Below, piece by piece: positions 1-64,000 of a DNA stretch of 64,000 nucleotides. A model generated the notes under the pieces. It searched no databases. It saw only the letters and a list, made by a program, of their open reading frames with translations, and had not been told where the DNA came from. Both the position numbers and the translations under genes were made by a program. Each line of letters begins with the position of its first letter. Position 1 is the stretch's first letter. This DNA is from Mycobacterium sp. Root265 (GTDB lineage Bacteria > Actinomycetota > Actinomycetes > Mycobacteriales > Mycobacteriaceae): the NCBI RefSeq assembly GCF_001428895.1, contig NZ_LMJA01000001.1, positions 249,150 to 313,149 on the forward strand, written 5' to 3'.

Positions 1-331
1 GTCGTCTGGTCTGTTGCTGCGGTTCGGCCTGCACGCGGACCGCTTCCTGCACGGCCGTCACGGTGAACGGCGTCGATTCGATGTAGTTCCACACCTCTTG
101 CCTGCTCATGAGCCCAAAGCGGATCTGCAGGTCGGGGTAGCTCAGGGCGAAGCGGTCGGCGACCCGGCGCAGCTCCTCCGCATCGGGATAGCTGCTCTCC
201 TTGATCCGCCGGTAGTAGGTGCTGCTGGAGATGTCGAGCGCGTCATAGATGTCCTTGGCTTCGACTTCTCCGTCCAGGAGGTAGTCGAGCAGGGCTTTCA
301 GCTGTCTGCCGTTCTCATCAGTACGTGGCAC
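1..331 (-). CDS. Helix-turn-helix DNA-binding protein, 3' end cut by the window edge
   Basis: Leftward gene whose first 110 or so codons are visible; the C-terminus lies off the left edge. The N-terminal 70 residues are helical and contain a stretch with helix-turn-helix character (DIYDALDISSSTYYRRIK), so it is probably a small transcriptional regulator acting in the cytoplasm. The GTG at 331 is the only usable start, because an in-frame TAA lies 16 nt upstream. A -10-like TATTGT (343-338) is 6 nt before this GTG, which suggests a leaderless transcript. It is divergent from the gene at 466, and a palindrome lies between them, so regulation of that pair is plausible. The specific family was not recognised. 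Confidence 0.7.
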   Translation of the reverse strand, partial: MPRTDENGRQLKALLDYLLDGEVEAKDIYDALDISSSTYYRRIKESSYPDAEELRRVADRFALSYPDLQIRFGLMSRQEVWNYIESTPFTVTAVQEAVRVQAEPQQQTRR

Positions 332-427
332 CCGCTCACAATAGCGTTATCCCGGCTTTGGGGGCTAGCAACCGATCAGCGGACATCAACGCCTTAATTG
401 ACAGGGGTGTCAGACTTTCGGGAGTGA

Positions 428-445
428 TGTCCCAATTTTGGGACA
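428..445. promoter_or_regulatory. Palindromic operator between divergent genes
   Basis: Perfect inverted repeat with 8-nt arms, TGTCCCAA and TTGGGACA, separated by TT. It covers the expected -35 position of a leaderless promoter for the gene at 466 (-10-like TATTCT at 453-458, exactly 7 nt before the ATG). A second, shorter dyad TGACA-N4-TGTCA lies at 399-412. The position fits a repressor site; binding by the HTH protein encoded at 331 is inference. Confidence 0.6.
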
Positions 446-465
446 CTCATTGTATTCTCAGCTAC

Positions 466-1116
466 ATGGTTGCTCCGCTATTCCAGGACCGGGTCTACGT
501 CGACGACTTCGCGGCGTCGGGCTTCGAGCTCGTCATCGGGCATGCGCACGACATCGCCACCTCCCTGACGCTGGCCGACTACGACGTCGACGGTGTTCCC
601 GCCGAGTCCGACCTGCAGCGGGTGTCCGTGCCGCTGCCTGCGGTACTCAGCGCCGAACTCGACGGCGCCGCCGCCCACCTGGGCGTCCTCAACGGCAAGC
701 TGCTGCTGGCCGCGCTCGGCCGGGCCGTTGCGCGCACCATCGGCAGTGGTGTCGTCGCGGTCGACGTCGACACCCACATCATCGCTCTGGACTGCGTCAT
801 GCCGTCCGATTTGGATGCCACCCAGCTGCTCGCGCACGTGTGCTCGGCCCTGGCTGGTTCCACCGTCCGGCGCCCCGGTCAGACACTGGCCGAGCTGGCC
901 TTCCGCTGCGCAGGCCCGGTCTCGTCCGAGGAGCCGCTGGAAGGGCACGCACTGGAACTGCGGGCCTACCGCAGCGACGGCGTGGTGCAGCTGGACCTGT
1001 GGTTCGATGCTCGCCGGTTCGAGGCCTACACCATCGAGGAACTGGCCGAACAGTTCCCGCAGGCGCTGATCGAGATCACCTCCGAAGCGATCCCCGGATT
1101 CACCGACGCCGCCTGA
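466..1116 (+). CDS. Small stand-alone protein resembling the C-terminal half of a condensation/acyltransferase domain
   Basis: 216 aa, no signal peptide or membrane segment. The last 40 residues (LDLWFDARRFEAYTIEELAEQF followed by a helix) look like the end of condensation (C) domains of peptide synthetases and related PapA-type acyltransferases, where an aromatic-Asp-x-x-Arg/Lys-Phe strand is followed by a helix. The middle (residues 60-130) would correspond to the bridging part of that fold. The HHxxxDG catalytic motif is absent, so the protein is not expected to be a complete enzyme. ATG 466 was chosen because TATTCT (453-458) is 7 nt upstream; an in-frame upstream extension would read through the operator. 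It lies upstream of the ileS T-box leader. The function is unknown. Confidence 0.6.
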   Translation: MVAPLFQDRVYVDDFAASGFELVIGHAHDIATSLTLADYDVDGVPAESDLQRVSVPLPAVLSAELDGAAAHLGVLNGKLLLAALGRAVARTIGSGVVAVDVDTHIIALDCVMPSDLDATQLLAHVCSALAGSTVRRPGQTLAELAFRCAGPVSSEEPLEGHALELRAYRSDGVVQLDLWFDARRFEAYTIEELAEQFPQALIEITSEAIPGFTDAA

Positions 1117-1133
1117 CCGTTAGACTGCTACGC

Positions 1134-1345
1134 ACAGGCTTTGATCCGGCCATCACCGGGGAGCCTCCGGAAGAACGGCGTCTCGGCGCTCAGTAGAACC
1201 GGACGGCCGGGCTCGTCATCGCCCAATCGAGCGGCGCACCACGCTGATGTCGGCGCGGTACGCAAGCGGGGTGGTACCGCGGGCTCGCGCACCTGTCGCG
1301 ACGTTCGTCCCCGTGCCTGAATCTCTGGGCACAGGAGACAACGCA
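1134..1345 (+). promoter_or_regulatory. T-box riboswitch (tRNA-Ile sensing) upstream of ileS
   Basis: The leader between a -10-like TAGACT (1122-1127) and the ileS start carries the conserved T-box core GGGTGGTACCGCG at 1268-1281. It also has a short stem I region near 1150-1180 in which an ATC isoleucine codon (1152-1154) is the candidate specifier. Instead of a terminator there is an anti-Shine-Dalgarno candidate CCTGT (1292-1296) that can pair with ACAGG (1331-1335), which overlaps the ileS ribosome-binding site AGGAGA (1333-1338). This matches the translational, short-stem-I T-box class described for actinobacterial ileS. Uncharged tRNA-Ile would free the ribosome-binding site. Confidence 0.9.
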
Positions 1346-4300
1346 GTGACCCCACCTCCCGAGCCGGCCGCTTACCGCAAGCCCGCCGCCGGAGCACCTG
1401 ACTTCCCGGCGCTGGAATCCGAGGTCCTCGACTATTGGGGCGCCGACGACACGTTCCGCGCGAGCATCGCGCGCCGTGACGGCGCACCCGAATACGTCTT
1501 CTATGACGGCCCGCCGTTCGCGAACGGGCTGCCGCACTACGGGCATCTGCTCACCGGCTACGTCAAGGACATCGTTCCCCGTTACCGCACCATGCGCGGC
1601 TACAAGGTGGAACGCCGATTCGGCTGGGACACTCACGGTCTGCCCGCCGAACTCGAGGTGCAGCGCCAGCTCGGGATCACCGACAAGGCTCAGATCGAAG
1701 AGCTCGGCATCGAGAAGTTCAACGATGCCTGCCGTGCCTCGGTGATGAAGTACGCCGGCGAATGGCGTGCCTACGTGACTCGTCAGGCACGCTGGGTCGA
1801 CTTCGAAAACGACTACAAGACACTGGATCTGGACTTCATGGAGTCCACCATCGGGGCCTTCAAGCAGCTCTGGGACAAGGGGCTGGCCTATGAGGGCAAC
1901 CGGGTGCTGCCGTACTGCTGGAACGACGAGACGCCGCTGTCCAATCACGAGCTGCGGATGGACGATGACGTCTACCAGAGCCGCCAGGACCCCGCACTCA
2001 CGGTGGGATTCAAGGCGACCGACGGTCCGGTGGCCGGCAGTTACCTGCTGATCTGGACCACGACACCGTGGACGCTGCCCTCCAACCAGGCCGTCGCGGT
2101 CAACCCCGCGGTCTCCTATGTCACCGTGGAGGGTCCGGACGGACACCGGTTCGTGCTGGCCGAGGCACGGCTGGGTGCCTACGCACGCGAACTCGGCGAG
2201 GAACCCGTCGTCGTCGCGTCCCATCTCGGTGAGCAGCTGCTGGGTACGCACTACCTCCCGCCGTTCCCGTATTTTCCGGATGCGGTCAACTCGTTCCAGG
2301 TGCTCGGGGCGGACTTCGTCAGCACCGAGGACGGCACCGGGATCGTGCACATGGCGCCGGCCTACGGCGAGGACGACAAGGCGACCGCCGATACCGCCGA
2401 CATCGTCGCCGTCACGCCGGTGGACTCCAAGGGCCGGTTCGACGCGACGGTGCCCGATTACGCCGGTCAGCAGGTGTTCGACGCGAACACCCAGATCATC
2501 CGTGATCTCAAGAGCGGCACCGGCCCGGCGGCGGTCAACGCCCCGGTATTGCTGCGCCACGAGACCTATGAGCATTCCTATCCGCACTGCTGGCGCTGCC
2601 GTAACCCGCTGATCTACCGGGCGGTGTCGTCCTGGTTCGTGAAGGTCAGCCAATTCCGGGACCGCATGGTCGAACTGAACCAGCAGATCACCTGGTACCC
2701 CGAACATGTGAAGGATGGCCAGTTCGGCAAGTGGCTGTCGAACGCCCGTGACTGGTCCATCTCACGAAACCGGTACTGGGGCACCCCGATCCCGGTGTGG
2801 GTCTCCGATGACCCGGCCTACCCGCGTACCGATGTGTACGGCAGCCTGGACGAACTGGAGCGCGATTTCGGGGTCCGTCCCGACAACCTGCACCGGCCGT
2901 TCATTGATGAGCTGACGCGGCCGAATCCCGATGATCCGACCGGTAACTCGACCATGCGGCGCATCGAGGACGTGCTCGACGTGTGGTTCGACTCCGGGTC
3001 GATGCCCTACGCGCAGGTGCACTATCCGTTCGAGAACCAGAAGTGGTTCGACGGCGTGACCGGTGACGGCGGGGCAGAGGCACACTTCCCCGGCGATTTC
3101 ATCGTCGAGTACATCGGCCAGACCCGCGGTTGGTTCTACACGATGCACGTGCTGGCCACCGCGCTGTTCGACAAGCCGGCGTTCAAAACCTGCGTGGCAC
3201 ACGGCATCGTGCTCGGCAACGATGGCCAGAAGATGAGCAAGTCGCTGCGCAACTACCCGGATGTGTCCGAGGTGTTCGACCGTGACGGGTCCGATGCGAT
3301 GCGGTGGTTCCTGATGGCCTCGCCGATCCTGCGCGGCGGCAACCTGATCGTCACCGAACAGGGCATCCGCGAGGGTGTGCGGCAGGTGCAGCTCCCGTTC
3401 TGGAACGCCTACACCTTCCTGACCCTGTACGCGCCTCAGAAGGGCACCTGGCGTACCGATTCCCAGCACGTGCTGGACCGCTACATCCTGGCCAAGCTGG
3501 CCGCGTTGCGCGATGATCTGACCCTCTCACTGGACACCTGCGACATCTCCGGAGCGTGCGATCAGCTGCGTCAGTTCACCGAGGCGTTGACGAACTGGTA
3601 TGTGCGGCGGTCGCGTTCGCGTTTCTGGGAGGAGGACCGCGATGCCATCGACACTCTGCACACGGTGCTCGAGGTGACCGGCAGGCTGGCCGCGCCGCTG
3701 CTGCCGCTGGTCTCGGAGGTCATCTGGCGGGGTGTGACGGGGGAGCGTTCGGTGCACCTGACCGACTGGCCCGATGCTGCCGATCTGCCCGCCGATCCGG
3801 AACTGGTGGCCGCGATGGATCAGGTGCGCGAGGTCTGCTCGACGGGATCGTCGCTGCGTAAGGCAAAGAAGCTCCGGGTGCGCCTGCCGCTGCCGAAACT
3901 GACGGTGGCGGTGGACAACCCGGAGAGTTTGCGGCCCTTCGTCGATCTGATCGCCGACGAGCTGAACGTCAAGGCGGTCGAACTGTCCGACGATGTGGAC
4001 AGCTACGGCCGGTTCGAACTGGCCGTGAATGCCCGGGTCGCGGGCCCGCGCATCGGAAAAGATGTGCAGGCCGCGATCAAGGCGGTCAAGGCCGGCGAGG
4101 GTGTGGTCAACGCTGACGGCACCCTGACCGCGGGGCCCGCGACGCTGCTGCCCGCCGAGTACACCTCCAAATTGGTGGCCGCCGACCCGGAATGGACGGC
4201 CGCGCTGGCCGACGGCGCCGGTCTGGTGGTGCTCGACGGGGAGGTGACCGCCGAGCTCGAGGCAGAGGGCTGGGCCAAGGACCGCATCCGGGAACTGCAG

Positions 4301-4501
4301 GAGCTGCGCAAGACCACCGGGCTGGAGGTGTCCGACCGGATCAGCGTGGTCATCGATGTTCCGGCGGAGAAGCTGGCGTGGGCGCAGACCCACGCCGGCC
4401 TGATCTCCGGCGAGGTGCTGGCCACGTCATTCGAGTTCGGCAGCGCGGCGGACGGTTCGGACATCGGTGACGGCGTGCGGGTGACGATCGCCAAGGCCTG
4501 A
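1346..4501 (+). CDS. ileS: Isoleucyl-tRNA synthetase
   Basis: 1051 aa cytoplasmic class I aminoacyl-tRNA synthetase that charges tRNA-Ile. The HIGH-type motif is HYGH at residues 64-67 and the KMSKS loop is at 629-633. Between them lies the editing (CP1) domain with the sequence [14 protein letters not shown] cysteine pair (CWRCRNP) follows near residue 415. The C-terminal part contains the anticodon-binding helices and an extra tail typical of the long eukaryote-like, mupirocin-tolerant IleS type found in mycobacteria. GTG 1346 was chosen because AGGAGA lies 7 nt upstream and this is the position controlled by the T-box; upstream in-frame codons fall inside the riboswitch. It is convergent with the FkbM gene, sharing a hairpin. 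Confidence 0.97.
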
Positions 4502-4515
4502 AACAGATTCAGGCC
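4495..4515. terminator. Bidirectional hairpin between convergent ileS and fkbM-family gene
   Basis: Perfect 8-bp stem GGCCTGAA / TTCAGGCC with a 5-nt loop. It overlaps the stop codons of both convergent genes (ileS TGA 4499-4501 and the leftward TGA 4511-4509). There is no strong T-run, which is common for mycobacterial terminators. Confidence 0.6.
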
Positions 4516-5423
4516 GGCAGCGAGGTCATTCCTCCGCGCCGTGTGAGCAACAGGTCGCGCCGTTTACGCGGCGGCGTGTCCAGGCGCGTCGGGCAGTTCT
4601 CACGCCACCGCAGGTACCACCCGTTGCTGTATCGGTTGTCGACGGACCAAGCCGTGAATCCGGCGTTTTGCAGGCGCTCGAACACGGCGCGGAACCGGGC
4701 GGGGTCGTCCTCGGGGTTCGCCTCGATGATGACGTCCATATCGTCGGGATAGTCATCGAGGTGATCGAGAAGGTCGGAAAGGATCTCGGGCTCAGCACCT
4801 TCGACGTCCATCTTGATCAAACGAACTCGGGATATCTCGTCGGCAGTGAGCACATCCCCGAGCGGGGCCGAGGTGACGGTGGCGCAGCGCGTGCCCTGCC
4901 GGGTGGCCAACGTCGTGGTGGCGCCGACGTTGCTGCGCCCGAACTCGTATAGGTCCAAGGTGCCCGACCGGTCGGAGACCGCGACATTCGCGGTCCGTAT
5001 CGACTTGGAGAGGCGCGGATTTCGGCTCAGGTTGCGCTGCAGAGCACCGTAGGTCCGTGGTGACGCTTCAAGTGCGATGACCGTGCCGTGTTCACCGACG
5101 CGGTCGGCCGCCAACAACGAGTCGTAGCCGACGTTGGCGCCCACATCCACGAACACCTGGCCCGGCTCGAGATTCTCCTCGATCAGTTTCGACACTCCGG
5201 GTTCCCACACCTTGAACAACAAGATCATTCGTTGGATGGTGTCGGCCGGGTCGCAGCGAAGCGTCGCACCGAAATAGGTGACGCCATCCTGCTCCGGCGC
5301 CCATCTGCCCAGCGCGGCGCAGTACCAATCGAGCAGGCCACCGCCGATGACCCCTGGCAATCGCAGCTTTCGCAGTGCTCTGACCACTCGTGCGTGTTTG
5401 TGCTGACCGTCCAATGCCCCCAT
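4509..5423 (-). CDS. FkbM-family methyltransferase
   Basis: 304 aa SAM-dependent methyltransferase. The SAM-binding motif I is VFVDVGANVGY near residue 90, motif II is the acidic VIALEAS about 25 residues on, and the FkbM-typical LIKMDVEGAEPEIL is near residue 203. FkbM enzymes O-methylate sugars or polyketide hydroxyls, and in mycobacteria several methylate glycolipid sugars, but the substrate cannot be read here. The arginine-rich C-terminus may lie at the membrane surface. ATG 5423 is the first plausible start. A perfect inverted repeat (5486-5501) and AT-rich DNA lie upstream, pointing to an independent regulated promoter. It is a lone gene between ileS and the S4 gene and is not obviously in an operon. 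Confidence 0.85.
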   Translation of the reverse strand: MGALDGQHKHARVVRALRKLRLPGVIGGGLLDWYCAALGRWAPEQDGVTYFGATLRCDPADTIQRMILLFKVWEPGVSKLIEENLEPGQVFVDVGANVGYDSLLAADRVGEHGTVIALEASPRTYGALQRNLSRNPRLSKSIRTANVAVSDRSGTLDLYEFGRSNVGATTTLATRQGTRCATVTSAPLGDVLTADEISRVRLIKMDVEGAEPEILSDLLDHLDDYPDDMDVIIEANPEDDPARFRAVFERLQNAGFTAWSVDNRYSNGWYLRWRENCPTRLDTPPRKRRDLLLTRRGGMTSLPA

Positions 5424-5485
5424 GCCTGCAGCGTAGTCAGTGGCCTCGTCGAATCACCGGAAACTGGAAAACCCTACAGCACAAT

Positions 5486-5501
5486 CAATTTGGCGAAATT
5501 G
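5486..5501. promoter_or_regulatory. Inverted repeat in the fkbM-family promoter region
   Basis: CAATTT-GGCG-AAATTG, a perfect 6-bp inverted repeat inside an AT-rich island. On the minus strand it covers the expected -35 position of a TAGGGT -10-like box (5476-5471), so it could be an operator for the methyltransferase gene. Confidence 0.35.
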
Positions 5502-5586
5502 AACGTGACGCCAGAACGCGTTTCTGGCGAACCTGGACAGTAGGGTGTCAGCAGTCCCCGCGACGGTCGTGCGCTGGCGTGCTGTG

Positions 5587-5829
5587 TCAGCGCGGCCCGT
5601 CGCCGGTGGGTTCAGCAAACTCGGACACCACCCGCGCGGACTGTCCGGCGATGGACACCTCGTCGCCCGGGTGCAGCTGGCGTCCGCGGCGCAGGTCGAC
5701 ATCGCCGTTGACGCTGACCTGCCCGTCGGCGATCACCGCCTTGGCGTCGGCGCCGGAATCGATCAGTCCGGCGAGCTTGAGGAACTGCCCGAGCCGGATC
5801 GATTCGTCGCGAATGGGCACGTCATCCAT
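5587..5829 (-). CDS. S4-domain RNA-binding protein (YbcJ-like)
   Basis: 80 aa. Almost the whole protein is one S4 fold: IRLGQFLKLAGLIDSGADAKAVIADGQVSVNGDVDLRRGRQ, then the GDEV turn. Small S4 proteins of this type bind structured RNA, probably rRNA or tRNA, in the cytoplasm; the exact target is unknown. ATG 5829 was chosen because a -10-like TACTCT (5842-5837) lies exactly 7 nt upstream, giving a leaderless message; GTG 5847 would add six residues but sits upstream of that box. It is divergent from the DNA polymerase IV gene, whose own leaderless promoter starts 20 nt away. Confidence 0.85.
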   Translation of the reverse strand: MDDVPIRDESIRLGQFLKLAGLIDSGADAKAVIADGQVSVNGDVDLRRGRQLHPGDEVSIAGQSARVVSEFAEPTGDGPR

Positions 5830-5861
5830 GTCGGTCAGAGTAGCCACCTAACATTTCCCGG

Positions 5862-7220
5862 GTGGAGCGCTGGGTGCTACATCTGGACATGGACGCGTTC
5901 TTCGCGTCCGTGGAACAGTTGACCCGCCCGACGCTGCGCGGCAGGCCGGTGCTGGTCGGCGGTCTCGGGGGCCGCGGCGTGGTGGCCGGGGCCAGTTATG
6001 AGGCCCGGGTCTTCGGTGCCCGCTCGGCGATGCCGATGCACCAGGCCAGGCGGATGGTGGGCGCCGCCGCGGTGGTGCTGCCACCGCGCGGGGTGGTCTA
6101 CGGCGCGGCCAGTGGGCGGGTGTTCGAGACGATCCGCACCGTGGTCCCGGTGCTGGAACAGCTTTCCTTCGACGAGGCGTTCGGCGAACCCGCCGAGATC
6201 GCGGGATCGACCACCGCTGAGGTAGTGGATTTCTGTGAAGCGCTGCGCGCAAAGGTTTTTGCCGAGACGGGACTGGTGTCCTCGGTCGGGGCCGGATCCG
6301 GTAAGCAGGTCGCCAAGATCGCCTCCGGGTTGGCCAAACCGGACGGTGTCCGGGTGATCGGCCGCGAAGAGGAGCGCGAGGTGCTGGCCGGATTACCGGT
6401 ACGCGCGCTGTGGGGGATCGGGCCGGTCGCTGAGGACAAGCTGCGCCGACTCGGCATCGAGACCATCGGGGCGCTCGCGGAACTGACCGACAACGAGGTC
6501 GCCGATGTGCTCGGCGCAACCATCGGGCCGGCGCTGCACCGGCTGGCGCGCGGTATCGACGACCGGCCGGTCGCCGAACGGGCCGACGCCAAACAGATCA
6601 GCGCCGAGTCCACGTTCGCCGAAGACCTGCGCACCCTGGACCAGTTGCGCGACGCCGCCGGGTCGATCGGGGAGCACGCGCACCGACGGTTGCTCAAGGA
6701 CGGGCGGGGCGCCCGGACGGTGACGGTGAAGCTGAAGCGATCGGACATGAGCACCCTGACGCGTTCGGCGACCTTGCCCTACGCCTCCACCGATGTGGCC
6801 CTGCTCATCTCCACCGCACGGCGGTTGCTGCTCGATCCCATCGAGATCGGCCCGATTCGTCTTGTCGGGGTGGGCTTTTCGGGCCTGTCCGATGTGCAGC
6901 AGGAATCGCTGTTCCCGGATCTGGATCAGGGTGCCGAGGATGGTCCGATCGCCGGGTCCGAGGGTCCGGCCCCCGCGCCGGTGGCGGCCGGTCCCACTCC
7001 GTGGCGCATCGGCGACGACGTGATGCATCCCGAGCACGGACACGGCTGGGTGCAGGGCGCCGGGCACGGTGTGATGACGATCCGCTTCGAGACCCGGGCG
7101 TCCGGGCCCGGCATCGCGCGCACCTTCCGCGCCGACCTTCCCGAGATCAGCCGCGCCAATCCGATCGACAGTCTGGACTGGCGGGAGTACCTGGACGCGC
7201 TCTACCGAAGCGACGAGTAG
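5862..7220 (+). CDS. dinB: DNA polymerase IV (Y-family translesion polymerase, DinX/DinB1 type)
   Basis: 452 aa error-prone polymerase for lesion bypass. The catalytic carboxylates are in LDMDAFF (D9 and D11) and LSFDEAF (D104, E105). The thumb helix-hairpin-helix ([17 protein letters not shown]) and little-finger domain follow. A beta-clamp binding motif QESLF is at 347-351. After it comes an extra domain of about 70 residues (380-452, starting [17 protein letters not shown]) that looks like a small beta-rich module and is not part of the core polymerase. A TAACAT box (5849-5854) 7 nt before GTG 5862 indicates a leaderless transcript. It corresponds to mycobacterial DinX (Rv1537 type) by neighbourhood. 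Confidence 0.95.
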
Positions 7221-7234
7221 CCGGCTACCCGTCA
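7213..7234. terminator. Possible terminator between convergent dinB and ansA
   Basis: Imperfect palindrome centred on CCGG (GACG-A-GTAG CCGG CTAC-C-CGTC) spanning the dinB stop codon and reaching the ansA stop. It would form a short GC-rich hairpin with one mismatch and a 4-nt loop. There is no T-run. Confidence 0.35.
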
Positions 7235-8161
7235 GCCCCACTCGGCGACGACGTCGGCGACCGGGGAGCCCGCGGCCAGCGCGGCCATCAGCAGCACCCG
7301 GGCCTGCGCGGGGCGCAGCGTCGGCACCACCACCGCACCGGCGTCCACGAGTGCGCGGCCCGGACCGTAGGCCGGGCGCACCCGCCCGCCGGGCACCCGG
7401 GTGGATACCGCGACGGTGACCCCGGCCGCGCAGGCGCGCCGGACTCCGTCGATGACGGCGTCCCCGGCGTTGCCCGATCCGAGGGCTTCGAGCACGAGAC
7501 CGCGTGCGCCGGCAGCCACACAGGCGTCGAGTGCGACGGCATCGGCCCCGGGGTAGGCGGCGACGATGTCGACCCGCGGCGCTCCCGCGGCGCTGAGTGC
7601 ACCGAGGTTCGGCCGGCGCGGCGCCGTGTCGAATCGGACCTCCCCGTGCTGTACCGATCCCACCGCGGATCCGGCGAATCCTCGCAGGTCGTCGGTGGCA
7701 ACTTTATGCAGGCCCAGCGGCTCCCAGATGGTGCCGGCGAAGCTCAGCAGCACACCGGCGTCACGGGCCTCGGTGCTGCCGGCCACCGCGAGCGCGTCGC
7801 GCAGATTGCCCGGGCCGTCCGCATCGGGGGCGTCTGCGCTGCGCTGCGCCCCGGTGAGCACCACCGGCACCGTGCCGGCACAGGTGAGCTGCAGCCACAG
7901 CGCAGTTTCCTCCATGGTGTCGGTGCCGTGGGTGACCACGATGCCGGTTGCGCCGCCGGCGGCGGCGGAGGCGATGGCGACGCCCATCCGGTCCCATTCG
8001 GCCGGGCCGAGCGCGGAGCTGTCCACGGTCATCAGCTCGATGACGGAGACATCCAGACCGCTGGTGAGGTCGGCCCCGCTGCGGGTGGGCCGGGCCACGC
8101 CATCGGCTCCGGAACTGGTGGCGATGGTGCCGCCGGTGCTGATCACGACGAGGCGATGCAT
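7232..8161 (-). CDS. ansA: L-asparaginase
   Basis: 309 aa type I asparaginase hydrolysing L-asparagine to aspartate and ammonia. Both diagnostic threonine motifs are present: STGGTIA at residues 8-14 and [13 protein letters not shown] at about 78-90, which contribute the nucleophilic Thr and the Thr-Lys-Asp triad. There is no signal peptide, so it acts in the cytoplasm in nitrogen assimilation or acid resistance. ATG 8161 is 7 nt downstream of AACAAT (8174-8169), compatible with a leaderless start. It is convergent with dinB and divergent from lspA, as in other mycobacteria. Confidence 0.95.
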
Positions 8162-8228
8162 GCCCGCAATTGTTCACCCACCCGGGCGGCTGCGCGGGGA
8201 CCGCTCGAATGTTTGGGATGATGGGCGG

Positions 8229-8846
8229 GTGACTGAGGAATCAACAGGCTCGGCCGAGCCGGTGGCCGCGGACCAAGAAGCGCAACCGCAGCCCCGTAAG
8301 CGCCTGCGCCTGCTGCTGTCGATCGCCGGTGTGGTGCTGGCGCTCGACATCGTCACCAAGGTGCTGGCGGTGCGCCTGCTGGTGCCCGGTCAGCCGGTGT
8401 CGATCATCGGCGACACCGTGACCTGGACATTGGTGCGCAACTCCGGTGCGGCCTTCTCGATGGCCACCGGCTACACCTGGGTGCTGACCCTGATCGCCAC
8501 CGGCGTGGTGTTCGGCATCATCTGGATGGGACGCCGGCTGGTGTCGCCGTGGTGGGCGCTGGGGTTGGGCATGATTCTGGGCGGCGCCCTCGGAAATCTG
8601 GTCGACCGGTTCTTCCGGTCACCCGGACCGTTGCGCGGCCACGTGGTGGACTTTTTGTCGGTCGGCTGGTGGCCGGTGTTCAACGTCGCCGACCCGGCCG
8701 TCGTCGGCGGCGCCATCCTGCTGGTGGTGCTCTCGTTGTTCGGTTTCGACTTCGACACCGCCGGCCGGCGCAGGCCCGAGGCCGAGCCCGCGACGCCACC
8801 GCCGGCGAAGCCGGGCGCCGATGAGCAACCGGACGCGTCCACCTGA
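8229..8846 (+). CDS. lspA: Prolipoprotein signal peptidase II
   Basis: 205 aa inner-membrane aspartyl protease that cleaves signal peptides of lipidated prolipoproteins. It has four membrane helices. The conserved motifs are VRNSGAAFS near residue 70, [11 protein letters not shown] and FNVADPAVV, the last two carrying the catalytic aspartates. A hydrophilic 30-residue N-terminal and a proline/alanine-rich C-terminal extension are typical for mycobacteria. GTG 8229 was chosen because GATGAT (8217-8222) lies 6 nt upstream and longer versions overlap ansA. Its stop overlaps the ATG of the pseudouridine synthase by one base, so the two are co-transcribed. Confidence 0.96.
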
Positions 8847-9772
8847 TGACCACCCGTTCGATGCCCGTGCCCGAGGGCCTGGCCGGAATGCGGGTCGACG
8901 CCGGACTGGCCCGTCTGCTCGGGTTGTCCCGCACCGTCGCCGCGGCGATCGCCGAAGAGGGCGGTGTCGAGCTCGACGGCGCGACCGCAGGCAAATCCGA
9001 CAAACTCGTCTCCGGCGCCTGGCTGGAGGTTCGGCTCCCGGAACCAGCTGCGCCCCTGGAGAATACGCCCGTCGAGGTCGAGGGCATGAACATCCTGTAC
9101 TCCGATGACGACATCGTCGCCGTCGACAAACCGGCGGGCGTCGCCGCCCACGCGTCGGTCGGCTGGACCGGGCCGACGGTGCTCGGTGGGCTGGCCGCAG
9201 CGGGTTTCCGGATCACCACGTCCGGCGTGGCCGAGCGCAAGGGCATCGTGTCGCGCCTGGACGTGGGGACCTCCGGGGTGATGGTGGTGGCCATCTCGGA
9301 ACGGGCCTACACCGTGCTCAAGCGGGCGTTCAAGGAGCGCACCGTGGAGAAGCGCTACCACGCACTGGTGCAAGGGCATCCCGATCCGTCCAGCGGCACC
9401 ATCGACGCGCCCATCGGTCGTCATCGCGGCCAGGACTGGAAGTTCGCGGTGACCGAGAACGGCCGCGACAGCATCACCCACTACGACACCATCGAGGCGC
9501 ACGTCGCGGCCAGCCTGCTCGACATTCACCTGGAAACCGGCCGCACCCACCAGATCCGGGTGCATTTCTCGGCACTGCACCATCCCTGCTGCGGCGATCT
9601 CACCTACGGCGCGGACCCGACGCTGGCCAAGAAACTCGGACTGGAGCGGCAATGGCTGCACGCCCGGTCGCTGGCCTTCGCGCATCCCGCGGACGGCCGG
9701 CGGATCGAGATCACGAGTCCCTATCCGGCTGACCTTCAGCACGCCCTGGATCAACTACGCCGCGACCAGTGA
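8846..9772 (+). CDS. RluA/RluD-family RNA pseudouridine synthase
   Basis: 308 aa. An N-terminal S4 RNA-binding domain (residues 10-60, [24 protein letters not shown]) precedes the catalytic domain with the RluA-type motif [11 protein letters not shown], whose Asp is the nucleophile, and the closing motif [12 protein letters not shown]. It isomerises specific uridines in 23S rRNA or tRNA to pseudouridine. It corresponds to mycobacterial Rv1540 by context. It starts on the last base of the lspA stop and its own stop overlaps the rarD start by 4 nt, giving a tight three-gene operon. Confidence 0.93.
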
Positions 9773-10674
9773 AACGGTCCGGACTGCTCTTCGGCATCGG
9801 CGCGTACGGCTCATGGGGGCTGTTCCCGGCCTTTTTCCCGCTGCTCAAACCGGCGGGCTCGGTGGAGATCCTGGCGCATCGGATCGTCTGGGGCTTCCTC
9901 TTTCTCTTTGTGGTCGTCGCCGCGGTGCACCGGCTGCGGGATGTGCGGGCCATCGGTGGCCGCACCTGGCTGTTGCTGGCGCTGGCCTCCGCCCTGATAT
10001 CGGTCAACTGGCTGATCTACGTCTATGCGGTCAACAACGGCCATGTGGTCGACGCGGCACTCGGGTACTTCATCAACCCGCTCGTCACGGTCCTGCTCGG
10101 GATGGTGGTGTTCCGTGAGCGCCTCAACCGCGCGCAGGGCGCGGCCCTGGTCATCGCGGTCGCCGCGGTGGTGGTGTTGACGGTGCAGGTCGGCGCGCCG
10201 CCCTACATCGGACTCGGGCTGGCGTTGTCCTTCGGTCTGTACGGCGCGGTCAAGAAGGTGGTGCCGGTCGACCCCCGGGTGAGCGTCGGAATCGAGACCG
10301 CACTGGCCGCCCCGTTCGCGCTGGGCTATCTGATCGTGTTGCAGGCCGGTGGGCACGCGGAGTTCGTCGGGCACGGCACCGGACATGTGGTGCTGCTGGT
10401 GCTGGCCGGCGTGCTGACAGCGGTGCCGCTGCTGCTGTTTGCCGCCGCCGCACAACGGTTGCCAATGGTGACGATGGGGCTGCTGTTCTATATGACACCG
10501 ATCATGCAGTTGTCCTGGGGTGTTCTGGTCGGACACGAGCCGATGCCGGCCGCCAGATGGCTGGGATTTGCGCTGATCTGGATCGCTTTGGCCGTCTTCA
10601 CCGTCGATGCTCTGTTCCGTACCAGGTCGGACCGCATCGCTGTCGCGCGTAAGCGCATCGGCGCAGAGCCGTGA
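9769..10674 (+). CDS. rarD: RarD-type EamA-family permease
   Basis: 301 aa, ten predicted membrane helices in two EamA repeats. The N-terminus [36 protein letters not shown] matches the RarD subgroup of the drug/metabolite transporter superfamily. RarD members were first linked to chloramphenicol resistance; the physiological substrate is unknown. The start GTG 9769 overlaps the TGA of the upstream pseudouridine synthase gene (GTGA), so translation is probably coupled. It is the last gene of the lspA operon. Confidence 0.88.
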
Positions 10675-10751
10675 TGAGCATCCCGACACCCGATGCGCAG
10701 GTCACTTGCGGCGGGCCGAGTTAACAGCAACACCATGTAGCCTTGTCGCCA

Positions 10752-13700
10752 ATGTCCAGACGTCCGAAGATGTCCGTGCGCGGACTTCTCGCCTCAAACG
10801 GTCAGATGATCGTTCGCCATCCGGTGCTCGTCATTGCCGCTTGGCTGGTCATCGCAGGTTCCCTTTTCGCGGCGCTGCCACCACTGCTCACGGTGGCAGC
10901 GCAGAACCCGCCGGACTTCATCCCCAGCGACTCGGCGGTGGTTATCGCCGCCCAGCAAATGAACGACGCCTTCGAGCAGGAGGACGAGGAAGCCGAAAAT
11001 CTGGGCAACTTGGTTGCCGTCGTCCTGATCAACGATAACGGCCTGACGCCCGACGATGAAGCAACCTACCGCGAGCTGGTCAAGAATCTCAGGGCGGACC
11101 CCGCCGTATCGGGTTTGCAGAGTTTCGTCGATATTCCCGAACTCAAACAGGGGATGGTCAGCAAGGACGGAAAGGCGTACACGCTGCCGGTGGGGCTCTC
11201 CGGCGGCATAGGAACCGGCGATGGACAGGCTGACTACCGCGATGTAAAGAAGATCGTCGAGGACACCACGGCCGGTACGCCTCTTCATACGGCCATTGTC
11301 GGTGCCGCGGCAACGATGGACGACGTCACCGAGATCGCCCTGCGTGATCAGCTGATCATCGAGGTGTCGACGGTCGTCACCGTGCTGCTGATCCTGATCA
11401 TCGTGTACCGAAATCTGGTGGCGATGCTGATCCCGCTGCTCACGATCGGCATATCGCTGGCGGTGGCCCAACAGGTGGTTGCCGGTCTGGGCTTGTTGGG
11501 GCTGGGCCTCGCCCCGCAGACGATCGTGCTAATCACCGGCATGATGCTCGGTGCGGGAGTGGACTACGCGGTCTTCTTTTTCAGTCGCTATCAAGAGCAT
11601 CTCCGGCAAGGGATGAAATCCGACGACGCCATCATGAAGGCGATGGTGACCATCGGCGAGGTCATCGCCGGCTCCGCCGGCACCGTGGCACTGACGTTCC
11701 TGGGTCTGTCCTTTGCCACCCTGGCGGTTTTCTCCACCGTCGGCCCGGCTCTGGCGGCAACGATTACGGTCGGCTTTCTCGGCTCGATAACGCTGCTGCC
11801 GGCGTTCATCACCCTCGCCGGGCGCCGCGGTTGGGTGAATCCCCGAAAGGACATCACCGGCCGACTGTGGCGCAGTATGGGTGTCAGTATCGTCCGGCGA
11901 CCCAAATTGAACCTGGGGGTCAGCCTTGTGGTGCTGTTGTCGCTCGCGGCCTGCTCGCTGCTGGTCGACTTCAACTACGACGACCGCAAGAACCTACCGA
12001 GCGACTCTTTGAGCAACCAGTCCTACGACACCATGAATGAGCACTTCCCGGTCAGTACCTCGATACAGCAGTTCATTGTGATCCATAACCCGAACGAGGA
12101 TCTGCGCTCACCGCGTGCGTTGGCCGATATGGAGCAGATGGCGAACCGAGTCAGTCAGCTCGACGACATCGCCGCTATCCGCGGTATCACCAGGCCCAAC
12201 GGTGAGATGCTCAGCGAGGCGCGCGCCACCCAGCAGGCTGGTGAGGTCGGCAGCAAATTAGGGGAGGCCACCGATCTCATCGACGAGAACGATTCTCGGC
12301 TCACCCAGTTATCCGAGGGAGCACACACTCTCGCCGATGCTCTGGACCAGATTCGCGATCAAGTGGTGGCCTCCGCTGGTGGAGTCCGCACCATTCTGCT
12401 CGCACTGGCGGAAACGCAGCAGGAATTCGGTGGTGTGGAGACACTGCGCAGTATCGATGTCAATGCCCGCTTAATAGATCTCCTTCGTGGGCTGGGCAAG
12501 GCGTCCGGCGGTGGGCTGGAACAGGTTGTGCTGCACACCATTTGGTTGCAGCCCATGGTGGCACTGCTCAATTCCAGCCCACTGTGCACCCTCGACCCGG
12601 TCTGTAAGGCCGTGCGCACCGATATGGGCAGCATTCTCGCTGCGTACGACGACGGCACTATTCAGCAGCTCTACGAGCTGTCCAAGCAGTTGGAGAACAC
12701 CCAGCCCGGCGACAACCTGGCGCGTTCGGTGACCGGGGTTACCGGCAACCTGGAAGAGGCGCTCAATGCGGCTGAGGAGATCGGCCTAGATGATCCCGTC
12801 GCCATCGAACAGCAGATCAACGAACTGGTCGACGGTATGAACAAGCTGGCTGATTCCAGTGCCCTGCTGGCCCAGGGTGTGCAACTACTGGTCGATCAGA
12901 CCCGCCAGATGGGCGGCGGGTTGAATCAGGCCTCTGATTTCCTACTCGCGATGAAGCGAGATGCCTCCGACCCCTCGATGTCCGGGTTCTACATTCCGCC
13001 TCAGATTCTGACCAGGCCGGAATTCGAGAAGGCGGCGAAGCTGTTCATCTCGCCGGACGGTCACACGGCGCGGTACCTGGTGCAGACCGCGCTGGACCCA
13101 TTCGGCAGGGAAGCGATGGACCAGGTGGACGACATCATCGCCGCGGCCCAAAGTGCCAGGCCGAACACGACTCTGGCTGACGCGGACATCACCATGGTCG
13201 GCACCAGCGTTTATCAGAACGAAGTTCGCGGCTATCACGACAGCGACCTTCAATACATAGTGCTGGTCACCCTGATCGTGGTCTTCCTGATTCTGGCGGC
13301 GTTGCTGCGAGCCATCGTGGCACCGCTGTACCTGATGCTCTCGGTGGTGCTGTCCTACGCGTCCGCACTGGGAATCGCAGTGATCTTCTTCCAGTTCATC
13401 CTGGGCCAGCCGATCTTCTGGAACACGCCAGGTTTGACGTTTCTCGTTTTGGTGGCTGTGGGTGCGGACTACAACCTGCTGCTGATTTCTCGGATCAGGG
13501 AGGAGGCGCATCGAGGGACCAAGGTGGCAGTGATCCGCACGGTCGGTGCGACGGGCGGCGTGATTACCTCGGCGGGTCTGATCTTCGCGGCGTCGATGCT
13601 CGCGCTCACGGTGAGCAGCATTGCCGCGATTGTTCAGACGGGCTTCATCATCGGCGTCGGCCTGCTGCTCGATACCTTCATCGTGCGGACCATTACCGTG

Positions 13701-13940
13701 CCTGCGGTGGCTGTGCTGTTGGGAGAGAAGAACTGGTGGCCCTCGAAGGTTCCGAACGACCTGCACAACCACCTTGCGTTCTTGAAGAGTCAACGTGGTG
13801 CGGCCAAGCCCGCTGAGCATAAGCGCGACCCGATCGCCTTTCCCGTCGACGATGAACCCGCTGATGACGACACCGAAATCGGCTACGGTGTCGCGGTGGC
13901 CAAGGCTTCGATGGTCGCGGCAGCGTGGCGGGATCGCTGA
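10752..13940 (+). CDS. MmpL-family RND lipid transporter
   Basis: 1062 aa inner-membrane protein with the mycobacterial MmpL layout: TM1 at about 27-47, a periplasmic porter domain, TM2-6, a second long periplasmic domain, then TM7-12. The paired proton-relay Asp-Tyr motifs are GAGVDYAVFFFSRYQE (near residue 270) and VAVGADYNLLLISRIREE (near 905). The second periplasmic domain (about 420-780) has long predicted helices with many Gln/Asp, like the coiled-coil hairpins of MmpL4/5-type proteins. MmpLs export envelope lipids or siderophores. No mmpS is adjacent. Start ATG 10752 is preferred; ATG 10770 is also possible. It heads the envelope block with udgA, a GT2 and drrABC. Confidence 0.93.
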   Translation: MSRRPKMSVRGLLASNGQMIVRHPVLVIAAWLVIAGSLFAALPPLLTVAAQNPPDFIPSDSAVVIAAQQMNDAFEQEDEEAENLGNLVAVVLINDNGLTPDDEATYRELVKNLRADPAVSGLQSFVDIPELKQGMVSKDGKAYTLPVGLSGGIGTGDGQADYRDVKKIVEDTTAGTPLHTAIVGAAATMDDVTEIALRDQLIIEVSTVVTVLLILIIVYRNLVAMLIPLLTIGISLAVAQQVVAGLGLLGLGLAPQTIVLITGMMLGAGVDYAVFFFSRYQEHLRQGMKSDDAIMKAMVTIGEVIAGSAGTVALTFLGLSFATLAVFSTVGPALAATITVGFLGSITLLPAFITLAGRRGWVNPRKDITGRLWRSMGVSIVRRPKLNLGVSLVVLLSLAACSLLVDFNYDDRKNLPSDSLSNQSYDTMNEHFPVSTSIQQFIVIHNPNEDLRSPRALADMEQMANRVSQLDDIAAIRGITRPNGEMLSEARATQQAGEVGSKLGEATDLIDENDSRLTQLSEGAHTLADALDQIRDQVVASAGGVRTILLALAETQQEFGGVETLRSIDVNARLIDLLRGLGKASGGGLEQVVLHTIWLQPMVALLNSSPLCTLDPVCKAVRTDMGSILAAYDDGTIQQLYELSKQLENTQPGDNLARSVTGVTGNLEEALNAAEEIGLDDPVAIEQQINELVDGMNKLADSSALLAQGVQLLVDQTRQMGGGLNQASDFLLAMKRDASDPSMSGFYIPPQILTRPEFEKAAKLFISPDGHTARYLVQTALDPFGREAMDQVDDIIAAAQSARPNTTLADADITMVGTSVYQNEVRGYHDSDLQYIVLVTLIVVFLILAALLRAIVAPLYLMLSVVLSYASALGIAVIFFQFILGQPIFWNTPGLTFLVLVAVGADYNLLLISRIREEAHRGTKVAVIRTVGATGGVITSAGLIFAASMLALTVSSIAAIVQTGFIIGVGLLLDTFIVRTITVPAVAVLLGEKNWWPSKVPNDLHNHLAFLKSQRGAAKPAEHKRDPIAFPVDDEPADDDTEIGYGVAVAKASMVAAAWRDR

Positions 13941-13997
13941 TCGATACGCCGCGCGCATGACTGGTCACTTCCCCGCTGTGGTCTGTTCAGATTCATT

Positions 13998-14003
13998 TAT
14001 TAT
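13998..14003 (+). promoter_or_regulatory. Candidate -10 box upstream of udgA
   Basis: TATTAT in an AT-rich patch (13990-14010) of the 126-bp gap between the mmpL stop and the udgA start. It suggests udgA has its own promoter rather than being co-transcribed with mmpL. No good -35 is visible. Confidence 0.35.
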
Positions 14004-14066
14004 GTTGCTGTACCCGCAAGCTTGAAGTGCAACCTGGCATGAGTAATGCTGAGAAAGGTTCGTCGA

Positions 14067-15368
14067 GTGCGTCTGACAGTGTTCGGCTTGGGATATCTCG
14101 GACTCACTCATGCGGTCTGTATGGCGGAAATGGGCCACGAGGTCCTCGGTGTGGAGATCGACGCGAAGCGTATAGACAAGCTGCAGAACGGGGAAGTGCC
14201 GTTTTACGAGCCTGGCATCGCTGATTTGCTTCGTAAGCACCTGCAGACCGGCAAGCTGACCATCACAGCCGACTACGCCGTCGCCGCAGAATGGAGCGAG
14301 CTCTATTTCATCGCGGTAGGGACGCCCCAGAAGAAGGGCGAGTCCGCGGCTGATCTGCGCTACGTCGAGGCCGTCGTCGACAACCTCGCGCCACTCGTTC
14401 ATCGCGATGTGGTGATTCTGGGCAAGTCCACGGTTCCCGTGGGCACGTGTGCCAACCTCATAACCCGTGCAACGGAGCTCGCCCGGGGGGCAACGATCGA
14501 GATCGCGTGGAATCCTGAGTTTCTGCGCGAAGGGTACGCCGTGAAAGACACCTTGCAACCGGACCGAGTGGTACTGGGTTTTCACGACGGTGGCCGAGCC
14601 GAAGCTCTGACACGAGAGGTGTACGCGGAGATTCTGGAGCGGGAGACCCCTTTCATCTTGACAGACCCGGAAACCGCTGAATTGGTGAAGGTCGCTGCCA
14701 ACGCGTTTCTGGCGACCAAGATTTCATTCATCAATGCGATCGCTGAGGTGTGCGACGCGGTCGGCGCCGATGTTGCGGCCGTCGCCGATGCGATCGGTTA
14801 CGACGCCAGGATCGGCCGCCGGTTCTTGAACGCAGGTATAGGTTTCGGCGGCGGTTGCCTGCCCAAGGATATTCGGGCTTTCATGGCGCGCGCTGGTGAA
14901 CTCGGGGCATCGGAGGCGTTGACCTTCCTGCGCGAGGTCGACAACGTCAACATGAGGCGCCGCACCCGGATGGTCGAGGTGGCCCGCAACGCCTGCCCGG
15001 TCGGCTTGCAAAGCGCCAACATTGCCATTCTCGGTGCCGCCTTCAAACCCGATTCCGATGACGTCCGCGATTCACCCGCCCTCAATGTGGCGGGACAGCT
15101 TCAGCTGCAGGGTGCTTCGGTAACGGTGTATGACCCAAAGGCGATCGAGAACTCACGCGCGGTTTTCCCGACCTTGTCCTACGCGACGTCAGTGAACGAG
15201 GCCTGCGAGAACGCTGATCTGGTCATGGTTCTGACGGAGTGGTCGGAGTTCGTCCAGATCAACCCATCCGATCTGAGCGCGATCGTGCGCAACAAGACGG
15301 TGATCGACGGCAGGCTCTGCCTGGACAAGGTGTGGTGGGTCAAGTGCGGTTGGACCTACCTGGTGTGA
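14067..15368 (+). CDS. udgA: UDP-glucose 6-dehydrogenase
   Basis: 433 aa cytoplasmic enzyme that oxidises UDP-glucose to UDP-glucuronate with two NAD+. It has the N-terminal NAD-binding fold GLGYLGLTHA, KSTVPVGT, NPEFLREG, the catalytic cysteine in FGGGCLPKD (C264), and the C-terminal AAFKPDSDDVRDSP. The sequence closely follows the mycobacterial UdgA (Rv0322) type as recalled. GTG 14067 was chosen because AGAAAGG (14052-14058) lies 8 nt upstream; a longer reading from 14046 would cover that ribosome-binding site. It lies between the MmpL and a glycosyltransferase, so it probably supplies a uronic-acid donor to that pathway. Confidence 0.93.
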   Translation: MRLTVFGLGYLGLTHAVCMAEMGHEVLGVEIDAKRIDKLQNGEVPFYEPGIADLLRKHLQTGKLTITADYAVAAEWSELYFIAVGTPQKKGESAADLRYVEAVVDNLAPLVHRDVVILGKSTVPVGTCANLITRATELARGATIEIAWNPEFLREGYAVKDTLQPDRVVLGFHDGGRAEALTREVYAEILERETPFILTDPETAELVKVAANAFLATKISFINAIAEVCDAVGADVAAVADAIGYDARIGRRFLNAGIGFGGGCLPKDIRAFMARAGELGASEALTFLREVDNVNMRRRTRMVEVARNACPVGLQSANIAILGAAFKPDSDDVRDSPALNVAGQLQLQGASVTVYDPKAIENSRAVFPTLSYATSVNEACENADLVMVLTEWSEFVQINPSDLSAIVRNKTVIDGRLCLDKVWWVKCGWTYLV

Positions 15369-15904
15369 TCAGCCCCCGCCATCCATCTAGTGCCCGGCTA
15401 CTGACGCCCTACCCAACAGCGCTGTCGCCGTAGCCTTTTCAATCCTTACTTGCTGCCTCGCAACGACGGGTCCGAGTTGGCCGAGCAGAATTGCGTCGTG
15501 GCCGATGGCCTCTCCGGCACTCGCCAGGCGCGCCGTGGGCGGCGGAGATCGGTGCGTGGTCTAACACGGCGTCTAGATGTACTCGGCTAATTGGTTGGTG
15601 ACAGTCGGCTGATCGGGGCTTTGCCTCCGATTTTTGACGTGGACGTGCGGGTCCCCTAGTGATGAGCAGTCCACCGCCGTCCGCTATTTCATCCGCATAC
15701 ACGGACTGCGTCGCTATTCCCTGGTTTCCCCGACTTGGACCATCGTGGGCAGTGCGGCAAACTGAGTCGCGATACTCAAGTGTAAAATCATCGGGCGTCA
15801 TCTTCTGCGCTGTGTCGTATTCAGCTCGGTCACTATCGTCAGCGGCCCGGATCGGTCCGTTGATGGAGGGTTTGACGGGGAAGCCCTACCAGGGGGAGGT
15901 TACC
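15369..15904. other. 536-bp intergenic stretch, no convincing gene
   Basis: Lower GC and weaker codon structure than its surroundings. Open frames on both strands have biased, non-protein-like composition. A TAAAAT hexamer near 15783 could be a -10 box for the downstream glycosyltransferase. No repeat, RNA gene or recognisable gene remnant was seen. Confidence 0.5.
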
Positions 15905-16687
15905 GTGACAATGATCCGAAAGTGCTTGGTGACGATTCCGGCATACGGGCGCAATGAACTGACTCACGCTGTGCTGCCCGATGTGCTCGCAGAGTCCGAT
16001 CTCGTCGATCTACTGATCATCGACAACGGCGGGCATTACGAGACGGTAGCCGACGAGTGGGTAGAGCGGCCAGGACGGAATCTGGGCTGGGCGGGGGCGT
16101 CCAACCTCGGTTTCCGGATGGCCTTCCGCCGCGGTTACGAGTTCGCCCTCACCCTGAACAACGACACCCGCCTGTCGCCCGGCTTCTTCGCCGGCCTGCT
16201 CGATCCGCGAATGCCGGCAGATGCCGGAATCATCGCGCCGGTATACAACGGCTATTGGACTGTGCAGGCCTCGTCGTATGCGGGTCCGGTCGGACAGTAC
16301 GAGCCGCTGGACTATGTCCGGCGTGTTCCGATGGTCGACGGCACGGCCCTGATGATCTCCGCGCCCGCCTGGGAGGCGGTGGGAGGTCTGGACGAGCGTA
16401 GTTTCGGACGTTTCGGGTGGGGCGCGGATATCGATCTCTCGATGCGTGCAACCGCGGCGGGGTTCGGCGTCTATGCCTCGGAGCGTTCGTACCTGGACCA
16501 TGCGGGCATGGTCAGTGCGACTGAATCTGTCGGCAGGCAACGTTACCTCTTCAAGGCGGGTGTGGGCATGGAGTTGGCGCTGGGGCGGCTCTACGGCTGG
16601 TCGGCGACGCGTAACTTACGCAAGGCACGGCCCGAGCGGATTCCGTTGCGAACACTCGATGCGGCAGAGGACGATTCGCGCCACTGA
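15905..16687 (+). CDS. GT2-family glycosyltransferase (rhamnosyltransferase-like)
   Basis: 260 aa GT-A fold enzyme. It begins with the typical first strand CLVTIPAYGRNE, then LLIIDNGG, the nucleotide-binding NLGWAGASNLGFRMAF, and the metal-binding acidic motif LTLNNDTRL near residue 85 in place of DxD. A WGADIDLSMRA motif near residue 175 is the likely catalytic-base region. Proteins of this type transfer sugars such as rhamnose or galactofuranose from nucleotide donors. GTG 15905 (or ATG 15911) follows a strong AGGGGGAGG (15891-15899). No membrane helix is seen. It sits between udgA and the drr-type exporter, suggesting it builds the exported glycolipid. Confidence 0.82.
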   Translation: MTMIRKCLVTIPAYGRNELTHAVLPDVLAESDLVDLLIIDNGGHYETVADEWVERPGRNLGWAGASNLGFRMAFRRGYEFALTLNNDTRLSPGFFAGLLDPRMPADAGIIAPVYNGYWTVQASSYAGPVGQYEPLDYVRRVPMVDGTALMISAPAWEAVGGLDERSFGRFGWGADIDLSMRATAAGFGVYASERSYLDHAGMVSATESVGRQRYLFKAGVGMELALGRLYGWSATRNLRKARPERIPLRTLDAAEDDSRH

Positions 16688-16723
16688 CGTGTGTGATCTG
16701 AGGCGCCCGGCGACGCCCTCGGG

Positions 16724-17521
16724 TCAGTTACCGGTCTTTCCGGTTTCGGCGGCGTTGCGGTAACTGCGAACGCCGAGAACACCGAATATGGCCGCGAGCA
16801 CGCCGCACCATCCAGCGGTCACCGCCAGCGGCAACCACACTCCGTCGGCGCCCAGGGATAAAAGCCGCATCGACTGCACAGCGGCGGAGATGGGCTGATA
16901 CTCGGCTAGTGGGCGTGCCAGCGAGGGCAGCTTCTCGGCAGGGACAAAGGCGGCGAAGGCCATACCCATGCTCGCGGTCCCGAACCAGGCCAAAATCGTT
17001 CGCCCATCGGGTCGCAAGCCCAGTGTGATCACGATCATCGAATAGATGACGACGATGACGCTCGGGACGAGCAGGTAGCCAAGCAGTTCCAATACGTTGC
17101 CGTAGAAACGAAACCCGAGGACATAGCCGAGTGCGAGCGTCAGGACGGTGCCCACCCAGGTGCGCAGCGCCTCGGCGAGCAAGGTGCCGGCCAATGCGCT
17201 GGCGCGATGGACCGGCATGCTCCAGAGTCGGGCGAGCAGACCGCTTTCCTGGTCGTGTGTCATGGCCAAGCCTGCACTGATCGACCCCTGCATTGCTCCG
17301 GCCACCGCGCAGACCGGTATGAGAAGGTCCAATCCGGTCTCACCGGTGACTCGGACCATCGACTTGCCGACCAACACGCTGTAGATGACGAGCAGAATCG
17401 TCGGAAAGAGCAGCGCCTGCAGGGGCACGGTCGGATAACGCCGCCACTGGATGAACAGTCTGCCGGCGAAGATCCAGCTCTCGAGCGCGACCGATTGGCG
17501 TCGGGGAGTGTGCGCGGTCAT
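16724..17521 (-). CDS. ABC-2 type permease (DrrC-like)
   Basis: 265 aa membrane protein with about six helices. It carries the ABC-2 transporter features WRRYPTVPLQALLFPTILLVIYSVLVG near residue 30 and the DQESGLLARLWSMPVHRASALAGTLLAEALRT cytoplasmic segment. Proteins of this type form the membrane channel of DrrAB/C exporters, which in mycobacteria move large lipids such as phthiocerol dimycocerosates. ATG 17521 overlaps the TGA of the upstream permease (ATGA), so they are translationally coupled. Last gene of a three-gene leftward operon, convergent with the glycosyltransferase. Confidence 0.85.
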   Translation of the reverse strand: MTAHTPRRQSVALESWIFAGRLFIQWRRYPTVPLQALLFPTILLVIYSVLVGKSMVRVTGETGLDLLIPVCAVAGAMQGSISAGLAMTHDQESGLLARLWSMPVHRASALAGTLLAEALRTWVGTVLTLALGYVLGFRFYGNVLELLGYLLVPSVIVVIYSMIVITLGLRPDGRTILAWFGTASMGMAFAAFVPAEKLPSLARPLAEYQPISAAVQSMRLLSLGADGVWLPLAVTAGWCGVLAAIFGVLGVRSYRNAAETGKTGN

Positions 17522-18255
17522 TGGGTCCGCCGTTGTAACCGCAGAGCCGCTATGCCGAAGACGACCAGCATGCCCACACACCAGATCATCGTGACCATCA
17601 GGTTGGTCGGGTCCACCTGCCCGGTGGTGAAACCACGCAGGGTCTCGGTGATCTGGGAGATCGGTTGATAGCGCACGAAAGGTTGGAGCCAGGTCGGAAA
17701 GGCTTCCAGCGGAGCGATACCGGTGGACAACAGGACTATCAGGGTCTGCGGTACCAGCAGGAGCTGACTGGCCACCTCGCCGCGTTTGGCCCGGACCCCG
17801 ATCGTGTCGGCCCCGAGAGACAACGCCAGTGTCAGGAGCAGGGCCAAGGCAAAGAACGCCACGGTGTAGCCGATCCCGCCGGTAAAGCGAAATCCGAAGA
17901 TCAACGCGCCGACGATCGCGGCGACGATGGCGAGAAGCCCACGGAGCAGGCAGTAGTTCATCCTGGCGGCCAGCGGTGCGTACTGGGAGATGGGCATGGT
18001 GCGGAGCCGGAAACCCATGGCATTCATGGTCTCGGCCGCCGCGCGATCGGTGGTGGTGAGCGCACCGAACAGCATGGCCTGCACGACGACCGCGGGCAGC
18101 ACATAGTCCGCGTAGCTCACGGCACCGGTGGCGATCACATCGCGCAGCGCGACCGTCAGACCGATCAGGCCGACCAATGCAGAAAACACCCCGAAGGACA
18201 GGTCCACCCGGCTGCGTTCCAGGATCCGAGCTGTCAGGATGACTGCCGGGCTCAC
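17518..18255 (-). CDS. ABC-2 type permease (DrrB-like)
   Basis: 245 aa, about six membrane helices, ABC-2 family. It begins ILTARILERSRVDLSFGVFSALVGLIGLTVAL and contains the mid-protein TTTDRAAAETMNAMGFRLRTMPIS segment comparable to the one in the neighbouring permease. The two permeases probably form a heterodimer energised by the upstream ATPase. GTG 18255 was chosen because it overlaps the ATPase stop (GTGA) and any longer reading would run through the ATPase gene. The substrate is unknown; the neighbourhood suggests an envelope lipid or glycolipid. Confidence 0.85.
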   Translation of the reverse strand: MSPAVILTARILERSRVDLSFGVFSALVGLIGLTVALRDVIATGAVSYADYVLPAVVVQAMLFGALTTTDRAAAETMNAMGFRLRTMPISQYAPLAARMNYCLLRGLLAIVAAIVGALIFGFRFTGGIGYTVAFFALALLLTLALSLGADTIGVRAKRGEVASQLLLVPQTLIVLLSTGIAPLEAFPTWLQPFVRYQPISQITETLRGFTTGQVDPTNLMVTMIWCVGMLVVFGIAALRLQRRTQ

Positions 18256-19202
18256 GTCGTGGTGGCCCGGCTGGTCAGGTGGAGGAACACTTCGTCCAGC
18301 GACGGGCGTCGCAGGGAGATGTCGAGGAGTTCGATGCCGGCATCCTCGACTCGTCGAAAGACCTCGGACAGCGTTGCCACGCCGTGCCTGGCGGGTACCG
18401 ATACCGAGCTGGCATCGACCTCGAGTTCGCCGAAATCGGCAAGTAGCGCCGCGATCCGTGGCAGTTCGTCGACATTCAACGGGGTCATCTGGCAGTAGCT
18501 GGAGCCGGTTTGGCTCTTCAGCTCGTCGGCGGTGCCGCTGGCGACGACCTGGCCCGCGTTGAGGATGACGATCGAGTCGCTGAGGATGTCGGCTTCCTCC
18601 AGATACTGGGTGGTCAGCAGCACGGTGATGTCCTGAGCCTTCAACGAGGACACCAGATTCCACACGTCGCGGCGGCTGCGGGGATCCAGGCCGGTGGTCG
18701 GCTCGTCGAGGAAGAGCACCTTGGGAGGAATCACCAGGGACGCTGCGATATCGATCCGTCGGCGCATACCGCCGGAGTATCCGCTCACCTGCCGGTCGGC
18801 GGCGTGCTCCATATCGAATTGGTTGATCAGCTCCGCTGCCCGGCTGCGCGCCTCGCCGCGCGACATTCCGCGGAGCCGACCGAACAGGACCAGGTTCTCC
18901 CGGCCGGTGAGCCGGTAATCGAGGGCGGCCTCCTGGCCTGTCACCCCGATGTTCTGGCGCACCTGCGCCGCGTCCCGCACCACGTCGTAACCGGCGATGG
19001 TGGCCGTCCCCGATGTGGGTGTCATTAGGGTCGACAGGATGCTCACCGTGGTGGTCTTGCCGGCACCGTTGTGGCCGAGCAATGCACAGACCGTCCCGAT
19101 CGGTACCGAAAAGCTCACGTCGCGTAGGGCGGGAATGCCCCCAGCGAATGTCTTGGCGACGTTGTTGAGCTCGATCACGGAGTCATACGATACAGCCGCC
19201 AT
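18252..19202 (-). CDS. ABC transporter ATPase (DrrA-like)
   Basis: 316 aa cytoplasmic ATPase of the daunorubicin-resistance type. Walker A GHNGAGKTT is at residues 43-51, the signature SGYSGGMRRR near 145, Walker B VLFLDEPTTGLD near 165, and the switch region TTQYLEEADILSD follows. The C-terminal 90 residues match the DrrA-type extension that docks to the permeases. It is the first gene of the drrA-B-C operon with 4-nt overlaps throughout. ATG 19202 is the first start. Its promoter region is shared with the divergent dnaE1 gene. Confidence 0.92.
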   Translation of the reverse strand: MAAVSYDSVIELNNVAKTFAGGIPALRDVSFSVPIGTVCALLGHNGAGKTTTVSILSTLMTPTSGTATIAGYDVVRDAAQVRQNIGVTGQEAALDYRLTGRENLVLFGRLRGMSRGEARSRAAELINQFDMEHAADRQVSGYSGGMRRRIDIAASLVIPPKVLFLDEPTTGLDPRSRRDVWNLVSSLKAQDITVLLTTQYLEEADILSDSIVILNAGQVVASGTADELKSQTGSSYCQMTPLNVDELPRIAALLADFGELEVDASSVSVPARHGVATLSEVFRRVEDAGIELLDISLRRPSLDEVFLHLTSRATTT

Positions 19203-19327
19203 CGGTCAAGTGAGACCTTCGGTCGCACGGTCGCGACGCGTCTGTGCGGTGCATCTGTGCCGGGGGAGAAGACACGTCACGCGACACGCCCGGAACTGTC
19301 GGAGCGCACCAATAGACTGGCCACCCT

Positions 19328-22300
19328 ATGAGCGCCTCGTTCGTGCACCTGCACAACCACACCGAATACTCGATGCTGGACGGTGCCGCGAAGGTCAAAC
19401 CGATGGTGGCCGAGGCGCAGCGCCTCGAGATGCCGGCCATCGGGATGACCGACCACGGCAACATGTTCGGGGCCAGCGAGTTCTACAACGTCGCCACCGA
19501 TGCCGGGATCAAGCCCATCATCGGCATCGAGGCCTACATCGCGCCTGCGTCGCGCTTCGACACCAAGCGCGTGCTGTGGGGTGATCGCAGCCAGAAGGGC
19601 GATGACGTCTCCGGTAGCGGTGCCTACACCCATATGACGATGGTCGCCGAGAACGCGACCGGGTTGCGCAACCTGTTCAAGCTGTCCTCGATGGCCTCGT
19701 TCGAGGGACAGCTCGGCAAGTGGTCACGCATGGACGCCGAACTGATCGCCGAGCATGCCGAGGGCATCATCGCCACGACGGGCTGCCCGTCGGGTGAGGT
19801 ACAGACCCGGCTGCGGCTGGGTCACATGGATGAAGCGGTGGCCGCCGCCGCCAAATGGCAGGACATCTTCGGCAAGGAGAATTTCTTCCTGGAGTTGATG
19901 GATCACGGCATCGAAATCGAGCGCCGGGTCCGGGAAGGGCTGCTGGAGGTGGGCCGGAAGCTCGGCATCCCCCCGCTGGCCACCAACGACTGCCACTACG
20001 TGACCCGCGAGGCCTCCCAGACCCATGAGGCGCTGCTCTGTGTGCAGACGGGCAAGACGCTGTCGGATCCGGCCCGGTTCAAGTTCGACGGTGACGGTTA
20101 CTACCTGAAATCGGCCGCCGACATGCGCGCGCTGTGGGACACCCAGGTGCCGGGAGCGTGCGACTCGACCCTGCTCATCGGCGAACGGGTGCAGTCCTAC
20201 GCCGATGTGTGGACCCCACGCGACCGGATGCCGGTGTTCCCGGTGCCCGAGGGCCACGACCAGGGAACGTGGCTGCGTCACGAGGTCCAGGAGGGCCTCA
20301 AGCGCCGCTTCCCCGGTGGTGCCACCCAGGACTACCACGACCGTGCCGAGTACGAGATCAAGGTCATCTGCGACAAGGGCTTCCCGGCCTACTTCCTGAT
20401 CGTCGCCGATCTGATCAACTACGCCCGGTCGGTGAACATCCGGGTCGGCCCGGGTCGTGGTTCGGCGGCAGGTTCCCTGGTCGCCTACGCGATGGGCATC
20501 ACCAATATCGACCCGATCCCGCACGGGCTGCTGTTCGAGCGGTTCCTGAACCCCGAACGCCCGTCGGCTCCCGATATCGATATCGACTTCGACGACCGCC
20601 GCCGCGGTGAGATGGTGCGTTACGCGTCGGACAAGTGGGGCAGTGACCGTGTCGCCCAGGTCATCACCTTCGGCACCATCAAGACCAAGGCCGCTCTGAA
20701 GGACTCGGCCCGCGTCAACTACGGGCAGCCAGGGTTCGCCATCGCCGATCGGATCACCAAGGCGCTGCCGCCGCCGATCATGGCCAAGGACATTCCGCTC
20801 TCGGGTATCACCGACCCCAAGCACGAACGCTACAAGGAAGCCGCCGAGGTGCGCGGCCTGCTGGACACCGATCCCGATGTCCGCACCATCTACGAGACCG
20901 CCCGCGGTCTGGAGGGCCTGGTCCGTAACGCGGGTGTGCACGCCTGTGCGGTGATCATGAGCTCCGAGCCGCTGGTCGACGCGATTCCGCTGTGGAAACG
21001 CCCGCAGGACGGCGCCATCATCACCGGATGGGACTACCCGTCCTGCGAGTCCATCGGGCTGCTCAAGATGGACTTCCTGGGTCTGCGCAACCTCACCGTC
21101 ATCGGTGACGCCCTGGAGAACATCAAGGCCAACCGCGGTATCGACCTGGACATGGACCACCTCCCGCTGGAGGATCCGGCGACCTACGAGCTGCTGTCCC
21201 GCGGTGACACGTTGGGCGTGTTCCAGCTCGACGGCGGGCCGATGCGTGACCTGCTGCGCCGGATGCAGCCCACCGGGTTCAACGACATCGTCGCGGTGCT
21301 GGCGCTGTACCGCCCGGGCCCGATGGGCATGAACGCCCACAATGACTACGCCGATCGTAAGAACGGCCGCCAGGCGATCAAACCGATTCACCCGGAGCTC
21401 GAAGAACCGCTCAAGGAGATCCTGGCCGAGACCTACGGTCTGATCGTCTACCAAGAGCAGATCATGTTCATCGCCCAGAAGGTCGCCGGCTATTCGATGG
21501 GTAAGGCCGACGCGCTACGAAAGGCGATGGGCAAGAAGAAGCTTGAGGTGCTCGAGGCAGAGTACAAGGGCTTCAAAGAAGGTATGACCGCCAACGGTTT
21601 CTCCGAGGCCGCGGTGAAGGCGTTGTGGGACACCATTCTTCCGTTCGCCGGTTACGCGTTCAACAAATCGCACGCGGCCGGCTACGGCTTGGTGTCATTC
21701 TGGACCGCGTATCTCAAGGCCAACTATCAGGCCGAATACATGGCGGGTCTGCTCACGTCGGTGGGCGATGACAAGGACAAGGCAGCGATCTACCTGTCGG
21801 ACTGCCGCCGGCTCGGGATCACGGTGCTGCCGCCGGATGTCAACGAATCGGTGCACAACTTCGCCTCGGTCGGGCAGGACATCCGGTACGGCTTGGGCGG
21901 TGTGCGCAACGTCGGCGCCAATGTCGTGCAGTCGATCATCAACGCGCGCAACGACAAAGGCAAGTACACCGACTTCTCCGACTACCTCAACAAGATCGAC
22001 ATCGGCGCCTGCAACAAGAAGGTGACGGAATCGCTGGTCAAGGCCGGCGCCTTCGACTCGTTGGGTCATCCGCGTAAGGGCCTGTTCCTCGTGCACGCCG
22101 ATGCGGTGGACTCGGTGTTGGGCACCAAGAAGGCCGAGGCCATCGGCCAATTCGATCTGTTCGGCGGCGGCGACGCCGATTCGGGAATGGAGTCCGTCTT
22201 CACCATTCCCGTGCCCGAGGGCGAGTGGGAGGACAAGCACAAGCTCGCCTTGGAACGGGAGATGCTGGGGCTCTACGTGTCCGGCCATCCGTTGGACGGT

Positions 22301-22864
22301 GTGGCGCACCTGCTGGCTGCCCAGGTCGACACCCAGATCCCGGCGATCCTGGAAGGCGATATCCCCAACGACACCCAGGTGCGCATCGGCGGCATCCTCG
22401 CGTCGGTGAACCGCCGCGTCAACAAGAACGGATTGCCTTGGGCCTCAGCCCAACTGGAAGATCTCACGGGTGGGATCGAGGTGCTGTTCTTCCCGCAGAC
22501 CTACACGGCGTTCGGCGCCGACATCGCCGATGACGCGGTGGTGCTGGTCGGCGCCAAGGTGGCCATCCGTGACGACCGGATCTCGCTGATCGCCAATGAC
22601 CTCATCGTGCCCGACTTCTCGAACGCCCAGGGCGACCGGCCGGTGGCTGTCAGCCTGCCGACACGGCAGTGCACGGTGGACAAGGTCACTGCGCTCAAGC
22701 AGGTGCTGGCCCGCCACCCGGGGACCTCGCAGGTGCATCTGCGACTGATCAGCGGCGAGCGCATCACCACCCTGGAGCTCGATCAGTCGTTGCGGGTCAC
22801 GCCGTCGTCGGCGCTGATGGGGGACCTCAAGGCGCTGCTCGGTCCCGGCTGCCTGGGCGGCTGA
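19328..22864 (+). CDS. dnaE1: DNA polymerase III alpha subunit (replicative)
   Basis: 1178 aa, full length. An N-terminal PHP domain starts [16 protein letters not shown]; in mycobacteria this domain is the proofreading exonuclease. The polymerase palm has the catalytic aspartates in [19 protein letters not shown] near residue 420. The fingers include [22 protein letters not shown] near 780. An OB-fold domain follows near 1010 ([17 protein letters not shown]). ATG 19328 lies just downstream of a TAGACT box (19313-19318), suggesting a near-leaderless message. It is divergent from the drrA-like gene. Confidence 0.98.
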
Positions 22865-22866
22865 CC

Positions 22867-23310
22867 CTAGAGATCCACCGCGATGATCGCGCTGTCCGGC
22901 CAGAGACCGCGGTGGCGAGCTCGACGCAGCTTCTCGCGGAGCGGTAAATCGCTGTGCACATTCGTGACACCGGGGATCTTGAGCAACGGGACGACGTTCC
23001 ACTGCCATCCGTAGCGCCGGCGCAACGCGGTATTGCCGCGTTGGGCATCGTCACCGGCAAGTGTCCGGGCCCGTCCGGTCACCGCGGCACCCAGCCGGTC
23101 GCCACGGTGGTCGCTGGGTCTCAACACGACATCCGGGTGGGCCTGTAGCCGTCTGGTCTTGGGTCCGATCTTGGTGCGGAACAGTAGGGTTCGGCCGTCG
23201 ACGACGAACCAGATCGGGGTGTCGACCGGCGTGCCGTCGCGGCGATAGGTGCGCAACATTGCGTAGCGGGAACGGCTCAGGGCGGCGAGGTCGGTCTCGA
23301 TGGATGACAT
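22867..23310 (-). CDS. PPOX-class flavin/F420-dependent oxidoreductase
   Basis: 147 aa split-barrel protein. Its opening (LAALSRSRYAMLRTYRRDGTPVDTPIWFVVDG) is typical of the pyridoxamine-oxidase-like F420/FMN-binding family that is expanded in mycobacteria, followed by TKIGPKTRRLQAHPDV. Such enzymes reduce or oxidise small molecules, often in redox defence; the substrate is unknown. ATG 23310 was chosen because the promoter places transcription initiation exactly there (TTCACT at 23323-23318, 7 nt upstream), while a longer frame would run across the MerR operator. It is divergent from the MerR gene and likely controlled by it. It is convergent with dnaE1. Confidence 0.85.
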   Translation of the reverse strand: MSSIETDLAALSRSRYAMLRTYRRDGTPVDTPIWFVVDGRTLLFRTKIGPKTRRLQAHPDVVLRPSDHRGDRLGAAVTGRARTLAGDDAQRGNTALRRRYGWQWNVVPLLKIPGVTNVHSDLPLREKLRRARHRGLWPDSAIIAVDL

Positions 23311-23317
23311 GATCGCC

Positions 23318-23348
23318 AGTGAACAACTTAGAGTTGACTCTAAGTCAA
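23318..23348 (-). promoter_or_regulatory. MerR-type promoter with 18-bp operator in a 19-bp spacer
   Basis: Perfect dyad CTTAGAGT-TG-ACTCTAAG at 23327-23344. On the minus strand it lies between TTGACT (-35, 23348-23343) and TTCACT (-10, 23323-23318), separated by 19 bp. An over-long spacer filled by a dyad is the hallmark of promoters activated by MerR-family proteins through DNA untwisting. It would drive the oxidoreductase gene as a leaderless mRNA. Confidence 0.75.
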
Positions 23349-23362
23349 GGGGAGGTGTCTCG

Positions 23363-23752
23363 GTGGCCGCACTGCTGTCCATCGGCGAGGTGGCGCATCG
23401 CACCGGTGTCGCCCAGACGACGTTGCGCTATTACGAGCAGGTCGGGTTGCTGCCCGCCCCGGATCGGGTGGGTGGCCGGCGCCGCTATCAGGAGTCCATC
23501 CTGACCCGGCTCGAGGTGATACGTGCCTGCAAGGTGGCGGGCTTCGCGCTGCACGAGATCACGGCACTGCTGGGTGACGACGCCGCGGGGAAACCGGTGG
23601 CCCGCGCGTTGGCCGAGCTGAAACTCGCCGAGATCGACGCCCAGATGGCGGCTCTGGTGCGCGCCAGGAAGATCATCCAGTGGGGGATGAGCTGTGAATG
23701 CCCGACGATCGGCGAGTGCACGTGCGGCATCCACTACACGATGCTTACCTGA
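23363..23752 (+). CDS. MerR-family transcriptional regulator with C-terminal cysteine cluster
   Basis: 129 aa. The winged HTH is at residues 4-45 (LLSIGEVAHRTGVAQTTLRYYEQVGLLPAPDR), followed by the dimerisation helix and a sensor tail with four cysteines (CECPTIGECTCG). The tail could hold an iron-sulfur cluster or metal, as in SoxR or metal-sensing MerR proteins, but the spacing does not match the SoxR motif exactly. GTG 23363 follows GGGGAGG (23349-23355). The gene is divergent from the flavin/F420 oxidoreductase across a MerR operator, so this enzyme is the likely target and the protein probably regulates itself too. Confidence 0.88.
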   Translation: MAALLSIGEVAHRTGVAQTTLRYYEQVGLLPAPDRVGGRRRYQESILTRLEVIRACKVAGFALHEITALLGDDAAGKPVARALAELKLAEIDAQMAALVRARKIIQWGMSCECPTIGECTCGIHYTMLT

Positions 23753-23789
23753 TCAGAGCCTCGACGGGGCGCGGCAAGGGTCGACGCGG

Positions 23790-23981
23790 TCAGCGACGGG
23801 CGGACATACCGCCGGCCAGCCACACCAGCGTCGCCGCGCCGGCGGCGGTGAGCACGGCCGGGCCGAGGCTGGCGGTGGCGACACCGACCACCACGAGCAC
23901 CAGGGCACCGATGATCAGCGCCAGCGCCTTGTACATCGGCCAAGGGACGCCGGCGACGCTGATTTCGGTGTGCGTGGTCAC
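23790..23981 (-). CDS. Small two-helix membrane protein
   Basis: 63 aa. Two hydrophobic segments (residues 18-37 and 40-58, ALALIIGALVLVVVGVATAS and LTAAGAATLVWLAGG) with a short glycine/proline turn, and a basic C-terminus. It is not recognised as a named family. It lies alone between merR and ilvA on the opposite strand to both. Codon usage is consistent with a real gene, and the Met-Thr-Thr start at 23981 is the only reasonable one. Confidence 0.6.
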   Translation of the reverse strand: MTTHTEISVAGVPWPMYKALALIIGALVLVVVGVATASLGPAVLTAAGAATLVWLAGGMSARR

Positions 23982-24083
23982 GGTTACACGATAACTCGCA
24001 ACCTAGAGTTCGGGCAACCGAAACCCTGTATGAGTTGGATTAACCGTTTTCGCCTGGAGAGCAGGTGATGGCACCATTGAGCG

Positions 24084-25364
24084 GTGTCTGCTGATCTGAT
24101 TCGAGGCCCCCAGGTATCGCCGCTCACCGCGGCCGACATCGACGAGGCCGCTGCGCGAATCGCCGGCGTCGTCACCCAGAGCCCCTTGCAGTTCAGCGAC
24201 CGGTTGTCCCAGGCCACGAGCGCCCAGGTGTACCTCAAGCGTGAGGACCTGCAGGCGGTGCGTTCCTACAAGCTCCGAGGCGCCTACAACCTGCTGATGC
24301 AACTGACCCCCGACGAGCTCGCCGCCGGGGTGGTCTGTTCCTCGGCAGGCAATCACGCCCAGGGCTTCGCGCTGGCCTGCCGGTCCATGGGCGTGCACGG
24401 CCGCGTCTACGTGCCGGCCAAGACGCCCAAGCAGAAACGCGACCGGATCCGCTATCACGGCGGCGAGTTCATCGAGTTGATCGTTGGCGGCAAGACCTAT
24501 GACCTGGCCGCGCAGGCCGCACTCGACGACGTGGCCCGCACCGGCGCCACCCTGGTGCCGCCCTATGACGATCCGCGCACGATGGCCGGGCAGGGCACCA
24601 TCGCCGTCGAGCTGCTCGAGCAGCTGCCCGGTGAGCCCGACGTGGTGATCGTCCCGGTCGGCGGCGGCGGGTGCATCGCCGGTATCACCACCTATCTGTC
24701 CGAGCGCACCACCAACTCGGCGGTGCTCGGCGCCGAGCCGGCCGGCGCGGCATCGATGATGGCCGCCCTGGCCGCGGGCACCCCGGTGACGCTGGAGCAT
24801 GTGGACCAGTTCGTCGACGGGGCCGCCGTGGCGAAGGCCGGCGCGCACCCGTACGCGGCGCTGGCCGCGGCCGGCGACATGTTGTCGATCACCTCGGTCG
24901 ACGAGGGCGCGGTGTGTTCGGCGATGCTCGACCTGTATCAGAGCGAGGGCATCATCGCCGAGCCGGCGGGAGCATTGTCGGTGGCCGCGTTGATGGAGGC
25001 CGCCATCGAGCCCGGCTCCACCGTGGTGTGCATCATCTCCGGTGGCAACAACGATGTTTCGCGGTACGGCGAGATCCTCGAACGGTCGCTGGTGCACCGC
25101 GGGCTCAAGCACTATTTCCTGGTGGACTTCCCGCAGGAGCCGGGTGCCCTGCGCGGATTCCTGGACAGCGTGCTCGGACCCAACGACGACATCACCCTGT
25201 TCGAGTACGTCAAGCGCAACAACCGCGAAACCGGTGAGGCGTTGGTCGGTATCGAGCTGGGCTCGTCGACCGACCTCGACGGGCTGCTGCAACGGATGCA
25301 CGACTCCGAGGCGCATGTCGAACTGCTGGAACCGGGTTCGCCGACCTACCGCTACCTGACCTGA
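24084..25364 (+). CDS. ilvA: Threonine dehydratase (biosynthetic)
   Basis: 426 aa PLP enzyme converting L-threonine to 2-oxobutanoate, the first step of isoleucine synthesis. The PLP lysine is in RSYKLRGAYN (about residue 61), with the SSAGNHAQG loop and the glycine-rich PVGGGGCIAG phosphate-binding loop. The C-terminal 90 residues (HYFLVDFPQEPGALRGFLDSVLG) form one ACT-like regulatory domain, shorter than in E. coli IlvA, as is usual in actinobacteria. GTG 24084 is the first start after an AT-richer gap. Confidence 0.96.
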   Translation: MSADLIRGPQVSPLTAADIDEAAARIAGVVTQSPLQFSDRLSQATSAQVYLKREDLQAVRSYKLRGAYNLLMQLTPDELAAGVVCSSAGNHAQGFALACRSMGVHGRVYVPAKTPKQKRDRIRYHGGEFIELIVGGKTYDLAAQAALDDVARTGATLVPPYDDPRTMAGQGTIAVELLEQLPGEPDVVIVPVGGGGCIAGITTYLSERTTNSAVLGAEPAGAASMMAALAAGTPVTLEHVDQFVDGAAVAKAGAHPYAALAAAGDMLSITSVDEGAVCSAMLDLYQSEGIIAEPAGALSVAALMEAAIEPGSTVVCIISGGNNDVSRYGEILERSLVHRGLKHYFLVDFPQEPGALRGFLDSVLGPNDDITLFEYVKRNNRETGEALVGIELGSSTDLDGLLQRMHDSEAHVELLEPGSPTYRYLT

Positions 25365-25371
25365 TCTCAGG
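25355..25371. terminator. Possible terminator between convergent ilvA and hypothetical gene
   Basis: CCTGA / TCAGG stem with a 7-nt loop, overlapping the ilvA stop codon. Short, without a T-run. Confidence 0.35.
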
Positions 25372-25408
25372 CCGACGGCACTTCGACCAGCGCATCGTCG
25401 TTGGCCCG

Positions 25409-25792
25409 TTAGATCGGTTCGATCGGGATACCGAGCGCGGCGGCCTCCGCGCTGATCACCGCGGCCCAGCGTCTGTCCGTCGCCGATACCCCGTCGCGGC
25501 CCGGCCGGGCGAACAGGAACGCCACCGTGGTCCCTGGCGGGCCGTCCTCCAACAACTCGGCGATGATCGCCATCAGCCTCGCGACATGTGCCGTATCGGG
25601 TTCCGGATCGACCTCGACTTCGGTGAGCACCGTGACGAAACACCGGTCCGGGCCGACGAACACGAAGTCCAGCAGGGGACTGGCGAATGCCACCGGTCCC
25701 ATCAGGGCGCGCCAGCGCTGGCCGATGTCAGCGGGTGACCGCACCGGATCGGTGGCGGTGTCGAGCGGCGGAATGGGCAGGATCGCAGTCAT
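25409..25792 (-). CDS. Hypothetical protein between ilvA and treZ
   Basis: 127 aa, no signal peptide or membrane helix. It reads as an alpha/beta protein with alternating strands (FDFVFVGPDRCFVTVLTEVEV type pattern) and helices (HVARLMAIIAELLEDG), ending in AAALGIPIEPI. No known motif was recognised. ATG 25792 is preferred over a start six codons upstream. It lies downstream of treZ on the same strand with a 60-bp gap and may be co-transcribed with the trehalose genes. Confidence 0.6.
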   Translation of the reverse strand: MTAILPIPPLDTATDPVRSPADIGQRWRALMGPVAFASPLLDFVFVGPDRCFVTVLTEVEVDPEPDTAHVARLMAIIAELLEDGPPGTTVAFLFARPGRDGVSATDRRWAAVISAEAAALGIPIEPI

Positions 25793-25852
25793 ATCCGCAT
25801 CGTCGGGCAACCCAGTGGGCGGGGCAAACGGCCATCCACAGCCTGTGGACGG

Positions 25853-27577
25853 TCAGTTGACAGCGCGCAGAATCGCGAAAGAATGCCCGGGCATCACGGT
25901 GGCTGCACCGTCGGCCGACGGGTCATCCCACGCGAGCACGACCTCGCCGGTGACCGGAACACTCACCGCGGAGTCGCCGAGATTGCACGCCACCGCCAGC
26001 GAGCCGCGGTGCAGGACGATCCAGCGCGCATCCTCGTCGTACTCCACCCGCAGGTGGTCCAGCCACGGGTCGGCGAAGTCGGGTTCGTTGTGCCGCAACG
26101 CGATCAGCTGCCGGTAGGCCTCCAACAGCCGGGCGTGCTCACCCTCGGCGACCTCGTCCCAGTCGAGCTTGGACCGGGTGAAGGTCTCGGGATCCTGCGG
26201 GTCCGGAATCTCATCGGCATCCCAGCCGTGCGCAGCGAATTCTGCCTTGCGTCCCTCCGCGGTGGCACGGCCCAGTTCCGGTTCCGGATGGGAGGTGAAG
26301 AACTGAAACGGACTGCTCGAACCCCATTCCTCACCCATGAACAGCATTGCCGTATAGGGAGATCCGAGTGCCAGCGCGGCCTTCACCGCGAGCTGGCCGG
26401 TGGTCAGGTTCTGTGACGGCCGGTCACCGGTGGCCCGGTTGCCCACCTGATCGTGGGTGAGGGTGTAGGCGAGCAGTCGGGTCGCGGGAATGGTGGCGGT
26501 GTCCAGGGGGCGGCCGTGCCGGCGGCCGCGGAACGACGAGTACGTGCCTGCGTGGAAGTAGCCGTGCGTCAAGGTCTGCGCCAGCGTCTCCACGGTGCCG
26601 AAATCACCGTAATAGCCCTGCCGTTCGCCGGAGACCGCGGTGTGGATGGCGTGGTGGATATCGTCGTCCCACTGCGCGGTGAGTCCGAGGCCGCCCTGAT
26701 CGCGCGGGGTGATCAGCCGGGGGTCGTTCATGTCACTCTCGGCGATCAGGGACAGCGGGCGGCCCAACTCGGCTGCCAGAGCATCGGTTTCGGTGGTCAA
26801 TTCCTCCAGGATGTGGATGGCGGTGGTGTCCACCAGTGCGTGTACGGCGTCGAGGCGCAGACCGTCGGCCCCGAAATCACGCATCCAGCGCAGCGCGCAG
26901 TCCAAGATGTAGCGGCGCACCTCGTCGGCGCCGGCATCGCCGATGTTGACCGATTCGCCCCACGGGTTGCTGCCGCTGGACAGATACGGCCCGAACCTGG
27001 GCAGGTAGTTGCCGGACGGGCCGAGATGGTTGAACACCGCGTCGATCAGCACGCCGAGGCCCACGGCGTGACAGGCGTCGACGAGACGCAGCAAGGCATC
27101 CGGGCCGCCGTAGGGCTCGTGCGCCGCGTACCAGAGCACACCGTCATAACCCCAGCCGTGGGTGCCGCTGAAGGCGTTCACCGGCATCAGTTCGACGAAG
27201 TCGACACCGAGATCGACCAGGTACTGCAGCTTTTCGATGGCGGCATCGAAAGTGCCTGCGGGGGTGAATGTCCCGACGTGCAGCTCGTAGATGGTGGAGC
27301 CCTCGATCGAGCGTCCCGGCCAGTCTTCGGGGGCCGCGGCGGGGGTCCACAGCTGCGAAGGTGCGTGCACCCCGTCCGGCTGGCGGGCCGACCGTGGGTC
27401 GGGCAGCACGGTGTCGTCGTCATCGAGGACGAATCCGTAGCGACTGTCGGGTCCGGCTGTCACGGTGGCCCGCCACCAGTCGTCGGTGCCGCGCTCCATC
27501 GGATACCGGGCGCCGTCGACATCGAGCTGCACCCGGTCGGGACGCGGCGCCCACACCGCGAATTCACGGTCAGACAT
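25853..27577 (-). CDS. treZ: Malto-oligosyltrehalose trehalohydrolase
   Basis: 574 aa GH13 enzyme that releases trehalose from maltooligosyl trehalose. It has an N-terminal carbohydrate-binding beta domain (EFAVWAPRPDRVQLDVDG), then the barrel with conserved regions DAVFNHLG, GLRLDAVHALVD (nucleophile Asp), a following ESDMND (acid/base) and LTHDQVGN. ATG 27577 overlaps the treY stop by 8 nt, so translation is coupled; longer readings run through treY. Third trehalose gene of the leftward acyltransferase-treX-treY-treZ operon. Confidence 0.97.
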   Translation of the reverse strand: MSDREFAVWAPRPDRVQLDVDGARYPMERGTDDWWRATVTAGPDSRYGFVLDDDDTVLPDPRSARQPDGVHAPSQLWTPAAAPEDWPGRSIEGSTIYELHVGTFTPAGTFDAAIEKLQYLVDLGVDFVELMPVNAFSGTHGWGYDGVLWYAAHEPYGGPDALLRLVDACHAVGLGVLIDAVFNHLGPSGNYLPRFGPYLSSGSNPWGESVNIGDAGADEVRRYILDCALRWMRDFGADGLRLDAVHALVDTTAIHILEELTTETDALAAELGRPLSLIAESDMNDPRLITPRDQGGLGLTAQWDDDIHHAIHTAVSGERQGYYGDFGTVETLAQTLTHGYFHAGTYSSFRGRRHGRPLDTATIPATRLLAYTLTHDQVGNRATGDRPSQNLTTGQLAVKAALALGSPYTAMLFMGEEWGSSSPFQFFTSHPEPELGRATAEGRKAEFAAHGWDADEIPDPQDPETFTRSKLDWDEVAEGEHARLLEAYRQLIALRHNEPDFADPWLDHLRVEYDEDARWIVLHRGSLAVACNLGDSAVSVPVTGEVVLAWDDPSADGAATVMPGHSFAILRAVN

Positions 27578-29858
27578 CGGTGCGCTCCAGCAGTACCACC
27601 GGCAGCTCGGCGAACAACTCGGTCGCCGCCGGACTGCCCGCATGGGTGCGCCCGGTCAGCCGGTCGGTCCAGATGCCTTCCGGCAATGTCACTGTGGTGT
27701 CCCCCCAGCCGATCTCGGCAAGCTTGACCGTCCACCGTGACACCGCCACCAGCACGTCATCGCCGCGCAAGAAGGCGACCAGGTGTGCGGCCGCGGATCC
27801 CGACGCCGGCACCGGTCGGTAGCCGCCGTCGAGGAACGTGTCGGGCAGTTCCCTGCGCAGCCGCAGCGCGGCGCCCACCACCCGGATCTTGGGGTCGGTG
27901 CGGGCCTGCAATGCGGCGCGCCGCACGGCATAGTCCACCGGCCGGCGATTGTCCGGATCGACCAGGCTGTCGTCGAACTGTTCGGTGCCCTGATAAACAT
28001 CCGGGATGCCGGGCACGGTGAGCGCCAGGAGTTTCTGGCCGAGGCTGTCGCTGTGGGCGTGCGCATCGGCGCGAGCCACCAGTGCGGTCAGTTCCTTGGA
28101 CACCGGGCCGTCGATGACGGCATCGACCCAGTCGTGTACCGCCGATTCGAATGCGGTGTCCGGGTCGTTCCACGAGGTGTGCAGCGCCGCTTCCCTGATC
28201 GCCTTTTCCGCGTAGGCGTGCAGCCGGGCCCGCAGGGACTCGGATACCTCGCCGTCGACCGGCCACACGCCGAAGACGTTCTGCCACAGGAAGAGTGTGG
28301 TCGCCGGGTCCGGGCTCAGTACGATATGAGACCAGCGTTCGACACGTTCGGCCCACTCGTCGGCCAGCTGGGACAGCACACCGATGCGGGCCCGCACGTC
28401 CTCACTGCGTTTGGTGTCGTGGGTGGACAGCGTCACCATGGCGTGCGGCCACAGCCGCGCCCGGGTGGCCGCCCGCTCGTGGAACTCGGCGGCGCTCACC
28501 CCGAATAGTGACGGCTCACCGCCGACCTCGTTGAGGGTGACCAGTCGGGCGTCCCGGTAGAACAGGCAGTCCTCGACGGACTTCGCGGTCACCGCACCGC
28601 ACAGCTGCTGGATGCGGACCGCGGCCTCGCCGTCGTGTGCCAGGGCCGCCGCCACCAGCTGCAGCGGTTCGGCCAGTTCGGGCCGGGTGCGCACGGCCTC
28701 GGCGATCGCGGTCGGTCCGACAGCGGTCAGATTCAGGTAGTCGAACCGGTACACGTGCACGTGGGTCAGCAAGGAGGTGACCGCATCCGGCAGCAGGGGA
28801 TGGTCGGCACCGATATCGGCGACGATGGACCGGCACACCCGGGCCAGCTCGCTGGCGAGGGTGACGGTGGCGGCGGCGGTCTTCAATTCCGATGTCTGGT
28901 GCTCGATGGTGCCGCGGTCGACACCGCTGCGCTCGTAGAGCGCGGTCAGCGTCGGTTCGGCCGACGGGTCGACGAACAGCCCGCCGATCTCGCGCAAGGC
29001 GTCATAACCGGTGGTGCCGTCCACCGGCAGCCCGGTGTCGAGAGGCTCGTCGGGGGCCAGGATCTTCTCGATGACGATCCAGGCCTTCTCGCCGACCAGG
29101 TCGCGAAGGTCCGTCACGTAGGCGGCGGGTTCGGCGAGCCCGTCGGGATGGTCGATGCGCAACCCGTCGACCATCCCCTCGGTGAACCAGCGGCCCACCT
29201 CGGCATGGGATGCGTCGAACACAGCGGGGTCCTCCTGGCGCAGGCCGGCCAGTGACGTGATGGAGAAGAACCGGCGATAGCCGCAGAGGTTGTTCCTCCA
29301 GCCGATGAGTTTGTAGTGCTGACGGTCGTGCACCTCGGCACCGGATGCGCCGTCCTGCGCGGTACCCGGAGCGATCGGCCAGACCCGATCGCCCAGCCGC
29401 AGCCGATCTCCGTCCACGGTCAGGTCGGAGATGTCGTCGTCGGATCCCAGCACCGGCAACACGATCCGGCCGTGGTCGAGATCCCAGTCGATGTCGAAGT
29501 AGGTGCTGTACGCCGAATCCCGGCCGTGCGTGAGCACGTCCCACCACCAGGGGTTCTGCGTGGGATCGTCGACGCCGACGTGGTTGGGCACGATATCGAC
29601 GATCAGGCCCATCCCGCGGGCCCGGGCCTGGGCGGACAATTCGGCCAGGCCCTCGGGTCCGCCGAGTTCCTGGGACACCGTGGTCGGGTCGGTGACGTCG
29701 TAGCCGTGGGTGGACCCCGCGGCCGCGGTCAGGATCGGGGACAGGTACAGGTGTGAGACCCCGAGATCGTCCAAATAGTCCAGCAGGTCGACCGCGTCGG
29801 CGAAGGTGAAGGAATCACCGCGCATCTGCAGCCGATACGTGGAGAGCGGGACACCCAT
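27570..29858 (-). CDS. treY: Maltooligosyl trehalose synthase
   Basis: 762 aa GH13 enzyme that converts the reducing-end maltose unit of a glucan into trehalose by intramolecular transglucosylation. It begins STYRLQMRGDSFTFADA, the typical TreY start, with LYLSPILTAAAGSTHGYDV, DIVPNHVG, the catalytic GLRIDHPDGLA and WIVIEKIL. The C-terminal VPGIPDVYQGTE region is intact. It works with TreZ and TreX on glycogen. It starts 13 nt after the treX stop, in the same operon. Confidence 0.97.
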   Translation of the reverse strand: MGVPLSTYRLQMRGDSFTFADAVDLLDYLDDLGVSHLYLSPILTAAAGSTHGYDVTDPTTVSQELGGPEGLAELSAQARARGMGLIVDIVPNHVGVDDPTQNPWWWDVLTHGRDSAYSTYFDIDWDLDHGRIVLPVLGSDDDISDLTVDGDRLRLGDRVWPIAPGTAQDGASGAEVHDRQHYKLIGWRNNLCGYRRFFSITSLAGLRQEDPAVFDASHAEVGRWFTEGMVDGLRIDHPDGLAEPAAYVTDLRDLVGEKAWIVIEKILAPDEPLDTGLPVDGTTGYDALREIGGLFVDPSAEPTLTALYERSGVDRGTIEHQTSELKTAAATVTLASELARVCRSIVADIGADHPLLPDAVTSLLTHVHVYRFDYLNLTAVGPTAIAEAVRTRPELAEPLQLVAAALAHDGEAAVRIQQLCGAVTAKSVEDCLFYRDARLVTLNEVGGEPSLFGVSAAEFHERAATRARLWPHAMVTLSTHDTKRSEDVRARIGVLSQLADEWAERVERWSHIVLSPDPATTLFLWQNVFGVWPVDGEVSESLRARLHAYAEKAIREAALHTSWNDPDTAFESAVHDWVDAVIDGPVSKELTALVARADAHAHSDSLGQKLLALTVPGIPDVYQGTEQFDDSLVDPDNRRPVDYAVRRAALQARTDPKIRVVGAALRLRRELPDTFLDGGYRPVPASGSAAAHLVAFLRGDDVLVAVSRWTVKLAEIGWGDTTVTLPEGIWTDRLTGRTHAGSPAATELFAELPVVLLERTDV

Positions 29859-29871
29859 CAGCCGTTACCGC

Positions 29872-32001
<2,130 letters not shown>

Positions 32002-32002
32002 G

Positions 32003-34177
32003 TCACCACCAGCCGGTGGCGGCTGCGAGCTGACGCCCGAGTTCGTTCGTCATGGTGCGCACGTACGTGGTCGACAGGTGGTGGGAGTCGTGATACATCA
32101 ACACATTTCCCTCCACTACTCGGCAGAAGTCCGGTCGGCACACCGCATCGGTCATGTCGAGTGGCTTCAGGTTCGGGAACCGTTGCACATAATTCAAAGT
32201 CGGGTTGTCGTCGGACAGTACCTCAGAGCGCTTGATGCCGCACGAGATGGCATCGCCGCCGTCGGCCAGGCAATCGGCCGGGAAATACGGCTTGTTGTTG
32301 CGCACCAGCCAGGGCGTGTCGCGCATGGCCAGCACATCGATGCCGGCATCCGAGAACTCTTGCCAGATACCGAGATACGCGCTGGGCATGACATCGCCGG
32401 GTTTGATGTTCCACGGCCGGGTGGAGGTGGTGAACACGAAGTCGGGCTTGTCGGCAAGCAGCTTCGGCATCACCTTCTCATTCCATTCCCGGCACTTCGG
32501 ATAGGGGCGGTTGTCGCCCATCACGAGGGGTTTCTCCTCGGTGGTCAGCGGGCAACCCATCTTCAGGTAGGTGACCACCTTGAAGTCGTGCAGCCGGCCC
32601 AGCAGGTCCAGCGCGGTGATCCAGTGTTCGGCATGTGAGCCGCCGGCCAGGGCGATGGTGCGTTGGGAATCCTTGTTGCCGTAGGTGCAGTTGATGACGT
32701 CGACGTTGTCGAAGTCACTGATGCAACCGGCGTTGGTGGACTCCGGGATGTCGTTCTTGGCCTCCAGCACGGTGGGCCGCATCGGCAGCTTGGGCACCTT
32801 GGCGTTGTTGAGCAGTGCGCGCGATCCGGGGTAGTCGCGCGCCGACAGGCCGGACAATTCCTTACCGCTGGCCCGCTCGACGGTGACATGCTCACGCCAG
32901 GTGAACGAGGTCGCGGTCAGCGTGACACCCAGCAGGGTGACCACCGAGCCCAGCACGATCGTCGGGCGGCGCAACCGGGTGCGCCACGGGACACCGACGG
33001 GCCGCTGCGCCGGTGCCTTGTAGCGCAGCGGGGTCTCCACGTATCTGGTCGTCAGCCAGGCCAGCACGCCGGACACCAGCAGCACGATCGCGCCGTCGGT
33101 GAAGCCGGCGTGGTCGCGCCCGCTGTAGGCCAGCCAGAAGATCAGCAGCGGCCAGTGCCACAGGTACAGCGAGTAGGCCATCGATCCCAGCGCGACGAAC
33201 GGTTTGGTGGCCAGCAGCCGGTTGGGGGCGGGCAGCTTGCCGCCGGTGTGCGGGTCGGCGACCCGGTTGGCCGCGGACAGGATGAACAGCACGGTGGCCC
33301 CGACCGGCACCAGCGTCCACGGGCCGGGGAACTCGCGGACCCCGTCGATCAGCCAGCCGCACAACAGGATGGCGACCAGCGATACCGTCGCCACGATGGT
33401 GCGCACCCACATGGGCCAGCGCACATAGGGGACCAGCGCGCCGATCAGCGCGCCCAGGGTGAGCTCCCAGGCGCGGGCGAAGCTGTTGTAGTACGCGACG
33501 GCCTGATCGGCGTTGTGCGCGATGATCGCGTAGACGAACGACGCGATGGTCAGCGCGGTGAGCAGCACGATGAACACCCAGCGCACGTGCCTGCCGAGCG
33601 GTCGGCGCAGCAGGCAGGCGAGGCCGAAGATGATCGCCAGCAGCGCGATGTAGAACTGGCCCTGCACCGACATCGACCAGATGTGCTGCAGCGGGCTCAC
33701 CGTCTCGCCGGCGCGCAGATAGTCCGCAGCGGTGTTGGCCAGCTCCCAGTTCTGGTAGTAGCCGAGGCTGGCCAGGCTCTGGTCAGCAAACGTTTCCCAG
33801 CGGGTTTCCGGCTGGATCAGGATGGTCAGCACCGCGGCGGCGGCGAGTACCACGATCAATGCAGGCAGCAGTCGGCGCACCAGCCGCACGATCTCCGGAA
33901 CCGGGCGCAGCGCGGTGGCCGGGTCGATTGCGGCCCGCAGCAACCGGCCGCCGAAGAAGAACCCGGACAGCGCCAGGAATACGTCCACACCACCGGAAAC
34001 CCGGCCGAACCAGACGTGGAAAATCGCGACGAGGGCGATCGCGACCCCGCGGAGTCCGTCGAGGTCGTGCCGGTAGAAGCCCGATGCGCGAGTACCCATC
34101 TGCGTGCCGACGGGCGACGCGGGACGCGCTTCGGCTTTACCGCGGGTGGAGGGCCGGGCGGGAGCAAGGGTCATCAT
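32003..34177 (-). CDS. Membrane acyltransferase with C-terminal SGNH domain (OafA-type)
   Basis: 724 aa. The N-terminal acyltransferase-3 domain (about 30-400, ten or so membrane helices) starts with the diagnostic YRHDLDGLRGVAIALVAIFHVW and has FFFGGRLLRA. A C-terminal extracytoplasmic SGNH-hydrolase-like domain (about 480-724) has AGGSHAEHW near residue 512 and the catalytic D-x-x-H in YHDSHHLS near 697. Such two-domain proteins O-acylate surface glycans: the membrane part passes an acyl group across and the SGNH part transfers it. It is the first gene of the treXYZ operon, a conserved mycobacterial arrangement (Rv1565c type). The acceptor is not known; trehalose-based or glucan molecules are a reasonable guess. 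Confidence 0.9.
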   Translation of the reverse strand: MMTLAPARPSTRGKAEARPASPVGTQMGTRASGFYRHDLDGLRGVAIALVAIFHVWFGRVSGGVDVFLALSGFFFGGRLLRAAIDPATALRPVPEIVRLVRRLLPALIVVLAAAAVLTILIQPETRWETFADQSLASLGYYQNWELANTAADYLRAGETVSPLQHIWSMSVQGQFYIALLAIIFGLACLLRRPLGRHVRWVFIVLLTALTIASFVYAIIAHNADQAVAYYNSFARAWELTLGALIGALVPYVRWPMWVRTIVATVSLVAILLCGWLIDGVREFPGPWTLVPVGATVLFILSAANRVADPHTGGKLPAPNRLLATKPFVALGSMAYSLYLWHWPLLIFWLAYSGRDHAGFTDGAIVLLVSGVLAWLTTRYVETPLRYKAPAQRPVGVPWRTRLRRPTIVLGSVVTLLGVTLTATSFTWREHVTVERASGKELSGLSARDYPGSRALLNNAKVPKLPMRPTVLEAKNDIPESTNAGCISDFDNVDVINCTYGNKDSQRTIALAGGSHAEHWITALDLLGRLHDFKVVTYLKMGCPLTTEEKPLVMGDNRPYPKCREWNEKVMPKLLADKPDFVFTTSTRPWNIKPGDVMPSAYLGIWQEFSDAGIDVLAMRDTPWLVRNNKPYFPADCLADGGDAISCGIKRSEVLSDDNPTLNYVQRFPNLKPLDMTDAVCRPDFCRVVEGNVLMYHDSHHLSTTYVRTMTNELGRQLAAATGWW

Positions 34178-34269
34178 GGTCGGGGAGTTAATCTACCTAA
34201 GAACCCTGGGTGCCTCAGGCCACGGGCGCGACGTCACACCTGCTGAGCAAAGCGATAGTGTCCGGTGCC

Positions 34270-35562
34270 ATGCCCGCGTTGACACCGGATGAGATCAGCG
34301 CGATCGACACCGCGCACATCTGGCACCCCTACAGCACCATCGGCTCCCAGGCGCTGACGCCGGTGGTGGCGGTGGCCGCCAAGGGCGCCTGGCTGACCCT
34401 CGTGCACGATGGCAGGTCCGTCGATGTCCTCGACGCCATGAGTTCGTGGTGGACCGCGGTGCACGGCCACGGCCATCCGCGGCTCGATGCGGCCATGAGC
34501 GCTCAGCTGGCCACCATGAACCACGTCATGTTCGGAGGCCTGACCCATGAGCCCGCGGCCCGACTGGCCCAGCTGCTGGTCGAGATCACCCCGGCGGGCC
34601 TGGACTCGGTGTTCTTCAGCGATTCGGGCTCGGTGTCGGTGGAGGTGGCCGCCAAGATGGCGCTGCAGTACTGGCGCAGCCGCGGCCGGCCGGCCAAGCA
34701 CCGACTGATGACGTGGCGCGGCGGATACCACGGCGACACCTTCACCCCGATGAGTGTGTGTGACCCCGACGGCGGCATGCACTCGATCTGGACCGACGTC
34801 CTGGCCCGGCAGGTGTTCGCCCCGCAGGTGCCCGGCGAGTACGACCCGTCCTACGTCGCCGCCTTCGAACGCCAACTCGCCGAGCACGCCGGCGAGTTGG
34901 CTGCGGTGATCGTCGAGCCGGTGGTGCAGGGTGCCGGTGGCATGCGGTTCCACGACCCGCGCTATCTCAACGACCTGCGACGGCTGTGCGACCGGCACGG
35001 TGTGCTGCTCATCTTCGATGAGATCGCCACCGGGTTCGGGCGCACCGGGGAACTGTTCGCCGCCGACCATGCCGGCGTCAGCCCCGACATCATGTGCGTC
35101 GGCAAGGCGCTCACCGGCGGATACGTGACGTTGGCCGCCACCCTGTGCACGGCGCACGTCGCCGCGACCATCAGCGCCGGCGAGCCGGGGGCCCTGATGC
35201 ACGGGCCGACCTTCATGGCCAACGCGCTCGCCTGCGCGGTATCGGTGGCCGCCGTCGAACTGCTGCTGGAGGGTGACTGGCGGGGACGGGTCGGCAAGAT
35301 CGAGGCCGGTCTGCGGGACGGACTCGAACCGGCGCGAACGCTGCCTGCGGTGGCCGACGTGCGGGTGCTCGGCGCCATCGGCGTCATCGAGATGCGTGAA
35401 CCCGTCGATATGGCCGTGGCCACCCGAACCGCGATCGAGCACGGTCTGTGGCTGCGACCGTTCGGCAGGCTGGTCTACGCGATGCCGCCGTTCATCTGCA
35501 CCGCCGAGGAGGTCGCCCAGATCGGTGCGGGCATGGTCGCCGTCGCGCGTGCATTAACCTGA
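34270..35562 (+). CDS. bioA: Adenosylmethionine-8-amino-7-oxononanoate aminotransferase
   Basis: 430 aa class III PLP aminotransferase that makes 7,8-diaminopelargonate with SAM as amino donor, the third step of biotin synthesis. It begins [13 protein letters not shown], contains [13 protein letters not shown] and the GYHGDT motif, and has the PLP lysine in [11 protein letters not shown] near residue 279. ATG 34270 is chosen (11 nt after a GATAGT box at 34254-34259). It is divergent from the acyltransferase-tre operon. Its stop codon lies inside the BioQ box that controls bioF. Confidence 0.96.
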
Positions 35563-35572
35563 ACGGTGTTCA
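35555..35572 (+). promoter_or_regulatory. BioQ operator and internal promoter for bioFD
   Basis: The 13-bp palindrome TGAACGGTGTTCA (35560-35572) matches the known mycobacterial BioQ box and is identical to the one in the bioQ-bioB gap. A -10-like TAACCT (35555-35560) abuts it, placing the transcription start inside the operator. Confidence 0.88.
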
Positions 35573-35591
35573 AGTGTCGAAAGGACGTCCA

Positions 35592-36737
35592 TTGACACGC
35601 ACCGGTCTTTCCCCGCTGGCCTGGCTCGCCGAGGTCGAGACACAGCGCCGTGCGCAGGGGCTGCGCCGATCGTTGCGGGTGCGCCCGCCGGTGGGCACCG
35701 AGCTCGACCTGGCCTCCAACGACTACCTCGGGCTGTCCCAGCACCCGGCCGTGCTCGAAGGCGGCGTCGAGGCGCTGCGCACCTGGGGTGCCGGCGCGAG
35801 CGGCTCGCGACTGGTCACCGGGAACACCGAACTGCACGAGGAATTCGAATCCGAACTGGCGGCGTTCACCGGTGCCGAATCGGCACTGGTCTTCTCCTCG
35901 GGATACACCGCCAATATCGGCGCGGTCACCGCGCTGACCGGTCCGGGCACATTGCTGGTCTCCGATGCGCTCACCCACGCTTCCATCGTGGATGCCTGCC
36001 GGCTGTCACGGGCCCGGGTCGCGGTGACGCCTCATCTGGATGTGGCCGCCGTCGAGGACGCGCTGTCCGGCCGCGCCGAGGACCGCGCCGTGGTGGCCAC
36101 CGAATCGGTGTTCAGCACCGACGGCGCGCTGGCTCCGCTGCGGGAACTGCACGAGGTGTGCCGCCGGTTCGGTGCGCTGCTGCTGGTCGACGAGGCGCAC
36201 GGGCTCGGGGTCCGCGGCGCCGGCGGGCAGGGTCTGCTGCACGAGGTCGGTCTGGCCGGCGCGCCGGACGTCGTCATGACCACCACCTTGTCCAAGTCGC
36301 TGGGCAGCCAGGGCGGCGCGGTGCTGGGCCCGGCCGCGGTGCGCGCGCACCTCATCGACACCGCCCGCACCTTCATCTTCGACACCGGTCTGGCGCCGGC
36401 CGCCGTGGGTGCCGCGCTGGCCGCCCTACGGGTGCTGATCGATCAGCCGCAGCTGGCCGCCGCGGTGCTGGCCCGCGCGGGCGAACTGGCCCGGATCTGC
36501 GATGTGGCCGAGGAACCCACCTCGGCGGTCGTCTCGGTGATTCTCGGTGATCCCGAGGTGTCGGTCGCCGCCGCGGCGGCCTGCCTGCAACGCGGGGTGC
36601 GGGTCGGCTGCTTCCGGCCGCCGACCGTCCCGGCCGGCACCTCGCGGCTGCGGCTGACCGCCCGTGCCGCCCTCACCGACGATGAGATCGCGCTGGCGGC
36701 AAGGGTTCTCGCCGATGTTCTCGGCCTGCCACGATGA
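35592..36737 (+). CDS. bioF: 8-amino-7-oxononanoate synthase
   Basis: 381 aa PLP enzyme of the alpha-oxoamine synthase family, condensing pimeloyl thioester with alanine. It has [28 protein letters not shown]-type glycine-rich residues, the [10 protein letters not shown] aspartate, and the PLP lysine in [13 protein letters not shown] near residue 236. TTG 35592 is preferred because GAAAGGA (35579-35585) lies 6 nt upstream and transcription from the BioQ-controlled promoter would start near 35567; GTG 35574 is the alternative. It overlaps bioD by 4 nt. Confidence 0.95.
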
Positions 36738-37411
36738 GCGTGCTGGTGGTGACGGGCACCGATACCGGGGTGGGCAAGACCGTGACGACGGCCGCGCTGG
36801 CGTGCGCCGCGCGCCTGGCCGGACTGGATGTCGCCGTCTGCAAACCGGTGCAGACCGGAAGCGCCGACGGCGATGACGATCTCCGCGAGGTCGGCAGGCT
36901 GTCCGGGGTGACCGCGCTGCACGGCGGCTGGCGCTATCCCGAAGCGCTGGCCCCGGTGGCTGCAGCTGGGCGAGCAGGCCTGCCGCTGCCCAACCGCGAC
37001 GAACTGCTGGCCTCGGTGCGGGCCGCCGACGCGCCGGGACGGTTGACGATCGTGGAGGGCGCCGGCGGCCTGCTGGTGCAGCTGGGCGCCGACGGCGTGA
37101 CGCTGCGCGATCTGGCAACCGACTTGTCCGCGCCGGTCCTGGTGGTGGTGTCCCCGGGGCTGGGCACCCTCAATCACGCCGCGCTGACTCTGGAATCGCT
37201 TGCGGCAAAGGGGGTTCCGATAGCCGGACTGGTGATCGGCGCCTGGCCGGAGCTGCCCGGGGTCGCCGAACAGGACAACCGCGAGGCGCTGGCGCAGTTG
37301 GCCGAGCTGCGCGCAGTGTTGCCGGCTGGTGCGGCGCCGCTGAGCATCGACGGGTTCCAGATGCTCAGCACGTCGGCCTTCGACCCGAACTGGATCGCGA
37401 GCCTGGTGTAG
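36734..37411 (+). CDS. bioD: Dethiobiotin synthetase
   Basis: 225 aa ATP-dependent carboxylase forming the ureido ring of dethiobiotin. The P-loop GTDTGVGKT is at residues 8-16, the substrate lysine in CKPVQTG at about 35-41, and the conserved [11 protein letters not shown] near 106. The start overlaps the bioF stop (ATGA), so the pair is translationally coupled. It acts in the cytoplasm before BioB. Confidence 0.97.
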
Positions 37412-37413
37412 CG

Positions 37414-37935
37414 ATGGTGCACTCGATCGAGCTGACTCTCGATGCGGGCGCCGATGCCGCCGTCCGTGGGCTCTGGCAGGCGCTCGCCGACGCCGGGGTG
37501 CCCAGCCAGGCCGGTCACCGCTCGCCGACCAATCGCCCGCACGTCACGGTCACCGTCGCGGCACAGATGTCCGCCGATGCCGAGGCGGATCTGGTGCCGC
37601 TGCTGGACCGGTTGCCGCTGCCGTGCCGGCTCGGTGCGCCGATGGTCTTCGGGCGTGGTCCGTACACCCTGGTGCTGCTGGTGATCCCGTCTGTCGAGCT
37701 GTTGGACCTGCATGCCCAGGTGAACCGTATCTGCTTGCCGCACATGGAGTCCGGACCGCTTCGGCATACCCTGTCCGGGCAGTGGACCCCGCACGTCACA
37801 CTGGCGCGCCGGGTGCCCGCCGAGCTGCTGGAGCAGGCGCTGGCCGTGGTGGGCACCGGCACCGATATCGAGGGGGAGTTCGTGGGGCTGCGGCACTGGG
37901 ATGGCGATGCCCGTGAAGAACATTGGATGAGTTGA
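37414..37935 (+). CDS. 2'-5' RNA ligase family protein (2H phosphoesterase)
   Basis: 173 aa. Two HxT/S-type motifs characteristic of 2H phosphoesterases are visible: RPHVTVTV near residue 43 and WTPHVTLAR near 127. Family members hydrolyse or ligate cyclic phosphates on RNA or nucleotides; the substrate here is unknown. It begins 2 nt after the bioD stop, so it belongs to the bioFD transcript, an arrangement conserved in mycobacteria (Rv1571 position). A functional link to biotin is not evident. Confidence 0.85.
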   Translation: MVHSIELTLDAGADAAVRGLWQALADAGVPSQAGHRSPTNRPHVTVTVAAQMSADAEADLVPLLDRLPLPCRLGAPMVFGRGPYTLVLLVIPSVELLDLHAQVNRICLPHMESGPLRHTLSGQWTPHVTLARRVPAELLEQALAVVGTGTDIEGEFVGLRHWDGDAREEHWMS

Positions 37936-37938
37936 CGG

Positions 37939-38102
37939 CTACCAGGTCGCGGTGCTGAGCAGGCGCGGACGCAGTTCGGCCATCGGCTGCGGCCGCCCGG
38001 TGCGGTAGCCCTGAATCAGGTCGCAGCCCAGTGCCGCGAGTTGCTCACGCTGCGTAGCGGTTTCGACTCCCTCGGCGACGGTGTGCAACTTCAGCGCGCG
38101 CG
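37939..38102 (-). pseudogene. Detached 3' end of the GGDEF-EAL gene (EAL C-terminus in another frame)
   Basis: After the GC tract at 38094-38102, the normal EAL ending continues in a different frame: LKLHTVAEGVETATQREQL, then LGCDLIQGYRTGRPQP and a TAG at 37941-37939. This contains the conserved AEGVE glutamate and the QGY motif that close every EAL domain. One GC unit missing from the dinucleotide tract would explain the shift. Either the gene is truncated in this strain or the base call is wrong. Confidence 0.8.
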
Positions 38103-40072
38103 AGGTTGATGATCATCTCCACGATCGCGTCGCCGGAGGTGGTGTCCAGTTGGTTCACGAAATGTCGGTCGATCTTGAGGGCGTCCAGCGGTAGTTCGCT
38201 GAGGTACTGCAGCGAGGAGTAGCCGGTGCCGAAATCGTCGATCCCGATCTTCGCGCCCTGGCCGCGCACGATCTCCAGCTTGCGTCCCGCGTCGGCGGTG
38301 TCGTTGAGCAAGGTCGCCTCGGTGACCTCCAGACGCAGCAGATCGAACGAAAAGCCGGCGTCCTGCACCGCTTTTGCCACGAGCTCCACGAAATCTGGCC
38401 GGCCCAGCGTTGCGGACGACACGTTGACGGCGACACCGATCGCGGCGCCGGCCTCGACCAGCGCGGCGCCGTCCCGGCAGGCCTGGGCCAGGACCACCTC
38501 GTCGATCTTGGCGATCAGGCCCGCGTCCTCGGCGATGGACAGAAATGCCGCAGGCTCCAGCAGCACACCGTCACGCCGCCACCGCACGAGTGCTTCGATA
38601 TCGGTGGGTCGTCCACCCCGTGTCGGCACCACCGGCTGGTAGTGCACCTCCAGGCCGCCGATGCTCACCGCCTCCTGCAGGGCATGTTCCACACCGCGCC
38701 GATGGTCGGCTTCGGCAGCGAGTCCCAGATCGAATTCCGCGACGTGCGAACGACCCTGGTCCTTCGCGGCGTACAGGGCGATATCCGCCCGCTGCAGCAG
38801 TTCGTCGGCGGGGATTCCGTCATCGGGGGCGACGGCCACACCGACGGATACGTCGATATCCACCCAGCGACCCGCCACTTCGTACAACCGGTCCACAGCC
38901 CCGACCATCCGGTGCGCGGCTTGTCGGGGCCGGTCGCCGTCGGCGGGGCCTGTCAGGACGACGCCGAATTCGTCGCCTCCCATCCGGCCCACCTGCCCGC
39001 GGTCACCGACCTCCACCTCCAGGCGCGTCGCGACCTGGCACAGCAGGTCGTCGCCGGCGTCGTGACCGAAGGTGTCGTTGATGAACTTGAACCGGTCGAG
39101 GTCGCAGAACAGGAAGGCCACCCAGCTTCCGTCGGCACGGCTGCGGCCGAGCGCGTCTTCGAGAGCGTCCACCAGGGCGACCCGGTTCAGCAGACCCGTC
39201 AGACCGTCATGAGTCGCCTGGTGTGCGAGCACACCGAGGATGTTGTCCCTGGATCTCACGATGTTCATCAATCGTGAGCTGGTCTCCAGTGACTGTTCGT
39301 GATCGGCGAGCGCATCGATCGCCGCATGAACCTCACCCGTGGGCGCACCCGCGGCAACCTGTTCCAGGATCGATGCCTGATCGTTGGCCAGCTCGACCGC
39401 GGCCTGACGGCGCCGGTCCTCACAGGCCAGATCCTTCAATGCGTTGTGATGGTTGACGCGCAGGCGCCTGCGGAACAGTCCGATGGTCGCCGTGCCGAAC
39501 ACAAAGGTCAGGACACCGGCGACGACCGCAAGCCGACGGTTGCGGTCGTCGAATCGCTGCGAGGCGACGGTCTGGTCGAACACCGCTCGATTGCTGCGCT
39601 GCCGGTTGAGTTGGGCATCGGTGACGATGCTGTCGGCTTCGGCCGCCAGGGCCCGGATGAGGCCTGGTTCGGGCGCGGACACCGGGGCCCGGGTCTTCTG
39701 ATCGTCGATGTCGCCGCTCAGTCGCTGCGCACGGGCCAGCAGATCCTCATAGCGTTCCCGGACGTCGCTGGTGGGCGCATTGGCGGCGGCGGTGTGTAGC
39801 TGGCGAATGAGGACACCGCGGTTGACGTCGATGGTGTCCAGGACCTGCGCACCGTCCGCCCAGCGTTCCAGTGCGTACGCGAGGTGCCCCGCCGCCGGTG
39901 CAATATCTCCCTCGTTGCCGGAGGCGATATCGGTGTACTGGATTGTGTCCTGCAGGCGCGCGCTGTTCTGATAGGCGTTGAAGGTTGCACCGAGCAACAG
40001 GACGAGCGCGATCAGCATGGCCGTCGCGGTGGCCATTTCGATACGGGACCATCGGGTCTCGAGCTCGGTCAT
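38045..40072 (-). CDS. Membrane GGDEF-EAL cyclic-di-GMP enzyme, frameshifted near the C-terminus
   Basis: 675 aa as read. TM helices near 14-36 and 185-205 flank an extracytoplasmic helical sensor region. The GGDEF domain has an intact RMGGDEFGVVL (near 365), and the EAL domain has TDIEALVRWRR (near 490), NVSSATL and DDFGTGYSSLQYL with KIDRHFV, so both cyclase and phosphodiesterase motifs are canonical. The last 18 residues (after INLARA) are out of frame because of an indel in a GC run, and the true domain end is at 38102-37939. The shifted product lacks the AEGVE segment and is predicted to be phosphodiesterase-deficient. It follows a lipoprotein gene by 3 nt. Confidence 0.88.
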   Translation of the reverse strand: MTELETRWSRIEMATATAMLIALVLLLGATFNAYQNSARLQDTIQYTDIASGNEGDIAPAAGHLAYALERWADGAQVLDTIDVNRGVLIRQLHTAAANAPTSDVRERYEDLLARAQRLSGDIDDQKTRAPVSAPEPGLIRALAAEADSIVTDAQLNRQRSNRAVFDQTVASQRFDDRNRRLAVVAGVLTFVFGTATIGLFRRRLRVNHHNALKDLACEDRRRQAAVELANDQASILEQVAAGAPTGEVHAAIDALADHEQSLETSSRLMNIVRSRDNILGVLAHQATHDGLTGLLNRVALVDALEDALGRSRADGSWVAFLFCDLDRFKFINDTFGHDAGDDLLCQVATRLEVEVGDRGQVGRMGGDEFGVVLTGPADGDRPRQAAHRMVGAVDRLYEVAGRWVDIDVSVGVAVAPDDGIPADELLQRADIALYAAKDQGRSHVAEFDLGLAAEADHRRGVEHALQEAVSIGGLEVHYQPVVPTRGGRPTDIEALVRWRRDGVLLEPAAFLSIAEDAGLIAKIDEVVLAQACRDGAALVEAGAAIGVAVNVSSATLGRPDFVELVAKAVQDAGFSFDLLRLEVTEATLLNDTADAGRKLEIVRGQGAKIGIDDFGTGYSSLQYLSELPLDALKIDRHFVNQLDTTSGDAIVEMIINLARAEVAHRRRGSRNRYAA

Positions 40073-40075
40073 GGG

Positions 40076-40627
40076 TCAGGCACGCAGGATCGTCACGGTC
40101 GCGAGGCTCCAGATCCACTGGTTCAGATCGGAGGCCAACGGGTCACCGGGGAAGACGAGGCGGGTGGGGCCGCCGTCGGCTATCGGGATCTCCTGCCCAT
40201 CGGTGCGGGTGGCGAACAAGGCCTTGGAGTCCAGCAGGTCGCCGACGCCGATGGTCAGTTCCAGCCCGTCCAGAGCCACCACGTCGATGCGGTCGGCTCG
40301 GTCCAGAGCCAGATAGGTCGCGAGATTCTGGGCGGGGACGCCCTCGAACGTGATGTTCTGCTTGACGTAGGGCTCGTAGAGTCGCGACCGCGCGGTACCC
40401 AGCTTCTCCAGTCCGGCCAGGTCGAACACGGTGCGGTCCGAACCGTCGTAGACGGACAGGACCGGCTTGCCGGCAGTGGCTATCGGTTGACCGGGGGCGA
40501 CCTGCGCGTTGTGAACGGTCACGACCTCGGCGGCTAGGTTCGTCACCTCCGGTGAACATCCACTCAGGGCGGCTACAGCGAACACCCAGGCGACGATCAC
40601 CCACGCCCGCGCATCCGACCGGCACAT
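40076..40627 (-). CDS. Lipoprotein, possibly with a molybdopterin-oxidoreductase-like fold
   Basis: 183 aa. A lipoprotein signal (VIVAWVFAVAALSGCSPE) places the mature protein on the outer face of the membrane, anchored at the Cys near residue 25. The rest has ALDGLELTIGVGDL and GGPTRLVFPGD...NQWIWSLATV, resembling the sulfite-oxidase/YedY-like fold, but the molybdenum-binding cysteine is not evident. ATG 40627 is preferred because GAGGGG lies 7 nt upstream; ATG 40654 is less likely. It is 3 nt upstream of the GGDEF-EAL gene, so it probably acts as a sensor partner for that protein's extracytoplasmic domain. Confidence 0.65.
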   Translation of the reverse strand: MCRSDARAWVIVAWVFAVAALSGCSPEVTNLAAEVVTVHNAQVAPGQPIATAGKPVLSVYDGSDRTVFDLAGLEKLGTARSRLYEPYVKQNITFEGVPAQNLATYLALDRADRIDVVALDGLELTIGVGDLLDSKALFATRTDGQEIPIADGGPTRLVFPGDPLASDLNQWIWSLATVTILRA

Positions 40628-40712
40628 CCATGAACCCCTCACTGACGAGGCCATTTTGCCATGCTCGGGAACCGGCTCTGCGCGAAGTGGCGCATTGGGT
40701 CACCCGTACTGG

Positions 40713-41318
40713 CTATTTTGCGGGGTGTGAGCTTGGGTGGCCGGTGGCACTGTGCACCGCCATACCGTCGACGAGCAGGCCGAGCCCGAACGCGAAACGC
40801 CGGCCGGCGTCCTCGGCGAGCGCCGATTGGCTTTCCGGCAGATCGGCGCCCGCGGCGTCCCACTGCAGCCGGGACTGCTCATCGACGGTGAATCCCAGCA
40901 CGTAGTAGACGACGGTGCGAGCCGCCAGCGCGGAATGCAGACCCTCGACGCCGGATTCGGCCGCCGCCGCCGACAGCCGCTCGACCACCTGGGTCATCGC
41001 CTCGGACTGTCCGGCGGCGAAGCTGGCCGAGACCAGTTCGGCACCATCGGTGTGCGACAGCAGCGCATCCCGCAGGCGCTGGCAGTCCCCGGAGATCTGC
41101 TCGCGCCAGCTTCCGGTCGGCGCCGGTTGCAGGGTGGGCTGCAGAATCCGGTCGGCCACCGCGCCGAGCAGCTGCTGCTTGTTGGCGAAATGCCAGTACA
41201 GCGCACCGGGGCTGACGCTGAGTTCGCGGGCGAGCCGGCGCATGGTCAGATCGGCGATCCCGAAGTTGTCCAGGATCGCCGTGGCGGCGTCGACGAGGTC
41301 ACGTTTGTGCAGCTGCAC
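40713..41318 (-). CDS. bioQ: TetR-family repressor of biotin genes, BioQ
   Basis: 201 aa. The N-terminal TetR helix-turn-helix (ILDNFGIADLTMRRLARELSVSPGALYWHFANKQQLL) is followed by a helical ligand-binding domain. Assignment as BioQ rests on its position divergent from bioB and on two perfect copies of the known BioQ box in front of bioF and bioB. GTG 41318 is directly preceded by TAGGCT (41330-41325) at 6 nt, giving a leaderless message whose promoter overlaps the operator, so autoregulation is expected. In mycobacteria BioQ senses biotin status and represses bioFD and bioB. Confidence 0.9.
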   Translation of the reverse strand: MQLHKRDLVDAATAILDNFGIADLTMRRLARELSVSPGALYWHFANKQQLLGAVADRILQPTLQPAPTGSWREQISGDCQRLRDALLSHTDGAELVSASFAAGQSEAMTQVVERLSAAAAESGVEGLHSALAARTVVYYVLGFTVDEQSRLQWDAAGADLPESQSALAEDAGRRFAFGLGLLVDGMAVHSATGHPSSHPAK

Positions 41319-41328
41319 GGAGGTAGCC

Positions 41329-41346
41329 TAACCTGAACGGTGTTCA
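41329..41346. promoter_or_regulatory. BioQ operator between bioQ and bioB
   Basis: TGAACGGTGTTCA (41334-41346) preceded by the -10-like TAACCT (41329-41334) for bioB. On the other strand TAGGCT (41330-41325) is the -10-like box for bioQ. One operator thus controls both divergent promoters; the core and its flanks are identical to the bioF site. Confidence 0.92.
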
Positions 41347-41386
41347 AGTCGAGCGCTCCGGTGGTCGGCACTGCACGGACAGGTAG

Positions 41387-42394
<1,008 letters not shown>

Positions 42395-42420
42395 CGCGCG
42401 CGGTAAGACTGACAGTTGTG

Positions 42421-42669
42421 ATGATCAGCGAGTTGCCGGCCCTGCCCGCGCCTGTGGGCGCCGGTGTCTACAACGTCTATACCGGTGCCGAGCTGGGGGC
42501 CGCGGCGGGCACGGTCATCCCCACCGCCGCTCAGCTCGGGCTGGAGCCGCCGCGGTTCTGCGCCGAATGCGGCCGCCGGATGATCGTCCAGGTCCGCCCG
42601 ACCGGATGGTGGGCGAAGTGTTCGCGGCACGGTCAGGTGGACTCCACCGATCTGGACACCCAGCGATGA
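42421..42669 (+). CDS. bsaP: Biotin synthase auxiliary protein BsaP
   Basis: 82 aa. The sequence has [10 protein letters not shown] in the first half and a cysteine-containing module [26 protein letters not shown] in the second, consistent with iron-sulfur or metal binding. By position right after bioB and by this motif it corresponds to the mycobacterial Rv1590-type protein reported to be required for biotin synthase activity, probably for its auxiliary iron-sulfur cluster. GTG 42418 is the alternative start. Its stop overlaps the next gene by 4 nt. Confidence 0.88.
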
Positions 42670-43319
42670 CGAATTCTGTTGGTGCACCTGCTGTTTCCAG
42701 GCGCACCGCGGCCATCCGGGTGTTCCTGGGTCTGCTCGCCGCCGGCGCGGTGGTCGGTGCCCTGTGGGCCTGGCTGGCGCCCCCTATCCAGGGCGTCGTC
42801 GCATTGACCCGGGCCGGCGACCGGGTGCGGGCCTACCTGGGCAATGACTCCGACCATTTCTTCCTCGGCGCGTTTCTCCAGGTCGGTCTGCTCGGGGTGC
42901 TCGCCGTCGTCGCGACCGTCCTGGTGTGGCAGTGGCGGGCACACCGCGGTCCGGTTCAGGTGGCCGCGCTTGCCGCCGGTATGGCCGCTGCCGCCGGTGC
43001 CTCCGCCGGTGTCGGTGCGGCCCTGGTGCACTGGCGCTACGGCAGCATCGATGTGGATGCCGCGCCGGTCTCCGAGGCCAATCGGGTGCACTACGTGAGC
43101 GAAGCACCTGCGGTGTTCTTCGGGCACGGACCGTTGGTGATCGCCGCGGGCATCCTGTTGCCCGCCGCGGTGGCCGCCCTGACCTACGCGCTGATGACCG
43201 CCTCGACCTCTCGTGATGATCTCGGCGCCTGGCCACCGGTGGAATACGCCGGGGTGTACCCGCCTATTCCGGTGGCCGCGGAACCGGCCACCGAGGTTGC
43301 CGGTCCCGCGCAGACGTAG
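42666..43319 (+). CDS. DUF2567-type membrane protein
   Basis: 217 aa with four membrane helices (near 15-35, 67-90, 98-120 and 160-182), a conserved extracytoplasmic loop containing FGHGPLV, and a proline-rich cytoplasmic tail. It matches the conserved actinobacterial family found beside bioB/bsaP (Rv1591 position). The start overlaps bsaP by ATGA, so it is co-translated with the biotin genes, but its role is unknown. Confidence 0.8.
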
Positions 43320-43416
43320 CCCCCACAGATCGTGCTCACACCGGTAGATTGACGCGCGCACAGCTGCGTCACAGCAAAATGGCTGCTGCGATAATTACGG
43401 GTGAGTGAGGTCAGCT

Positions 43417-44328
43417 ATGCCGATGCTGGAGTACAAGACGACGCCCGCGTGGCTGCAGGCCTCCCGCCGCAAGATGGTCGACAGGATTCCGGTCACCACC
43501 ATGCGGCAGTTTCTGTACCTGTCGATGATCCGCAAACGCGGCAACTTCACCGACCCGAAGACCTTCAACGAGAAGGTGAACTGGCGGATCTTCAACGACC
43601 GGCGGGACCGGATCGTCAAGGCGTGCGACAAGATGTGGATGAAGGACATGGCCCGGGAGGCCTACCCGAGTCCCGATCTGCGTATCCCGGCCACCTATTG
43701 GTCCGGCACGGACCTGCGCGACGCCCCCGATCTGGCGTCGCTTCCACCGTGGGTGCTCAAGCCCAATGCCAGCAGTGGGCGCGCGCTGTTCGGGCCCGAT
43801 CCGCAGACGGATCTGGCCAGTCTGCTGCAGCAGACCAGCACCTGGTTCGACGAGACACCGCTGGAACTCGGCGAGTGGGGTTACAGCGAAGCCCGCCCGC
43901 ACCTGCTCCTGGAGGAGCGCATCCCGACGCCGGACGGCCAGGCGCCGGTCGACTACAAATTCTTCGTCTTCGACGGCCGTATCGAGCTGATCCAGGTCAA
44001 TCGGGGCCGGTTCGGCAAGCACCAGACGGCCACCTTCCTGGACGCCGACTGGCGGCAACTGCCGGTGCGCTGGCGGATTCAGCCGGTGGCCGATGAGCAG
44101 CGGCCCGCCGAACTGGACAAGATGATGGAGATCGCAAGCACCCTCGGTACCGGCTGGGACTTCATCCGCGTCGACCTGTATGCCGTCGACGGCGAGGTGT
44201 GGTTCGGCGAATACACCCCGTACCCGGGCAGCGGTCTGCTGCGCTACAAGCCGATGAGCTTCGACCTGGAGCAGGGCCTGCAGTGGAAACTGCCGACGCT
44301 GGAGGACGTGCAGCGCGGCCGGCCCTGA
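43417..44328 (+). CDS. TupA-like ATP-grasp protein
   Basis: 303 aa cytoplasmic protein. Features of the TupA-like ATP-grasp family are FTDPKTFNEKVNWRIFNDRR near residue 45, KPNASSGRALFG (the ATP-binding lysine/glycine loop), LLLEERIPTPDGQAPVDYKFFVFDG and DFIRVDLYAVDGEVWFGEYTPYPGSG, which supplies metal-binding residues. Family members join amino acids or similar groups in surface-polymer synthesis (teichuronopeptide TupA). ATG 43417 follows GAGTGAGG at 6 nt. It stands alone with its own AT-rich promoter region (GATAAT near 43390), so its substrate is not indicated by neighbours. Confidence 0.8.
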   Translation: MPMLEYKTTPAWLQASRRKMVDRIPVTTMRQFLYLSMIRKRGNFTDPKTFNEKVNWRIFNDRRDRIVKACDKMWMKDMAREAYPSPDLRIPATYWSGTDLRDAPDLASLPPWVLKPNASSGRALFGPDPQTDLASLLQQTSTWFDETPLELGEWGYSEARPHLLLEERIPTPDGQAPVDYKFFVFDGRIELIQVNRGRFGKHQTATFLDADWRQLPVRWRIQPVADEQRPAELDKMMEIASTLGTGWDFIRVDLYAVDGEVWFGEYTPYPGSGLLRYKPMSFDLEQGLQWKLPTLEDVQRGRP

Positions 44329-44343
44329 GCCTGGCCGCGCCGT

Positions 44344-45696
44344 TCAGCGGTCGAGCACCGACAGCGGCAGGCGATGCACTGTGCGCCCCGTCAGCACCTT
44401 GGCGGTGATCACGGCCAGCCGTGCCATTCCCTTGTAGGTCGACGGGTTGAACATGGTCGGCCACTTGGTGCGGGCCAGGTGCTCGCCGAGCGGGCGGCCG
44501 GCGAAGCGATCCGAGAGCCAGCGCAGCGCCATCGGCGCCGACATCGGGTGCAGCAGCAGATGCTCGCTGAACGCGTCGCGATGGTACGTGACGTGGGCGC
44601 CGCCGGAAGCATAGGTTTCGGCGAGCTCGTCGATCCCGTCGACGGAGATGATCTCGTCGTGCACGGCCTGGATGATGAGCACCGGCGGGGTGGGCACCGC
44701 GACACCGAGCTTGATGTCGGCGAAGACGTGCTGCACCTCTGGGGTCGAGAGGATCTGTTCCAGCGGCTGATCGAGCATGTCGCCCATATCGGTGCGCCAC
44801 AGCCGCACGATGGCCTCGACGGTGGTCATGTGGTGCAACCGGTCCAGCAGGGCCCGGCCGTTCTCGCTGGCGTGCTCGGCGATGATCCGCTGAAGTCCCG
44901 GGTAGACGTCGGCGAGAGTGGCGACCACCAACGCGGGCAACGCCGAGGCGAAGGTGCCGTTGAGCTTGCGGAAGGTGCGCCCCAGATCGCCGACCGGCGA
45001 ACCCAGGACGGCGCCGACGATGTTGAGTTCGGGTGCGTAGGTGCCGCTCATCTCGGCGGCCCATGCGCTGGCCAGACCGCCACCGGAATAGCCCCACAAC
45101 CCGATGGGCGCCTTGTCCGACAGCGTCAGTTGCTCGGAGCCCAGGGCCGCACGCACCCCGTCGAGCACGCGGTAGCCGGGTTCGTACGGGGTGCCCCAGT
45201 TGCCGTTGACGCCTTCGTGGTCGGGGACGGACACCGCCCAGCCCTCGGCGACGGCCGCGGCGACCAGCAGCATCTCGAACTGCGGCACCGCGCCGGGTGC
45301 CACCGCGTGCCGGCGCAGCGCATAGGACGGGAAGCAGCGCGATGAGATGGCATCGATGGCGCACTGGTAGGAGACCAGCGGACAGATGCGCTCCGGTCCC
45401 CGTTCGGCGGGCATGACCACGGTGGTGGCGGCCGCTTCGGGGTTGCCGTTCATATCCGTGGTCCGGTACAGCAGCTGTACCGCGCGCACCTGCTGGGGGA
45501 TCAGTCCGAGAAAGGCCAGTTCGACGTCCCGGCTGCGCAGCACGGTGCCCGGGGTGGCGTGCTGGAAGCCGGCCGGGGCGAGGTAGAACGGATCATCCTT
45601 GGGCAGCTGTGGGCGCGCGGAGCGGTCCAGCGCCTCGTGCGGGACGGCTCCGATCCATTCGGCGTCGGGCGCGGCCGCAGTGCTGCCAAAGTCCAT
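44344..45696 (-). CDS. Secretory-lipase family alpha/beta hydrolase
   Basis: 450 aa. It has the LIP/secretory lipase layout: [23 protein letters not shown] at the start, [33 protein letters not shown], the nucleophile elbow [17 protein letters not shown] (Ser near residue 190), the Asp in [11 protein letters not shown] and the His in SEHLLLHP. No clear signal peptide is visible, as in the mycobacterial Rv1592c-type homologue. It is expected to hydrolyse acylglycerols or other esters. ATG 45696 is used because longer readings overlap low-quality upstream sequence. It is convergent with the TupA-like gene and follows nrtR on the same strand. Confidence 0.88.
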
Positions 45697-45739
45697 CCGG
45701 GCATTGTTGCCTAAGAAGGGTCTAAGAATCCAGTCCGAC

Positions 45740-46432
45740 TCACCCCGGCGGGCGTAATGCGGCAAATTCGTCGGTGACCCGGTAACGGGATTCGGTGAAC
45801 CGGTACAGCGCCGCGGGCCGGCCCCCGCTGCGCCCCGAGCGTGCGGTGGTCCCGGTCCTGGTGATGACGTTGCGCCGCTCCAGCACGCGCTGCAGATTGG
45901 TCGCATCGACCGGATGCCCGAGCGCGGCACTGTAGATGTCGCGCAGCGCTGACAGCGCAAACTCCTTGGGCGCCAACGCAAATCCGATGTTGGTGTAGGA
46001 CAGCTTGGCGATCAACCGCGAGCACGCGTTGGCCACCATGGTGCCGTGGTCGAAGGCCATCGGCGGCAGGGCGGACACCGGGTGCCAGCGGGTGTCCGGT
46101 GGCAGTTCCGGGGTGGCGGGGGAGGGCACCAGCCCCAGGAAGGTGGAGGCGATGGTGCGCGGACCCGGTACCCGGTGCGGGTCGGAGAACACCGCCAACT
46201 GCTCGAGATGTGTCAGCTCGCGCAGGTCGACCTTCTCGGCGAGTTGACGCCTGACCGAACTGATCATGTCTTCGTCGTGTCGCAGCTGTCCGCCGGGTAG
46301 CGCCCAGGCGCCGCGCTCCGGATCCATGGCCCGTTCCCACAGCAACACGCTGAGCTGCGGGTTTTTCGTGGTCAGCTGACGAACCTGGAGGACGACGGCG
46401 AGCACTTCGTGGTCGGTGCTACCATATGGCAT
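45740..46432 (-). CDS. nrtR: NrtR, Nudix-domain repressor of NAD synthesis
   Basis: 230 aa. An N-terminal Nudix-like domain has a degraded Nudix box ([24 protein letters not shown], with the REUxEE core changed to RRQLAEK), which indicates a ligand-binding rather than hydrolytic role. A C-terminal winged helix ([33 protein letters not shown]) binds DNA. ATG 46432 sits 7 nt after TACAAT (46445-46440), so the message is leaderless and its promoter lies inside the operator. It is divergent from nadABC, which it is expected to repress, sensing ADP-ribose or an NAD-related ligand. Confidence 0.92.
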
Positions 46433-46455
46433 GTTTTCGATTGTAAGTCGAAAAC
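46433..46455. promoter_or_regulatory. NrtR box between nrtR and nadA
   Basis: Perfect inverted repeat GTTTTCGA-N7-TCGAAAAC in the 48-bp gap between the divergent start codons. The nrtR -10-like box TACAAT lies in its spacer and left arm. This fits the described mycobacterial NrtR site controlling the de novo NAD operon. Confidence 0.88.
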
Positions 46456-46480
46456 CTCTGTTGGCACAAAGGAGACTGCC

Positions 46481-47530
46481 ATGACGGTCCTGGATCGCAC
46501 TGCAGCGCACGACAGCGTTCTCGCCGCACGCATCGTCGACGGCCCCGGCGGCTACGCCGGTGTGGTGGGCGACGGCCAGTGGGCGGCCGAGGTCCGCCGG
46601 CTGGCGAACCTGCGCAACGCCACGCTGCTCGCGCACAACTACCAGTTGCCCGCCATCCAGGACGTCGCCGACCACGTGGGCGATTCGCTGGCGCTGTCCC
46701 GCATCGCGGCCGAGGCCTCCGAGGACACCATCGTGTTCTGCGGTGTGCACTTCATGGCCGAGACCGCCAAGATCCTGGCGCCCGCGAAAACGGTGCTGAT
46801 CCCGGATCAGCGCGCCGGCTGCTCACTGGCCGACTCGATCACCGCCGACCAGCTCCGCGAGTGGAAGGACGAGTTCCCCGACGCCGTCGTGGTGTCCTAC
46901 GTGAACACCACCGCCGCGGTGAAGGCGCTCACCGACATCTGCTGCACCTCGTCCAACGCGGTCGAGGTGGTCGCCTCGATCCCCGAGGACCGCACCGTGT
47001 TGTTCTGCCCGGACCAGTTCCTCGGCGCCCACGTCCGGCGCGTCACCGGCCGCAAGAACCTGCACATCTGGGCCGGCGAATGCCACGTGCACGCCGGGAT
47101 CAACGGTGACGAGCTCGCCGACCAGGCCCGTGCCCATCCGGACGCCGAGCTGTTCGTGCACCCCGAATGCGGTTGCGCCACATCGGCTCTGTACCTCGCG
47201 GGTGAGGGAGCGGTCCCGGAGGACCGGGTGAAGATCCTGTCCACCGGTGGCATGCTCGACGCCGCCCGCGAGACCAACGCCCGCCAGGTGCTGGTGGCCA
47301 CCGAGGTCGGCATGCTGCACCAGTTGCGCCGCGCCGCACCCGATGTCGAGTTCCTCGCGGTCAACGACCGGGCCTCCTGCGGCTACATGAAGATGATCAC
47401 CCCGGCCGCGCTGCTGCGCTGCCTGGTCGAAGGCGCCGACGAGGTGCACGTCGACCTGGAGACTGCCGAGCTGGCGCAGGCCAGTGTGCAGCGCATGATC
47501 GAGATCGGGCAGCCCGGCGGCGGGGAATGA
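46481..47530 (+). CDS. nadA: Quinolinate synthase A
   Basis: 349 aa [4Fe-4S] enzyme condensing iminoaspartate with dihydroxyacetone phosphate to quinolinate. It has [25 protein letters not shown], the [15 protein letters not shown] segment, and cluster cysteines in [22 protein letters not shown] and [15 protein letters not shown] 46481 follows AAAGGAG by 6 nt. First gene of nadABC, under the NrtR operator. It overlaps nadB by 4 nt. Confidence 0.96.
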
Positions 47531-49122
47531 CCGCCGTCTCGGCATCCTGTGGGGGAGCCGGGTACTGGCAGCAGCGCGCTGACGTCGTGGTCATCGGCAC
47601 CGGTGTCGCCGGACTGGTGGCCGCGCTGGCCGCGGTCCGGGAGGGCCGCAAGGTCGTGGTGCTCTCCAAGATTGCCGAGACCGCCACGTTCTATGCCCAG
47701 GGCGGTATCGCCGTCGTCCTGCCCGATTCCTTCCGCGAGGGCGGAGATTCCGTGGAGGCGCATGTCGCCGACACCGTGGCGGCCGGTGGTGGGCTGTGCG
47801 ATGTGGACGCCGTGCGTTCCATCATCGCCGACGGCTACCTGGCGGTGTCCGACCTCGTCGATGCCGGGGCCCGATTTGACGAGTCCGCACCGGGGCACTG
47901 GTCGCTGACCCGCGAGGGCGGGCACAGCCGGCGCCGGATCATCCACGCCGGCGGGGACGCCACCGGTGCGGAAGTGCAGCGCGCGCTCGATCACGCTGCC
48001 ACCCACCTGGATATCCGGCGCAACCACGTCGCCCTACAGGTCTGTCACGACGGCGACCAGGTGACCGGCGTGCTGGTGCACAGCGGTGACGGGCCGGGCA
48101 TCGTGCATGCGCCGTCGGTCATCCTGGCCACCGGTGGGCTCGGCCATCTCTACGCCGCCACCACCAATCCCGACGGATCCACCGGCGACGGTGTCGCGCT
48201 CGCGTTGCAGGCCGGGCTGAGCGTCACCGATATCGAGTTCGTCCAGTTCCATCCCACGATGTTGTACACCGGGCCGGCCGGCGGGCGCCGCCCGTTGATC
48301 TCCGAGGCGCTGCGCGGTGAGGGTGCCGTTCTGGTGGACCGCCAGGGCAATTCGATCACCGCCGGGGTGCACCCGCTGGGCGACCTGGCACCGCGTGATG
48401 TGGTCGCGGCCGCGATCGACGCACGACTGCGGGAGACCGGGGACCCCTGCGTGTACCTCGATGCCACCGGTATCGACGATGTGCGTCGGCGTTTCCCGAC
48501 CGTCACCGCGGCGTGTCTGGCCGCCGGCGTGGACCCGGCGGCACGGCCGATCCCGGTGGTGCCCGGCGCGCACTACAGCTGCGGCGGGGTGCGCACCGAT
48601 GTGCACGGGCGCACCGAACTGGCCGGGCTCTTCGCCGCCGGTGAGGTCGCGCGCACCGGTATGCACGGCGCAAACCGGTTGGCGTCCAACAGCTTGCTCG
48701 AAGGCCTCGTCGTCGGCGGCCGGGCCGGGCGTGCCGCCTCGATGCACTCCCAGGAGTCCGGACCGACCACAGCGGCCGCACCGGCCGCGGTGCGACTGCC
48801 CGTGCTGGCGCGAGATGCGCTGCAGCACGCCATGAGCCGGCACGCCTCGGTGGTGCGCGACGCCGATGGCCTGCACCAGCTGACCGCGATGCTGGCGGAC
48901 GCGCCACAGCGTGCCGTCGCCGACCGCGGCACCGCCGAGGACGCCGCGCTCACCATGACGGCACGCGCCATCGCCGCGGCCGCGCTCGCGCGTACCGAAT
49001 CACGCGGCTGCCATCACCGCGGTGACCATCCCGAAACCGATGCCGCACAGGCGGTCAGCATCTCGGTGCGCACCGATGCCGCCGGTGCCCCCGCCGTCGC
49101 CGCCCCGGTCGGGGCCGGCTGA
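47527..49122 (+). CDS. nadB: L-aspartate oxidase
   Basis: 531 aa FAD enzyme oxidising aspartate to iminoaspartate for NadA. It has the dinucleotide fold [14 protein letters not shown], the [13 protein letters not shown] segment, QFHPTMLY, and the C-terminal [49 protein letters not shown], which is specific for this family. The start overlaps nadA (ATGA). The C-terminal region ends with the [11 protein letters not shown] helix typical of the family. Confidence 0.96.
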
Positions 49123-49148
49123 TGACGCACATGACCGAAGGAGCGCAG

Positions 49149-50018
49149 GTGACCACCACGACAGGACTGTCGGCAGCCGAACTCGTCGAGGCCAGGGCCG
49201 TCGTCGCCCGCGCTCTGGAAGAGGATCTGCGCTACGGGCCGGATGTCACCACCCTGGCGACAGTGCCCGCCGACGCCACCACGACCGCCTCGATGGCGAC
49301 CCGCGAACCCGGCGTCATCGCCGGTGTCGACCTGGCACTGCTGGTGCTCGACGAGGTGCTGGGCGCCGATGGCTACACCGTGCTGGACCGGGTGCAGGAC
49401 GGTGCCCGTCTGGAGGCCGGTCAGTCGCTGCTGCGCGTCACCGCGCCCGCGCAGGGACTGCTCACCGCCGAGCGCACCATGCTCAACCTGGTCTGCCATC
49501 TGTCCGGTATCGCGACCGCGACGGCGCACTGGGTGGATGCCGTCGAGGGCACCGGAGCCAAGATCCGGGACACCCGCAAGACGTTGGCCGGGTTGCGATT
49601 CCTGCAGAAGTACGCGGTCCGGGTCGGCGGCGGGGTGAACCACAGGATGGGGCTCGGTGATGCCGCGCTGATCAAGGACAACCATGTCGCGGCGGCCGGC
49701 TCGGTGCTGGCCGCCCTGCACGCCGTGCGGACCGCCGCGCCGGACCTGCCCTGCGAGGTCGAGGTCGATTCACTGGAGCAACTCGACGATGTGCTGGGCG
49801 CCGGGGTGGAACTGATTCTGCTGGACAACTTCCCGGTGTGGCAGACCCAGATCGCGGTGCAGCGCCGCGACACCCGCGCACCCGCGACCTTGCTCGAATC
49901 CTCGGGCGGACTGTCACTGGAATCGGCGGCCGACTACGCCGGCACCGGCGTGGACTACCTGGCCGTAGGGGCGCTGACGCACTCGGTGCGGGTGCTCGAT
50001 ATCGGCCTGGACACCTGA
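49149..50018 (+). CDS. nadC: Nicotinate-nucleotide pyrophosphorylase (quinolinate phosphoribosyltransferase)
   Basis: 289 aa enzyme making nicotinate mononucleotide from quinolinate and PRPP. It has EEDLRYGPDVTTLATVP, the ERTMLNLVCHLSGIATAT helix, IRDTRKTLAGLRFLQKYAVRVGGGVNHRMGLGDAALIKDNH with the substrate-binding basic residues, and EVEVDSLEQ. GTG 49149 is preferred because GAAGGAG (49137-49143) is 5 nt upstream and the length fits mycobacterial NadC; ATG 49122, overlapping the nadB stop, is the alternative. Last gene of nadABC. Confidence 0.95.
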   Translation: MTTTTGLSAAELVEARAVVARALEEDLRYGPDVTTLATVPADATTTASMATREPGVIAGVDLALLVLDEVLGADGYTVLDRVQDGARLEAGQSLLRVTAPAQGLLTAERTMLNLVCHLSGIATATAHWVDAVEGTGAKIRDTRKTLAGLRFLQKYAVRVGGGVNHRMGLGDAALIKDNHVAAAGSVLAALHAVRTAAPDLPCEVEVDSLEQLDDVLGAGVELILLDNFPVWQTQIAVQRRDTRAPATLLESSGGLSLESAADYAGTGVDYLAVGALTHSVRVLDIGLDT

Positions 50019-50039
50019 GGCCGATAAGCCCCGCTCAGG
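50014..50039. terminator. Bidirectional hairpin between nadC and lysE-type gene
   Basis: CCTGAG / CTCAGG arms enclosing 14 nt that can form a second small GGC/GCC stem. It overlaps the stop codons of both convergent genes. No T-run. Confidence 0.45.
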
Positions 50040-50670
50040 CGGTTGCGCCGCGACGCACCAGCGAGAGCACCACGGCGGCGGCCGCGAACATCGCGGCGAT
50101 GACACGGTTCAGGACGGTCTGCTGCCGAGCGTTGTGCAGCCAGTTCATCAGCCGTCCGGCCAGCCCGGTGTAGAAGCCCATCACCACGATGTCGACGACG
50201 ATCATCGTCAGCCCGATGGCCAGGTACTGCGGCAGCAGCGGCGCGGACGGCACGACGAACTGCGGCAGTGCCGCCAGGAAGAACACCAGTCCCTTGGGGT
50301 TGGTGGCATTGACCAGGAATCCGCGCGCGACCAGGCCGCGGCGGCTGCTGCCGGTCGAAGAACCGAGTTGTTCGCGCAGGTCGCGCGGGGCGGTGCGCCA
50401 CTGACGGATCGCCAGGTACGCCAGGTAGGCCACCCCGAGCCACTTGATCACGGTGAAGGCCAGCGCCGACGCCGCGACGATCGCACCGACGCCGGCCGCG
50501 ACCAGTGCCAGCTGCAGCATCAGGCCGATCTCCAGGCCGAACACGCTCCACCAGCCGCGCCGCAACCCCTCGGTCATACCGGTGGCCATCGACTGCACCG
50601 CGCCGGGGCCCGGCGCCACGCTGATCACGATCGCCGCACCGAGGAAAGCCAGCCACACCTGCCAGGTCAT
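50035..50670 (-). CDS. LysE/RhtB-family amino-acid exporter
   Basis: 211 aa, six membrane helices. The family hallmark ISVAPGPGAVQSMATGMTEGLRRGWWSVFGLEIG is at residues 16-50, and the middle VARGFLVNATNPKGLVFFLAALPQFV motif is also typical. It likely exports amino acids or related small molecules; the substrate is not predictable. ATG 50670 fits the family N-terminus better than the start nine codons upstream. It lies between nadC and the Ddn-like gene on the leftward strand. Confidence 0.88.
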   Translation of the reverse strand: MTWQVWLAFLGAAIVISVAPGPGAVQSMATGMTEGLRRGWWSVFGLEIGLMLQLALVAAGVGAIVAASALAFTVIKWLGVAYLAYLAIRQWRTAPRDLREQLGSSTGSSRRGLVARGFLVNATNPKGLVFFLAALPQFVVPSAPLLPQYLAIGLTMIVVDIVVMGFYTGLAGRLMNWLHNARQQTVLNRVIAAMFAAAAVVLSLVRRGATA

Positions 50671-50705
50671 GGGAGAAAGTGTGGCAGGCCCGGTCAACCG
50701 AGATT

Positions 50706-51128
50706 TCAGGCGATGTCGGCGACGAACACCCCGGACTTGCGGAGCATGAGGCGAGCCAGGAACGGCAGAGACGGATCCGCCGTCCCGGCGGGCAGGACCC
50801 GCGGGTTCACCAGGTGCAGATCGTTCCCCGACACCCGGACGTCGGCCTGCCCTGCCGCCAGGACGTTCTTCACCCAGTTCGTCTTGCCGTGGATCAGTCC
50901 GATGGCCAGGGTGTTGCCCTTGCGGTAGGACGTGACGGGGGTTTCGTACCGCTTCCCCGAGGTCCGCCCGGTGTGCGTGATCACACTCAGCCCGGGCAGC
51001 TTCTTGCTGATCGGCGTCATCAGCGGGTTGATGTACTTGATCTGGAAACTCTCCAGCGCCGGCGGCACCAGCATCGGCACGCCGGAGGCGTTGTTGGGGT
51101 GCTCTTTACGTGACGGTGACGCGGACAT
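50706..51128 (-). CDS. Deazaflavin-dependent nitroreductase-family protein (Ddn-like)
   Basis: 140 aa. It has the Ddn/FGD-linked split-barrel features: [45 protein letters not shown], then [20 protein letters not shown]. Family members use F420H2 (Ddn activates nitroimidazoles such as pretomanid), but many have unknown physiological substrates, often quinones. ATG 51128 is used. It is divergent from hisD with 45 bp between the start codons. Confidence 0.85.
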
Positions 51129-51161
51129 GATGGCTCCCGAATTCGATTTGGCCTGCTCTGG

Positions 51162-51167
51162 GACAAT
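51162..51167 (+). promoter_or_regulatory. -10 box of the his operon
   Basis: GACAAT 6 nt upstream of the hisD GTG (51174), predicting a leaderless hisD transcript. No attenuator or leader peptide is seen in the 45-bp gap. Confidence 0.5.
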
Positions 51168-51173
51168 AGACCC

Positions 51174-54264
<3,091 letters not shown>

Positions 54265-54266
54265 AC

Positions 54267-54893
54267 GTGGAGAGTTCGCGAAAAGTTGTCGTGCTGGACT
54301 ACGGATCCGGCAATTTGCGTTCGGCGCAGCGCGCCCTGGAGCGCACCGGTGCCGATGTCGAGGTCACCGCGGACGCGTCCGCGGCGTTCGAGGCCGACGG
54401 TCTGGTGGTCCCCGGGGTCGGGGCCTACGAGGCCTGCATGACGGGCCTGCGCGATATCGGTGGCGAGCAGATCATCGCCAAGCGCCTCGCGGCGGGACGC
54501 CCGGTGCTGGGCGTCTGCGTCGGGATGCAGATCCTGTTCACCCGCGGGGTCGAGTTCGGTGTCCAGACCGACGGCTGCGCCCAGTGGCCGGGTGCGGTGA
54601 CCCGGCTCGATGCGCCGGTCATTCCGCACATGGGCTGGAACGTCGTCGACGCACCCGCCGAGAGCACCCTGTTCCGCGGTCTCGACGCCGACACCCGGTT
54701 CTACTTCGTGCATTCCTACGCGGCGCAGACCTGGGAGGGTGACGCCGATGCGCGGCTGACCTGGGCGACGCACCAGGTGCCGTTCCTGGCCGCGGTGGAG
54801 AACGGGCCGCTGGCGGCCACCCAGTTCCACCCCGAGAAGAGCGGCGACGCCGGTGCGGCGCTGCTGCGCAATTGGGTCGAGAGCCTCGGCTGA
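54267..54893 (+). CDS. hisH: Imidazole glycerol phosphate synthase, glutamine amidotransferase subunit
   Basis: 208 aa class I glutaminase that supplies ammonia to HisF. The nucleophile cysteine is in [11 protein letters not shown], and the His-Glu pair is in [16 protein letters not shown] 54267 lies 2 nt after the hisB stop. It acts as a heterodimer with HisF, encoded three genes downstream. Confidence 0.96.
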
Positions 54894-54916
54894 CGAGGCA
54901 AGTAAGGTAACCGCAC

Positions 54917-55651
54917 GTGTCCCTAATTCTTCTTCCCGCCGTCGACGTCGTCGAGGGCCGCGCCGTACGCCTGGTTCAAGGCGTCGCCGGCAGTGAAACC
55001 GAGTACGGCTCCGCCCTGGACGCCGCGCTGGGCTGGCAGCGCGACGGTGCCGAATGGATCCATCTGGTCGATCTGGACGCCGCGTTCGGGCGCGGTTCCA
55101 ACCGCGAACTGCTCGCCGACGTGGTCGGGCAACTCGATGTCGCGGTGGAGCTGTCCGGCGGTATCCGTGACGACGAGACGCTGAAGGCCGCGCTGGCCAC
55201 CGGATGCCGGCGGGTCAACCTCGGCACCGCGGCCCTGGAGAACCCGCAGTGGTGCGCCGCAGCGATCGCCGAGCACGGCGACAAGGTGGCCGTCGGGCTG
55301 GACGTGAAGCTGGAGAACGGCGACTACCGGCTGCGTGGCCGCGGCTGGGAGACCGATGGCGGTGACCTCTGGCCGGTCCTGGAACGTCTTGTCGGCGAAG
55401 GCTGCTCGCGCTTCGTGGTCACCGACGTCACCAAGGACGGCACCCTCAACGGGCCGAACCTGGAACTGCTGGCCTCGGTGACCGAGCGCACCGACGCACC
55501 GGTGATCGCCTCCGGCGGGGTGTCCAGCCTGGACGACCTGCGGGCCATCGCCACCCTGACCGACCGCGGCGTCGAGGGAGCCATCGTCGGGAAGGCGCTG
55601 TACGCCGGGCGGTTCACGCTGCCCGAGGCGCTCAGCGCGGTCAGCGGCTGA
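54917..55651 (+). CDS. hisA: Phosphoribosyl isomerase A (HisA/PriA)
   Basis: 244 aa TIM barrel. It starts [18 protein letters not shown] with the catalytic Asp, has [22 protein letters not shown] and the second catalytic Asp in VGLDVK / [18 protein letters not shown]. In actinobacteria lacking trpF this enzyme (PriA) isomerises both ProFAR and PRA, serving histidine and tryptophan synthesis; dual activity here is inferred from lineage. GTG 54917. It overlaps the following gene by one base. Confidence 0.95.
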
Positions 55652-56463
55652 TGGTCGAGCCCGGGAAGCTCGCCGCTCTGCTCGCGACCGCCGCAGAAGT
55701 CCTCGACGACGTGTCGGCGGCGTTCATCGACGGACACCGGGCCGATTCCGCAGTCCGCAAGCAGGGCAACGATTTCGCGACCGAAGTGGATCTGGCCATC
55801 GAACGACGCGTGGTGGCGGCCCTCACCGAACAGACCGGTATCGGGGTGCACGGCGAGGAGTTCGGCGGAGCCCCCATCGATTCCGAGCTGGTGTGGGTGC
55901 TCGACCCGATCGACGGCACCTTCAACTACGCCGCGGGTTCGCCGATGGCCGCCATCCTGCTCGGCCTGCTTGCCGACGGTGAGCCGGTCGGCGGGCTGAC
56001 CTGGCTGCCGTTCACCGGCAACCGCTACATCGCGGCGGCCGGTGGGCCCGTGCGGGACAACGGAACCGAGCTTCCCGCCCTGAAGCAGTCCACCTTGACC
56101 GACTCGATCGTCGGCATCCAGACCTACAACATCGACTCGCGTGGCCGGTTCCCCGGCCGCTACCGGGCCGAGGTGCTGGCCAACCTGAGCCGGGTGTCGT
56201 CCCGGGTGCGCATGCACGGCGCCACCGGCGTCGATCTGGCCTACGTCGCCGCCGGAGTGCTCGGCGGCGCGATCAGTTTTGGGCACCACATCTGGGATCA
56301 CGCGGCCGGGGTGGCGCTGGTGCGCGCCGCCGGCGGCATCGTCACCGATCTCGCGGGGCAACCGTGGACGGCCGAATCGAAGTCGGCGCTGGCCGGCGCG
56401 CCGGGCATCCACGAGCAGATTCTGGCGCTGGTGGCCGCCGCGGGTTCCCCGGAGGATTACTGA
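55651..56463 (+). CDS. impA: Inositol-1-monophosphatase family protein
   Basis: 270 aa metal-dependent phosphatase. It has [17 protein letters not shown], the metal-binding GEEFGG and [26 protein letters not shown], and the C-terminal [25 protein letters not shown]. It sits inside the his operon, between hisA and hisF, as in other mycobacteria (ImpA, Rv1604 position). It may dephosphorylate inositol phosphate; histidinol phosphate is a possible alternative because of the operon, but mycobacterial HisN is a different protein. Confidence 0.9.
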
Positions 56464-56464
56464 G

Positions 56465-57238
56465 ATGGGTGTGGCGGTCAGGGTCATTCCGTGCCTGGAC
56501 GTCGATGACGGCCGCGTCGTCAAAGGCGTGAATTTCGAGAACCTGAGGGATGCGGGCGATCCCGTCGAGCTGGCGGCCGCCTATGACGCCGCGGGCGCCG
56601 ATGAGCTGACCTTTCTGGACGTCACCGCCTCCTCGGCGGGACGCTCCACCATGCTCGAGGTGGTGCGCCGCACCGCCGAGCAGGTGTTCATCCCGCTCAC
56701 CGTCGGCGGCGGGGTGCGCTCGGTGGCCGATGTGGACACCTTGCTGCGCGCCGGCGCCGACAAGGTGTCGGTGAACACCGCCGCGATCGCGCGACCGGGA
56801 CTGCTGGCCGAGCTCTCCAGGCAGTTCGGTTCCCAGTGCATCGTGCTGAGCGTGGATGCCCGCACGGTCCCCGCGGGGTCCGAACCGACCCCGTCGGGCT
56901 GGGAGGTCACCACCCACGGCGGCCGTCGCGGCACCGGGATCGATGCCGTCGAATGGGCCCGCCGCGGAGCCGAACTCGGGGTGGGGGAGATCCTGCTGAA
57001 CTCGATGGACGCCGACGGCACCAAGGCCGGTTTCGATCTGCCGATGCTGCACGCGGTGCGCGCCGCGGTCACCGTGCCGGTGATCGCCAGCGGCGGCGCG
57101 GGCGCGGTGGGCGATTTCGCACCGGCCGTGCAGGCCGGGGCCGATGCGGTGCTGGCCGCCAGCGTGTTCCACTTCGGTGAGCTCACCATCGGCGAGGTGA
57201 AGGCCGCCATGGCCGCCGACGGGATAGAGGTCCGATGA
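56465..57238 (+). CDS. hisF: Imidazole glycerol phosphate synthase, cyclase subunit
   Basis: 257 aa TIM barrel that closes the imidazole ring. It begins [21 protein letters not shown] with the catalytic Asp, then [24 protein letters not shown] and [21 protein letters not shown] with the second catalytic Asp, ending [19 protein letters not shown] 56465 is 1 nt after the impA stop. It pairs with HisH and overlaps hisI by 4 nt. Confidence 0.97.
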
Positions 57239-57585
57239 TGTCACTTGACCCCGCCATCTCGGCCCGCCTGAAACGCAACGAGGCCGGTCTGTTCACCGCG
57301 GTGGTGCAGGAACACGGCAGCGGCGATGTGCTGATGGTCGCCTGGATGGACGACGACGCGCTGGCCCGGACCCTGGAAACCCGCGAGGCGACCTACTTCT
57401 CGCGTTCGCGTGGCGAACAGTGGATCAAGGGCGCCACCTCCGGGCACACCCAGTACGTGCATTCGGTCCGGCTGGACTGCGACGGCGACAGCATCCTGCT
57501 CGTGGTCGATCAGGTCGGCGGAGCCTGCCACACCGGTGATCACAGCTGCTTCGACGCGGACCTGCTGCTGCCGTCCGAAAAGTAG
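57235..57585 (+). CDS. hisI: Phosphoribosyl-AMP cyclohydrolase
   Basis: 116 aa zinc enzyme opening the adenine ring of PR-AMP. It has [52 protein letters not shown] and the zinc-binding [12 protein letters not shown]. It is monofunctional, without the HisE pyrophosphatase part. The start overlaps the hisF stop. Last his gene here; a palindrome lies 7 nt after the stop. Confidence 0.97.
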
Positions 57586-57592
57586 GAAAGTC

Positions 57593-57608
57593 GAGTACCG
57601 CGGTACTC
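57593..57608. promoter_or_regulatory. Perfect 16-bp palindrome between hisI and the CPBP gene
   Basis: GAGTACCGCGGTACTC, perfectly self-complementary and without a loop, which favours a protein-binding site over a terminator. It is centred about 40 bp upstream of the CPBP start, just above the expected -35 of a promoter with GACAAT (57632-57637). Confidence 0.45.
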
Positions 57609-57642
57609 CATGGCCTGATCCGTCGCAGCTCGACAATGGGTC

Positions 57643-58758
57643 ATGTCCGAATCGACGCCTCGCACGGATGCGATTCTCACCGCGCCGGCCGCGCTGGCCG
57701 CCTGGTGGGGTGCGGCCACGGCCTTGACCGCCCTGTCGATGCGGGGCTTTCCCCAGCGGTTCAGCATTCCGGTGATCGTGCTGGCGGCCTTTGCCGCCGC
57801 AGTGCTGATCGTGCTGGTGCTGCGGCGGCAACCGCTGAACAATTGGACCCGGGTGGGCGCCTACCTGTGCGCGTTCGCGGCCACCCAGGCGGCCTGGGTG
57901 TTCGTCGCACTCGACGAGCTGACCGCGGGTGCGCCGTATTCGCCTCCGCCGATGCGTCTCTGGGACCTGATGGTGATGGTCTTCGGCGGTCCGGCGCTGG
58001 CGGTGTGGACCTTCTTCGTGATCAGAGCCTGGGTGTCGCGCGACGAGCCGGTGCCGGCCAGGGCGGGCTTTCGTGGTTGGTGGCGCGGTCTGAGCCTGGG
58101 CTGTGCGGCGGCGCTGGCCTTCCTGGTGGTGTTGATCGCCGCCAATCTCACCAAACACACGTTGATCGGGCTACTCGAAGTGCCCGACGTGGATTACCCG
58201 CTCGGCGCGCAGGGCGCCGAGCAGTGGTTCCTCACGGCCGTCGAGGTCGGCTTGGCGGGTGTCGCCGAGGAGCCGGTGTTCGTCGGTGCGGCAGTGCTGT
58301 TGTGGCCGCGGCTGACATTGCCGAACTTTCTGGCAGCGCTCTGGTTGAGCTCGCTGGCACGCGCCGGTATCCATCTCTATTACGCGGCGGGCGCCGGAGC
58401 CGACACTGCCGCCGCCGTGGGAGTCGTAATCCTCTGGTGCACAATCTGGTCCGGGTTCAGCCTCTTCCTGGTGTACTGCACCCGCAGGCTCTGGCCGGTG
58501 ATACTGGCGCACGGACTGCAGAACGTCATGACGGTCGTGTCGGCGCTGTTGCTCGTGCCGAACCCGCGTCCGGGTGAGCAGCTGGTGGGCGGCTACCTCG
58601 CCATGGCGGTCGTGGGGGTGCTGGCCCTGCTGCTGATCGGCACACTGAGCTTTTTCATCCTGGCGGTGCGGCGAATCTGGTTCGAGCGGTTCGCGCGCCG
58701 GCCGCTGCTGGAACCTCAAGTGTGCGGCCCGGTCTCCGAGGCGACCGTGAGCAGCTGA
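57643..58758 (+). CDS. CPBP-family intramembrane metalloprotease-like protein
   Basis: 371 aa with about eight membrane helices. The CPBP/Abi (CAAX-protease-like) motifs are in order: EE in GVAEEPVFVGA (E209-E210), R and H in SSLARAGIHLYY (H near 243) and H in LAHGLQNVM (near 290). These residues bind the catalytic metal in active members, so it may be a functional intramembrane protease. ATG 57643 is 5 nt after GACAAT (57632-57637). It is downstream of hisI but separated by a palindrome and its own promoter. Confidence 0.82.
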   Translation: MSESTPRTDAILTAPAALAAWWGAATALTALSMRGFPQRFSIPVIVLAAFAAAVLIVLVLRRQPLNNWTRVGAYLCAFAATQAAWVFVALDELTAGAPYSPPPMRLWDLMVMVFGGPALAVWTFFVIRAWVSRDEPVPARAGFRGWWRGLSLGCAAALAFLVVLIAANLTKHTLIGLLEVPDVDYPLGAQGAEQWFLTAVEVGLAGVAEEPVFVGAAVLLWPRLTLPNFLAALWLSSLARAGIHLYYAAGAGADTAAAVGVVILWCTIWSGFSLFLVYCTRRLWPVILAHGLQNVMTVVSALLLVPNPRPGEQLVGGYLAMAVVGVLALLLIGTLSFFILAVRRIWFERFARRPLLEPQVCGPVSEATVSS

Positions 58759-58829
58759 TACCGCATGGCGGTGACCGCCATGGCGTGGTCATGCGCCGAG
58801 TTGTCGGTGCCGTCGTCCACAATGACCGG

Positions 58830-60461
58830 GTGCAGAACGACCCGGCGATCGATACCGCCGCCACCCGCAAGGCGCGTGGTGCGTTCTTCACCCCACCGCA
58901 GATCACCCGGTACCTGGCCGACTGGGCGGTGCGCTCACCCGAGGACGCGGTGTTCGAACCGTCGGCCGGTGATGCCGCCTTCCTGGTCGCGGCCACCGAA
59001 CGGTTACGCCGTCTGGGCGCCGACCACCCGGATCTCGACGGTGTGGAGATCCATCCCGCCAGCGTCGCGACAGCGCGGCGCCGGGTGGCCGAGGCCGGTG
59101 GCAGGGCACGGGTCCGCACCGCGGACTTTTTCGATATCCCGCCCAAACCCACCTATTCGGCGGTGCTGGGCAACCCGCCCTATATCCGTTATCAGGATTT
59201 CCGCGGGACCCAGCGGGCCCAGTCCCGGCGCGCGGCGCTCAAGGCCGGCGTCACGTTGTCCGCGCTGGCCTCCAGCTGGGCTGCCTTCACCGTGCACGCC
59301 GCGTTGTTCCTGCGTCCCGGCGGGCGGATGGCGCTGGTGCTGCCCGCCGAGCTGCTCAGCGTCAATTACGCCGCCGCGGTGCGCAAGTTCCTGTTCGACC
59401 GGTTCGCCAGCGTGGAACTGGTGATGTTCGACGAGCAGGTCTTCCCGGGGGCCGAGGCCGATGTGGTGCTGCTGCTGGCCGACGGTTTCGGGGCAGGACC
59501 GTCCGGGCATGCCGTCATCCACCGGGCCCGCAATGCCGAATCCCTGACTTCCGAACTGGTGCAACGGCATTGGTCTCCGGTCGATCCGGCAGACAAGTGG
59601 GTCAGCGGCCTCATCGGCAACCGGCCCGTCGAGATTCTGCACGGCCTGCACGACGATGGCCGGTTCAGCACGCTCGAAGACTGGGGTGACACCACGCTGG
59701 GCATGGTGACCGGCAACAACGGTTTCTTCGCGCTGTCCCCGGCCCGGGTGGCCGAGCTCGGGCTGCGCCCGTCCGATCTGCTCAGCCTGTCCCCGCCGGG
59801 AAGCGCGCACCTGCGTGGGCTGACCTTGTCGACGAACCAGCTCGCGGCGCTGGGTGCCGACGGACGTTCGGTGCACATGTTCCGGCCCACCGGGCGGCTC
59901 TCGGCCCCGGCGCAGCGTTACGTCGAGGCCGGCCATGCCGCCGGGGTGCACCTGGCCTACAAATGCCGGGTCCGCACGCCCTGGTACCAGGTGCCGCTGG
60001 TGAAACCCGCCGACCTGTTACTGACGTGCATGAATGCCGACACCCCGCGGTTGGTCACCAACCGGGCCGCCGCGCATCACCTCAATTCGGTGCACGGGGT
60101 GTACCTGCGCGACGAGGTGGCCGCACTGGGCCGCGATCTGTTGCCGCTGGCCGCACTGAACTCGGTGACCGTGCTGCACGCGGAGATGGTGGGCCGTGCC
60201 TACGGCGGCGGTGTGCTGAAAATCGAACCGCGCGAAGCGGATCGCTGGCTGGTGCCCGCCCCGGAGCTGATCGCCGCCCGCGCCACCGAACTGCGGGCCG
60301 CCCGGCGCACCGTGGCCGCGCTGCTGGCCCGCGGCAGGCTGCTCGATGCCGTCGGCGTCATCGACGAAGCGCTGGACCTGGAGACCGACCTGGAATCGGT
60401 TCAGGCCGCGCGCCATTCGCTGGCCTCCAGAAGGGCGGTAAGGTCGCGGCGTGCCCGCTGA
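58830..60461 (+). CDS. mamA: DNA adenine N6-methyltransferase (MamA-like)
   Basis: 543 aa. SAM-binding motif I VFEPSAGDAAFLVAA is near residue 42, and the catalytic motif IV NPPY is at 115 (GNPPYIRYQDFRG). A large C-terminal target-recognition domain contains LLTCMNADTPRLVTNRAA and GRAYGGGVLKIEP. It begins with RKARGAFFTPPQITRYLADW, typical of N-6 adenine methylases of type II systems. By family and mycobacterial context it resembles MamA. GTG 58830 is 6 nt after CACAAT (58818-58823); longer readings enter the CPBP gene. It overlaps the next gene by 11 nt. Confidence 0.88.
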   Translation: MQNDPAIDTAATRKARGAFFTPPQITRYLADWAVRSPEDAVFEPSAGDAAFLVAATERLRRLGADHPDLDGVEIHPASVATARRRVAEAGGRARVRTADFFDIPPKPTYSAVLGNPPYIRYQDFRGTQRAQSRRAALKAGVTLSALASSWAAFTVHAALFLRPGGRMALVLPAELLSVNYAAAVRKFLFDRFASVELVMFDEQVFPGAEADVVLLLADGFGAGPSGHAVIHRARNAESLTSELVQRHWSPVDPADKWVSGLIGNRPVEILHGLHDDGRFSTLEDWGDTTLGMVTGNNGFFALSPARVAELGLRPSDLLSLSPPGSAHLRGLTLSTNQLAALGADGRSVHMFRPTGRLSAPAQRYVEAGHAAGVHLAYKCRVRTPWYQVPLVKPADLLLTCMNADTPRLVTNRAAAHHLNSVHGVYLRDEVAALGRDLLPLAALNSVTVLHAEMVGRAYGGGVLKIEPREADRWLVPAPELIAARATELRAARRTVAALLARGRLLDAVGVIDEALDLETDLESVQAARHSLASRRAVRSRRAR

Positions 60462-61446
60462 GCCTTCCACCAAAGCCACCGCGTGGGCCATCTTCGACCG
60501 GATCGTCGCCGACGCCGCGCCCGCCGGGGTGCACACCAACCCGTGGCTGCGGGTCGCCGACACGCTGACCTTCCGTCCCGACTTCAAGGTGCTGCGCAAA
60601 CTGCTCGGGGTGCCGCTGTATCTGGACGCGCCGTCGACCACCGGGGTGCCCGCGCTGGCCCTGGACGTGTGGATGTCCTACGAGCTGCGCCGCGCCGGCT
60701 TCGAACCGGATGCGGTGTGGCCGCGGCCCACCGACCCGCGCATCATGCCGGGCGCGATCGCCAGTCTGCTCGAGGCGCTGCCGCAGCGGGAACGTCAGCT
60801 CATCGAGGCGCGGCTCGGGCGCTCCATGAAGGGCACCGTCGGTTCCAGCGCCAGCGTGCTCGGCAAGCACTACATGAAACAGGTCGACGTGGTCATGTCG
60901 GACTGGGATACCGGACCGGAGTTGTTGATCAGCACCAAGCGGATGGATTCCAGCTTCGGCAAGAACGCCGCCAACCGCGTCGAGGAGAGCTACGGAGACG
61001 CCAAGAACCTGCGGCTGCGCCACCCGCTGGCGGCGCTGGGTTTCGTCTACGGGCTGCGGTCGACCATCCTGACCTCCGAACCGGACAAGGCCGAATGGCT
61101 GATCGACCTGCTGGGCAAGCTGGGCACCGAGGACGACGCCTATCACGCCACCGCACTGGTCATGATCGACTACGAGGCCGAGGGCGTCGAGTCCCCCGAG
61201 GACGAGGTGGACAGCGTCGAAAAGGCAGAATCGGAAATGCTTTTCGAGATCGTCGACGTGGCCACCGCCGCGGTCGACGAGGCGCTCGCGGCGCTGCCCG
61301 ACATCGCGATCCGCCACGATGTGGTGCCACCGCAACTGCAGCCGGCCAGGTTCCTGGCCATCATGGCCAACCGGGTCATCGACACCTCGCCGGTGACCCG
61401 GCACCGGGAGGCGCGCCGCCGCCGCGACCAGGCGCCGGTCGATTAG
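60451..61446 (+). CDS. Probable restriction endonuclease partner of the MamA-like methylase
   Basis: 331 aa cytoplasmic protein. The core VDVVMSDWDTGPELLISTKRMDSSFGKN (residues 145-171) has an Asp-x5-Glu-x5-Lys arrangement (D151, E157, K163) reminiscent of the PD-(D/E)xK nuclease active site, followed by EESYGDAKNLRLRHPLAALGF. The gene overlaps the methyltransferase by 11 nt, the layout of a type II restriction-modification operon. Cleavage activity and recognition site are inference. The C-terminus is very basic (RHREARRRRDQ). It ends 4 nt into the convergent ABC ATPase gene. Confidence 0.7.
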   Translation: MPAEPSTKATAWAIFDRIVADAAPAGVHTNPWLRVADTLTFRPDFKVLRKLLGVPLYLDAPSTTGVPALALDVWMSYELRRAGFEPDAVWPRPTDPRIMPGAIASLLEALPQRERQLIEARLGRSMKGTVGSSASVLGKHYMKQVDVVMSDWDTGPELLISTKRMDSSFGKNAANRVEESYGDAKNLRLRHPLAALGFVYGLRSTILTSEPDKAEWLIDLLGKLGTEDDAYHATALVMIDYEAEGVESPEDEVDSVEKAESEMLFEIVDVATAAVDEALAALPDIAIRHDVVPPQLQPARFLAIMANRVIDTSPVTRHREARRRRDQAPVD

Positions 61447-62240
61447 ATCATCCGCGAGCTGGCTTTCGCCCGTGCGCTCCACCGGCCGTCGGCGAAACCC
61501 ACCGTCACCGGATGCCGGAACGCGTCGCTGACATGCTCGGTGGTGACGGTGCTCTGCGCCGGTCCGATGGCCACCGTGCGGCCCTCACCGATCAGCAGTG
61601 CATGGGTGGTGCTGGTGGGCAGTTCCTCCAGGTGATGGGTCACCAGGATCGACGCCATCTCGGGATGGGTGACATCCAGGGTGTCAATGGTTTCCAACAG
61701 TTGCTCGCGGGCGGCCACATCCAGGCCGGTGCTGGGTTCGTCCAGCAGCAGCAGCTGCGGTTCGGCGATCAGGGCGCGCGCGATCAACGACCTTCCGCGC
61801 TCGCCCTGCGACAGCGTCGGCCAGGTGGCGTCGGCGCGCGCCGACAGTCCGACCGTGTCGATCAGTTCATCGGCGCGGCGCACCTGCTCGGGGCTGGGGG
61901 TCCAGCGTGCCGCGGTGTCGACGGTGGCAGTGAATCCGGTGAGCACCACCTCGCGCACCGTCAGCGGGTATTGCAGCCGGTGCCGCGGATTGACGTGCCC
62001 GATGGATCGGCGCAACACGGACAGGTCGGTGCGCCCCATCTGGCCGCCCAGGATGCGCACGGTGCCGCTGCTCGGAAACGTCACCGCCGCACAGAAACCC
62101 AGCAGCGTGCTCTTACCGGCGCCGTTGGGTCCCAGCAGCGCCCAATGTTCGCCGGCCTGCACCGTCAACGAGATGCCGTCGATGATCTGCTTGCCGTCGC
62201 GACGGAAGGTGACATCGGTGATCTCCAAGACGGGGGTCAT
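61443..62240 (-). CDS. Stand-alone ABC transporter ATPase
   Basis: 265 aa. Walker A LLGPNGAGKSTLL is at residues 34-46, the Q-loop follows, the signature LSQGERGRSLIARALI is near 140, Walker B LLLLDEPSTGLD is near 165, and the switch histidine is in VTHHLEELP. No permease gene is adjacent, and the protein resembles YlmA-like cytosolic ATPases and molybdate-type ATPases. The role is unknown. Its start ATG 62240 overlaps the GntR stop (ATGA), so it forms a two-gene operon with that regulator. It is convergent with the endonuclease gene. Confidence 0.85.
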   Translation of the reverse strand: MTPVLEITDVTFRRDGKQIIDGISLTVQAGEHWALLGPNGAGKSTLLGFCAAVTFPSSGTVRILGGQMGRTDLSVLRRSIGHVNPRHRLQYPLTVREVVLTGFTATVDTAARWTPSPEQVRRADELIDTVGLSARADATWPTLSQGERGRSLIARALIAEPQLLLLDEPSTGLDVAAREQLLETIDTLDVTHPEMASILVTHHLEELPTSTTHALLIGEGRTVAIGPAQSTVTTEHVSDAFRHPVTVGFADGRWSARAKASSRMI

Positions 62241-62908
62241 GCGAAGGACTCCTTGAGTGCGCTCAGGTGGGTGCGGCTGGCCGCGGCCGCCGCAACGGGG
62301 GATCGGGCGGCGATGGCGGCGGCCAGTTCCTGGTGACAGGCGTGGTCAGCGGGCTCGCTGGCCACCGGTGCGATCTTGAGCATGTCGATCATGGCGGTGC
62401 GCAGTCGCGGCAGGAAGGCATCGAAGAGTCCGGAGAGCACGTCGTTGTGCGCGGCGGCGATCACCGCGCGGTGAAACGCCATATCGGCGTCCACGTGTGC
62501 GGGCACCGACTGACCCCGGACGCCGCGGGCGGCCAGGGTGCGCCGGATGACGCGCAGGTCCGCGGGGGTGCGGCGGGTGGCGGCCAGCGCCGCGGCCTCG
62601 GCCTCGATGGCGATGCGGGCCTCGATGACCGCGGCGATCGTGGTGCGCCGCAGCACGGCATCCCAGTCCTCGGTGGCATCTACCGCGGTGACGAACACCC
62701 CCGCACCCTGCCGGCTTTCCAGGACCCCCCGGCCGGCGAGTTCGCGGATGGCCTCACGCAGGGTGGAGCGTCCGACGCCGAGTTGGGCGGCCAGCGTGGT
62801 CTCGCCGGGGATTCGGTGCCCGAGCGGCCACTCGCCGTCGCGGATGCGGGTCAGCAGCAGTTCCGCGGCCTGGGCCGCCAGCGGGTGGCGTTGGACCTGA
62901 GCGGCCAT
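62237..62908 (-). CDS. GntR-family (FadR subfamily) transcriptional regulator
   Basis: 223 aa. The winged HTH (residues 10-75) has the GntR signature IPGETTLAAQLGVGRSTLREAIRELAGRGVLESRQGAGVFV. The C-terminal FCD helical domain has DADMAFHRAVIAAAHNDVL, with the Asp and His that bind metal and ligand in FadR/FCD proteins. It is divergent from the leuA leader and could regulate it, or the ABC ATPase gene that follows by a 4-nt overlap. Confidence 0.9.
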   Translation of the reverse strand: MAAQVQRHPLAAQAAELLLTRIRDGEWPLGHRIPGETTLAAQLGVGRSTLREAIRELAGRGVLESRQGAGVFVTAVDATEDWDAVLRRTTIAAVIEARIAIEAEAAALAATRRTPADLRVIRRTLAARGVRGQSVPAHVDADMAFHRAVIAAAHNDVLSGLFDAFLPRLRTAMIDMLKIAPVASEPADHACHQELAAAIAARSPVAAAAASRTHLSALKESFA

Positions 62909-62946
62909 CGTGACCCCAACCTCTCTACTTGTCTGAGGAGTTGAGG

Positions 62947-62952
62947 TACAGT
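62947..62952 (+). promoter_or_regulatory. -10 box of the leuA leader
   Basis: TACAGT, 9 nt upstream of the leader-peptide ATG (62962) in the 53-bp gap from the divergent GntR start. The predicted transcript begins almost at the leader ATG. No clear -35 or GntR dyad is visible. Confidence 0.5.
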
Positions 62953-62961
62953 CTAGCCATC

Positions 62962-63003
62962 ATGACGCGCCAGCTTCTCCTTCGCCGCCTCGGCAGGGCC
63001 TGA
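62962..63003 (+). CDS. leuA leader peptide
   Basis: 13-residue open frame MTRQLLLRRLGRA with four leucine codons, three of them consecutive, ending in TGA directly before a GC-rich hairpin. This is the layout of a ribosome-mediated attenuator for a leucine gene: ribosome stalling at the Leu codons when leucyl-tRNA is scarce would change the downstream RNA pairing. Such short leader peptides are known for actinobacterial leuA. The downstream leuA-family gene starts 69 nt later. Confidence 0.75.
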   Translation: MTRQLLLRRLGRA

Positions 63004-63049
63004 CCGACCGGCCCCCTGTCGTGGGGCCACGTCGTGCCGGTCGGATTTT
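63004..63049 (+). terminator. Attenuator terminator in front of leuA
   Basis: Perfect 9-bp stem CCGACCGGC (63004-63012) / GCCGGTCGG (63036-63044) enclosing an inner CCCC/GGGG pairing, followed by ATTTT. A competing pairing GGGCC (62996-63000) with GGCCC (63010-63014) links the end of the leader-peptide coding sequence to the stem, so antiterminator and terminator are mutually exclusive. Confidence 0.72.
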
Positions 63050-63072
63050 CATCGACCGAATGGGAAGCAATC

Positions 63073-64000
63073 GTGAACTGGAATCGTCAACAACGCTCAC
63101 CGATGCCGTGGCACCGATACGCCGGCGTCTACGACCGGGTGGAAGTGCCTCTGCGACAACGCCACTGGCCCGATGCCCGGCTCACCGAGGCGCCGCTGTG
63201 GGTGCCGGTGGACCTGCGCGACGGCAATCAGGCACTGGCCGAACCGATGGACCCCGCCCGCAAGAGGCGGTTCTTCGAACTGCTGGTGAGCATGGGCTAC
63301 AAGGAGATCGAGGTCGGTTACCCGTCGGCGTCGCAGACCGACTACGACTTCGTCCGGCTCATCGCCGGATCCGACATCGCGCCGGCCGATGTCACCATCG
63401 TGGTCTTCACCCCGGCCCGGCGCGACCTCATCGAACGCACCGTGCAGTCTGTGCGCGGTATCGGCAATGACGTGGTCGTCCACCTGTACACCGCCACCGC
63501 GCCGGTGTGGCGGAACACGGTGCTGGGCAAGGACCGCGACGAGCTGCGTGAGCTGATCACCGCCGGCGGCCGCGACGTGCTCGAATTCGCCGGCGACCGG
63601 CCCAACATCCGGTTCGAGTTCTCCCCGGAGGTGTTCAACCTCACCGAACCCGACTATGTGCTGGAGATCTGCGATGCCATGACCGGTCTGTGGGAGGCGA
63701 CACCGCAGCGACCGGTGATCCTGAACCTGCCGGCCACCGTCGAAGTGGCCACCCCGAACGTCTACGCCGATCAGATCGAATACATGCACCGCAACATCGC
63801 CCGCCGCGACAGCGTCATCCTGTCGGTGCACCCGCACAACGACCGCGGCACCGGGGTCGCCTGCGCCGAACTGGCGGTGCTGGCCGGCGCCCAGCGGGTG
63901 GAGGGCTGCGTGTTCGGCAACGGCGAACGCACCGGCAACGTCGACATCGCCACCCTGGCACTCAATCTGTACGCCCAGGGGGTGGACCCGAAGATCGACT
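63073..64000 (+). CDS. leuA: 2-isopropylmalate synthase-family protein (LeuA paralogue), 3' end off the window
   Basis: 309 codons visible. It has the LeuA N-terminal extension ([25 protein letters not shown]), then [52 protein letters not shown] with the catalytic Arg and metal-binding Asp, and [24 protein letters not shown] and [11 protein letters not shown] with the metal-binding histidines, then [10 protein letters not shown]. It should condense acetyl-CoA with 2-oxoisovalerate or a related oxoacid in the cytoplasm. The sequence departs noticeably from the usual mycobacterial LeuA in the middle part ([31 protein letters not shown]), so it may be a second paralogue. GTG 63073 follows GGGAAG at 5 nt. 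Confidence 0.88.

Follow-up and report, generated by a model that had tools for sequence, protein, structure and literature searches.

What do the six genes between rarD and dnaE1 in Mycobacterium sp. Root265 encode, and do they form a system of their own? The window, a stretch of 64,000 nucleotides, had been described in an earlier note as holding, at this position, its strongest candidate for an undescribed system, in which a glucuronic acid-containing glycolipid would be made inside the cell and exported. The genes named there for an MmpL, a UDP-glucose dehydrogenase, a GT2 glycosyltransferase and DrrA-B-C were all present by Pfam or TIGR matches, and are arranged with their housekeeping neighbours as follows.

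1247..4501, + strand: ileS, far edge of the housekeeping stretch (TIGR00392 over cut-off)
9769..10674, + strand: rarD, left flank of the block (TIGR00688 over cut-off)
10752..13940, + strand: mmpL, RND-type predicted lipid exporter (Pfam MMPL, 2.4e-163)
14046..15368, + strand: ugd, UDP-glucose 6-dehydrogenase, predicted UDP-glucuronate supply (Pfam and TIGR03026 over cut-off)
15905..16687, + strand: gt2, GT2-family glycosyltransferase, 260 aa (weak Pfam Glycos_transf_2, refined start)
16724..17521, - strand: drrC, ABC-2 membrane subunit (Pfam ABC2_membrane_3; drrC model 116.8 bits, under cut-off)
17518..18255, - strand: drrB, ABC-2 membrane subunit (Pfam ABC2_membrane_3; six TM helices by hydropathy)
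18252..19202, - strand: drrA, ABC ATPase subunit (TIGR01188, 352 bits, cut-off 312)
19328..22864, + strand: dnaE1, right flank of the block (NF004226 over cut-off)

All six frames are open and their motifs intact. Genes were called with a simple script, which leaves some gene ends and small genes unsure; the start of gt2 was refined from 15659 to a GTG at 15905 behind GGGGGAGG, those of drrB and drrC to 18255 and 17521, where each overlaps the stop of the preceding gene, and mmpL has candidate starts at 10743, 10752 or 10770. Hydropathy gives the MmpL 12 TM helices; its TIGR00833 match (820 bits) is under cut-off and the closest solved structures are MmpL4/MmpL5. The absence of mmpS was also borne out, since the 68-77 bases separating rarD from mmpL leave no room for it. 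DrrA carries Walker A, signature and LDEPT motifs. The drrB and drrC models were matched below their curated cut-offs, Pfam ABC2_membrane_3 over its cut-off; the set comprises an ATPase and a pair of ABC-2 membrane subunits, encoded together.

No lipid-making gene was found within the mmpL-to-drrA block. Such genes do exist in the source genome (G000), on the far side of ileS, 2.3-18 kb before base 1 of the window (C1:231009-246809), beginning with a polyketide synthase (PKS).

G000:C1:231009-237299: PKS, 2096 aa (NF041183, 3589 bits, cut-off 2400)

The same region encodes a PapA acyltransferase (Condensation domain, 1.9e-14), a FAAL (NF004509, 933 bits, cut-off 775), a GT1 and a Sap-family protein. 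Lying just outside the window, these genes are invisible from its letters alone. The naming of NF041183 for sulfolipid-1 speaks against an LOS-type assignment, though pks2 names are equated with pks5 in M. marinum in one paper (PMC13354803); the upstream genes comprise a Pks5/Pks2-type PKS, a PapA and a FAAL, as in mycobacterial lipooligosaccharide (LOS) loci. With such partners marking an LOS-type locus, the description of the system as undescribed is not sustained. No mmpL or drr was called between the upstream lipid genes and ileS, and 13 kb, including the ileS-rarD stretch, separate the GT1 from mmpL.

The relation between the two halves was examined in 118 genomes of the genus, six mmpL candidates being scored per genome at E<=1e-290, with more distant copies uncounted. 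An mmpL at least 56% identical to that of the source lies within 8 kb of a drrB in 17 of 28 other genomes, where well under one such pair would be expected from genes placed at random in about 6 Mb; a chance neighbourhood of mmpL and drr was thus ruled out. Where the locus is unsplit, a FAAL shares the mmpL-drr stretch in every case (15/15), a PapA in 13 and a PKS in 12, and a WS/DGAT-like gene, weakly identified, in 14; in these 15 relatives MmpL and glycosyltransferases also occur in one locus. Judged by sequence, these FAAL, PapA and PKS neighbours are the gene set of LOS loci. Counting against this reading, drr is missing from G087 and G109, whose loci are complete in other respects, and 8 of the 28 related mmpL genes sit outside LOS-type loci. 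The last observation, together with the naming of the Drr models for daunorubicin resistance, could be taken to mean that the exporters serve drug or metabolite efflux, or that the block is a non-functional remnant. Such readings appear very improbable given the open frames, the intact motifs and the retention of the mmpL-drr pair beside lipid genes in 15 genomes.

The split layout is shared by G000, G034 and G096, in which GT1 and mmpL are 10-13 kb apart and only the mmpL-to-drr half occupies the rarD-dnaE1 interval. In a tree of 27 rows, two of which are the same G068 gene, rows under 700 aa (G113) being excluded, the mmpL genes of these three genomes group in a single clade (100/100). In most near relatives rarD directly adjoins dnaE1: dnaE1 was found in 117 of the 118 genomes, and of the best 30 loci, examined over stretches of 3.4 kb or less each, 21 have rarD no more than 1.5 kb from dnaE1. 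The G096 version of the block contains an integrase-core gene. On this layout the block is probably the export-and-decoration half of an LOS-type locus for an acylated-oligosaccharide surface glycolipid, with the ileS-to-rarD stretch now lying between it and the half that makes the lipid. It looks like a known type of locus that has been rearranged and carries DrrABC.

Could it instead be a self-standing, undescribed pathway, with Ugd and GT2 making a glucuronic acid glycolipid that MmpL and DrrABC would export, and with no role for the upstream LOS-type genes? The block is compact and has its own exporters, related mmpL genes occur alone elsewhere, and there is the integrase-core gene of G096. 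Its GC content is also the lowest in the stretch surveyed, which begins 60 kb before the window and runs to position 62 kb of it: of 61 2-kb bins, the two at 12.05-16.05 kb are lowest (0.603 and 0.604), followed by one at 0.628. Against this stand the lack of any lipid-making gene in the block, the FAAL present in all 15 unsplit stretches and the low occurrence of ugd among the linked loci. The self-standing pathway was rejected as unlikely on the lipid genes missing from the block and the gene content of relatives.

The predicted sugar genes between the exporters vary by species. The earlier note had looked to co-conservation of the block in other species, which holds for mmpL and drrB and fails for the two sugar genes, ugd being within the locus in 5 of the 17 mmpL-drr genomes and a gt2 of the same family in the examined stretch of two (G067 and G068); ugd and gt2 are not fixed members of the locus. 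Evidently ugd has undergone exchange (AU test, p-AU 3.3e-6), for a trio that was defined from gene position and the mmpL tree, a first ugd tree having preceded the test, and with the divergent G036 row excluded from the tree used. The Pfam match of GT2 is weak (1.7e-4; 22.0 bits, cut-off 23.3), and a rhamnosyltransferase model is also matched under cut-off. No solved structure matched GT2 at E<=0.1, and a search of genome contigs with the GT2 gave one match, an unrelated deltaproteobacterial contig. Relatives at E<=1e-60 were found in 19 other genomes of the 118; in 14 of these 19 (G047, G051, G058, G074 and G091 being excluded) the neighbourhood was examined, and 13 of the 14 stretches have LOS-type lipid genes, mmpL or drr near the relative.

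The Ugd has three UDPG_MGDP_dh domains and a GFGGGCLPKD motif that fits the FGGGCxPKD catalytic-cysteine motif, and its top matches among solved structures bear the name UDP-glucose dehydrogenase (4a7p, 5.6e-91). Its predicted product could be converted to UDP-xylose by a UDP-xylose-synthase-like protein encoded elsewhere in the genome, which matches UDP-glucuronic acid decarboxylase 1 (6e-98) and whose gene adjoins a second ugd. With this protein encoded, and ugd in 5 of the 17 loci, a uronic acid is a candidate component of the lipid only. In M. marinum, xylose is among the sugars of LOS-II to -IV and the LOS locus has udgL (PMC12507525, PMC12395582); pks5 and wbbL2 are further LOS genes there (PMC12395582). 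The same LOS-type locus might accordingly make a xylose-bearing lipid, with Ugd feeding that decarboxylase. As the decarboxylase already has its own adjoining ugd, in another locus, this route seems a genuine possibility that falls somewhat on the doubtful side.

The LOS loci compared were mmar_2309-2355 of M. marinum, the M. kansasii cluster and MSMEG_4727-4737 of M. smegmatis. The source locus resembles them in its Pks5/Pks2-type PKS, PapA, FAAL, glycosyltransferases, MmpL and species-specific sugar genes (PMC12395582, PMC4403928, PMC11139207), and that of M. marinum in having a ugd (udgL there; PMC12395582). It differs in being split by the ileS-rarD stretch and in containing drrABC. The term 'drr' is absent from the main text of three LOS papers (PMC12507525, PMC13354803, PMC4403928) and 'abc' from the text of a fourth (PMC11139207), and no description of an LOS locus with DrrABC was found in a literature search that missed most subscription papers.

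The G006 group supplies a further comparison, its loci presumably following the Rv1522c-Rv1527c gene order. In the source MmpL the loop between TM7 and TM8 is about as long as in that group (431 residues; 423-430 there), the tail past the last predicted TM is shorter (84 against 164-226), and the protein falls outside the G006-group clade (seven rows, 100/100) in a tree without a named MmpL12. MmpL12, by which LOS is exported in M. marinum, has a reported C-terminal extension of about 450 residues (PMC12507525), which the source MmpL lacks; although both are MmpLs of LOS-type loci, orthology is not claimed, given the short tail and the separate clade, and these two differences also weigh against the LOS-type reading.

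A glycolipid made inside and then exported is still the best reading of the block, and is partly supported, because mmpL-drrABC is co-conserved and grouped with lipid-making genes; that much of the original proposal stands, its self-sufficiency does not. What the sequences show is which genes are present, how they lie together in relatives, the split in three genomes and the differing sugar genes between the exporters; from this we infer the substrate, the order of steps and the cooperation of the exporters as follows. The upstream FAAL and Pks2/Pks5-type PKS would build methyl-branched acyl chains, which PapA and WS/DGAT-like proteins may join to a sugar core. The upstream GT1 and the GT2 of the window would lengthen the glycan, for which Ugd would provide UDP-glucuronate, either as the donor itself or as the precursor of another sugar nucleotide. 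An LOS locus would be expected to yield an acylated trehalose oligosaccharide. The proton-driven MmpL would carry the acylated glycan outward, and the ATP-driven DrrABC may assist it or move another intermediate. Joint action would parallel PDIM, for which MmpL7 and DrrABC are reported to act together (PMC7261415). As in PDIM export, an MmpL and DrrABC are set within one lipid locus; unlike there, the lipid genes are of the acylated-sugar kind (FAAL, PapA, Pks2/5-type PKS and glycosyltransferases).

A broader idea, which we would put only just short of an even chance, is that the LOS-type locus of many fast growers among the mycobacteria is serotype-like, with the fixed exporters MmpL and DrrABC at its two ends framing an exchangeable cassette (Ugd, GT2s, pyruvyl or methyl transferases) and both handling the same decorated glycolipid, with the module standing apart from the lipid genes in one clade. 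In M. smegmatis, LOS-type lipids influence colony morphology and the adsorption of phages (PMC8125055, PMC11139207). Should an exchangeable glycan cassette indeed be framed and exported by the two exporters, this would explain species-specific surface glycolipids, and the pairing of a proton-driven with an ATP-driven exporter on one lipid could be studied in a second system besides PDIM.

Variable sugar genes beside drrABC also occur in the serovar-specific glycopeptidolipid region (gtfB-drrC) of the M. avium complex. Glycopeptidolipid (GPL) synthesis requires peptide-synthetase genes, and the ORFs scanned, those of the block and part of those upstream, yielded no identifiable NRPS gene. Large NRPS-like genes were seen by eye on another contig (C29).

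An earlier note had proposed mmpL, ugd, gt2 and drrABC between rarD and dnaE1, and the ORFs and domains at 10743-19202 bore out this gene set; the Ugd motif GFGGGCLPKD, the MmpL motif GVDY/GADY and the Walker A, signature and LDEPT motifs of DrrA are all intact. As judged from sequence, the block is real, co-conserved and displaced, a variant of the known lipooligosaccharide (LOS)-type locus, and the sugar cassette framed by exporters is the interesting feature of this variant.

Features of the window (G000:C1:249150-313149; genome of 6.67 Mb, mycobacterial to judge by its genes) and of the DNA before it
10743-19202, both strands: mmpL, ugd, gt2 (forward) and drrC-drrB-drrA (reverse)
15905, forward: refined start of gt2
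17521, reverse: refined start of drrC
18255, reverse: refined start of drrB
Flanking the block: ileS, DNA polymerase IV, asparaginase-like gene, RluA-family gene, rarD, dnaE1
C1:231009-246809, before window base 1: 2096-aa PKS, PapA (Condensation), three WS/DGAT-like genes (weak), FAAL, Sap-family protein, GT1

Relatives of mmpL with at least 56% identity were found in 28 other genomes among 118 of the genus, and a drrB match lay within 8 kb of mmpL in 17 of them (G002, G011, G014, G028, G034, G035, G042, G052, G055, G056, G067, G068, G082, G084, G090, G095 and G096). Genes were called and clustered by a simple script in stretches of 20-40 kb per genome; the following counts leave aside G034 and G096, in which, as in the window's genome (G000), the locus is split. 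FAAL shared the stretch with mmpL-drr in all 15 unsplit genomes, WS/DGAT-like genes in 14, PapA in 13, PKS in 12 and ileS in eight; genes that seem absent may lie past the ends of these stretches. G000 carries the same gene kinds before window base 1, from which the GT1 end is 2.3 kb and the PKS start 18.1 kb distant, with methylmalonyl-CoA mutase subunits and MeaB as the far boundary. Relatives of M. tuberculosis presumably have their LOS (pks5) locus at this genomic place too. The Sap-family gene (sulfolipid-1-addressing protein, PF11139; L058:15568-16332) lies 2.8-3.6 kb before that base; MmpL8 is reported to interact with Sap in a passage of PMC7261415.

Several observations count against the LOS-type reading. 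The G000 PKS matches a model named for sulfolipid, and the window's mmpL clade is distinct from that of the G006 group, whose gene order (mmpL, methyltransferase, GT1, GT2, GT1, PKS) we take to correspond to Rv1522c-Rv1527c. MmpL12 of M. marinum has a long tail, which the window's MmpL lacks. In G087 and G109, drr is missing from otherwise similar loci near ileS, which hold PKS, PapA, two WS/DGAT-like genes, FAAL and mmpL in this order. A further point against the reading is that eight mmpL relatives lie outside LOS-type loci (G004, G009, G018, G024, G043, G053, G093 and G098), with PKS, PapA and FAAL genes absent near mmpL in the stretch read. These lone genes (L068, L099-L105) are about 56-59% identical to the window's mmpL; that of G093 is surrounded by nucleotide-salvage genes (Pfam) and that of G024 lies near a PE-PPE-domain protein. 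In G077, also among the 11 genomes without drrB within 8 kb, mmpL adjoins a GT1 and a FAAL fragment lies 10 kb off.

Displacement of the variant LOS-type locus was evident in the best 30 dnaE1 loci. Only in G000, G034 and G096 was drrA directly upstream of dnaE1; rarD lay within 1.5 kb in 21 loci, rluD without rarD was near dnaE1 in one (G002), and neither was near it in five, including G028 at a contig end. Eleven of the 15 unsplit genomes are within this set, eight with rarD and none with drrA. In the mmpL tree, the genes of these three dnaE1-linked loci fall into a single clade (support 100/100), so that one move would be the simplest account. An integrase-core gene lies within the G096 block.

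The middle between the exporters appears exchangeable.

Genes between mmpL and drr
Pyruvyl transferase: G042, G055
GT2s: G042
GT1-type gene and FkbM methyltransferase: G034
DUF222 protein: G082
No larger gene: e.g. G028, G035

The ugd tree conflicts with the mmpL tree, pairing G000 with G096, then G055, and grouping G034 with G011, G042 and G095; forcing G000, G034 and G096 together lowered the log-likelihood by 296 (p-AU 3.3e-6). In the drrA tree these three belong to a six-member group with G002, G055 and G095 (100/99), its inner order poorly supported. The 536 bases between ugd and gt2 (15369-15904) hold no convincing ORF; they may mark a past cassette exchange or have a regulatory role.

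Most genomes have a match to ugd (103 of 118 at E<=1e-60), but ugd was seen inside the mmpL-drr locus in five of the 17 (G011, G034, G042, G095 and G096). G055 has a second drr set with a ugd 80% identical to the window's (G055:C1:471957-478066, L040), far from its mmpL-drr locus, which itself lies near the genome's PapA and FAAL genes. With a threshold of E<=0.001, GT2 relatives occur in 38 of 118 genomes; at E<=1e-60 the number is 20, G000 included. Of the 14 stretches opened, 13 contain LOS-type lipid genes, mmpL or drr. The exception, in G093, is the closest relative (76%; G093:C22:73384-74190, L021), around which lipid, mmpL or drr genes were absent in the 35 kb read; its isolation is a sign of gene transfer.

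According to passages of the published work, LOS intermediates need MmpL12 for export in M. marinum and attachment of the final LOS sugar is believed to take place outside the cell (PMC12507525), LOS requires PapA4 and its rhamnose WbbL2 (PMC5706390), LOS genes include udgL, pks5 and wbbL2 (PMC12395582), and DrrABC is involved in MmpL7 transport (PMC7261415). MmpL and DrrABC of the block may act on a common substrate, and UDP-glucuronate may be used directly or converted to UDP-xylose. Contig C29 of G000 encodes a match to UDP-glucuronic acid decarboxylase 1 (6e-98) adjoining a second ugd that shares 57% identity with the ugd of the window (G000:C29:237144-239568; L117:9145-11569), beside genes that by eye are large and NRPS- or PKS-like; this region is a separate uronate/xylose locus. 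On G000:C28, L118:7036-8705 and 11768-15099 hold a second drrA-drrB pair, whose drrB shares 51% identity with that of the window, and near it another mmpL with a small adjoining gene that may, by its size, be an mmpS.
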